39,843 bases of DNA, from NCBI GenBank assembly GCA_002723295.1, contig PBNP01000016.1, positions 1-39,843 of the forward strand, given 5' to 3'. The position numbers and the translations under genes were made by a program. Shown in pieces: positions 1 to 39,843 of this stretch (within the stretch, counting starts at the first letter, position 1; every line of letters starts with the position of its first letter). The notes beneath the pieces were generated by a model. That model saw only the letters and a program-made list of their open reading frames with translations, was not told where the DNA came from and made no database searches. Source of the DNA: Flavobacteriaceae bacterium (lineage in GTDB: Bacteria > Bacteroidota > Bacteroidia > Flavobacteriales > Flavobacteriaceae).

Positions 1-370
1 CATTATCTAAATCTTTAAGCGAAATAAATTTTCCTTGTATGGTTAGGGCCAAGTCTGGTTTCCCAAAAAGCGTGTAAGTATCTCTAATCACTGAGGCTAA
101 AATTGTTGAGGTAATTAAACGCTGTTGACCGTCTACTACTTCAATAAATCCATCTTCTCCATTTCTGTGTTCAATATTTACAATTACAGGACCCAGAAAA
201 TAAGTAGGATTATCCTGAACAATATCATCCCAAAATTCTTGAATTTGTTCTGTCCCCCAGGCATATGGCCTTTGATATTTTGGAATCTTTACCTTGAATT
301 TAGCATTACTAAAAATAATATCTCCCAGCGACTTAGTGTCAGAATTCATAAAACGGGTTTTAATAAACAT
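1..370 (-). CDS. DUF262 / GmrSD N-terminal domain protein, partial (3' end cut off)
   Basis: The reading frame opens with ATG at 370 and runs off the left edge without a stop, giving about 123 residues; a second in-frame ATG at 349 is an equally good start. The translation carries the hallmarks of the DUF262 (ParB/sulfiredoxin-like) domain: IPKYQRPYAW, then FWDDI, YFLGPVIV and EVVDGQQRLIT, the last containing the DGQQR signature. Known members include the GmrS half of the type IV restriction enzyme GmrSD, which uses nucleotide hydrolysis to cut modified phage DNA, and many less characterised defence-associated proteins. The C-terminal part, which would show whether a DUF1524 HNH nuclease is fused, lies outside the window. 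The family call is firm; a defence role is inference. Confidence 0.85.
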   Translation of the reverse strand, partial: MFIKTRFMNSDTKSLGDIIFSNAKFKVKIPKYQRPYAWGTEQIQEFWDDIVQDNPTYFLGPVIVNIEHRNGEDGFIEVVDGQQRLITSTILASVIRDTYTLFGKPDLALTIQGKFISLKDLDN

Positions 371-417
371 TTAATTTATGTAATTAAAAGTTGATTTAAA
401 AACTAAATTAAAATATT

Positions 418-507
418 TTATTTCTTGGAATTAATATAAATTAAGCAAATAGCAACTATGATGCTACAAATTATAATTACCCAATTAACCCAACCAATTT
501 TTTTCAT
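418..507 (-). CDS. possible 29-residue membrane peptide
   Basis: A short frame (ATG at 507, TAA at 418-420) encodes 29 residues: basic MKKIGW, a hydrophobic stretch of about 18 residues (VIIICSIIVAICLIYI), then a short polar NSKK tail. This is the layout of a single-pass small membrane protein. It lies on the same strand as and just upstream of the DUF262 gene, with 47 bases between. No clear promoter or ribosome binding site was seen, and in AT-rich DNA a hydrophobic frame of this size can arise by chance. The rest of the 371-599 gap shows only A/T-rich runs. Function unknown. Confidence 0.25.
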   Translation of the reverse strand: MKKIGWVNWVIIICSIIVAICLIYINSKK

Positions 508-599
508 TTGTCTAATATAGATAAAAACAGAAACTAACCCAGACCTCTAATCAACTTAAGATTTTTTTTTAGATTTACATTACAAATAAAATTATAAAA

Positions 600-1127
600 A
601 TGAAAAAATTATTATTACTAGTATTTTCTTATGTGTTGCTTTCTTGTAGCCAGACTCATTCAGAAAAAACAAATTCTTCTGTTGAAGAAACTCAAATCAT
701 TAATGACAAAGACAATAAAGATCTTATCGTGCTTGTAGAATGGTCAATAAATGAAGGAAGTGAAGTTGGTCTTGAAGAGTGGAGTGATGCTTGGGCAAAA
801 ATGGTTATTGATTCCGAGCCTTTAACTACAGGATGGAGGTTTTTTATAAACGAAGATAGATCAAGAGTTACAATGTATGAGTCTTATAAAACTTGGGAGG
901 GTCTTATGCATCACGATAAAAGAATAACAGAAGGCGATTTAAAAGATAGGTTGCCAGAAGTATTTGCCAGATACAAGTTTGAAGGCGTTACAGTTCTAGG
1001 TCCAGTTACAGATGAATTAAAGCAATTTTTTGTTGATTTAGGTTTTGATAAAGCCATGAAAGATTCTAATGATCAGCTAATTGAGTTTGATTACAGGACA
1101 AGCATCGGAGGATATACAAAAAAATGA
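600..1127 (+). CDS. lipoprotein with a possible ABM-like (dimeric alpha+beta barrel) domain
   Basis: 175 residues. The N-terminus is a lipoprotein signal: MKK, a hydrophobic stretch, then the lipobox LLSC with Cys16 as the acylated residue. A charged linker to about residue 38 is followed by a compact domain of about 110 residues with beta-alpha-beta spacing (LIVLVEWSINEG, then RFFINEDRSRVTMYESYKTW). That pattern is reminiscent of antibiotic-biosynthesis-monooxygenase/YgiN-type folds, but I see no residue that fixes an activity, so the domain call is an inference. The gene stands alone between a divergently oriented region on the left and another plus-strand gene. ATG 600 is supported by the signal peptide. 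Predicted location is the periplasmic face of a membrane or the cell surface. Confidence 0.7.
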   Translation: MKKLLLLVFSYVLLSCSQTHSEKTNSSVEETQIINDKDNKDLIVLVEWSINEGSEVGLEEWSDAWAKMVIDSEPLTTGWRFFINEDRSRVTMYESYKTWEGLMHHDKRITEGDLKDRLPEVFARYKFEGVTVLGPVTDELKQFFVDLGFDKAMKDSNDQLIEFDYRTSIGGYTKK

Positions 1128-1267
1128 ATTAAAATATTGTACGCTTATTTTTAATACTGCCTCTATTAGCTTTAATAATATGATTACTCGAATTTAAAAT
1201 TCCTTAATCATCATTATAGCTGTTTAAAAAAATTTCGTAAATTCATACATACCAAATAATTAAAAAG

Positions 1268-1501
1268 ATGAGTGATATTTTAGTAACAATTATTTTTATA
1301 ATTCTTTTAGTTAGTTTCATTTATTGGTATGCAGGATACACAACGCGAACCGGTAAGATGGTGGATGAAAACCAAAATTATATTCCTGATGCTTGGGAAG
1401 AAAATTTTAGTTGGTTTTTTTCTGCAAAAGGATTTATAATGTTTATCCTTGGTGGAGCCTTGGGTTATACTCTTGGTGTTTTATATCCTCTTGCAGGTTA
1501 A
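1268..1501 (+). CDS. small two-helix membrane protein with an acidic DxNxNxIPDxWE-like loop
   Basis: 77 residues with two hydrophobic segments (about 4-24 and 53-73) and a polar loop between them. The loop contains VDENQNYIPDAWEE, which resembles the Asp/Asn-rich calcium loops of TSP3 or EF-hand-like repeats (D-x-N-x-N-x-I-P-D-x-x-E). Small Bacteroidota membrane proteins often carry comparable DxNxDxxPDxxE stretches; their job is not established. The gene is preceded by 140 non-coding bases and followed by an imperfect inverted repeat. No other ATG competes with 1268. I do not recognise a named family; the coding call rests on composition and the clean membrane topology. Confidence 0.65.
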   Translation: MSDILVTIIFIILLVSFIYWYAGYTTRTGKMVDENQNYIPDAWEENFSWFFSAKGFIMFILGGALGYTLGVLYPLAG

Positions 1502-1520
1502 ACAAGGATTACACAACAAA

Positions 1521-1580
1521 GTTAAAAGCTGTGCTATTAAGTTAGTTAAATTGTAATATGCTTAGTGCTGCTTTATTAAC
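1521..1580. repeat. imperfect inverted repeat between two genes
   Basis: The left arm 1521-1536 (GTTAAAAGCTGTGCTA) can pair with the right arm 1563-1580 (TAGTGCTGCTTTATTAAC). The pairing has one mismatch, a two-base bulge and two G-U pairs, around a loop of about 26 bases. There is no T-run after it, so it is not a standard intrinsic terminator. It may be an mRNA structure separating the small membrane protein gene from the barrel gene that starts at 1596. Confidence 0.3.
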
Positions 1581-1595
1581 TAAACCTATCAAAAA

Positions 1596-2261
1596 GTGAG
1601 GGTGCCATTTCTTTTTGTGGGTTTTTTTCTTTTATTTCTTCTTAGTTTAAAAGCTCAAGGAGACATAAACCTTTATAAACAATATGGAACCGGTCCTGAT
1701 CCAGATAATTTTTTTAGACCTTGGAATTTTTCATTATACGCAAAAATAAATTCCATTAACTCTAATCAAGATTATACAAAAGGTAAATTAAGTAAAGGGG
1801 CCGGCATAGCTATTCAAAGACTTTTATCCAAAACTTTTGGAGCTTCTTTAGGGGTTGAGTTTTATGAAATAAAATATACTTATGAAGGATATCTTAATGA
1901 TTCTATGGATGAAATTGATTGGATAGGCATTCCATTAAGTATTAGATTATATCCTTCAAGAAAATTATTTTTTGAAATTGGCGCAAAATATAATATTCTA
2001 GTAACCGCAAAAAATTCTGAGATAATCGATCCGATAACTGGAAACAATCAATATTATGATGGTATATTTGATAATACTATAGGTGGATTTGCAGGGGTAC
2101 AATATCAGATATGGAAAAGACTAAACATTGGTTTGAGTTATCAATCCCTTAAAAGAAATAAAAACAATATTGAAATTTTACAGCCGAGTATATTTAGTGG
2201 CCTTTCATTTAAGTTTAGTGTTTTCTTATTAGACCCATATAAACGTCCAGAAATAAAATAA
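1596..2261 (+). CDS. outer-membrane beta-barrel protein (PorT-like type)
   Basis: 221 residues with a signal peptide (hydrophobic run, likely cleavage after SLKAQ) and then alternating polar/aromatic strands ending in GLSFKFSVFLL, the pattern of a small outer-membrane barrel. Turns rich in Asn, Asp and Gly (for example SNQDYTKGKLSKGAG) fit eight- to ten-stranded barrels common in Bacteroidota. The start is GTG at 1596 or the in-frame GTG at 1602; an in-frame TAA at 1581 rules out anything further upstream and no ATG is available near the signal peptide. No enzyme motif is visible, so its cargo or role is unknown. It converges on the next gene, with 8 bases between the stops. Confidence 0.7.
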   Translation: MRVPFLFVGFFLLFLLSLKAQGDINLYKQYGTGPDPDNFFRPWNFSLYAKINSINSNQDYTKGKLSKGAGIAIQRLLSKTFGASLGVEFYEIKYTYEGYLNDSMDEIDWIGIPLSIRLYPSRKLFFEIGAKYNILVTAKNSEIIDPITGNNQYYDGIFDNTIGGFAGVQYQIWKRLNIGLSYQSLKRNKNNIEILQPSIFSGLSFKFSVFLLDPYKRPEIK

Positions 2262-2269
2262 TACCATTA

Positions 2270-2572
2270 TTATTTTTTGTTTATTGAATCCTTGATAACA
2301 ATTACTTTTACTCTTTTCGATTTAACCGAATCATTAGAAGTGGAAATACTATCGATATACATTAAGTAGCCTTCAGGTTTTATATCCTCATCAAAAAAAA
2401 GCTCAGATTTACCATTTTTTAAATCAAAGATTTCTCCAGACCTTAAAAACCTTTTCGTTGTTTTAGTTTCTTTATTGATTAAGTTTTTATCTTTTGGTTT
2501 TTTATAATTATGATTTATGATTATACAAGATTGTAAAAACATAAATGAAACAAACGCTAAAAGATTTTTCAT
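2270..2572 (-). CDS. small lipoprotein of unknown function
   Basis: 100 residues. MKNLLAFVSFMFLQSC is a type II signal peptide with the lipidated Cys at position 16. The mature part is short, lysine-rich and partly beta-like (GEIFDLKNGKSELFF), ending in KDSINKK. No family is recognised. It lies 33 bases downstream of the LpxR-like gene on the same strand and could share its transcript. The start is the ATG at 2570-2572, required by the signal peptide. Confidence 0.65.
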   Translation of the reverse strand: MKNLLAFVSFMFLQSCIIINHNYKKPKDKNLINKETKTTKRFLRSGEIFDLKNGKSELFFDEDIKPEGYLMYIDSISTSNDSVKSKRVKVIVIKDSINKK

Positions 2573-2605
2573 CCAAATTTATTATTTCATTAAAGTACAA
2601 AATTT

Positions 2606-3511
2606 CTAAAACTGATGACGTAATGTAATATTTAAAACCCTGTGTCTAGAATACATTTGCAGTGGTGTGTCTTTGCTCATTGATCTATATAAAACTGAAA
2701 CAGTCCAATTTTTTTTTTGACTAAAGAACCCTAATTCAAAAGCATGTCGATATTTTAAACTCTGTACTGTGAATTCAGAGGTGTTATCAAATAAGCTTCC
2801 TGATAACACAAAATCATGAGGTCTATATTCTTGCATTGTTCCAATGTAAATGCTTCGAGAAAGATTTGAGGTATGAAAAAAAGCCTTTTGAAAAGGGAGC
2901 TTTTTGTGCTTCCCTATTAAAATACCAAAACGTCCAAGTGCATGAATCCTATGCGTTGAAGCCTTTCCAAACAATTGTCCTGTAAAATGCATGTTTTCTC
3001 TAAATGAATACCCTTCAAACACTTGCCCAAAAACTCCAAAATGAAGTCTTTGAGGTTGGGCTCCAATCCATGATAATTCTCGTCCGCTATGAATGTTAGT
3101 TATTTTATGATAAAGGTTTTGAGCATTTTTAGCTAAAGATGCTTTCCCAGTAATTCCTATCTCCATTCCCCAACTCCATCCAGCTTTATCATTCCAAAAC
3201 ACCTCCATTTCTCTTTGAATAAAAAGCCATCCACTGAAGGGATAATCCATTTCTTTTATTTTATCTGTAAATCTTTTTTTTGGCGTAAAAATCTCCTGTC
3301 CCAACCTCCAGTGGATAGTCTTATTATCTTTTTTAATTCCATGGCTAATTAAAATACCACTTGAATAGTAGTGATCTGTTAGAAAAAACAAATCATTTTC
3401 AACCGAAAGTTGAAGGTAAGATTGTGCTTGAAGATAAAAAGTAAAAACAGCAAAATTAAAAGTAGTTATGAATGTCTTCAAAAATAATTGCTTTTTTTCT
3501 TGGGTTATCAA
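2606..3511 (-). CDS. LpxR-family outer-membrane protein (DUF2219)
   Basis: Up to 301 residues. After a signal peptide ending in LQAQ the mature protein begins SYLQLSVENDLF..TDHYYSSGI. This is the N-terminal signature of the LpxR/DUF2219 family, in which the Asn-Asp pair (here N39-D40) belongs to the active site of the calcium-dependent lipid A 3'-O-deacylase. The rest alternates like a 12-stranded barrel and ends in the barrel-type strand LNITLRHQF. No ATG or GTG is available: an in-frame TAA lies at 3512-3514, so translation starts at TTG 3511 or, giving a tidier MKTF.. signal peptide, TTG 3481. Whether Bacteroidota members deacylate lipid A is not established. It is divergent from the GNAT gene. 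Confidence 0.75.
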   Translation of the reverse strand: MITQEKKQLFLKTFITTFNFAVFTFYLQAQSYLQLSVENDLFFLTDHYYSSGILISHGIKKDNKTIHWRLGQEIFTPKKRFTDKIKEMDYPFSGWLFIQREMEVFWNDKAGWSWGMEIGITGKASLAKNAQNLYHKITNIHSGRELSWIGAQPQRLHFGVFGQVFEGYSFRENMHFTGQLFGKASTHRIHALGRFGILIGKHKKLPFQKAFFHTSNLSRSIYIGTMQEYRPHDFVLSGSLFDNTSEFTVQSLKYRHAFELGFFSQKKNWTVSVLYRSMSKDTPLQMYSRHRVLNITLRHQF

Positions 3512-3558
3512 TTAATATAAATTAAAATTAATGTCATAAAACTTTAAAAAAAATTATT

Positions 3559-4080
3559 TTGTTAAAAAAAAGCATCATTCGATTAGCAACCCTTTCTGAT
3601 CTAAACTCTGTTAAAAACATAGCTGAAGCTTGTGCTGAGTATATGATTTCAAAAGGAATATTTCAATGGAATGAACATTACCCTTCCAAAGAAATTTTTA
3701 AAGAAGATATATCAAAGGAAGAATTGTATGTCACCGTTATAAAAAATATAGTTGTTGGATGCGTAATGTTCTCAAAAAAGAAAGATGATCTTTATAATGA
3801 AATTGATTGGTTAACTCCTGATTCTAACAATTTATATGTACATCGCTTAGCAGTTCACCCTAAATTTCAAGGACAAGGTTTAGCGAGATCCATGATGGAT
3901 TTTGTTGAATTAAATGCGCAAAAAATGAATTGTCTTTCTGTTCGTTTAGATACATTTAGTAAAAATGTTAGAAATCAAAAGTTTTACAAATCGAGAGGTT
4001 ATATTAAATTAGGAGATGTTTATTTTCCTAAACAAAGTGATTTTCCTTTTCACTGCTTTGAAAAATTATTTCCTGATTAA
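3559..4080 (+). CDS. GNAT-family N-acetyltransferase
   Basis: 173 residues covering a complete GNAT fold: beta1 IIRLATLSDL at the start, the core strand LYVHRLAVHPKFQGQGLA containing the acetyl-CoA pyrophosphate-binding loop Q-G-Q-G-L-A, and a C-terminal FYKSRGY motif typical of the family. The substrate cannot be told. The only start that keeps beta1 is TTG at 3559; the ATG at 3531 is in another frame and an in-frame TAA lies at 3529. It is divergent from the LpxR-like gene (47 bases) and is followed after 34 bases by the QueD-like gene, which has its own promoter element. Confidence 0.8.
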   Translation: MLKKSIIRLATLSDLNSVKNIAEACAEYMISKGIFQWNEHYPSKEIFKEDISKEELYVTVIKNIVVGCVMFSKKKDDLYNEIDWLTPDSNNLYVHRLAVHPKFQGQGLARSMMDFVELNAQKMNCLSVRLDTFSKNVRNQKFYKSRGYIKLGDVYFPKQSDFPFHCFEKLFPD

Positions 4081-4086
4081 ATAAAT

Positions 4087-4094
4087 TACTTTTG
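4087..4094 (+). promoter_or_regulatory. Bacteroidota -7 element TACTTTTG for the QueD-like gene
   Basis: Exact match to TAnnTTTG, 20 bases before ATG 4115. No well-spaced -33 TTTG is visible. Transcription from here would begin near 4100, which favours ATG 4115 over the upstream in-frame TTG 4106. Confidence 0.5.
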
Positions 4095-4114
4095 CTATAA
4101 ATACTTTGAAAATC

Positions 4115-4570
4115 ATGAATAATAAAATTAGAGTAACCAAAAAGTTTAAGTTAGAAACAGGTCATGCGCTATATGGACATGATGGGCTTTGTAAAAATGT
4201 TCACGGACACAGTTACAAGCTTTATGTTACAGTAATAGGTCAGCCCATATCAGATTCTAATAATTCAAAGCATGGAATGGTTATTGATTTTAGTGATCTC
4301 AAAAAAATTGTTAATCAAGAAATAATAATTCCCTTTGATCATGCAACTGTTTTAAATATAAATTCTCCTCATAAGGGCTTAGCTGATGAAATGGAATCGA
4401 AAGGGAACAAAATTATAAGAGTAAAATATCAGCCTACTTGTGAAATGATGGTTGTTGATTTTGCTAAAAAAATTAAAAGTCGTCTTCCATCATATATTAG
4501 CCTACATAGTTTAAAATTAAAGGAAACTGATACTTCCTATGCTGAATGGTATGAGAGAGACAACAAATAA
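4115..4570 (+). CDS. queD: 6-pyruvoyl-tetrahydropterin synthase / 6-carboxytetrahydropterin synthase (QueD family)
   Basis: 151 residues from ATG 4115. Three histidines form the zinc site of the T-fold enzymes: H17 in ETGHALYG, and H30 and H32 in VHGHSY. C26 four residues before the HGH motif is the expected catalytic cysteine, FDHATVLN contains the conserved Asp-His, and KETDTSYAEW holds the pterin-anchoring Glu. QueD converts dihydroneopterin triphosphate to 6-carboxy-tetrahydropterin in queuosine synthesis; a PTPS activity cannot be excluded from sequence alone. No other que genes are in the window. It converges on the PBP gene with 4 bases between the stops. Confidence 0.85.
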   Translation: MNNKIRVTKKFKLETGHALYGHDGLCKNVHGHSYKLYVTVIGQPISDSNNSKHGMVIDFSDLKKIVNQEIIIPFDHATVLNINSPHKGLADEMESKGNKIIRVKYQPTCEMMVVDFAKKIKSRLPSYISLHSLKLKETDTSYAEWYERDNK

Positions 4571-4574
4571 AAGT

Positions 4575-6911
4575 TTAAAAACCAAAACCTTCTAAATCTT
4601 CTAGTTCATCCTTTTCATTATCTCCTTCTTTTTCCTTAAACTTTTCACAATCTAATTCAATGTTTAAGTTTGTAGGCACTTCAAAGTCTTCTGTTGATAT
4701 TCCCAATTCTGGCTTCGTATAAACATCTTTCATGAATTGAGCCCAAATCGGTAACGCCATAGTTGCGCCTTGTCCATATGCGATTTCTTCAAAGTGAATA
4801 GCTCTGTCTTCTCCTCCAACCCAGACACCAGTTACCAAATTAGGAACCATCCCCATAAACCAACCATCACTTTGGTTTTGAGTAGTTCCAGTTTTTCCAG
4901 CTATAGAATTTTCAAAAACATATGGATATCCACTTACTACATTTTTATAAATATAGTTTTCATTCTCTAGGCCTGCATGACGAAGTCTGGCTCCAGAGCC
5001 ATTTTCGGTTACACCTTCCATTAAATTTACAGTTACATAAGCTGCTTCTTCGGATAAAACATCTTGTGTTTCAGGAATGGACTCATATATAACAGTGCCA
5101 TTTTTATCTTCAATTCTTAAAATTGTAATAGGTTTCACATATATTCCTTTGTTTATAAACGTACTATAAGCACCAACCATCTCAAAGAGACTTACGTCAG
5201 TTGTTCCTAGAGCAATTGATGGAACAGCTGGAATTCTAGATGTTATACCCATTTTACGAACCAGGTCCCTTACAGGTCTCGGACCAACTTTATCCATTAG
5301 TCTGGCGCTTACAGTATTAACAGAATTTGCTAATGCATTTTTTAAAGTTCTATTCTTTCCATACTTATCTCCGGAATTTTTGGGACACCACGCTTCAACA
5401 TTTCCATGTTTCATTGGTTCTATACAAAAAAGCGCATCAGGCAAATACTCACAAGGAGAAAGCTTTAATTGATCTATAGCCGTAGCATAAAGAAATGGTT
5501 TAAATATTGACCCTGATTGTCTTCTTCCTTGTTTAACTTGATCATATTGAAAATGCTTATAATTATATCCTCCAATCCATACTTTAACATGTCCTGTTTG
5601 GGGTTCCATTGACATCATTGATGACCTCAAAAAGTGTTTGTAATATATAATTGAGTCCATAGGGGTCATTAATGTGTCCGTTTCTCCATTCCATGTAAAG
5701 ACCTTCATTGGTGTCATCTCGTTAAAGTTTTTTAGAATTTTCTCTTTATCCCAACCCAAATTGCTTTTATTTTTCCATCTATTAGATCGATAAGCGCTTC
5801 TCTCCAAAAGAGTGTCTATTTGACCAGGCCTTAGTTCCAAAAATGGTGCAGTTTCATTTATGTCCTTTTTATTCTGAAGAAAAAATTCTTTTTGAAGGTT
5901 TTTCATATGTTTTTTCATCGACTCTTCACCTATAGATTGAAGTCTAGAATCAATAGTAGTGTAAATCTTTAATCCATCTCTATAAATATTGTATTTTTCA
6001 CCATCCTCTTTTGGGTTTTCTCTTATCCATTTTCTCATAAACTCTTGGAGATAGGCACGAAAATAAGTAGCTAAGCCCTCTCTATGAGATTCTGGCGTAT
6101 AATTTATTTCAAGAGGAAGTTTTGATAGAGAATCTGCCACTTTAGGGTCAAGATAATTATTCCTTACCATTTGTTTAAAAACTATATTCCTTCTAATTAT
6201 AACAATCTCTGGTCTTCTAATAGGATTGTAATAAGAGGAGTTTTTTAACATCCCTACTAAGGTTGCAGATTCTTCAATTTTGAGCTCCTTAGGAGAGCTA
6301 TTAAAAAATATTTTAGCAGCAGACCTAACTCCATCAGCATTATATCCAAAATCATATATGTTTAAATACATCGCTATTATTTCTTTTTTAGTATATCTTC
6401 TTTCTAGTTGAACTGAAAGAACCCATTCTTTAACCTTTTGCATAATAGCCTCAATTATATTTCTAGATCTAACTCCAACAAAAAGCTGTCTAGCAAGCTG
6501 CTGTGTTATTGTGCTTGCTCCTCCACGTTTTCCAAGGAATAAAATTGCGCTTAATGTTCTTTTCCAATCAATCCCTGAATGGTTATAAAACCTTTCATCC
6601 TCAGTAGCAATTAAAGCATTAACAATATTATCAGGAAGTTCGTCAAATTGAATTGGGGTTCTATTGTCATTATAGTAGAATTTTCCCAACACATAACCAT
6701 CAGAAGAATAAATTTGAGTTGCTAAATTAGTTTTTGGATTTTCAAGTTGTTGTAAGTCAGGCATAGGACCAAAATACCCTATTGTTCCTAGAACGAAAAC
6801 CCCTATAATAAACATCAAAAAAACATTTACCAAAATCCAAAAAATTAATATTGCTCTATTAAAAGACTTGGAAATTATTTTCTTTTTTTCATTATCCATT
6901 TTATTCTTCAT
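4575..6911 (-). CDS. class A penicillin-binding protein (PBP1A type: transglycosylase plus transpeptidase)
   Basis: 778 residues: a short basic cytoplasmic tail, one membrane segment (about 20-46), a GT51 transglycosylase domain (about 60-240) and a transpeptidase domain (about 430-740). GT51 motifs are ATEDERFYNHSG with catalytic E104, GGASTITQQLARQLF, and RRYTKKEIIAMYLN. The penicillin-binding motifs are all present: SIFK (S468, K471), SVN (530-532) and KTG (673-675). It polymerises and cross-links peptidoglycan from the periplasmic side of the inner membrane. ATG 6911 overlaps the end of gldH by 11 bases; ATG 6899 is an alternative. The acidic tail (EKEGDNEKDELEDLEG) is a low-complexity end. 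The gldH-PBP pairing is typical of Flavobacteriia. Confidence 0.93.
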   Translation of the reverse strand: MKNKMDNEKKKIISKSFNRAILIFWILVNVFLMFIIGVFVLGTIGYFGPMPDLQQLENPKTNLATQIYSSDGYVLGKFYYNDNRTPIQFDELPDNIVNALIATEDERFYNHSGIDWKRTLSAILFLGKRGGASTITQQLARQLFVGVRSRNIIEAIMQKVKEWVLSVQLERRYTKKEIIAMYLNIYDFGYNADGVRSAAKIFFNSSPKELKIEESATLVGMLKNSSYYNPIRRPEIVIIRRNIVFKQMVRNNYLDPKVADSLSKLPLEINYTPESHREGLATYFRAYLQEFMRKWIRENPKEDGEKYNIYRDGLKIYTTIDSRLQSIGEESMKKHMKNLQKEFFLQNKKDINETAPFLELRPGQIDTLLERSAYRSNRWKNKSNLGWDKEKILKNFNEMTPMKVFTWNGETDTLMTPMDSIIYYKHFLRSSMMSMEPQTGHVKVWIGGYNYKHFQYDQVKQGRRQSGSIFKPFLYATAIDQLKLSPCEYLPDALFCIEPMKHGNVEAWCPKNSGDKYGKNRTLKNALANSVNTVSARLMDKVGPRPVRDLVRKMGITSRIPAVPSIALGTTDVSLFEMVGAYSTFINKGIYVKPITILRIEDKNGTVIYESIPETQDVLSEEAAYVTVNLMEGVTENGSGARLRHAGLENENYIYKNVVSGYPYVFENSIAGKTGTTQNQSDGWFMGMVPNLVTGVWVGGEDRAIHFEEIAYGQGATMALPIWAQFMKDVYTKPELGISTEDFEVPTNLNIELDCEKFKEKEGDNEKDELEDLEGFGF

Positions 6912-7395
6912 TAAAGTCTATGCTTATACCTACTCCAATTATTCCAGGTAAGGTTTTTATCCCAAATTGTTCTTGTGATTTCCTCATTGCATTTCTAATG
7001 CTTATAGAATATTTTGATTCTGAGGAAAACATAAAATCTTCTTTCCAGTAGAGTTTACTTTCTTTTATTGGGCCATAGCCCTTACCTAAAAATTTTCCAG
7101 ACTTTTCTGCCATTTCATACTCCAAAGTGTCTGATATAATTGTTTTACCATCTTGATTTATTGAAGCAATCAAAAATATATTTGAAAACTGATATTTCTG
7201 ATCATTTCTTAAAAGTATATATATATTAGCCTTATCCTCTGGAGGGTTTTGAAATTTAAATTTTGCTTCTTCTGCAGAGTCCCATTCTTGTCCAATATCA
7301 TAATAAGAAATAAACCATTCTTTATCATTACAGGAGAAAACAAAAAATATACCTATGAATAAAACTGAAATAAGCTTATATGATTTAAGTTGCAT
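6901..7395 (-). CDS. gldH: gliding motility lipoprotein GldH
   Basis: 164 residues. The signal peptide ends in the lipobox FVFSC (Cys22). The mature domain is beta-rich with features of GldH: an early W/Y-rich stretch (EWFISYYDIGQEW), LLRNDQKYQFSN, KGYGPIKESKLYWKEDFMF and the closing LPGIIGVGISI. GldH is needed for gliding in Flavobacterium and belongs to the gliding/type IX secretion gene set. Its molecular role is poorly defined. Its stop overlaps the start of the PBP gene by 11 bases, so the two are translationally linked. It lies 10 bases after trhO. Confidence 0.85.
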   Translation of the reverse strand: MQLKSYKLISVLFIGIFFVFSCNDKEWFISYYDIGQEWDSAEEAKFKFQNPPEDKANIYILLRNDQKYQFSNIFLIASINQDGKTIISDTLEYEMAEKSGKFLGKGYGPIKESKLYWKEDFMFSSESKYSISIRNAMRKSQEQFGIKTLPGIIGVGISIDFNEE

Positions 7396-7405
7396 TATAT
7401 GTGAT

Positions 7406-8437
7406 TTATTTTTTAAACTTTAAAACTTCAGATCTACCCTTTTTGAAAATTTTGTTACTGTTATGTTTCCCCTTTCTAAGTTTTTTTTGTTCTTCATAAG
7501 GCAGTCTTTTAATTTTTCTGCAATTATCAGAACAACACTTTTCATGGATTTGATTACACTTTTCGCATTGAATAAAAAGCAAATGACATGCAGGGTTCGA
7601 ACAATTAATATGAATATCACAAGGGTCCCCACACTGATGACATTTTGAAATAATATCATCAGAAATTTTTTCACTTCTTCTTTCATCAAAAACAAAGTTT
7701 TTTCCAATAAATTTATTTTTAATCCCTAGGGCCTTAGTTTGTCTTGCATAATCAATAATTCCTCCTTGTAATTGAAAAACATTTTTAAAGCCCTTGTGTT
7801 TAAAATATGCGCTAGCTTTTTCACACCTAATTCCTCCTGTACAATACAAAAGCAAACTCCTTTCTTGTTTCCCTTTTATTATATTTTTTTCAATAAACGG
7901 TAGTGATTGTCGAAATGTATCAACATCAGGAGTGATTGCTCCTTGAAAATGCCCTATTTCACTTTCATAATGATTTCTTATATCCACACATATTGTTTTT
8001 GGGTCTTCAAGAAGATTGTTAAATTCTAAAGCATTAACATGAACCCCTTTCTTTGTAACATCAAATGAATCATCAACTAATCCATCAGCTACTATTTTAT
8101 CTTTAACTTTAATTGTTAATTTTAAAAAAGATTTATTATTGTGTTCTATAGCAATATTAATTCTAACTCCATTTAAAAAAGAAATTGAATCTAAATGTTT
8201 TTTAAAAATTAAAAAATTTTTACCAGGCACAGAAAGCTGGGCGTTAATACCTTCGCTAGCAACATATATTCTTCCCAAGATATCTAATGAATTCCATTTC
8301 AAAAAAATATGATTCCTGAATAATTTAGGATTTCCAATATTAGCATATTTATAAAAAGAAAGTGTAAATCTTTCTTCTCTAGCAGATTCAATTATTTTTT
8401 TACGCTGAATAGCGCTTAATTTATTGTACAGTTGCAT
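7406..8437 (-). CDS. trhO: tRNA uridine(34) hydroxylase TrhO (rhodanese family)
   Basis: 343 residues. The N-terminal half is the acylphosphatase-like domain with the family motif GRIYVASEGINAQLS. A rhodanese domain follows (about 140-235) with CVDIRNHYESEIGHF and the active-site loop YCTGGIRCEKA, including the catalytic C199 and the conserved C205. A cysteine-rich tail (KCHQCGDPC onward) is typical of the family. TrhO catalyses oxygen-dependent 5-hydroxylation of U34 in certain tRNAs. ATG 8437 sits 30 bases after a clean -7 element. It heads a likely trhO-gldH-PBP transcript. Confidence 0.9.
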   Translation of the reverse strand: MQLYNKLSAIQRKKIIESAREERFTLSFYKYANIGNPKLFRNHIFLKWNSLDILGRIYVASEGINAQLSVPGKNFLIFKKHLDSISFLNGVRINIAIEHNNKSFLKLTIKVKDKIVADGLVDDSFDVTKKGVHVNALEFNNLLEDPKTICVDIRNHYESEIGHFQGAITPDVDTFRQSLPFIEKNIIKGKQERSLLLYCTGGIRCEKASAYFKHKGFKNVFQLQGGIIDYARQTKALGIKNKFIGKNFVFDERRSEKISDDIISKCHQCGDPCDIHINCSNPACHLLFIQCEKCNQIHEKCCSDNCRKIKRLPYEEQKKLRKGKHNSNKIFKKGRSEVLKFKK

Positions 8438-8466
8438 GCTATACTTTTATGTTTAAAAAAGGGAAT

Positions 8467-8474
8467 CAAAGTTA
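8467..8474 (-). promoter_or_regulatory. Bacteroidota -7 element (TAACTTTG) for trhO
   Basis: The plus strand reads CAAAGTTA, an exact reverse complement of TAnnTTTG, 29 bases upstream of the trhO ATG. No convincing -33 TTTG is seen at 18-21 bases further upstream. Confidence 0.45.
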
Positions 8475-8479
8475 GGTTA

Positions 8480-9808
8480 TTATTTAACAATGTTTTTCTT
8501 TTCCCCAATTAATATTAACTCTTTCTGCCTTCCATTAACATACTTAAAGCCCTTTGATCCAAAATATCCTGCCTCTTCAAGCATTATACGAATTTCCTTT
8601 TTCCATTCTTTTATATATACTCTAGTATTTAATTCAATAGCATAAACTGTTTCTGTCTGTAAAGGATGATCTCCAGACCCTTTAACTCCTCCTTGAGAGT
8701 CCCACATCCCGATAGTAGTGCCCGCTGAATGACCATAGGCGCCCAATGGATGAGTATATATTTGTGGTTTGTATCCCAAATTTTTTGCTTGTTTAAGTGA
8801 TTTGATTAAAATACTATTCCCTGTCTCCCCTTCTATAAAATTATTTGTCAAAACATCTTGAACCGCATTTCCTTCTCTTAAAGCTTGCTCAAGTTCTAAA
8901 GGAGCTTTTGTTTCTCCTCTTTTTAAAACGTATCCCAATTCTTGACAATCAGTATTGAGGCCCAAATAAGAAATCCCAAAATCACAGTGCAACAAATCAC
9001 CAGGTAATATAACATCATATTTCGATTGACCGTCAAAAGAGTATAAATCACTAAATTCATTTCTCTGGACATCTACTGTAGGATGAAACCAAGTTGAAAG
9101 GCCCAAGCTTCGAACTTTTTCTCTAAACCACCACACAACATCCTCTGTTGTTGTTATGCCTGGGGTAATAACAATTGTTGAAAACGCTTCCCTTATTATA
9201 GAATGAGTAATTTCAACAAGCTGACTAAATATAATCATTTCTTTCTTTGTTCTTGTCTCAATCCAAGAGACGACAAGATTTTCTGAAGAAATAATTTTGG
9301 GTTTATATTTTTTAGGTAATGCATTAACAAAAAAATCATAATCTGTTTTAGTTATACCATCAGCAATAGCATAATTATCTGAAAAGTTTATTGCAATGTT
9401 ATTGGGGTTTTTTGAAACTATGTAGTCTGATAGCGCTTTCCATTGATTAGGTTCCTTTTCTTTATTCCATACAGAAGGAATAAGTTTTCCAAAAGGATAT
9501 CGGGTAATAGCAGCAGATGTAAATAAATTATTATTTAATGCAAAAACTAAAATTGTTCTTCTTCTTGCGTTCAGCCATGTTGGAGGCAGTAAGGTTTTAA
9601 TTACTGGATCTTCATTATATTCTCTTGTTATTATAACCCATAAATCTATATTGTGTTTTTTCATTAGCCTAGGCAATAAGTTTTCAATTCTATCCTTTTG
9701 AATTGAGTAAAGAACTTCCGCTTGATCATTTAAGGTTAAAATGTTTTGCCCTTTTAATCCAATACTAGATATAAAGAATATTGTAAAAAAGAATACGAGA
9801 TTTTTCAT
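8480..9808 (-). CDS. exported Xaa-Pro aminopeptidase family (M24) metallopeptidase
   Basis: 442 residues with a cleavable signal peptide (MKNLVFFFTIFFISSIGLKG), so it acts in the periplasm or outside. The C-terminal pita-bread domain keeps the five metal ligands of M24 enzymes: Asp in LLHCDFGISY, Asp in LNTDCQELGY, His in AYGHSAGTT, Glu in YAIELNTRV and Glu in MLEEAGYF. The N-terminal creatinase-like domain (about 25-180) is present. Family members cleave X-Pro bonds or related dipeptides; substrate unknown. It lies upstream of trhO on the same strand, separated by a trhO promoter, and is divergent from recA. Confidence 0.85.
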   Translation of the reverse strand: MKNLVFFFTIFFISSIGLKGQNILTLNDQAEVLYSIQKDRIENLLPRLMKKHNIDLWVIITREYNEDPVIKTLLPPTWLNARRRTILVFALNNNLFTSAAITRYPFGKLIPSVWNKEKEPNQWKALSDYIVSKNPNNIAINFSDNYAIADGITKTDYDFFVNALPKKYKPKIISSENLVVSWIETRTKKEMIIFSQLVEITHSIIREAFSTIVITPGITTTEDVVWWFREKVRSLGLSTWFHPTVDVQRNEFSDLYSFDGQSKYDVILPGDLLHCDFGISYLGLNTDCQELGYVLKRGETKAPLELEQALREGNAVQDVLTNNFIEGETGNSILIKSLKQAKNLGYKPQIYTHPLGAYGHSAGTTIGMWDSQGGVKGSGDHPLQTETVYAIELNTRVYIKEWKKEIRIMLEEAGYFGSKGFKYVNGRQKELILIGEKKNIVK

Positions 9809-9854
9809 ACCATTAAACTAATTAAAAATTTGTTAATAATCCCTTTTATAGCAA

Positions 9855-9886
9855 TTTGAACTAGAAAAAAAGAAATACTACTTTAG
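9855..9886 (+). promoter_or_regulatory. recA promoter (TTTG - 20 bp - TACTTTAG)
   Basis: TTTG at 9855-9858 and TACTTTAG at 9879-9886 (one mismatch to TAnnTTTG) are spaced by 20 bases, the usual Bacteroidota sigma-A spacing, and lie 14 bases ahead of the recA ATG. I see no obvious dyad that would be a LexA-type box. Confidence 0.5.
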
Positions 9887-9900
9887 TAAAAAATAATCAG

Positions 9901-10908
9901 ATGGCTGAAGAAAAATCTGCTAAAATAAAAGCTCTACAACTAACGCTTGATAAATTAGATAAAACTTATGGAAAAGGCTCAGTAATGAAGCTAGGTGATA
10001 GTGCCGTGGTAGAAACTGAAGCTATATCCTCAGGTTCAATTGGCCTGAATATAGCTTTAGGAGTTGGTGGTTATCCAAGAGGAAGAGTAATTGAAATTTA
10101 TGGCCCTGAATCTTCAGGCAAAACAACACTTACGCTACATGCAATAGCGGAATGTCAAAAGGCTGGTGGTATTGCTGCATTTATTGATGCAGAACATGCT
10201 TTTGATCGATTTTATGCAGAAAAATTAGGAATTGACATAAATGAGCTCATTATATCGCAGCCTGATCATGGAGAACAAGCTCTAGAAATAGCTGATAATT
10301 TAATTCGCTCAGGTGCAGTAGATGTTGTAGTAATCGATTCTGTTGCAGCTCTTACACCAAAAAGTGAAATAGAAGGAGAAATGGGTGATTCAAAAATGGG
10401 ATTACATGCTCGCTTAATGTCGCAAGCTCTTAGGAAATTAACCGCATCAATAAGTAAAACAAAATGTACTGTTTTCTTTATTAATCAGCTTAGAGAAAAA
10501 ATAGGAGTTATGTTTGGAAACCCAGAAACTACTACTGGCGGTAATGCTCTAAAATTTTATGCTTCACTAAGACTTGACATTCGACGCTCTACTCAAATAA
10601 AGAGCGGAGATAGTGAAGTTATGGGAAACAAAACTCGAGTAAAAGTGGTAAAAAACAAAGTTGCGCCTCCTTTTAAAACAACTGAATTTGATATAATTTT
10701 CGGAGAAGGAATATCAAAAGTAGGAGAAATTATTGATCTTGGTGTAAACTATGAAATTATTTCAAAAAGCGGTTCTTGGTTTAGCTACGGTGATACTAGA
10801 CTAGGTCAAGGTAGAGATTCTGTAAAATTACTATTAGAAGAAAACCCAGATTTGTTAGAAGAGTTGGAAGAAAAAATTATGAAAACAATTACTGCACTAA
10901 ATAAATAG
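9901..10908 (+). CDS. recA: recombinase RecA
   Basis: 335 residues, the normal size. Walker A is GPESSGKTT (68-76), followed by [10 protein letters not shown] (Walker B), [16 protein letters not shown] and [22 protein letters not shown] (loop L2 region). It forms filaments on single-stranded DNA for homologous recombination and repair, in the cytoplasm. It is a single-gene plus-strand unit with its own promoter and converges on the acyltransferase gene, with 2 bases between the stops. The acidic C-terminal tail is short ([10 protein letters not shown]..). Confidence 0.98.
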
Positions 10909-10910
10909 TT

Positions 10911-11696
10911 TTAAGAAGCTCTTTGTTTCCATAATTCAACAGCTTGAAGGGCTGATTTCTTAGAGTCTTTAATTAATTCTTGTTCTATAAAGTCTCTTGT
11001 TTGATTTAATAATTTTTTAAAATCACTTTCATTTAGGTTGTCTGTAATAATAGGAGGAAAAATAGACACTCTTAATGCTCCTGGGTAACCATAAGCTGTA
11101 TGCCATGGAAATTTTCTTTTACAATCATATAAAACTATTGGTACAACTGGAAGTTTATGTGCAATAGCAAGCTTAAATGCACCATGCTTAAATTCATTTA
11201 ATAGATTAGATTCTTCCGTATATTCTTTTTCTGGAAAGATAAAAACACTATACCCTTTTTTTAATTTTTCACTAGCTTGACCATAAACAGCATATCTGCT
11301 TTTCTTGTCACTTCTATCAACCAAAATTGCATTCTTTCTATATATAAATCCAAAAAAAGGAATTCTTACTAATTCTTCTTTACCAACGAAAAAAAAAGGA
11401 GTTTTAAATAATCTAAAAATTAACATTACGTCAATATAGCTTGTATGATTGGCAACCAACAAATATGCTTTTTTAGGGTCTAGGAAAAATTTCTCAGATT
11501 TTTTTATATAAAATCCCATTCCTAACATAACGAATAAAGACCAAATATTTCTAGCAAACCAAAATAAAAGATTATATCCTTTAGGCAAAAGGAATGTTAT
11601 GGCTAAAAAAGGGAAAAAACATATAACAGGGATAGTGCAAAGTATATAAAACCATATTCTCCATAAGATCAATAAAACGCGTTGCAGAAGTTTCAT
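10911..11696 (-). CDS. 1-acyl-sn-glycerol-3-phosphate acyltransferase (PlsC-like)
   Basis: 261 residues from ATG 11696. The acyltransferase block I NHTSYID contains the HX4D pair (H84, D89), block III is IFPEKEY (F154-P155-E156, an unusual variant of FPEGTR), and VPIVLYD is block IV. One or two hydrophobic segments precede the domain (about 8-38). It transfers the second acyl chain onto lysophosphatidate at the inner membrane, or acylates a related lipid. A longer frame opens at TTG 11720, but that codon lies inside a perfect -7 promoter element, so I place the start at ATG 11696. Confidence 0.85.
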   Translation of the reverse strand: MKLLQRVLLILWRIWFYILCTIPVICFFPFLAITFLLPKGYNLLFWFARNIWSLFVMLGMGFYIKKSEKFFLDPKKAYLLVANHTSYIDVMLIFRLFKTPFFFVGKEELVRIPFFGFIYRKNAILVDRSDKKSRYAVYGQASEKLKKGYSVFIFPEKEYTEESNLLNEFKHGAFKLAIAHKLPVVPIVLYDCKRKFPWHTAYGYPGALRVSIFPPIITDNLNESDFKKLLNQTRDFIEQELIKDSKKSALQAVELWKQRAS

Positions 11697-11717
11697 TTTA
11701 TAATTACAGATTCGCTT

Positions 11718-11725
11718 CAAATATA
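11718..11725 (-). promoter_or_regulatory. Bacteroidota -7 element (TATATTTG) for the PlsC-like gene
   Basis: The plus strand reads CAAATATA, an exact reverse complement of TAnnTTTG, 21 bases before ATG 11696. It overlaps the TTG that opens the longest reading frame, which argues against that start. Confidence 0.5.
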
Positions 11726-11748
11726 CAAATGATGAATTTAAAAAGAGA

Positions 11749-11780
11749 TTGAATCGCTCTTAATAAAAAAATTACCTTTG
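11749..11780 (+). promoter_or_regulatory. trpS promoter (TTG - 21 bp - TACCTTTG)
   Basis: TACCTTTG at 11773-11780 is an exact -7 match, 16 bases before the ATG. A TTG at 11749-11751 lies 21 bases upstream as a partial -33. Confidence 0.55.
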
Positions 11781-11796
11781 TCTTAAAATTAGTTTT

Positions 11797-12765
11797 ATGG
11801 CTAGAATATTAACTGGAATTCAATCCACAGGGGTGCCTCACCTAGGGAATATTTTAGGAGCAGTATTACCAGCTATTAAATTAGCTAAGAAAAGTAAAAG
11901 CGACTCTTATTTATTTATTGCTGATTTGCATTCGCTAACTCAGATTAAAGATGGAAAATCATTAATTGAAAACAATTTTGCAACTGCTGCAGCTTGGCTT
12001 GCTTGCGGTTTAGATGTTAATAAAACTGTTTTTTACAAACAAAGTGATGTTGGTGAGGTTACAGAATTAGCCTGGCATTTATCATGTTTCTACCCATATC
12101 AAAGGTTAACTTTGGCTCATTCTTTTAAAGACAAACAGAGTCAAATAAATACTGTAAACACTGGCCTTTTTATTTATCCTATGTTAATGGCTGCAGATAT
12201 TTTGCTTTATGATGCTGAAATTGTTCCTGTTGGAAAAGATCAACTTCAACATCTTGAAATCACCAGGGATGTTGCTGCTAGATTTAATAATTTAATGGGA
12301 GAAACTTTTGTAATTCCAAAGCCTTTTTTAACAGATAGCCGTCAACAGATTCTTGGAACAAATGGAGAGAAAATGAGCAAATCAAAAAACAATATTATAA
12401 ATATATTTTTGCCAAAGGAAAAACTGAGAAAACAAATTATGAGTATACAGACGGACAGTACTCCCCTAGAAAAATCTAAGGATCCTAAAAAATGTACTGT
12501 TTTTCATCTTTATTCACTATTAGCTAGTGAAAATGATTCTAGAGACCTAAAGAATAAATACTTAGCCGGAGGAATGGGATATGGAGAGGCCAAACAATTA
12601 CTTTATGAATTATTGTTAAAGAAGTTTAATAAAGAAAGAGATCGGTTTGATTATCTTTATAAAAACCCTCAAGAAGTTCATTCAGCTTTAACTTTGGGAG
12701 CTAAAAAAGCAAGCGTTCTTGCTAAGAAGGTCCTTGAAAGAGTTAGAAAGGCAAGTGGTTATTAA
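11797..12765 (+). CDS. trpS: tryptophan--tRNA ligase
   Basis: 322 residues, normal for bacterial TrpRS. Class I signatures are present: PHLGN (14-18, the HIGH equivalent) in TGIQSTGVPHLGN and KMSKS (192-196). PVGKDQLQHLEITRD is the characteristic TrpRS tRNA/tryptophan-adenylate stretch. It charges tRNA-Trp in the cytoplasm. It is divergent from the acyltransferase gene, with its own exact -7 element. The HU/SPOR gene follows after 55 bases with a separate promoter. Confidence 0.96.
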   Translation: MARILTGIQSTGVPHLGNILGAVLPAIKLAKKSKSDSYLFIADLHSLTQIKDGKSLIENNFATAAAWLACGLDVNKTVFYKQSDVGEVTELAWHLSCFYPYQRLTLAHSFKDKQSQINTVNTGLFIYPMLMAADILLYDAEIVPVGKDQLQHLEITRDVAARFNNLMGETFVIPKPFLTDSRQQILGTNGEKMSKSKNNIINIFLPKEKLRKQIMSIQTDSTPLEKSKDPKKCTVFHLYSLLASENDSRDLKNKYLAGGMGYGEAKQLLYELLLKKFNKERDRFDYLYKNPQEVHSALTLGAKKASVLAKKVLERVRKASGY

Positions 12766-12808
12766 ATGATATTAATAATAATAATTTAGCACAGGAAAAT
12801 AAATTTGT

Positions 12809-12816
12809 TATTTTTG
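12809..12816 (+). promoter_or_regulatory. Bacteroidota -7 element TATTTTTG for the HU/SPOR gene
   Basis: Exact TAnnTTTG match ending 4 bases before ATG 12821, implying a very short leader or leaderless mRNA. The -33 is only a weak TTTAG near 12785-12789. Confidence 0.45.
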
Positions 12817-12820
12817 AACT

Positions 12821-13765
12821 ATGACCCTAGCTAAATGCACTAAAGAATTGCTTTATAAACATGAATGTGTTACTGTTCCAGGGTTTGGAGCCTTTTTGAC
12901 TCGTTCATTTAATTTTGAAATAAATTATAATACAGGAAGGTTCGTTCCCTCACGAAAAGAAATTATATTTAATAGCCTTTTAAAAAGTAATGATGGTATT
13001 TTAGCAAATTATTTAGCTGAAAAACAAAACATAAGCTATAAAAATGCTCTTAGAAAAATAGAAAAAGAAGTGCTTGTTTGGAAGCAAAAACTAAACACTC
13101 AACCACTTTATATAGGAAGCTTGGGAAAGATGTGGATAAACGAGGCAAAAAAGTTAGAGTTTGAGCCATATGGTAAAATAAATTTTGACAGTTCTTCTTT
13201 TGGATTAAGTACTTTTAATCGTCCGCCTTTAAAAATTCAGAATAAAGCAAAAAATCTTTCTATTCAAAGCGATAAAGAAAATTTAATTTTTACCCCTTCA
13301 ACAAAAACACCAAAACTTAAAAGAAGAAAAAAGCTAAGATATACTATAGCTGCAATTTTTGTTCTTTGCTTCTTATATACATCAATATATTTTGGTGAAA
13401 AATATATTCAAAATCAAAAAATTATTAATCAAGAACTTGCCCAAAAAAAAATCTTGTCAAATGTTCAAGCTTCTACTTTTTACTTAGGAAAACTTAATTC
13501 AATTTCAATCAATGTTTCAACAAATTCACCTAAAAAACATTTTAGTGTAATTGCAGGAAGCTTTAGAAATAAAAAGTATGCTAAAAGAAAGTTAGAAAAT
13601 TTAAAAAAACTAGGATATAATAGAGCAGCTATTTTAGATATAAATTTAAATAATATGTATAGAGTCGCTTATGGACGATTTGCCAGTAAAGAAGAAGCAA
13701 TTAAATTGTTGTATTATATTAAATATTCATTAAAAGAAGACGCATGGTATCTTAGTGAAAATTAA
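12821..13765 (+). CDS. HU-CCDC81-like and SPOR domain membrane protein
   Basis: 314 residues. The N-terminal half (about 1-115) looks like the HU/CCDC81-type domain pair of Bacteroidota (CVTVPGFGAFLTRSF, then GRFVPSRKEIIFNSLLKSNDG). A basic stretch KLKRRKKLR precedes one membrane segment (about 175-192), and the C-terminal 75 residues form a SPOR domain (HFSVIAGSFRNKKYAKRKLENL, YRVAYGRFASKEEA). SPOR domains bind denuded peptidoglycan strands, so a septal or cell-wall role is likely. The HU-like half faces the cytoplasm and could touch DNA or a protein partner; this is inference. It is convergent with the EnvC-like gene. Confidence 0.8.
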   Translation: MTLAKCTKELLYKHECVTVPGFGAFLTRSFNFEINYNTGRFVPSRKEIIFNSLLKSNDGILANYLAEKQNISYKNALRKIEKEVLVWKQKLNTQPLYIGSLGKMWINEAKKLEFEPYGKINFDSSSFGLSTFNRPPLKIQNKAKNLSIQSDKENLIFTPSTKTPKLKRRKKLRYTIAAIFVLCFLYTSIYFGEKYIQNQKIINQELAQKKILSNVQASTFYLGKLNSISINVSTNSPKKHFSVIAGSFRNKKYAKRKLENLKKLGYNRAAILDINLNNMYRVAYGRFASKEEAIKLLYYIKYSLKEDAWYLSEN

Positions 13766-13775
13766 ACCTATATGT

Positions 13776-14996
13776 CTACATTCTTAATAACCAATCAGCT
13801 GGGTTTTCAGTTTTCATAGTGTTAAAAACACTAAATTGGATAGTTGTTTTTCCTGTTTCAGAATTTGTAAACGCTTCTCCTAAAACTTGTTTTGAGACTA
13901 CCTTTTCGCCCTTTTTTACAAACACCTTTGAAAGATTTTTATACGCTGTAATATAGTTTCCGTGTTTTACAAGAATAGTTGGATTGCTGTTTTTAAAGCT
14001 TAAAATAGACATGACCTCTCCCTGAAAAACAACCCTTATCTTTTCCTTGTCTTCAGTAGCTATAGTTATCCCATTACTTCTTATTTTAGTGGTTTTAACT
14101 ATTGGGTGTGATTGAGTTCCATATTTTTGAATCACAACTCCCCTGGAAACAGGCCAAGGTAATTTGCCTTTATTTGACTTAAAGTTTTCAGCTAATATTT
14201 TTGCCTCTGGGGTTAGAGAAAAAAAGGATGATGGGGTTTTCCCTGCTTTTATATTAGATGCGGCAATTGCTTCTTTAATCAATCTTTGAATTTCAGAATC
14301 AATTTGCGCAGCAAGTTTTTGTTTATTAATAATTTGATTCTCAAATTTTCTTGCTTTATATTTTAATTCTTTTAATAGATTCTCTCTTTGATTTTGCTCA
14401 CTAATTAATTTTTTTTGCTCTTTTCTTTTTTCATTAATTAAATTATCTTTTTCTCTTTTTTTATATATTAAATCTTTATTTAACTCCTGCAAGTTGTCTG
14501 TTTGAATTTTTATCTCTTCACCTTTTTGTTTCCTATATGAAGTATACTGTCTTAAATAAGTTAATCTTCGATATGCTTGAACAAAATTTTCTGAAGAAAA
14601 GAGAAACATTAGCCTATTATGGGCTGATTTACTTTGATATGCCTTTTTAATCATCATTGCATAATCAGATTTTAAATTTTTTAAATCTACTCGAAGTTTT
14701 TCAATGTTTTTTTGATTAACAATTATAAGGTTATCTAAATAATTTGCCTGCTGGTTATTAACTTTAATTAGTTGATTTCGAACAGTTATTTTTAATTCTA
14801 AGTTCTCAACTTCCGAAAGAGCAGATTGTTTTTTCTTTTTATTTTCAAATAATAAATTATTAATTTTTTTTATTTCATTTCTAAGCTGAATTCTTTTCTG
14901 CTCTAATTCTTTTTGCTTATTTGATGGTGATATTTGAGAAAATGAAATATTACAAAAAATAAAATAAATAAAAATCCATTTATTACAGTTTCTCAT
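13776..14996 (-). CDS. EnvC-like murein hydrolase activator (degenerate M23/LytM)
   Basis: 406 residues: signal peptide (about 1-20), a long charged coiled coil (about 25-245) and a C-terminal LytM/M23 domain from about residue 279. The zinc and catalytic residues of active M23 enzymes are missing: the HxxxD site reads SNGITIA, the central His of YxHL is replaced in TAYKNLS, and the HxH motif is TIQF. This is the hallmark of EnvC-type proteins, which do not cut peptidoglycan themselves but switch on amidases during division. It is the last gene of a minus-strand run, 2 bases after the DUF4292 lipoprotein gene. Confidence 0.85.
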   Translation of the reverse strand: MRNCNKWIFIYFIFCNISFSQISPSNKQKELEQKRIQLRNEIKKINNLLFENKKKKQSALSEVENLELKITVRNQLIKVNNQQANYLDNLIIVNQKNIEKLRVDLKNLKSDYAMMIKKAYQSKSAHNRLMFLFSSENFVQAYRRLTYLRQYTSYRKQKGEEIKIQTDNLQELNKDLIYKKREKDNLINEKRKEQKKLISEQNQRENLLKELKYKARKFENQIINKQKLAAQIDSEIQRLIKEAIAASNIKAGKTPSSFFSLTPEAKILAENFKSNKGKLPWPVSRGVVIQKYGTQSHPIVKTTKIRSNGITIATEDKEKIRVVFQGEVMSILSFKNSNPTILVKHGNYITAYKNLSKVFVKKGEKVVSKQVLGEAFTNSETGKTTIQFSVFNTMKTENPADWLLRM

Positions 14997-14998
14997 AA

Positions 14999-15781
14999 TT
15001 AAACTTTAATTCTTGAATATCCTTCTGGAATATTAAATGGGAATGTCAAATTATCTGGTATTTCTGATCGAGTATATTCGAGAGAAATTTTTGTTTGAAT
15101 GATCCCGTCTGAATAAATTATCATTGTATTACTTGGTAAAAACTTTCCTTCAACTTTTTGAAAATCATTATAAAAGATTATCAAAGATTCGTTATTATTC
15201 AATATAAAACGTTGTTCTTTTAGAAGAAGAGTTGATGGGTCAAAAAAGAAAATGGGTTTAAATTTTTCTTTATTAATTTTGGGTGTTAAAACATAAAAAT
15301 CGGGGTGCTTAATTTGCTCCCATTTCCCTTTTTTTATATCTAATACTGGCTTCCCCAGAAGAAGACTTTCTATGTTTTCGTATCCAAAATTGGTTCCAAA
15401 TATTTTATTTATAAATATTATATCTCCATCATAAAAAGTTTTTTGAAATTTTTCATAAAAGGATACAGATTCAGGCGTTACTAAAAGTTTTGCAACAGGA
15501 ACAATCATATTAGCGCTTAACCATAAAGCCTTGCTTTTTTTTATTCTAAGATTAACTATCAATTGTTGTTTTCTTTTTCCATCATCATATATTACTTTAA
15601 CCCTTGACCTTAAAGAACTAATTTTGGGTGCAGTTGTATTTAAAGCACTAGTTAATTCTGATGTCTTTAAATTCTTTATCGGCTTATTATTTGGAAGAAC
15701 TGTTAAAGTTTTACATGCAAAAAAATTAAATATGACAAGAAGGATAAAAAGAAAACGAGATTTTAAATAAAATAAATGCAT
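14999..15781 (-). CDS. DUF4292 family lipoprotein
   Basis: 260 residues with a lipobox (FNFFAC, Cys23). The mature part is a LolA/LolB-like half-barrel pattern: ISSLRSRVKVIYDDGKRKQQLIVNLRI, ALWLSANMIVPVAKLLVTPESVSFYEK, then FYDGDIIFINKIFG. This matches the Bacteroidota DUF4292 family, thought to be structurally akin to lipoprotein carriers; a role in moving lipid or lipoprotein through the periplasm is inference. It sits between dut and the EnvC-like gene and almost abuts the latter. The start is ATG 15781. Confidence 0.8.
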   Translation of the reverse strand: MHLFYLKSRFLFILLVIFNFFACKTLTVLPNNKPIKNLKTSELTSALNTTAPKISSLRSRVKVIYDDGKRKQQLIVNLRIKKSKALWLSANMIVPVAKLLVTPESVSFYEKFQKTFYDGDIIFINKIFGTNFGYENIESLLLGKPVLDIKKGKWEQIKHPDFYVLTPKINKEKFKPIFFFDPSTLLLKEQRFILNNNESLIIFYNDFQKVEGKFLPSNTMIIYSDGIIQTKISLEYTRSEIPDNLTFPFNIPEGYSRIKV

Positions 15782-15826
15782 TTAATTTAAATTTAAAGCT
15801 TATTGAAAATTAATACTCTTTAGATT

Positions 15827-16264
15827 TTATGTTTTACCTGTACTTCCAAAGCCTTTGTTCCCTCTTGATGAGGGGTCCAATACTTTAACTAAACTCCAAG
15901 AAATTTTTTCAACCTTACTTATGACAATTTGTGCAATTCTTTCCCCTGGTTTTAAAATATATTCTTCTGAAGAAACATTTACCAATATAACCCCTATCTC
16001 ACCACGGTAATCTGAATCAATAGTTCCTGGTGAATTAAGTACTGTTAAACCATGCTTTGCTGCTAATCCACTTCTTGGGCGGACTTGAGCTTCATATCCC
16101 TTAGGCAATGAAATTTTAATTCCAGTCCCTACGACTTTTCTTTCCAAAGGAGAGAGTGTTATTTCAGATGTTAATACAGCTCTTAAATCCATTCCTGAAG
16201 CAGAGTCAGTAGCATATGCAGGTTGAGGATAAGGGCTCTCATTTATTATGGACACTCGAAGCAT
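15827..16264 (-). CDS. dut: dUTP diphosphatase
   Basis: 145 residues, the trimeric dUTPase size. The motifs run in order: AYATDSASGMDLRA (motif 1), RPRSGLAAKHGL (motif 2), LNSPGTIDSDYRGEIGV (motif 3, with the catalytic Asp), PGERIAQIVI (motif 4) and RGNKGFGSTG (motif 5, the P-loop-like tail). It hydrolyses dUTP to dUMP, limiting uracil in DNA and supplying thymidylate synthesis. A 22-bp dyad lies 7 bases upstream of the ATG, so a specific control of this gene is possible. It is 104 bases downstream of atpG. Confidence 0.96.
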   Translation of the reverse strand: MLRVSIINESPYPQPAYATDSASGMDLRAVLTSEITLSPLERKVVGTGIKISLPKGYEAQVRPRSGLAAKHGLTVLNSPGTIDSDYRGEIGVILVNVSSEEYILKPGERIAQIVISKVEKISWSLVKVLDPSSRGNKGFGSTGKT

Positions 16265-16271
16265 AACTTAA

Positions 16272-16293
16272 CTTTTTGTAAAATTACAAAAAG
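16272..16293. promoter_or_regulatory. perfect 10-bp inverted repeat immediately upstream of dut
   Basis: CTTTTTGTAA (16272-16281) and TTACAAAAAG (16284-16293) are exact inverted repeats with only AA between them, 7 bases from the dut start codon. On the dut strand the centre also reads TAATTTTA, one mismatch from the -7 consensus, with a TTTG 17 bases upstream (16304-16307 region). The site may therefore be an operator overlapping a promoter, or a leader hairpin that covers the translation start. There is no T-run to mark a terminator for the ATP synthase genes beyond the dyad itself. Confidence 0.5.
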
Positions 16294-16368
16294 AGTACAT
16301 TATCAAACCTCTAATCATTTTTAATTTTATTAGTTTATTGATTTTAAATCCTTTTATAAAAAATCTTT

Positions 16369-17232
16369 TTAATTTTTTAAAGCTTCCGCCCCTCCAACAA
16401 TTTCTAAAATTTCATTTGTGATTGAAGCTTGGCGAGCTTTATTATATGAAAGCTTAAGCTGATCCCTAAGTTCTTTTGCGTTATCTGTTGCTTTATGCAT
16501 AGCTGTCATTCTTGCACCATGCTCACTTGCCAAGGAGTCTTTGAGTGCTTTTAAAAGCTGTATTCTTAGTGCTTTTGGAAGTAAGTTTTTCATGATTTCG
16601 TCTTTGGAAGGCTCAAAAATATAATCAATAATAGCGGTTTCTTCCTCTTGATTTTCATTAGAAACAATGGGAAGAAAAGATTCAATTGTAACAATTTGTG
16701 TGGCAGCATTCTTAAATCGATTGTAAATTATTTTTACTTTATCAAATTTTCCGTTTTCGAAATCTAACATTATTGAATCAGCAATTTTAGAAACTGTATT
16801 ATGGGTCAAGTTATCATAAATAGCATCGTGTGAACTATTCAAATTATTGCCTTTTGATAAAATGTCAGTTCCCTTTTTTCCAATAGACATAATAGAAACA
16901 TCATTTTCATTCTTATCATTTTGAATTTCTTTAACGACTTTTATAATTGATGAATTAAATGCTCCACAAAGCCCACGGTTTGAAGTTATAGCGATAATTA
17001 AAGTTTTATTAGTAGAACGGATTACAGCATATGGATTGTCTTCCATTTTCTCAAAAGAATTATTTAAATTCTTAATGAGTTCCGTTAATTTATTTGAATA
17101 AGGTCTCATCTGTAAAATAGCATCGGTTGCTTTTTTTAGTTTAGCAGCAGATACCATTTTCATAGCACTAGTAATTTGCATGGTTGAAGAGACCGATGCT
17201 ATTCTGTTTCTTATTTCTTTAAGATTGGACAT
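16369..17232 (-). CDS. atpG: ATP synthase F1 subunit gamma
   Basis: 287 residues. The N-terminal helix MSNLKEIRNRIASVSSTMQITSAMKMVSAAKL and the C-terminal helix ending NEILEIVGGAEAL are the coiled-coil rotor shaft. TSNRGLCGAFNS is the conserved strand of the central domain. Gamma is the rotating stalk that couples the c-ring to the catalytic alpha3beta3 head. It is the last atp gene of the cluster, 9 bases after atpA. atpD and atpC are not next to it, as is usual in Flavobacteriia. Confidence 0.96.
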   Translation of the reverse strand: MSNLKEIRNRIASVSSTMQITSAMKMVSAAKLKKATDAILQMRPYSNKLTELIKNLNNSFEKMEDNPYAVIRSTNKTLIIAITSNRGLCGAFNSSIIKVVKEIQNDKNENDVSIMSIGKKGTDILSKGNNLNSSHDAIYDNLTHNTVSKIADSIMLDFENGKFDKVKIIYNRFKNAATQIVTIESFLPIVSNENQEEETAIIDYIFEPSKDEIMKNLLPKALRIQLLKALKDSLASEHGARMTAMHKATDNAKELRDQLKLSYNKARQASITNEILEIVGGAEALKN

Positions 17233-17241
17233 TATTTAGAC

Positions 17242-18819
17242 TTATTCAAATTGACTAGAAACAGCTTTAGCAGATGCATTTAGATTATCCAACCCATCAT
17301 CAGTTAACTTTCCTGACTTAAGTTCAAGTAAAGTTTTCTGGTGGTTTTTACGCAAATACTCCAAAAAATTTATTTCAAAATCTTTTACCTTGTTCACAGG
17401 AACAGATTTAAGTAAGTTTTTTGAGCCTGCATATATAATAGCAATTTGTTCCTCAACTTTAAAAGGGTCATTTTGTGCTTGCTTTAAAATCTCCACATTT
17501 CTTTTTCCTTTTTCTATAACATTAAGTGTTGCCGCATCAAGATCTGAACCAAATTTTGCAAAGGCCTCTAATTCTCTATATTGAGCTTGATCCAGTTTTA
17601 AAGTTCCAGCAACCTTTTTCATTGATTTAACCTGAGCTGAACCACCAACGCGAGAAACTGATATTCCAACATTAATAGCAGGTCTTATACCTGAATTAAA
17701 TAAATCAGATTCAAGAAAAATTTGTCCATCAGTTATCGAAATAACATTTGTAGGTATATAGGCAGACACATCACCAGCTTGAGTTTCTATTATAGGAAGT
17801 GCAGTTAATGATCCCCCTCCTTTAACCTTATTTTTTATAGATTCAGGTAAGTCATTCATTCCTGATGCAATCTTATCATCAGAAATAACTTTTGCTGCTC
17901 TTTCTAACAACCTAGAATGGAGGTAAAAAACATCGCCTGGATATGCCTCTCTTCCAGGAGGTCTTCTAAGTAATAATGAAACTTCTCGGTAAGCAACTGC
18001 TTGTTTAGACAAATCATCATAAATTATCAATGCTGGTCGTCCAGTATCTCTGAAATATTCTCCTATGGCTGCTCCCGCAAAAGGGGCATATACTTGCATA
18101 GGGGCCGGGTCGGATGCGTTAGCTGCAACTATTGTAGTATAAGCAAGCGCGCCTCTTTCTTCTAATATTCTTGAAATTCCAGCGACAGTTGAAGCTTTTT
18201 GGCCAATGGCAACATATATACAATAAACAGGTTCCCCTGCATCATAAAATTCTTTTTGATTTAAAATTGTATCAATACAAACTGTAGTTTTACCCGTTTG
18301 CCTATCTCCAATTACTAACTCTCTTTGCCCTCTGCCAATTGGAATCATCGCATCTATAGATTTTATGCCTGTTTGTAAGGGCTCGTTAACAGGTTGACGA
18401 AAAATAACTCCTGGCGCTTTTCGTTCTAAAGGCATCTTATAAAGCTTGCTTTTAATTTCACCTTTACCATCAATTGGATCCCCTAAAGCATTAACAACCC
18501 TTCCAACAATTTCTTCTCCAACATTTATTGAAGCAATTTGCTGTGTTCGCTTTACTGTATCTCCCTCTTTAATTGCTTTAGATGATCCCAATAAAACAAT
18601 TCCAACATTATCTTGCTCTAAGTTTAGAACCATTCCTTCTAGCCCACTTTCAAATGAAACTAATTCGCCATATTGAGCATTAGTTAATCCAAAAACTCTG
18701 GCTATTCCATCTCCTACCTCTAAAACAGTTCCTATTTCATTTAAATCAAGAGAAGATTGGTATCCTTTTAATTGATTTTTCAAAATTGCTGAAACCTCAG
18801 CTGGGTTAACTTCTGCCAT
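17242..18819 (-). CDS. atpA: ATP synthase F1 subunit alpha
   Basis: 525 residues. The P-loop is GDRQTGKTT, followed by [28 protein letters not shown] and the arginine-finger region ([10 protein letters not shown]). The N-terminal crown domain ([14 protein letters not shown]) and the C-terminal helical domain are complete. It is the non-catalytic nucleotide-binding subunit of the F1 head. It lies 11 bases after atpH. Confidence 0.97.
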
Positions 18820-18830
18820 AATATTTGAAT

Positions 18831-19382
18831 TTAAGTATTGCTTTGATTTTGATTTAATCTGCTTTTAAGACGTTTTAATTGATTAGCGACACTTCCATTT
18901 AATTGATAATCCCCAATATCTAGAATAAACCCTCCAATTATAGAAGAGTCTATTTTCTTCTCAAGATAGACCTTTGAATTAGTAATTAATTTGGACGTAT
19001 CCAATATCTTGTTTTCTAATGATTCTTCCAAAGGAACTGCTGTAGTAACTTTAGCATAAGCTATTCCTTGTGCTTCTTGAAATAATTTTAAATACACATG
19101 GGCAACATTAGGCAAAATAGATAACCTTTTATTATTAGCAAGTAGTAATAATATTGATTTAGTATCCATATGCAAAGGAGTAATAACTTCTAAAATTATT
19201 TCATGTTTTACATTTGATGGCAAAATTGGATTTAACAAAACCTTTTCCAAATCTTGTAATGTCGATAAATAATAAAGAATTTTTTTAAAATCTTTCTCTA
19301 CAATTGGGGATGTTTTATTTTCCTGAGCATATTCAAGAGAGGCTTTAGCATATCTGTTTGCAGCTCTGTTTGTAACCATCAT
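18831..19382 (-). CDS. atpH: ATP synthase F1 subunit delta
   Basis: 183 residues of the OSCP/delta family: [15 protein letters not shown] at the N-terminus, a helical first domain, and a C-terminal segment with [21 protein letters not shown], the conserved GG..I..GD..DGS-like motif. It ties the peripheral b stalk to the F1 head. The start has two adjacent ATG codons (19382 and 19379). It is 5 bases downstream of atpF. Confidence 0.93.
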
Positions 19383-19387
19383 TAAAT

Positions 19388-19885
19388 CTAAATATTTGTT
19401 TCTTTTAGTAATGTTTGAACAAATTTGCTTTGTTTCTCTTTGTTGTCAAGCTCTGATTTTAAAATCTTTTCTGCCATTTCAACAGAAATATCTGCTACCT
19501 TTCCTTTTAACTCAATAATTGCAGATCTTTTTTCACCCTCAATAGTCTCATGAGCTTGTCTTATAATTTTATCTGCAGCTTCTTTCGCTTGACGTTTAGC
19601 GTCATCAACAATTCTTGAGCTGGTTTGTTGTGCTTCTTTTAAAAGAGCTTCTTTCTCAGCTCGTGCCTTTTTAATGATACCCTGATTTTCTTTATTTAAG
19701 GTTTCCATTTCTTTTCTAGCTTTTTCAGCTGAAGATAGTGCTTCTTTTATATAGGTTTCCCTTTCGTTTACAGCATCAAGAATTGGTTTCCAGGCAAATT
19801 TTTTCAATAAAAAAATTAATCCAACAAAGATTAATAGTTGCCAAAAAAATAAACCGAAAGAAAACTCATTAATTAATTTTTCCAT
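19388..19885 (-). CDS. atpF: ATP synthase F0 subunit b
   Basis: 165 residues: an N-terminal membrane helix (about 9-27; FGLFFWQLLIFVGLIFLLKKF) followed by a long charged helix (about 35-160) that dimerises as the peripheral stalk. KKFAWKPILDAVNERE after the membrane segment is typical of subunit b. It is 35 bases downstream of atpE. Confidence 0.94.
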   Translation of the reverse strand: MEKLINEFSFGLFFWQLLIFVGLIFLLKKFAWKPILDAVNERETYIKEALSSAEKARKEMETLNKENQGIIKKARAEKEALLKEAQQTSSRIVDDAKRQAKEAADKIIRQAHETIEGEKRSAIIELKGKVADISVEMAEKILKSELDNKEKQSKFVQTLLKETNI

Positions 19886-19920
19886 TTATTATTAAATTAA
19901 ACTCTATTCTATTGTCCTAA

Positions 19921-20112
19921 TTATAGAACAAACATTGCGGCGAAGCCTATCCCCTCAACAAGAGCTGCTAAGATTAAAGCTGCTGTTTGTATTTTTCCAT
20001 AAGCATCTGGTTGTCGTCCTATAGCTTCCATAGCTCCTCTTCCAACTCCACCTATTCCAATACCTACTCCAATTACTATTAAGCCTCCTCCTACTATTGC
20101 CGGAATTTCCAT
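19921..20112 (-). CDS. atpE: ATP synthase F0 subunit c
   Basis: 63 residues forming a two-helix hairpin: a glycine-rich first helix (GVGIGIGGVGRG), the polar loop R33-Q34-P35, and a second helix with the ion-binding carboxylate E53 in ALVEGIGF. The residue after E53 is Gly rather than Ser/Thr and the first helix lacks the Na+-type Gln, so proton coupling is the likely mode. It lies 46 bases downstream of atpB. Confidence 0.95.
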   Translation of the reverse strand: MEIPAIVGGGLIVIGVGIGIGGVGRGAMEAIGRQPDAYGKIQTAALILAALVEGIGFAAMFVL

Positions 20113-20158
20113 ATTTATAAATTATTTAATTAAACATTCATTTTAAATTATGATCTTA

Positions 20159-21229
20159 TTAATGATCATGTTCTTCAACAGCAAAGCCAAAATACAATGC
20201 TGACAAAATTGTAAAAATATATGCCTGTAAAAGTGCAACTAATATTTCAATTATTGAAATAAAAAAAGCTAACATAAAAGATAAACTTGATCCTATTAGG
20301 TTCCTAAAAATAAATATCATAGAAATTAATGTCATCATGACAATATGACCCGCTGATATGTTTGCATATAATCTAATCATCAATGTAAACGGCTTGATAA
20401 AAACTCCTAATAATTCTATTGGTGCCATTATTATTTTCATTGGCAAGGGCATTCCAGGCATCCAAAAAATGTGTTTCCAATAGTCTTTTGTTCCACTTAC
20501 AGTTGTTATAATAAAGGTTAATAATGCTAAGCAAAAAGTTACAGCGATATTTCCTGTAACATTTATCCCCAATGGAGTTAATCCAATGATATTACAAAAC
20601 CAAATAAAGAAAAATACGGTTAAAAGAAAACTCATGTACTTTTTATATTTTTTTTGCCCAATATTTGGAATGGCTATTTCATCTCTTATATATAAAACTA
20701 TTGGCTCAAAAAACCTTCCAATACCACTAGCCATCATCTTGTTTTTTTTATATGACACAGCTAAGTTTCTAAATAAAACAAACATTAATATAGAAACTAA
20801 TAGTATACTTACTACTCCTTTGGTCATAGAAAAATCAACTGGAGATTTGTTTGCAACATGATTATTCTTGTCGTAAAAAATCGTTCCTGATGAATCTGTT
20901 TTATAAATTTTATTGTGATATAATTTGTAATAATTTTCTCCAACTTGAACTATGCTTTTACCATGATTTAGTTTAGATGAAGAAAAAACAACTAAGCCTT
21001 TGTCCCATAAAAGCACAGGCAGAGGAACCCCAACATATACTTTAGCCCCATCATCTTTAGTATAGCTTAATAAGTTAAAATCATATGAATCTAATACATG
21101 GTGGTTTATATACTCTTTTATTTCTTTTTCTAATTCATCCTTGTCTTTTTCTAAAACATTTGAAAAAGCATTATAAGAATTAATCAGCCCTACTAAAATT
21201 ATAAGTTTTATGGTTATTGATTTTACCAT
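20159..21229 (-). CDS. atpB: ATP synthase F0 subunit a
   Basis: 356 residues. A signal-peptide-like N-terminus and a long periplasmic region (about 22-130) precede the membrane domain, an extension typical of Bacteroidota. The membrane half contains the essential arginine in PFTLMIRLYANISAGH and ends in the conserved GFAVEEHDH-type tail. It forms the proton half-channels next to the c-ring. An exact -7 element lies 25 bases ahead of the ATG, so the core atp genes may have an internal promoter in addition to read-through from porW/sprE. Confidence 0.95.
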   Translation of the reverse strand: MVKSITIKLIILVGLINSYNAFSNVLEKDKDELEKEIKEYINHHVLDSYDFNLLSYTKDDGAKVYVGVPLPVLLWDKGLVVFSSSKLNHGKSIVQVGENYYKLYHNKIYKTDSSGTIFYDKNNHVANKSPVDFSMTKGVVSILLVSILMFVLFRNLAVSYKKNKMMASGIGRFFEPIVLYIRDEIAIPNIGQKKYKKYMSFLLTVFFFIWFCNIIGLTPLGINVTGNIAVTFCLALLTFIITTVSGTKDYWKHIFWMPGMPLPMKIIMAPIELLGVFIKPFTLMIRLYANISAGHIVMMTLISMIFIFRNLIGSSLSFMLAFFISIIEILVALLQAYIFTILSALYFGFAVEEHDH

Positions 21230-21253
21230 TAAATCTATTTGGTGTTAGATTTG

Positions 21254-21261
21254 CAAATGTA
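21254..21261 (-). promoter_or_regulatory. Bacteroidota -7 element (TACATTTG) ahead of atpB
   Basis: The plus strand reads CAAATGTA, an exact reverse complement of TAnnTTTG, 24 bases upstream of the atpB start. No clear -33 is seen. It overlaps a small palindrome ATTTGCAAAT (21249-21258). Confidence 0.4.
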
Positions 21262-21312
21262 ATGCATTAACCTATAAAATAAAATCGTAAAATATAAATT
21301 CTTTTTGAATAA

Positions 21313-21672
21313 TTATATTAAAGTTTTAAATGAATCAATTTCAATTATCAACCCTATAAAATATGGGATAAAAAAAATCATAAATTCTTTGTGCTCTAAT
21401 ATTGAGTCTTGATAAAAAACAGGATAAAAATAAATAAAGTAAACTAAAAACTTTATAATAATGGTTAAGGAAAATATTATAAGAAGATTATGTTTTTTTT
21501 TAAAACTCCATAAAAGGATATACGCTATTAATACAAGTAAAAAATTTATCAAATAGCTTTTAAATAATATTGCTTTTTCTATATAATTATAGACTGCCCA
21601 ATAATGAAAAATCAAAATTATTACCATAGCAAAAAATGCCTTTAATGAAAATGCTATAATAGCCTGCTTCAT
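21313..21672 (-). CDS. small membrane protein between atpZ and atpB
   Basis: 119 residues with four hydrophobic segments (about 7-27, 35-56, 62-82 and 96-115). Its place between atpZ and atpB is where Flavobacteriia keep a small uncharacterised membrane protein, and where other bacteria have AtpI. I infer a role in F0 assembly or c-ring formation from position only; no motif proves it. It follows atpZ after 5 bases, so it is co-transcribed. Confidence 0.7.
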   Translation of the reverse strand: MKQAIIAFSLKAFFAMVIILIFHYWAVYNYIEKAILFKSYLINFLLVLIAYILLWSFKKKHNLLIIFSLTIIIKFLVYFIYFYPVFYQDSILEHKEFMIFFIPYFIGLIIEIDSFKTLI

Positions 21673-21677
21673 TTTCT

Positions 21678-21881
21678 CTACTTTATTCTTTTAGATTGAT
21701 TATATATCAGAAATAAAATGACTCCTATTCCCAATATTGCGAAAATCAAAGAGAATAAATTTTCTCCTGAATTGTATGTTAAGTCAAGGTAAATTCCGGC
21801 TTTCACGGAAAAATATATTATAATTGCAATCTGAAAAAAAAGACTAGAAAAAACTAACCATTTATTAGGCTGTTTTTTCAT
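21678..21881 (-). CDS. atpZ: AtpZ/AtpI family protein
   Basis: 67 residues, two membrane helices (about 8-30 and 41-62) joined by a short loop containing GIYLDLTYNSGENLFS, where an Asp-rich turn follows the first helix as in AtpZ. The family is linked to ion supply or assembly of ATP synthase. Its first 17 bases overlap the 3' end of the bactofilin gene, so translation is likely coupled. Confidence 0.8.
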   Translation of the reverse strand: MKKQPNKWLVFSSLFFQIAIIIYFSVKAGIYLDLTYNSGENLFSLIFAILGIGVILFLIYNQSKRIK

Positions 21882-22260
21882 GAGATTTTGAAAACTTAGA
21901 TAATGATTTGATTTGGTTTTCTTTTTCTGACTTCATTGAACAGTTTGCATTAAAATGAGCACCAGACTCAACTATTAATTTGCCTATAACGACTTCTCCT
22001 TCAATTTTAGATGATGATTTCAAAAAAAGATTATTTTTTACGGAAAGATTTCCTTTAACTTCTCCTTCTATATCTGCATTCTCACAATTTATTTTCCCAA
22101 CAATTTTTCCCTCTTTTCCAATAATTAACTTCCCTGAAGTTCTAATACTCCCCTCCAGTATCCCGTCTATTCTAAAATCAGATTCAGAAATAATATCTCC
22201 TGTAAGCTTAGTTGAAGGTTCAATTCTGCTATATTGTCCGTTCATTTCTGTATTTTTCAT
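21865..22260 (-). CDS. bactofilin (polymer-forming cytoskeletal protein)
   Basis: 131 residues. The core is a run of short beta-helix turns: STKLTGDIISESDFRIDGILEGSI, then GKLIIGKEGKIVGKINCENADIEGEVKGNL. This periodic hydrophobic/Gly pattern is diagnostic of the bactofilin domain (about 18-105), flanked by short disordered tails. Bactofilins polymerise without nucleotide and scaffold envelope machines. It lies 3 bases after porW/sprE and overlaps atpZ by 17 bases; this neighbourhood is shared among Flavobacteriia. Confidence 0.88.
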   Translation of the reverse strand: MKNTEMNGQYSRIEPSTKLTGDIISESDFRIDGILEGSIRTSGKLIIGKEGKIVGKINCENADIEGEVKGNLSVKNNLFLKSSSKIEGEVVIGKLIVESGAHFNANCSMKSEKENQIKSLSKFSKSHEKTA

Positions 22261-22263
22261 AGT

Positions 22264-24732
22264 TTATTCTTTTACCCTATCCCATGTCTTGTTTATAAAA
22301 AGCTTGCGATATTGGGATGACAAAGCTACAAAATTATTTGTATCTAATAGTCTTGTAATGTACATTGGTAATTTACTTTTGATTTTTTTAATAGTATCCC
22401 TACTTTTTATACCATGAATAACAATAAATTGATATTCATTATTATATAAATCATTTGTTATTTTCCAGTCATCATTTTTTAAAGGAATTATGTTAGCTTT
22501 TAAACTATCTATTAAATCTTTTGTGAAAATTTCTTCTTTATCTTTTATTGGAAAAACCCATTTAAACTCGACTAGTTTCTTGGTGTTTTCTTTAAATTTT
22601 GTTTCACTAAATAAAATATCAGATTTTGCCTTTTCTGCGCTTAAACTATTAGGAAATTCTTTAATTAATTCTTCCAATGTTTGTTTCCAAATTGTTTTTC
22701 CATAAAGTCTTCCTAAAATTTGTGCTTTTAATAAAGTTGCCTTAGGTCCCCATTCAGTTGGAATTAATACTAATTCAACTTCATTTAGTAAGGTTAAAGC
22801 TTCTTTGTGTTTCCCACTTAAATATTTTTTTATTACTCTATTATAAATAGCTTTAGGTGTTTTAAGCTCATTAACATCAAAATTTTCTGGATCCAATAAC
22901 ACCTTCGAATAAGGACTATATGGAAACTCCTTAATCAACTTGTTTTTGTATTTATTTGCCTTTTGAGTTGAATCTACAAGATAAATTTTGTATAAATGAT
23001 AAAGTGCTGGAGAAACAAAAATACTATCTGCTTTTTCCTCAATCAAATAACTAAAATTTTTAACTGCTAAATCTTTCTCCTTATATTTTTCCTTGTATAT
23101 TAATCCTAATTTTAATGTGGCTTGGTGCTTTTGTTGAATTAAACTATCAATTATACTTAATGATGTTGGTATTTGATTCATATAAAATTCAACTGATTCA
23201 AACTCCAAAACTGGAAAATTAAATCCTTTATTGTTTGTTTTTTGTTTAGGTTTTTCAGCGCTTAATTTTACCTGAACTTTATTTCTCCAATTATCTATGT
23301 TTGGTCTTTTTCCCCATAAAGAAGCAAAAGATTGCTTGCCTTTTAAAAGAATTTCAGGATTATAGAAATAAAATTCTGGTGGCTTTTTAGTTCCAAACTT
23401 AATTAACCCTTTTCTGTTTTTTTTATCATTTTCAATTTTTAAAAGAGCTTCTCTTCTTTTATTTAATAGAAAGTCTTCAAAAAATTTTATTTGTTCTTTT
23501 TTGGAAAGCGAAAGTAACTTTAACATACTATCACTCTTTCTAAACTGGTTTTCAAAAAACAAAATATCCGATAAATTATCTCGTTCTCTTTGAGTCTTTT
23601 TTTTAATTAAACTCTCTTGTGGAAGCAATATTAGCAGACTATCTAAATAACTGCCAGCAAGTAAATACTTTTTGTTTTTGAAGTTTAAATCAGCAAGGTC
23701 TCTATAATTTTTTTGTTGAGTAAACAAATCAATTTTTGGGCTCTTCAAAGATTTTTTAAGATACATTTTTACTAAGCTGTCTTCTCCCTTAGATTTAAAG
23801 TGCATTCCTATTGACCGATTTATCGTATGTGAAAAAGGCTTGTTTTCATAAACTTCTAAAAGTTCCTTTGCTGGATTGACAAATTCAGTTTCATGTATTT
23901 TATTTGAAATATTTAAAGAATTTATTTTAGCGTTTATCCAAAAATTTCTTGGTGCTTTCCAGTTTAATTCTACAATAGAGTTGTAATAAGATAATGCTGA
24001 ATCTTTGTTTGATAAATTTTCATGCAATTGACCAGCAATATAAGAATACCTAATTTTTTGATCTAACTTTTTATCATGTTTAGCCGCTCTTGATATATAT
24101 ATGACTGCTGAATCTAGTTTATTAAGATTGATAAATGCTTGAGCCACCGTAGCATTGGCCTTTGCAAATAATGGGTTTTTATAAATCAATTGTCTTGCTA
24201 AAGGCCTTAAATTATTTATTGCTATTTGATTATTTTGCAAACGAATGTTTGTTTTTTCTCTCCATATTCTTCCTTCAATAAAAATTAAAGGATCATTATA
24301 ATTATCCAACAGAAAATTAAATGCTTCTATCGCTGGAAAAAAACGTCTGTCATAATATCTAGCTTTCCCCAAAAGTAAATATGCATCATCAATTTCAGTG
24401 TTTTTTTGAATTCCATCAAAATTCATTGAACGCATTTGTATCGCTTTTACAGCCTTATCCTCTGCTTTTTGAAAGCCTGGAACTATAGTATTATTGTCGA
24501 AATTCTCGCCGCTTAGTAAAATAGGATCCGTCTCTAAAATCTCATAAAAATTGTCTTGAATTGTAGTCTCCAAAATTGTTTCTCCAATTTTAAGCGCCTC
24601 TTTACCATTAAATAAGACGTTGTATTTTGTATTTAAACTATGGTATTGCCTATTTATAAAACGGTCCTTTTGAGGAGAACAACAGAGTGTAACAACTGCA
24701 AAGATGGCTAAATAAAAAATTTGTTTAAACAT
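22264..24732 (-). CDS. type IX secretion / gliding lipoprotein, PorW/SprE type
   Basis: 822 residues. A lipobox (VTLCC, Cys17 or Cys18) leads into the family opening RFINRQYHSLNTKYNVLFNGKEALKIGE, very like SprE/PorW. Helical TPR-like repeats follow (about 110-480, with DDAYLLLGKARYYDRRFFPAIEAFNFLL), and a second helical block (about 540-720) comes after an FYNPE region. SprE/PorW is a periplasmic-facing outer-membrane lipoprotein needed for type IX secretion and gliding, thought to link the ring and trans-envelope parts. It is the first gene of the minus-strand block that continues into bactofilin and the atp genes, and is divergent from the reductase. Confidence 0.85.
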   Translation of the reverse strand: MFKQIFYLAIFAVVTLCCSPQKDRFINRQYHSLNTKYNVLFNGKEALKIGETILETTIQDNFYEILETDPILLSGENFDNNTIVPGFQKAEDKAVKAIQMRSMNFDGIQKNTEIDDAYLLLGKARYYDRRFFPAIEAFNFLLDNYNDPLIFIEGRIWREKTNIRLQNNQIAINNLRPLARQLIYKNPLFAKANATVAQAFINLNKLDSAVIYISRAAKHDKKLDQKIRYSYIAGQLHENLSNKDSALSYYNSIVELNWKAPRNFWINAKINSLNISNKIHETEFVNPAKELLEVYENKPFSHTINRSIGMHFKSKGEDSLVKMYLKKSLKSPKIDLFTQQKNYRDLADLNFKNKKYLLAGSYLDSLLILLPQESLIKKKTQRERDNLSDILFFENQFRKSDSMLKLLSLSKKEQIKFFEDFLLNKRREALLKIENDKKNRKGLIKFGTKKPPEFYFYNPEILLKGKQSFASLWGKRPNIDNWRNKVQVKLSAEKPKQKTNNKGFNFPVLEFESVEFYMNQIPTSLSIIDSLIQQKHQATLKLGLIYKEKYKEKDLAVKNFSYLIEEKADSIFVSPALYHLYKIYLVDSTQKANKYKNKLIKEFPYSPYSKVLLDPENFDVNELKTPKAIYNRVIKKYLSGKHKEALTLLNEVELVLIPTEWGPKATLLKAQILGRLYGKTIWKQTLEELIKEFPNSLSAEKAKSDILFSETKFKENTKKLVEFKWVFPIKDKEEIFTKDLIDSLKANIIPLKNDDWKITNDLYNNEYQFIVIHGIKSRDTIKKIKSKLPMYITRLLDTNNFVALSSQYRKLFINKTWDRVKE

Positions 24733-24827
24733 AGGTCTTTATTAAAAACACAACTTATTCATAATAACTATAAAAGAAGAGTTTTAGTATTTGTTTTTTT
24801 AAATAAAAGAAAAATTATTTTTTTAGC

Positions 24828-24860
24828 TTTGTGATTTTTATGCCCTCTTTTCTATTTTTG
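24828..24860 (+). promoter_or_regulatory. reductase promoter (TTTG - 21 bp - TATTTTTG)
   Basis: TTTG at 24828-24831 and an exact TATTTTTG at 24853-24860 are spaced by 21 bases; the ATG follows 8 bases later, so the leader is very short. Confidence 0.6.
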
Positions 24861-24868
24861 ATTAAATA

Positions 24869-25897
24869 ATGTCAGAATTTCATCTTTTAAAAATCTCAAA
24901 ACTAGAGCTCCTAACTAAGAAAGCAATTGCGGTTTCTTTTGAAATACCTTATCAGCTGATGGATAGATTTAGCTTTATTTCTGGCCAATATCTAACCATA
25001 GAATTAGAGATTAAAGGAAAAACTATCCGCAGGTCATATTCTATATGTTCGAATCAAGACGAAACTCTTAGAATTGCAATTAAAAAGGTAGAAGGAGGCC
25101 TTTTTTCAAGCTATGCGTTGGAAAACTTCAATTTAGGTGATAAAATTAAAGTAGGAGAGCCTGAGGGTCGATTTATATTCAAGCCTGGTGATAAAAAGGA
25201 AACTATAACTGGGATTGCAGCTGGAAGCGGAATTACACCCATTTTATCAATAGCTAAATCCTGCTTGTCAAACAACAATAAATTTAGACTAATATACGGC
25301 AACAAATCTCCTTCAGAAACTATGTTTTTTAATGAGGTTAATGAATTAAAGGAAAAATATGGTAATAAATTTGATCTTATATGGGTTTATAGTGAAGCTC
25401 GTAAAGAAAATTCATATTATGGAAGGATTGATGCTGAAATCATAAATTATTATTTTAATAATTATACGATAGCTAATAAATATTTTCTTTGTGGTCCGAA
25501 GGATATGATTGATGTTGTTTTAAATCAGTTATCAAAAAATGGCGTTTCCACAGAAAACATCTTTTTCGAATTATTTACAACCTCTAATTCTAATCTTAAA
25601 GTTGAAAAAAAATCTACTATAACTGACTTAGAGATTATTTATGATGGCATGACATACTTGGTAAAAAATATAGGCGGAAAAAAACTCTTAGACGCTGCTC
25701 TAGAAGAGAATATAGATGTGCCTTATTCATGTCAAGGAGGAGTTTGTAGCTCTTGTCTTGCCAGAATTATAAAAGGGAAAGCAACTATGGAAAACAACCA
25801 AATTTTGACGGATCAAGAAATAAAAGATGGTTTTATCTTAACATGTCAAGCTATATCAAAAGAATCTTATATAAAAATTGATTTTGATGATATTTAA
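24869..25897 (+). CDS. FAD/NAD(P)H 2Fe-2S reductase (PaaE-like)
   Basis: 342 residues in three domains. An FAD-binding barrel (about 1-105) has the RSYS flavin motif (55-58). A nicotinamide-binding domain (about 110-230) has GIAAGSGITPI and CGPKDM. A C-terminal plant-type ferredoxin (about 250-342) has the cluster cysteines C288, C293, C296 and C326. This is the architecture of PaaE and related oxygenase reductases, passing electrons from NAD(P)H to a partner. No oxygenase or paa genes are nearby, so the partner is unknown; it may serve a desaturase or hydroxylase elsewhere. It is a single plus-strand gene whose stop abuts that of the GT9 gene. Confidence 0.9.
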   Translation: MSEFHLLKISKLELLTKKAIAVSFEIPYQLMDRFSFISGQYLTIELEIKGKTIRRSYSICSNQDETLRIAIKKVEGGLFSSYALENFNLGDKIKVGEPEGRFIFKPGDKKETITGIAAGSGITPILSIAKSCLSNNNKFRLIYGNKSPSETMFFNEVNELKEKYGNKFDLIWVYSEARKENSYYGRIDAEIINYYFNNYTIANKYFLCGPKDMIDVVLNQLSKNGVSTENIFFELFTTSNSNLKVEKKSTITDLEIIYDGMTYLVKNIGGKKLLDAALEENIDVPYSCQGGVCSSCLARIIKGKATMENNQILTDQEIKDGFILTCQAISKESYIKIDFDDI

Positions 25898-26932
25898 TTA
25901 TTTCTTTAACACCTCTAAGGCCTTCTCTATTATTGTTTTAGGAGAAATGGACCTAAAAACATCTTCATAATTTTTTGGAATTATATTTCCATAAATTGAT
26001 GTAGGTATGCCAGGAAATTTTTCTCGATCTGAAATTATTGAATAATCTTTCGGCTGATTAAATGGTGTAAAACCTGAATATGGATGGGTCTGGCCCCAAA
26101 TGGTAATTACAGGTATTCCTGCATTAGCAGCTAGATGTCCATTTAAGCTATCCATGCTTATCATCAAATCTAAATATGGTATCGATATTAATTGTTCTTC
26201 AAAATTTAATTCTTTAGAGGCATTCCAGCAGTTAGAATATGCTTTAGTCCAAATCCCCATTAAATCTTCTTCCTTTTTCCCCGAACCTAATAAAAAAATT
26301 CTATGTTCTTTTTGAAGATATACTATTACTTGTTGCATTAAATCAAGAGGATATATTTTTCCTTCAAAAGATGCAAATGGTGCAATTCCAATCCATTTTT
26401 TGTTATCATAATAAAAAATAGATTTTAATTTTTCAGGCAACGGTTTATTTTTAAGAGGATACTCTTTTGTAATATCAACTGGGAACCCTAGTTCTGCAAA
26501 TACTTTAGCATATCTAAAAATAGTTGGGGTCAATGGAAGAAATTGCTTATTGTTAAGTCTTGTAAGGGCTTTTTTTTCTTTTCTTCCTTTATAAATGCTT
26601 CTAACTTTAGTTCCAAATAAAATGAAAAGACTGGACAAAATATGAGTTCTAATAACTGCGTGAAGATCTGCCACATAAGATGGTCTTAATGATTTTAATG
26701 CCCAAAAAAGTTTAAAAACTCCTATTACTCCGCTATATTTTTTTTCAATATCGACCGAAAAAAAATTTATGTTTTTAAACTCTTTAAAAAGAGGAGCCAT
26801 CTTTGGTCGGCTAGCAATTACAAAGTTAACTTTTGGATAAGAGAAAGAAAGCGCTCTAAGTACTGGTATCATAATGGCGACATCTCCCATAGATGAAAAC
26901 CTAAGAATTAGTAGCTTTTTGAAGTTTTTCAT
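25898..26932 (-). CDS. glycosyltransferase family 9 (heptosyltransferase-like)
   Basis: 344 residues. The opening LLILRFSSMGDVAIMIPVLRAL and DLHAVIRTHILS, then GIAPFASFEGKIYPL, LGSGKKEED and SMDSLNGHLAANAGIPVITIWG, are GT9 signatures of two Rossmann domains. The family adds heptose or other sugars to the LPS inner core at the cytoplasmic face. It directly abuts the DUF4254 gene (no bases between stop and ATG), a pairing common in Flavobacteriia. Donor sugar unknown. Confidence 0.9.
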   Translation of the reverse strand: MKNFKKLLILRFSSMGDVAIMIPVLRALSFSYPKVNFVIASRPKMAPLFKEFKNINFFSVDIEKKYSGVIGVFKLFWALKSLRPSYVADLHAVIRTHILSSLFILFGTKVRSIYKGRKEKKALTRLNNKQFLPLTPTIFRYAKVFAELGFPVDITKEYPLKNKPLPEKLKSIFYYDNKKWIGIAPFASFEGKIYPLDLMQQVIVYLQKEHRIFLLGSGKKEEDLMGIWTKAYSNCWNASKELNFEEQLISIPYLDLMISMDSLNGHLAANAGIPVITIWGQTHPYSGFTPFNQPKDYSIISDREKFPGIPTSIYGNIIPKNYEDVFRSISPKTIIEKALEVLKK

Positions 26933-27553
26933 TTATTTATTCCTGTCTTTATATAAAACAGGATTTAATTCATCATCATTATACATCTTCATCTGCTTAT
27001 AAACCTTCATGTATTTTCTTCCTTCTGAAATCTGATGTAATAATAAATCTATTGCATTTGACAAATCACTTCTTTGTTCCATTAAAACTTTAAGTTTCAT
27101 TTCACATGATTTTCGATGTTCATCAGAGGCATTCTCTCGATTTGCTTCTTCATCCATATGATATATTTTAAGCGCCAAAATTGAAAGTCTATCAATTGCC
27201 CATGCAGGGCTTTCTGAATTTATTTGGGCTCCTTGCATGGGTTTAACATTCTTATATTTATCAAGAAAAAAGCTGTCAATGAACTCAACCATGTCTGTTC
27301 TTTCTTGATTTGAAGCGTCAATTTTTCTTTTTAAGCGCATTCCCGATTCAGGGTCAATATCTGGATCCCTAATAAGATCCTCATAGTGCCATTGTATTGT
27401 GTCTATCCAGTTTTTTGTGTATAATAAATGCTCTAAGGTTTCAGAAGAATAAGGGTTCTTTATAGTTTGATTAATATTATCCAAAAAATGATAATCATTA
27501 ATAGACTGATTGAAAACACTTAGGGCTATCTCACTTATATTTTTGTCTTTCAC
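26933..27553 (-). CDS. DUF4254 family protein
   Basis: 206 residues from GTG 27553. It is all-helical and soluble, with PWLW-free but conserved-looking stretches such as LLYTKNWIDTIQWHYEDLIRDP, IDPESGMRLKRKIDASNQERTD and SPAWAIDRLSILALKIYHM. These identify the DUF4254 family, which accompanies GT9 glycosyltransferases in Bacteroidota; its function is unknown. A longer frame starts at TTG 27583, but that codon is inside an exact -7 element with a correctly spaced -33, so the mRNA would begin after it. GTG 27553 is the first good start downstream. Confidence 0.8.
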   Translation of the reverse strand: MKDKNISEIALSVFNQSINDYHFLDNINQTIKNPYSSETLEHLLYTKNWIDTIQWHYEDLIRDPDIDPESGMRLKRKIDASNQERTDMVEFIDSFFLDKYKNVKPMQGAQINSESPAWAIDRLSILALKIYHMDEEANRENASDEHRKSCEMKLKVLMEQRSDLSNAIDLLLHQISEGRKYMKVYKQMKMYNDDELNPVLYKDRNK

Positions 27554-27580
27554 AATTTTGTTGCTCTTAATTATTTTAAA

Positions 27581-27610
27581 CAAAGATAATATTTGATTGA
27601 TGGAATCAAA
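27581..27610 (-). promoter_or_regulatory. promoter for DUF4254-GT9 (TTTG - 18 bp - TATCTTTG)
   Basis: Plus-strand CAAAGATA (27581-27588) is an exact -7 element and CAAA (27607-27610) is the -33, 18 bases apart. The -33 lies over the stop codon of the upstream DUF6427-type gene. The element rules out TTG 27583 as the start of DUF4254. Confidence 0.6.
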
Positions 27611-28544
27611 AAGGATAAATTATAGATATAATTGTGAAAAGTAATATCGTCCATAAGAAAAGCTCTTTGATAAAAAAGTTCTTTATTTTGCTAATTAATA
27701 TCTCTTTGGAAAAAATAATAGAAGGGATAAAGATTAATAGGGCTTTAGTGTTTTTAATATAATACACAAAAGTTATAGTTAAAATAAGAAAAGCAAGTCG
27801 TCCAAAGTAAATTCTTCTTTCTGTCATTAAAAGATTAAAAGGGTTTATAAGAAAAAATAAAAATCCAGTAAAAAACAAGTATATTAAAAAAATAATTCCT
27901 TTAATCTCTTTAAAAAATTGATAATAATTTTTGTCAATTTCCATGTTTTGATATGCAGGTATGTCCAAATTAAAAAAAGTGTTTGTTGTATAAAACAAAA
28001 AGAATATTATTGGAACTGGAATCAAAAATGAGACTATTTTATCAAAGGAGCCCCTAGACAATAAGAATATACCACAAAAAACAAATATCCCATAAATAAA
28101 TAGTGGGCCTATTAAATAAGTGAAGACTCCGACAAAAATGCCGCATTTAAGAATTTCAAAATTGTTAATAGGTTTGAATATAAAAGCTGTTAGTTTTCTA
28201 AACGCGAAAAGCATAAAGGTGAATGCTAAAATGAATTTTAAATCATAAATTTCTAATGGAAGAATTGAGATTATAGAAGGGAATAAAAACATATGCATGT
28301 TATCTTTTTGCGCATGATGTAAACTCTCTTGTAGATAATACTCTTTATGTTTTATTATCCAATCATTATATGTTTTAATTATTGTAGATAAAAGCCCGAA
28401 AAAAATTAATGATTCTAATAAGTGGTTTATCAGGGTTCCATCAGTATAAAGTAATCTTCTTTGAATAAAAATTACAGCGAATAATAATGAATATGAATAT
28501 ATGTTTAATAAAAAGGTCGATTTAAAAATTAACTTTGTGAGCAT
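27606..28544 (-). CDS. multi-pass membrane protein (DUF6427 type)
   Basis: 312 residues with about eight to nine hydrophobic segments and almost no soluble domain. A short polar loop (HKEYYLQESLHHAQKDNMHM) lies near residue 70-90. The neighbourhood, divergent from a 75-residue DUF6341-type gene next to purD, is where Flavobacteriia carry a DUF6427 protein, which is the basis of the call. Function unknown. The DUF number is recalled from gene order and topology, not from a search. Confidence 0.65.
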   Translation of the reverse strand: MLTKLIFKSTFLLNIYSYSLLFAVIFIQRRLLYTDGTLINHLLESLIFFGLLSTIIKTYNDWIIKHKEYYLQESLHHAQKDNMHMFLFPSIISILPLEIYDLKFILAFTFMLFAFRKLTAFIFKPINNFEILKCGIFVGVFTYLIGPLFIYGIFVFCGIFLLSRGSFDKIVSFLIPVPIIFFLFYTTNTFFNLDIPAYQNMEIDKNYYQFFKEIKGIIFLIYLFFTGFLFFLINPFNLLMTERRIYFGRLAFLILTITFVYYIKNTKALLIFIPSIIFSKEILISKIKNFFIKELFLWTILLFTIISIIYPF

Positions 28545-28564
28545 AATAGCTTTTATTACTTTTG
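28534..28564 (+). promoter_or_regulatory. promoter (TTTG - 19 bp - TACTTTTG) for the DUF6341-type gene
   Basis: TTTG at 28534-28537 and TACTTTTG at 28557-28564 match both consensus boxes with 19 bases between, the best-formed promoter in the window. The ATG is 23 bases downstream. The -33 lies within the first codons of the divergent membrane-protein gene. Confidence 0.65.
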
Positions 28565-28587
28565 TAATATAAATAAACTATAAAATA

Positions 28588-28815
28588 ATGAGAAACTTTT
28601 TTGAGGCTATTGCAAAACTTTTTGAGGAATTCCTTTTTATTCCCTTCAACACCCTTAGAAGTGTTGCTTATGATAATTGGTGGCTTTCAAACATTATTAC
28701 TTGGATATTATTGTTGATTGGTGTTTGCTCAGCAATTTATTGGCTCAATGAGTTACGACTTTCTGATAAAAGAGGTGAGGAGGATAAAAATATTACTGCA
28801 CATTCATTTTTATAA
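28588..28815 (+). CDS. small single-pass membrane protein (DUF6341 type)
   Basis: 75 residues. An amphipathic N-terminus (FFEAIAKLFEEFLFIPFNTLR) precedes a membrane helix (about 35-53, WWLSNIITWILLLIGVCSAIYW), then a charged tail ending in TAHSFL. The WW motif, the LNELR stretch and the HSFL end match a small flavobacterial family kept next to purD (DUF6341, recalled). Function unknown. Its TAA is immediately followed, on the other strand, by the purD stop (TTATAA over 28810-28815). Confidence 0.75.
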   Translation: MRNFFEAIAKLFEEFLFIPFNTLRSVAYDNWWLSNIITWILLLIGVCSAIYWLNELRLSDKRGEEDKNITAHSFL

Positions 28816-30078
28816 ATCGAAACCTATATCTTTTCTATAGTTCATTCCATTAAACTGAATTTTTTGAATTTCTTTATAAGAGACCCTTAATGCATCAACA
28901 AAATTATTCCCAAATCCAGTTATAGCTAATACTCTCCCCCCTGAAGTTAAAGTTTTATTGTTCTTTTTTGTTGTTCCTGAATGAAAGATTAATGCGTTAT
29001 TCACATTCTCTATTCCACTAATTTGATATCCCTTTTGATACTGTTCAGGATATCCTTGAGAAACTGCTATGATTGAAGATGCGCTCCTGGATTCTATTTC
29101 TAATTTTATTTTATTAAGTTTTTGTTCAGATACCGCAATAAATATGTCTAATAAATCATTCTTTATCCTAGGAATTACTACTTGAGTCTCCGGATCACCC
29201 ATTCTAACATTGTACTCAATAACTTTTGGTTCCCCTTTAGCAATAATAAGGCCTATAAAAATAAATCCTTTATAGTAAATTTTCTCCTTTTTAATTCCAT
29301 TAAGAGTAGGGCTAATAATTTTAGTTTTTATTTTATTCATTAGTTTTGAATCCACAAATGGCACTGGAGATATTGCACCCATTCCTCCAGTATTTAATCC
29401 TTTATCTCCTTCTCCAATTCTTTTGTAATCTTTTGCCATAGGCAAAACAAGGCCATACTTTCCATCTGTTAAGACAAAACAAGAAAGTTCTATGCCTTCC
29501 AAATGTTCTTCGATAATTACTCTTTTTGAAGCTTCTCCAAACTTTTCATTTAATAACATTTGTTTAAGTTCTTCCTTAGCTTGGGCAATATTATCAATGA
29601 TTAGAACCCCTTTGCCTGCGGCCAAACCATCAGCTTTCAACACATATGGAGGGTCTATCCTTTCTAGAAAATCATATCCCTCTAAAATAGTTTTGGAAGT
29701 AAATTCACAAAATTTAGCAGTTGGGATATTGTTCCTTTTCATAAATTCTTTTGCAAAAAATTTACTGCCTTCTAGTTGTGCAGCATATTTAGTTGGCCCA
29801 ATTACAGAAGTATCTAGTTCTTTGTCAGATTTCAAAAAGTCTGTTATTCCAGACACTAAAGGCACCTCTGGACCAACCACAACTATTTTAATCTTATTAT
29901 CAAGAATTATTTTTTTTATCCCTTCAAAGTCCATTGGAGAAATGGATAGGTTTTTAGCTATTTCTGATGTTCCAGCATTTCCTGGCGCAACATATAATTT
30001 AGAACAATTTGGGCTTTGTGCAAGTTTCCAGCATAAAGCATGTTCTCTTCCGCCAGAACCAATAACTAAAACATTCAT
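28810..30078 (-). CDS. purD: phosphoribosylamine--glycine ligase
   Basis: 422 residues. The N-terminal Rossmann part opens MNVLVIGSGGREHALCWKLAQSP. The ATP-grasp region follows with YVLKADGLAAGKGVLI, EEHLEGIELSCFVLTDG, the GARS signature NTGGMGAISPVP and YNVRMGDPETQ. It ligates glycine to phosphoribosylamine in purine synthesis (second step), in the cytoplasm. It is the last gene of the minus-strand block that starts with the M23 peptidase at 34453, 22 bases after the pyruvyl transferase gene. Confidence 0.97.
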   Translation of the reverse strand: MNVLVIGSGGREHALCWKLAQSPNCSKLYVAPGNAGTSEIAKNLSISPMDFEGIKKIILDNKIKIVVVGPEVPLVSGITDFLKSDKELDTSVIGPTKYAAQLEGSKFFAKEFMKRNNIPTAKFCEFTSKTILEGYDFLERIDPPYVLKADGLAAGKGVLIIDNIAQAKEELKQMLLNEKFGEASKRVIIEEHLEGIELSCFVLTDGKYGLVLPMAKDYKRIGEGDKGLNTGGMGAISPVPFVDSKLMNKIKTKIISPTLNGIKKEKIYYKGFIFIGLIIAKGEPKVIEYNVRMGDPETQVVIPRIKNDLLDIFIAVSEQKLNKIKLEIESRSASSIIAVSQGYPEQYQKGYQISGIENVNNALIFHSGTTKKNNKTLTSGGRVLAITGFGNNFVDALRVSYKEIQKIQFNGMNYRKDIGFDL

Positions 30079-30100
30079 ATGTTTTTATTATAAATATAAT

Positions 30101-31051
30101 TCATTCGTCATCTTTATTAAAAAAATCTGTTGCCTTTTCAATCAACCTAGACCTTAATACTTTTAAATCCTTTTTTAGCACTTTCTTTTTAAAATCTGTT
30201 TTAAGTAAATCTTTAGCTCTACAAGAAAAAAAGTAGTCTGATAGGCCTTCTATTCTACTTCTTTGGTTAGGGTGCTCTAGGCCATCAAGAATAAATATAA
30301 CTTTAGTTCCTAAGGAAATTGCAGGAAGTGCAGTATGAATTCTAGAGGTAATAACTAATTCTGATTTGGCAATTAAATTTAATTGATTTTGTGCAAGGCT
30401 AAAAAGTTTTTCTTCAGAATACTTTTTATTAATTATTTGAGAAGCAAATGTTATTTTAGAGTTTTGTCGATATAAAAATTTGTTTAATCTTTTTTTTGCA
30501 ATATAATAGCTAATGGTTTTAAATGGAGCCTTGAAACATTTAATTAAAAAATTCAATGAAAAAATAATATTAAAATTAATTTGTTTATTAATACTAGGGG
30601 TTATTCTGTCTAATGCACTCAATACCAAAATTCCTTCCTTTTTGTAAGCATTTCTATTTGTTATTGTAATTGTTAAGCAGCCAGAAAAATATGATTTAAT
30701 TCCCTTCGATGCTAAAATTTTTTTAGTATAAATATCACGACAACCTATTGGTTGGTGTTTTTTAAAATACTTAATGCTTTCTTCTGAAAGCATTGTGTTT
30801 TTAGCTGTTGGATTTATGTGAAAAGAAATAAACAAAGGTTTAATTTTATTACTAGGTGGCCAATTATTTGGGTTTTGCATAAACCATCCATTCATTATAA
30901 GTTTAACTTTATCTCCATTATAAGTGTTAAGTTTTTCTCTATCAATGCAAATTGCATCTTCATCAATAAATTTTTTTGCTGCAATACTTTGAATATAATC
31001 TCCAAGGTTTTTGGAATTGGGATAACTTAAAATTGCTTTTTTATATTTCAT
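30101..31051 (-). CDS. polysaccharide pyruvyl transferase family protein
   Basis: 316 residues. The family opening is KKAILSYPNSKNLGDYIQSIAAKKFI. Further points are HQPIGCRDIYTKKILASKGIKSYFSGCLT and the C-terminal VITSRIHTALPAISLGTKVIFI, which match PF04230 enzymes that add pyruvate ketals (or related groups) to surface glycans. Its ATG overlaps the TGA of the preceding GT4 gene (ATGA), so the two are translationally coupled. The acceptor sugar is unknown; some family members have other transferase roles. Confidence 0.85.
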   Translation of the reverse strand: MKYKKAILSYPNSKNLGDYIQSIAAKKFIDEDAICIDREKLNTYNGDKVKLIMNGWFMQNPNNWPPSNKIKPLFISFHINPTAKNTMLSEESIKYFKKHQPIGCRDIYTKKILASKGIKSYFSGCLTITITNRNAYKKEGILVLSALDRITPSINKQINFNIIFSLNFLIKCFKAPFKTISYYIAKKRLNKFLYRQNSKITFASQIINKKYSEEKLFSLAQNQLNLIAKSELVITSRIHTALPAISLGTKVIFILDGLEHPNQRSRIEGLSDYFFSCRAKDLLKTDFKKKVLKKDLKVLRSRLIEKATDFFNKDDE

Positions 31052-32097
31052 GATATAAATTCATTTAATGCTTTCGTTCTAAATTTTTCAGGAAATTTAT
31101 TTATAATTCTTTGTCTTGCTTTTCTGCCAAGATCATTAATTGGTCCTTTAATAAATCTTATTATGTTATTTAAGTCGTCTATTCCATCAAAAATTAATCC
31201 CGAATCTCCTATTGCTTTAGGTATACCAAAAACCCTGTTTCCTATAGGTATAGACTCACAAAGCATTGCTTCACAGAGTGAATTCGGAAGCCCTTCTATT
31301 CTTGATGCTTGAATATAAAATTGGCTCTCTTCATAAATTTTTTTTAAGTTTTCAGGGGCTTGAGAAGGCAATAATAATATATTGGGAGGTATATAAGTTT
31401 CGTTTAACAACTCTATTTTATTGATTCCAACAATTGTAAACAAATAATTGGGTAACTTTTTTGCCAATAAAAAAATAATCGGCAATCCTTTTAATAATAT
31501 TACTTTTGAACTGTAAAAATTTGCAACAGTTAAAATAGTTTTAGGTTTTTTTGTGAGTTTTCTTTTCCAAAATTCTGAAGAATATGTTGTTGGAACAACT
31601 TTAATTTTGTTTTTTATTGTCGGAATCCATTTTATTACCCCCGAATTAATATTATATTGCTGATATGCATTTGGACAGCCCTCAACAAGCGTTCCATCTA
31701 CAGCCCATATTTCATCTGCTAAACAAAAGTTCATTTTACATATTTTCTGTCTTATATTTTTTTTAGTGAAAATACCATGGTCTAATTCAGGATCACTTAC
31801 AGCATCATATCCTCCAACTATTATGAGGCTTTTTTTTAAAAATATTTTTGAAAAAATTAATGGAAAAAATGCATGATAATCACTAAACCAAACTATCAAT
31901 CTTTCAGAAAAGAGAACATAATAGAATGATTTAATGACTTCTATTAACTTGTAACAGAAAAAAAGAAAAAATGTTTTCTGTGGGGGACATTCTATACAAT
32001 AAACTTTTGCTCCTATTGATTTAACTTGGTTTATGTCCCTTTTGACAAAAGTAGTTCTTATAGAATACGCAATCGTTACCTTTTTATTTGTTTGCAT
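31048..32097 (-). CDS. glycosyltransferase family 4-like protein
   Basis: 349 residues of GT-B type. The C-terminal half has TILTVANFYSSKVILLKGLPIIFLLAKKLP, PSQAPENLKKIYEESQFYIQAS and the EX7E motif in RIEGLPNSLCEAML, then IPIGNRVFGIPKAIG. The N-terminal half is more diverged (TIAYSIRTTFVKRDINQVKS). It probably transfers a nucleotide-sugar-derived residue to a lipid-linked or surface glycan at the cytoplasmic face. It is one base downstream of the GH3 gene and overlaps the pyruvyl transferase gene by four bases. Confidence 0.87.
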   Translation of the reverse strand: MQTNKKVTIAYSIRTTFVKRDINQVKSIGAKVYCIECPPQKTFFLFFCYKLIEVIKSFYYVLFSERLIVWFSDYHAFFPLIFSKIFLKKSLIIVGGYDAVSDPELDHGIFTKKNIRQKICKMNFCLADEIWAVDGTLVEGCPNAYQQYNINSGVIKWIPTIKNKIKVVPTTYSSEFWKRKLTKKPKTILTVANFYSSKVILLKGLPIIFLLAKKLPNYLFTIVGINKIELLNETYIPPNILLLPSQAPENLKKIYEESQFYIQASRIEGLPNSLCEAMLCESIPIGNRVFGIPKAIGDSGLIFDGIDDLNNIIRFIKGPINDLGRKARQRIINKFPEKFRTKALNEFIS

Positions 32098-32098
32098 T

Positions 32099-33583
32099 TT
32101 AGTTGATTACTTGCAATTTTTCAACGAGGTTACGATTATTACTTAATCTTGGAATTTTATTTTGACCTCCTAGCTTACCAACAGACTTCATATATTTAAG
32201 AAACTCTCCTTTTTTCACTTCTTTTATAACAGCTTTTCTCAAAACTTTGCCCTTAATTAAATCATCATAATATATGTTTTGAGCACACATCTCTTGATCT
32301 AGCTTTTCAGAAAACAAATTAAAATCAGAGGGAGGTGTTTTAAAGTCTATAAACCATTCATGATATGGGAGTCCATGGCTCGGGTTTACTTGAGGGGCAA
32401 CACTAAATTCTCTAATTTCAGCACCCATTAAGCTTGAGGCATTCTTTATGGCTGTTTCAACTTCCTTTCCTATTACATGTTCACCAAAAGCTGATATGAA
32501 ATGCTTAATTCTTCCCGTAACAGTTATGCGATATGGAGAAATTGAGACAAAAGTAATTGTGTCTCCAATATTATATGACCACAATCCTGCATTTGTAGAT
32601 AATATAACTACATAGTTCACGCCCATTTTCACGTCTTTAAGTGAAATTCTTTCAGGATTAGAAGAAAAAAATTTGTTTGCTTCTATAAACTCATAAAAAA
32701 TCCCATTATTAACTAACAAAAGTAATCCCTCATTTTTTACTTTATCTTGATACGCTATAAATCCTTCTGATGCAGGGAAAAATTCCAAAGAATCTATTTT
32801 TTTTCCAAGCAATTTATTAAAAAGACTTTTATATGGATCAAAATTTACACCCCCATATATAAATAAGGATAATTCTGGAAATTGTTTTCCAACTGGCTTC
32901 TTTGATTTTTCAATAATTTTTTCAAAATACATTTGAACCCATGAAGGTATTCCGCCAATTATAGTCATTTTTTCATTGATTGTTTCTTCAACAATTTTCT
33001 TTATCTTTTTCTCCCAATCATCTATGCAGTTTGTTTCCCAGCTCGGCATATTATTCTTTCTCAAATATGAAGGCACATAATGAGCTACTATTCCAGACAA
33101 CCTTCCAATTTTAATTCCATTAATTGTTTTTAAAATTGGGCTCCCTTGCAAAAAAATATGTTTCCCCTTTATAAAAGATGTATTCCCAGTTAGATTTATA
33201 TAATTAAGAATAGCGTCTCTACTAGATTTTACATGACTAGGCATAGATTCTTTTGTTATAGGTATAAATTTAGAGCCAGAGGTTGTTCCACTAGTTTTAG
33301 CAAAATAAATTGGTTTTCCAGGCCATAAAATATTTTCTTGACCTTTAATTGTCATTTCTATATATGGTCTTATTTTTTCATAATCATTAATTGGAACTTT
33401 TGATTTATAATCAGAATAATTAATAATTGTATTAAAACTATGGTCTTTGCCAAATTTTGTGTTCTTTGCCTTTTTAATTAGTTTTTTTAAAATTTTATCT
33501 TGAAATTTTATCGGATTATTTATCCATTTAGAATTATTCCAGTGAATATATTTTGCAAAAAATAGTGCTAAAATTTTTTTCAT
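32099..33583 (-). CDS. GH3 family protein (acyl-adenylate/amide synthetase fold)
   Basis: 494 residues. The adenylating motifs of the GH3/ANL-like fold are visible: AKTSGTTSGSKFIPITKESM (P-loop-like T/S-rich motif), FIYGGVNFDPY, EFFPASEGFIAYQD and LWSYNIGDTITFVS followed by TGRIKHFISAFGEHV. Plant GH3 enzymes join acyl acids to amino acids; bacterial members are widespread in Bacteroidota with unknown substrates. The gene follows the M23 peptidase by 3 bases and precedes GT4 by 1 base. Context hints at an envelope-related acyl-amide, which is inference. Confidence 0.88.
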   Translation of the reverse strand: MKKILALFFAKYIHWNNSKWINNPIKFQDKILKKLIKKAKNTKFGKDHSFNTIINYSDYKSKVPINDYEKIRPYIEMTIKGQENILWPGKPIYFAKTSGTTSGSKFIPITKESMPSHVKSSRDAILNYINLTGNTSFIKGKHIFLQGSPILKTINGIKIGRLSGIVAHYVPSYLRKNNMPSWETNCIDDWEKKIKKIVEETINEKMTIIGGIPSWVQMYFEKIIEKSKKPVGKQFPELSLFIYGGVNFDPYKSLFNKLLGKKIDSLEFFPASEGFIAYQDKVKNEGLLLLVNNGIFYEFIEANKFFSSNPERISLKDVKMGVNYVVILSTNAGLWSYNIGDTITFVSISPYRITVTGRIKHFISAFGEHVIGKEVETAIKNASSLMGAEIREFSVAPQVNPSHGLPYHEWFIDFKTPPSDFNLFSEKLDQEMCAQNIYYDDLIKGKVLRKAVIKEVKKGEFLKYMKSVGKLGGQNKIPRLSNNRNLVEKLQVIN

Positions 33584-33586
33584 GTA

Positions 33587-34453
33587 TTAATTTGAAAAAT
33601 CAATAAATTTTACTGGATTCAAAGGATAGCCCTCAGACCATAATTCAAAATGAAGATGGAATCCCGTGGAATATTTTCCTGTATTTCCAGCCATAGCAAT
33701 AACTTCTCCAGCCTCTACATTATCTCCTTGCTGTTTGTTTAATGTTGAATTATGCTTATAAATTGATAATAGTCCATATTGATGTTCAATCATAATTACA
33801 TAGCCAGTTTCAGCTGTCCACTCAGAAAAAACAACTGTTCCCCCTGCAACTGCCTTTATAGGGTCGTTTTCATTGAGGGCAATATCAACCGCAAAATGTT
33901 TATCCTCTATACTAAATTCCTCTGAAATAGTTCCTTTAGCAGGGCTATTTAAAAGGAAAAGAGTATTGTCGTCGTTTTCATGAATAATATTATATTTATC
34001 CTCTTGAGCAACAAACTCCCTTAAAAGTGAGTCCTCTTTTGAAGTCTTAGTACTTAAAATTAGTGAAGGTGATAAAGTCTCTGTTGAAACTTTTTCTATT
34101 TCTTGAATTTCTATTTCACCAGCTAGAGCGCTTTTTATTGCCAAAAGATATCTTTGTTGCTTAAGTAGGCTCAGAGAAATAGAATCTATTTTAATCGCAT
34201 TATTAATAGATTGTCTTCTCATTTCTGAAGAAGGATATCCTGGTATGAATTCCTTTATTGGAGAATATGCAATTACAAAATATGTTATTACAAATGTAAT
34301 TATTAAAAAAACGAAGAAAATCAAAACAATATTAATAATTGAAAATTTTAACTGAATTTTTTCCTCAAATGTATCCTCATTTATAACTACTGCTCTATAT
34401 AGATCAAATATTTTTTTAAATCTATTTTTCTTTTCTGACTTTTTCTTTCTCAT
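33587..34453 (-). CDS. M23 family metallopeptidase, membrane-anchored
   Basis: 288 residues: a basic cytoplasmic tail, one membrane segment (about 41-63), a linker helix, and a LytM domain (about 170-285). Unlike the EnvC-like protein at 13776-14996 it keeps all zinc/catalytic residues: H186 and D190 in HFAVD, H234 in YKHNS, and H266-x-H268 in FHLHFEL. It should cut peptidoglycan cross-bridges in the periplasm. The start, ATG 34453, lies only 6 bases after an exact -7 element, so the mRNA is nearly leaderless. It is divergent from tatA and first in the M23-GH3-GT4-pyruvyl transferase-purD run. Confidence 0.92.
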   Translation of the reverse strand: MRKKKSEKKNRFKKIFDLYRAVVINEDTFEEKIQLKFSIINIVLIFFVFLIITFVITYFVIAYSPIKEFIPGYPSSEMRRQSINNAIKIDSISLSLLKQQRYLLAIKSALAGEIEIQEIEKVSTETLSPSLILSTKTSKEDSLLREFVAQEDKYNIIHENDDNTLFLLNSPAKGTISEEFSIEDKHFAVDIALNENDPIKAVAGGTVVFSEWTAETGYVIMIEHQYGLLSIYKHNSTLNKQQGDNVEAGEVIAMAGNTGKYSTGFHLHFELWSEGYPLNPVKFIDFSN

Positions 34454-34459
34454 TCTCTA

Positions 34460-34467
34460 CAAATATA
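34460..34467 (-). promoter_or_regulatory. Bacteroidota -7 element (TATATTTG) for the M23 gene
   Basis: Plus-strand CAAATATA is an exact reverse complement of TAnnTTTG, 6 bases from ATG 34453. It implies a leaderless or near-leaderless transcript. No well-spaced -33 seen. Confidence 0.5.
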
Positions 34468-34520
34468 CAATTTCACTTATGATAAATTATTTTTCAATTT
34501 AGTGTCAATAATTATTTAAT

Positions 34521-34528
34521 TACCTTTG
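34521..34528 (+). promoter_or_regulatory. Bacteroidota -7 element TACCTTTG for tatA
   Basis: Exact TAnnTTTG match; its last base is the first base of the upstream in-frame GTG at 34528, so that GTG cannot be the start of this transcript's coding region. ATG 34546 is 17 bases downstream. Confidence 0.55.
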
Positions 34529-34545
34529 TGTCAAAGAATAAAAAA

Positions 34546-34737
34546 ATGCTAATAACTATTCACTTTGGAATGATTGGTGGGCAACAAATAATTATAATTC
34601 TTGTTGTTATACTTTTGCTTTTTGGTGGGCGCAAAATACCAGAGCTTATGCGTGGTTTAGGTAGTGGTATAAAAGAATTTAAAAAAGCAAGTAAAGAGGA
34701 TGAGGCGCCTGAAAAGGATCAAGAAAAAAGTTCTTAA
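34546..34737 (+). CDS. tatA: twin-arginine translocase TatA/TatE subunit
   Basis: 63 residues from ATG 34546: a short N-terminus, one membrane helix (about 11-26, [17 protein letters not shown]), the hinge FGGRKIPEL and an amphipathic helix [15 protein letters not shown], then an acidic/lysine tail. This is the TatA plan; it forms the export pore for folded twin-arginine proteins at the inner membrane. A six-codon longer frame from GTG 34528 overlaps the -7 element and is rejected. Its TAA and the TAA of the convergent DUF4837 gene share the palindrome TTAA. It is divergent from the M23 gene. Confidence 0.92.
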
Positions 34738-35699
34738 TTTATAAAATTGATACTTTTAATTATTGTTTCAAGCTCAAACATAAAATCTCTTTTGCTTGCT
34801 GATGGGGCAAAAGCAAATCCCTCAACCATAGTATATTTTTCTCCTGAAGGCTCTAATATTGCATAATTAACAAATGGTCCAGCCATAAAATCGTTTGCAA
34901 CTTCCCATGTGCCTTTTGTTATATATGTTTTATTTTGATCTATTACAGTTTTATAATAATATGGGCGATACGCTTTTTCAGTAATCATATAAGAATTCTT
35001 TAGTCTCCCTGGAATATATATTCTCCCTATTGAATCTCTTATTTTAGGAATTGACTCATTAATTTTATCTGTTATAGCATTCTTTGGAACTCTATAAACA
35101 ATTAAATTAAGATGTCCTTTCGGAATTTGTTTTTGTATCCAAGTAAAATTAGCTGTATCCTTAACAACATTATAGGCTGAAGGATATTTTAATTTAATCC
35201 CAAATCTATTTACAATCTCATTTTCTTTGCTTAATGATTTTGACATTCTTCGTAATTTTTCTTTCCTCTCATTTTCATAAAAGAGACCTCGTATTAATGG
35301 CGCGTTTTCTTCCAAATAGAAAATCATTTCATCAGAATCTTTTCCTTTTATTATGACTAAAACTTGAGGGTTTGCATAGATGTTTGAAACCACATTAAGC
35401 CCTGGCAAAGAATCCGTTTCAAATAAAATAATATTTCTTGATTGCCTTGCAAACCCTTTAAATACTTTAGGTTCTAAATAATTAAATGAATATTGAGGTT
35501 CGTCCATTGGAAGTCCTTCATACAACTCTCCAAGAACATCTCTCGTTTTTATTCCTAAGTTTCCTTTCCAATGTTTTTGAGTCATAACTACATTTACTGA
35601 ATTAATATTCCCACTAGAATTGGGAACGTATCTTGACTTTTTAACCTCAGCACAAGACAAAAAACAAATAAAAACAAGTAGAGTGCCCTTTTTAGTCAT
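34734..35699 (-). CDS. DUF4837 family lipoprotein
   Basis: 321 residues. The signal peptide ends in the lipobox CFLSC (Cys16). The body shows [25 protein letters not shown], then [28 protein letters not shown] and [21 protein letters not shown], a pattern I recognise as the Bacteroidota DUF4837 family; function unknown. It is predicted to be anchored to a membrane, facing the periplasm. It lies 17 bases downstream of pgk, on the same strand, and overlaps the tatA stop by 4 bases. Confidence 0.8.
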
Positions 35700-35716
35700 T
35701 ATTTTAATTTAAAAAA

Positions 35717-36901
35717 TTATGTTTTTAAAGCTTCGACACCAGGGAGAGCTTTTCCTTCTAGAGCCATTAACATCGCCCCTCCTCCTGTTGAGACATAGCT
35801 CATTTTTCTTAATAATCCAAACTTTTTAACTGCTGCTACAGAATCCCCTCCTCCAATCAAGGAAAATGCTCCTTTAGAAGTTGCCATAGAAACCATTTCT
35901 CCTAATGCCATTGTCCCCTTAGCGAAAAATTCAAACTCAAAGACTCCTAATGGTCCATTCCATAAAATTGTTTTAGAATTCCGAATTATAGGCTTAATTT
36001 TCAAAATACTTTCAGGTCCAAAATCAAGCCCTTGCCATCCATCAGGAATTTGTTAGATAGAGCACACTTTTTTATTAGCCATATTGCTAAATGAATCTGC
36101 AATGATTACGTCTGATGGCAAGTGAATAGTAACTCCTTTCCTTTTAGCTTTTTCCATTAACTCTAATGCATAATTACAATAATCCGGTTCGACAATTGAA
36201 TCACCTATTGAACCACCTTGAGCTTTTATGAAAGTATATGCCATTCCTCCTCCAATCAAGATATTATCAACCCTTTCAAATAAGCTTTCTATGATGTTTA
36301 TTTTAGTAGAAATTTTTGCTCCACCTAAAATAGCAAGTATTGGCTTTTTACCAGAGTTAAAAACTTTATCAATTGATTTTAACTCTTTTTCAATTAATTT
36401 TCCTAAATATTTTTTTTTAAAAAATCGAGCTATAACAGCTGTAGAAGAGTGATTTCTATGTGCGCTTCCAAAAGCATCATTAATATATACTGATCCTAAT
36501 TTTGAAAGCTTTCTTGCAAAATTAATGTCTCCTTGTGTCTCTTCATCATAAAACCTTACGTTTTCCATAAGTAAAATTTCACCAGATTTAAGTTTTCTGG
36601 CTCTTTTTTCAGCTTGTTCCCCTATTGTTGTTGGTGAAAAATAAATATGTCGCCCTATTATTTTAGATAATGCATTAACAATATGTTTACAGGAAAAATC
36701 TGTGTTGTTTTTTTTCGGTCTTCCAATATGAGTTAACAAAACAACAGATCCGCCAGAGGATAAAACTTTGTTTATTGTTTCTTTAGAAGCTTCAATTCTA
36801 GAGGTATCAGTAATTTTTTGGTTATTATCAAATGGCACGTTAAAATCGGCTCTAATTATTGCCCTTTCTCCCGAAAAATTTATATTATCAATTGTCAGCA
36901 T
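35717..36901 (-). pseudogene. pgk: phosphoglycerate kinase interrupted by one in-frame stop codon
   Basis: Read from ATG 36901 the frame gives 282 residues of PGK (RADFNVPF, LLTHIGRP, LMENVRFY, AILGGAKISTK, GGGMAYTF) and then meets TAA at 36053-36055. The same frame continues without shift through [39 protein letters not shown] and the closing [14 protein letters not shown] to a stop at 35717. Total length is 394 codons plus the final stop, the normal PGK size. There is no insertion, deletion or frameshift; only codon 283 is wrong. The missing part contains the nucleotide-binding GGGDS loop, so a truncated product would be inactive. PGK is central to glycolysis and gluconeogenesis. A base error or a rare population variant is likelier than true loss. 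Confidence 0.88.
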
Positions 36902-37031
36902 CGTGTTTTTTGGTTTTACTAAAATAATAGATTTTTAAAGGAATATATCACTTTTTACAAGGTATGAAATCTGCCTTAATGTTAAAGGCAAATAATGTGT
37001 ACATTTAAACTGATAATGCTATAAAAATAAA

Positions 37032-38105
37032 ATGGAAAAATTTTGGGGTAACGATACTTTATCGACTCAAATTAAGAATGAATTAGAAAAAAAAATAATT
37101 CCTCCCTGTAGATTAATTGTTGATTCTTATGGTTGTGGCGGTCTTCTATTTGGTCTTGAAATAGCCTCTGATTTATTAGGTAGAGAAGCATTGAATCATC
37201 CTGATTTTTACATTAGTTTTCCCGTGATTATATCTGATAAAACTTCTGCTGACTTTATAAAAGACTTTAGAGACTATTTTGCCTCTAACCCATATTGTAG
37301 TTTAAGTGAATGGGCACAAAATATTAACTTATCAAAGAATAAACAAACAACTATTGGTAAACGGGAGGTAGATTTAATTCATGAAAAAATGTTTCTTAAG
37401 CCTTACGAAGGAAAAAACAAAGTTTGCCTTATTTGGTCTCCTGAAAGTCTTAATATTGTAGCAGCCAATAAACTTTTAAAGCTTATTGAAGAGCCTCCCA
37501 ATAATACATATTTCATTTTGGTTAGTGAAGAGCCTGAGCAAATTATAGAAACAATCATATCTAGATCAAATATTATTATTATTCCTCCCATAAAAATTGA
37601 AGAAATGGAGGAAAAATTGTATAAAAACGGTGTGAAGGAATCAAATAAAATTGCCATAGCATCTTCTGGAAGCTGGAGAAAGGCATTACAATTATGCAAA
37701 GGGTCAGAATTAACTAAAAATTATGAAAAATTGTGGATTACTGGTCTAAGAATTGCCTTTAAATGTAATGTAAACAAAAGTTCTTTTATCTCTATGCTGG
37801 ATTGGGCAGAAGAAGTTTCCAAATTAAATAGAGATGAACAAAAAGATTTAATCCAAACAGCCTTAGAAATTTTTAGATCGGCTTTATTAATTAACTATAA
37901 TAGTGGGTCGGTTGTAACATATATAAGTCAAAATAATTTTGAGCTTTCAAAATTAGCGCCATTTATTCACAGCTCAAATGCTCTAGAATTAGTCGATGCT
38001 CTAGAAAAGTCTCGTTTTGAAATTAAAAGAAATGCCAATTCAAAAATTTTATTTTCAAATCTAATGATTAAAATTTCTTTCCTTTTAAATCAAAAAGAAG
38101 ATTAG
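37032..38105 (+). CDS. holB: DNA polymerase III subunit delta' (clamp loader)
   Basis: 357 residues. The AAA+ clamp-loader core is recognisable by HPDFYISFPVI, KVCLIWSPESLNIVAANKLLKLIEEPPNNTYFILVSEEPEQIIETIISRS and the helical C-terminal domain. The loop where Walker A would be reads DSYGCGGLLFG, without the GK(T/S), as expected for a delta' stator that does not hydrolyse ATP. It loads the sliding clamp at replication forks with DnaX and HolA. It is divergent from pgk; a weak -7 TACATTTA lies at 37000-37007. Its TAG shares TTAG with the TAA of the convergent methyltransferase gene. Confidence 0.85.
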   Translation: MEKFWGNDTLSTQIKNELEKKIIPPCRLIVDSYGCGGLLFGLEIASDLLGREALNHPDFYISFPVIISDKTSADFIKDFRDYFASNPYCSLSEWAQNINLSKNKQTTIGKREVDLIHEKMFLKPYEGKNKVCLIWSPESLNIVAANKLLKLIEEPPNNTYFILVSEEPEQIIETIISRSNIIIIPPIKIEEMEEKLYKNGVKESNKIAIASSGSWRKALQLCKGSELTKNYEKLWITGLRIAFKCNVNKSSFISMLDWAEEVSKLNRDEQKDLIQTALEIFRSALLINYNSGSVVTYISQNNFELSKLAPFIHSSNALELVDALEKSRFEIKRNANSKILFSNLMIKISFLLNQKED

Positions 38106-38944
38106 TCCCCTTTTTGAAAAATATATATGTTACTAGAAAAATTTCCAGTAATAAGGCCAATAAGATTAGATATAGTTCCTATTAAAGCAGAAATAATCCA
38201 AGGAAACATAAGCCCTTGGTTTGTCGATGACAACAATGAAATATAATATGCATCAAACAAAAGTGCTTTTTTAGTTTTAAATACAAAGCCTTCTTTTTCA
38301 ATTAACTTTATAATTCCTTTTGATGTAAAATGCCAAAGATGCCTGGGCACATCAAGGGCAGCCCAGTGTTCTTTAAACACCTGAGAATCAAAGCTTTGTA
38401 TGTTTGGAAGGGCAACTATTAATGCTCCTTTTTTGTCTATTTTATGTTTAATTTTAGAAACTAATTTAGCTGGATTTTCTATATGCTCAAGAACATGCCA
38501 CAAAGTAATTGCATTGAACTGGTTTTCTTTTACTTCTTCTATATTTTTGTAAACTTTTAAGTTTTTTGATTTACATATATTAAAAGCTAAGTTGTTGTTT
38601 TCAACCCCAACTGAAAAAATGTTTTTTGATGTTGTATATATTAAAAAATCACCAATTCCACATCCAAAATCTAATACTTTAAAATTAGAAAAAGATTTTT
38701 CTAACAAGCCATATTTATATTTTAACATTATCCTTTTAGCGAAATTATATAATAAATCTGTTGTGCTGGTAGCTTTTTTTTGGTGCGATCTGTACCTGTC
38801 AGAAATATAAAATTTATCTAGGCTTTCATCAAAATTAATTTCTGTTTTGGCAATTGTTTTTGACTTATTCCAAAAAATTGAAAATTTTCTTCCAGTAACT
38901 AAATAGTCTTGTGTTGTGCAGTAAAGATTATTATATTCACTCAT
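38102..38944 (-). CDS. class I SAM-dependent methyltransferase
   Basis: 280 residues from ATG 38944 (a GTG at 38956 adds four residues). Motif I VLDFGCGIGDFL (SAM-binding GxGxG), motif II SVGVENNN, and ITLWHVLEHIENPA (motif IV region, typical of the UbiG/Methyltransf_23 type) are clear. The DVPRHLWHFTSKG stretch with a hydrophobic C-terminus occurs in methyltransferases of surface-glycan or lipid substrates. Substrate unknown. It follows mnmG on the same strand (about 23 bases), a common flavobacterial pairing. Confidence 0.85.
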   Translation of the reverse strand: MSEYNNLYCTTQDYLVTGRKFSIFWNKSKTIAKTEINFDESLDKFYISDRYRSHQKKATSTTDLLYNFAKRIMLKYKYGLLEKSFSNFKVLDFGCGIGDFLIYTTSKNIFSVGVENNNLAFNICKSKNLKVYKNIEEVKENQFNAITLWHVLEHIENPAKLVSKIKHKIDKKGALIVALPNIQSFDSQVFKEHWAALDVPRHLWHFTSKGIIKLIEKEGFVFKTKKALLFDAYYISLLSSTNQGLMFPWIISALIGTISNLIGLITGNFSSNIYIFQKGD

Positions 38945-38967
38945 TTTGTGTTCCACGTCAAATCGTT

Positions 38968-39843
38968 TTATCTACCTAAAGCTACTAAAATAGCGCTTAT
39001 ATCACTTGGCTTAATCCCGCTTATTCTACTAAGATGGGACATTGTAGATGGTTTAATATTATTAAGTTTTTCAATTGCTTCATTTGATAATGATGCAAGT
39101 TTTGAGTAATCAAACTTTATTGGAATATTGATGTTATCAAGTCTATTAATTTTATCGGCAATTAATTTTTCCTTATTAATATAACCAGCGTATTTTATTT
39201 CAATCTCAGCTTGTTCAAGAGCTAAAGGAGTAATTTTATTTTTTTTTAAAAAAACAGAAACATCCGTAAGCCTTTTAAGGTCATTTACATAAATATTTGG
39301 TCGGGAAAGAATTTTATTTAGTTTCTGCTTTTGTTTGATTAATGAAGATTTTTTCTCTTTAAGTATAATGTTTACTTTGTTTTTGTCAATACTTGTCTTT
39401 TTAAAAAAGGCTAAAGCCTTATCTTTTAAACCAATTTTCTTCTTTAATAGTTTGAGTCTTTCCCTTGATGCTAATCCTAGGTCGTAAGAAATTGAAGTAA
39501 GTCTTGAGTCAGCATTGTCTTGTCGGAGCAAGGTTCTAAATTCAGCTCTAGAAGTAAACATTCTGTAGGGTTCGTCTGTTCCTTTTAAAACAAGGTCGTC
39601 AATTAGTACTCCAATGTATGCCTCATTCCTCTTTAAAATAAATGGGGGCTTACTATTAGTTTTTAAATTTGCATTTATGCCTGCCATCAACCCCTGCGCA
39701 GCAGCTTCCTCATACCCAGTAGTGCCGTTTATTTGTCCAGCAAAATATAAATTATTTATATTTTTTGTTTCTAAACTTGTTTTCAGTTGAGTAGGCTGAA
39801 AATAATCATATTCAATAGCATATCCAGGTCTAAAAAATTTAAC
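38968..39843 (-). CDS. mnmG: tRNA uridine-5-carboxymethylaminomethyl modification enzyme MnmG (GidA), C-terminal part
   Basis: The frame enters from the right edge and gives 291 residues, roughly the last half of the protein. It begins [16 protein letters not shown] and continues [68 protein letters not shown], all MnmG hallmarks. The C-terminal helical domain ends [21 protein letters not shown], which contacts tRNA. With MnmE it installs cmnm5 at U34 of several tRNAs. An ATG inside at 39690 is not the start; the gene extends beyond the window. Confidence 0.97.

Follow-up and report, generated by a model that had tools for sequence, protein, structure and literature searches.

An in-frame TAA in the phosphoglycerate kinase gene of a draft Flavobacteriaceae genome is most likely a sequence error

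The window, by which we mean the whole stretch of 39,843 nucleotides analysed here, is contig C16 of a Flavobacteriaceae draft genome (G000; 1,265,547 bases in 35 contigs, 68.8% complete). On its minus strand, positions 36901..35717 form a single phosphoglycerate kinase (pgk) frame of 395 codons, closed by a natural TAA at codon 395 and interrupted, in the given sequence, by another TAA at codon 283 (36053..36055). Codons 1-282 (36056..36901, minus strand) lie ahead of this stop, and codons 284-394 with the natural stop (35717..36052, minus strand) beyond it. As the initial annotation had stated, the break falls just ahead of QIPDGW, following KKVCSI. That annotation had also described a lone TAA in an otherwise intact gene, with the same frame on either side and no insertion or deletion. 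Both descriptions were borne out: with an X at the stop, the frame covers the PF00162 profile entirely (positions 1-379 of 379, 479.9 bits for a cut-off of 27), and it aligns without gaps over 399 residues to the orthologue of a relative, G052, meaning that no base is missing or extra. Identity to this orthologue is 69% ahead of the stop and 79% beyond it, the later part being at least as conserved; this part contains the WNGPLGVFE and GGGDS stretches, which we take to be nucleotide-binding.

Gene order around pgk is the same in G052. On one side pgk adjoins a DUF4837 protein gene (downstream in the window, 34734..35699, minus strand), and on the other a DNA polymerase III subunit gene (DNA_pol3_delta2 in Pfam; upstream, 37032..38105, plus strand). 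The G052 phosphoglycerate kinase (PF00162) resembles that of the window in its full-length frame, its approximately 72% identity and its neighbours, but has AAT (Asn) and no stop where the window has TAA. Comparison of this codon among close relatives, suggested in the initial annotation, gave a sense codon in all six other genomes of the genus, where pgk was stop-free (65-72% identity) and the residue was Asn, Ser, Glu, Asn, Asp and Asn, respectively. The search was extended to 60 genomes of the family, the window's own included: a pgk match was found in 58, and an internal stop only in the window's own. Codon 283 could be read at 116 loci, two of which are the window's own pgk, and none of the 114 others, some of which duplicate one genome, carried a stop. 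Asp (42) and Asn (37) were the commonest residues at these 114 loci, duplicates counted, and Thr, Tyr, Lys, Gly, Glu, Ser, Arg, Phe and His were also met. As the position accepts many residues, it tells little about which one originally stood there. In a plasmid collection, pgk gave four partial matches of 66-72% identity, while an exact search of a viral contig collection for the site with any codon gave no match.

The initial annotation had further proposed to look for another pgk in the rest of the genome. The window copy was the sole match in the draft, 68.8% complete as it is, and in the stretches compared by tblastn all other matches had E values of 0.81 or more. A second pgk in the assembled genome was therefore rejected. 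The low completeness would still leave room for an intact pgk in the unassembled part, the window copy being a decayed one. We hold this to be highly improbable: the window gene occupies the syntenic place, its part beyond the stop is conserved, and a single pgk match is the rule in the family, being seen in 55 of the 57 other genomes in which pgk was matched, while the two genomes with two matches have partial pieces near contig ends.

We then asked how many other genes are broken in the same draft. For this census, 936 open reading frames (ORFs) of G052 were compared by tblastn with G000, all but 127 bases of which were covered. The ORFs came from 57 stretches making up 1.11 of about 1.8 Mb, or about two thirds, of G052, a draft called 90% complete. 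At 45% identity or more, 550 ORFs were matched in G000, over 192,019 residues. Twenty rows with a stop were obtained, of which 5 were kept; of those dropped, 12 precede the probable true start, 2 are C-terminal, and 1 belongs to a doubtful ORF (L202_17938). The five clean internal stops are in pgk, an M23 peptidase, an M28 peptidase, a nucleoside:H+ symporter and a RadA-like gene. Three of four frameshift rows were also kept, the same doubtful ORF being dropped: they concern a DUF1611 protein, a TIM-barrel-like gene and a formyltetrahydrofolate cyclo-ligase-like gene. By our reading, all three lack a single base, in two cases at a run of 6 or 7 A and in the third at AAA. The M23, M28, symporter and DUF1611 names are based on Pfam, and those of the RadA, TIM-barrel and cyclo-ligase genes are presumptive. 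In the reverse test, with G000 ORFs against G052 (550 matched, 188,710 residues), neither a clean internal stop nor a frameshift was found; 14 of the 15 stop rows were terminal, no more than 18 residues from the start or 14 from the end, and the remaining one lay in a doubtful ORF of 136 amino acids. Point breaks in unrelated genes are thus more numerous in G000 than in the control draft (5 stops and 3 frameshifts against 0 and 0; 8 versus 0, one-sided p = 0.004), but the contrast is weaker when nonsense codons alone are counted (5 versus 0, only p = 0.03). The compared stretches of both drafts contained no N. Scattered N, 11 to 50 per locus, were seen in loci of three relatives, G062, G063 and G064 (L114-L116, L261, L274, L275, L281, L282 and L289), and may be masked or ambiguous bases. 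Two of the broken genes, the symporter with its TAA and one with an A-run frameshift, are neighbours within 2.2 kb on another contig (L131:11410-13594, minus strand, C15), perhaps a stretch of locally poor consensus.

A scan for coding potential, combined with Pfam, added two genes to this set. The first is nadE (L159:2750-3538, minus strand, C2), with an in-frame TAA at codon 204 of 263; it is the sole full-length NAD synthase match in G000, where three shorter and weaker matches lie in other genes. The second, 1091 codons long, encodes an FG-GAP repeat protein and has an in-frame TAG at codon 840 (L180:8887-8889, minus strand, C24). At least six conserved genes of G000 besides pgk therefore carry in-frame nonsense codons; the sites of these six are L159:2929, L187:14433, L138:14605, L131:12135, L163:4305 and L180:8889. 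A further place, L144:15722 (minus strand, C29), has a TAA joining open frames of 242 and 326 codons, with an M23 domain in the first, and no homologue spanning this stop was found.

The scan itself went through two versions. The first, purely intrinsic, gave too much noise to be useful (272 places in G000, a large share of them antisense in appearance). A filtered version took its place and returned, when no start codon was allowed within the next 15 codons, 8 places in G000 and 4 in G052. Of the eight, the M28, RadA-like and FG-GAP genes were kept; outside the kept set are L144, L129 (no Pfam match), L163:18084, and one place that appears twice, in the overlapping stretches L133 and L153. 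The symporter and nadE belonged to the 64 places with a start codon within 15 codons, from which nadE was picked by eye. The filtered scan, on which nadE and the FG-GAP gene rest, has no clean control, its four G052 places being raw hits. It is not exhaustive either, since pgk and the first M23 gene escaped it. The flagged match of the FG-GAP protein in G061 has its one TAA at an end, the alignment over query residues 16-1088 being stop-free, and a weak match in the window (C16:33566-33907), also flagged with one TAA, extends beyond the natural end of an M23 gene there (33587-34453). In G062, a weak match with two stops was seen.

Codons of relatives at the broken sites were then compared. At three sites the residue was invariant in the six relatives read: CAA (Gln) in nadE, TAT or TAC (Tyr) in the HLHYE stretch of the M23 peptidase, where the TAA stands at L187:14431-14433 (minus strand, C27), and TGG (Trp) in the FG-GAP gene, for which three of the six rows are distant, only 34-35% identical and perhaps paralogues. 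In each of these three cases the relatives' codon is one base away from the stop seen, and the residues differ from gene to gene. The other sites vary: Thr, Ala, Thr, Glu, Glu and Glu for the symporter, Lys in one relative and Asn in five for the RadA-like gene, and Thr in the one relative read for M28. No one residue suits all internal UAA sites (Gln in 6 of 6 for nadE, Tyr in 6 of 6 for M23, Thr, Ala or Glu for the symporter, Lys or Asn for the RadA-like gene). Because the replaced residues differ and one stop is a TAG, the set as a whole would not be repaired by reassigning one codon or by one suppressor tRNA.

Nor does UAA behave otherwise than as an ordinary terminator in this genome: TAA ends 371 of 492 G000 orthologues, and in 365 of the 492 it does so no more than 5 codons away from where the relative's gene ends. 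The draft also contains two genes of the RF-1 release factor family. A changed code or a single suppressor was accordingly rejected, in agreement with the initial annotation, which had judged a changed genetic code unlikely. That annotation had looked at TAA usage in the window only; its view of TAA as an ordinary terminator stands, but it had found TAA ending the other genes in the usual way, and in the draft as a whole other conserved genes do contain in-frame stops.

A weaker form of decoding could be envisaged, in which readthrough, an ochre suppressor tRNA or a partial code change would yield full-length Pgk across the UAA. What lends itself to this idea is that TAA accounts for seven of the eight internal stops (with L144, unconfirmed, among the seven), that pgk and nadE, each found once in G000 and normally held essential, are both cut, and that in pgk the UAA is followed by C, a leakier context. 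Nevertheless, UAA terminates normally in the orthologues just described, with both release-factor-family genes present, and pgk is stop-free in all six genus relatives; a stop conserved at the site, as expected for programmed readthrough, was seen in none of these six and at none of the 114 other loci. Differing replaced residues, the one TAG and the variable base after the stop (C in pgk, A in nadE, G in M23 and M28, T in the symporter and RadA) speak against it as well, as do the frameshifts, which suppression would not mend. No tRNA gene with a TTA anticodon was found in the stretches covering all but 127 bases of G000, a weak search in a genome 68.8% complete. Readthrough is not needed to account for the data, and we regard it, in any of these forms, as very improbable. 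A variant in which near-cognate tRNAs would read through the pgk and nadE UAA codons of a lineage with leaky UAA, such stops being nearly neutral and drifting in, seems to us more improbable still.

The remaining alternative is a real pgk nonsense allele, present in part of the population, whether in dead or dying cells or in recently mutated lineages, and picked by the assembler for the consensus. A metagenome consensus may adopt a minor allele, the conserved part beyond the stop would fit a very recent event, and at the invariant broken sites a single base separates the stop from the relatives' codon. It would however require that pgk, nadE and several other genes all be minor alleles chosen in one draft, and the relative G052 has no clean case; we consider it unlikely, although less so than any form of readthrough.

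We conclude that the break in pgk most likely reflects a sequence error rather than new biology, and rate the chance that its TAA is a wrong base in the draft consensus as high. The reasons are that the same draft has similar point breaks scattered over it, together with A-run frameshifts, and that the relative tested has no clean case; the sequencing or assembly error listed among the options in the initial annotation is thereby favoured. The G000 breaks as a whole are most likely scattered consensus errors and, less likely, in some cases real nonsense alleles. The pgk TAA would then be one of a scatter of point errors across the draft, the source reads would carry a sense codon at 36055..36053, and the organism itself would very probably carry one unbroken pgk, at the syntenic place. 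Were all five census stops errors, they would amount to about 1.6×10−4 substitution errors per base (95% range 0.5×10−4 to 3.6×10−4). One feature goes against purely uniform error: TAA is somewhat over-represented, making up all 5 census stops and 7 of the 8 stops overall (the unconfirmed L144 included), for an expectation of 51% under uniform errors (p = 0.035 and p = 0.041, respectively). Changes between A and T alone would yield 74% TAA.

Broken conserved genes are a known sign of error in draft assemblies (PMC6785717, PMC8548342), and the check described in these two papers, of the IDEEL type, divides protein length by best-hit length and is aimed at indels in long-read data. The G000 breaks resemble such artefactual stops of draft metagenome-assembled genomes in that conserved genes are interrupted across one draft, with A-run frameshifts among them. 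They differ from these long-read indels in that in-frame stops outnumber frameshifts. Among the literature matches listed, titles and beginnings of abstracts mention no bacterial pgk stop of this kind.

These observations serve mainly as a warning: when a draft shows a stop in an essential gene present once, a survey of its other genes against a relative can help to judge that stop before a biological cause is sought. If the pgk stop were real, it would bear on UAA decoding in marine flavobacteria.
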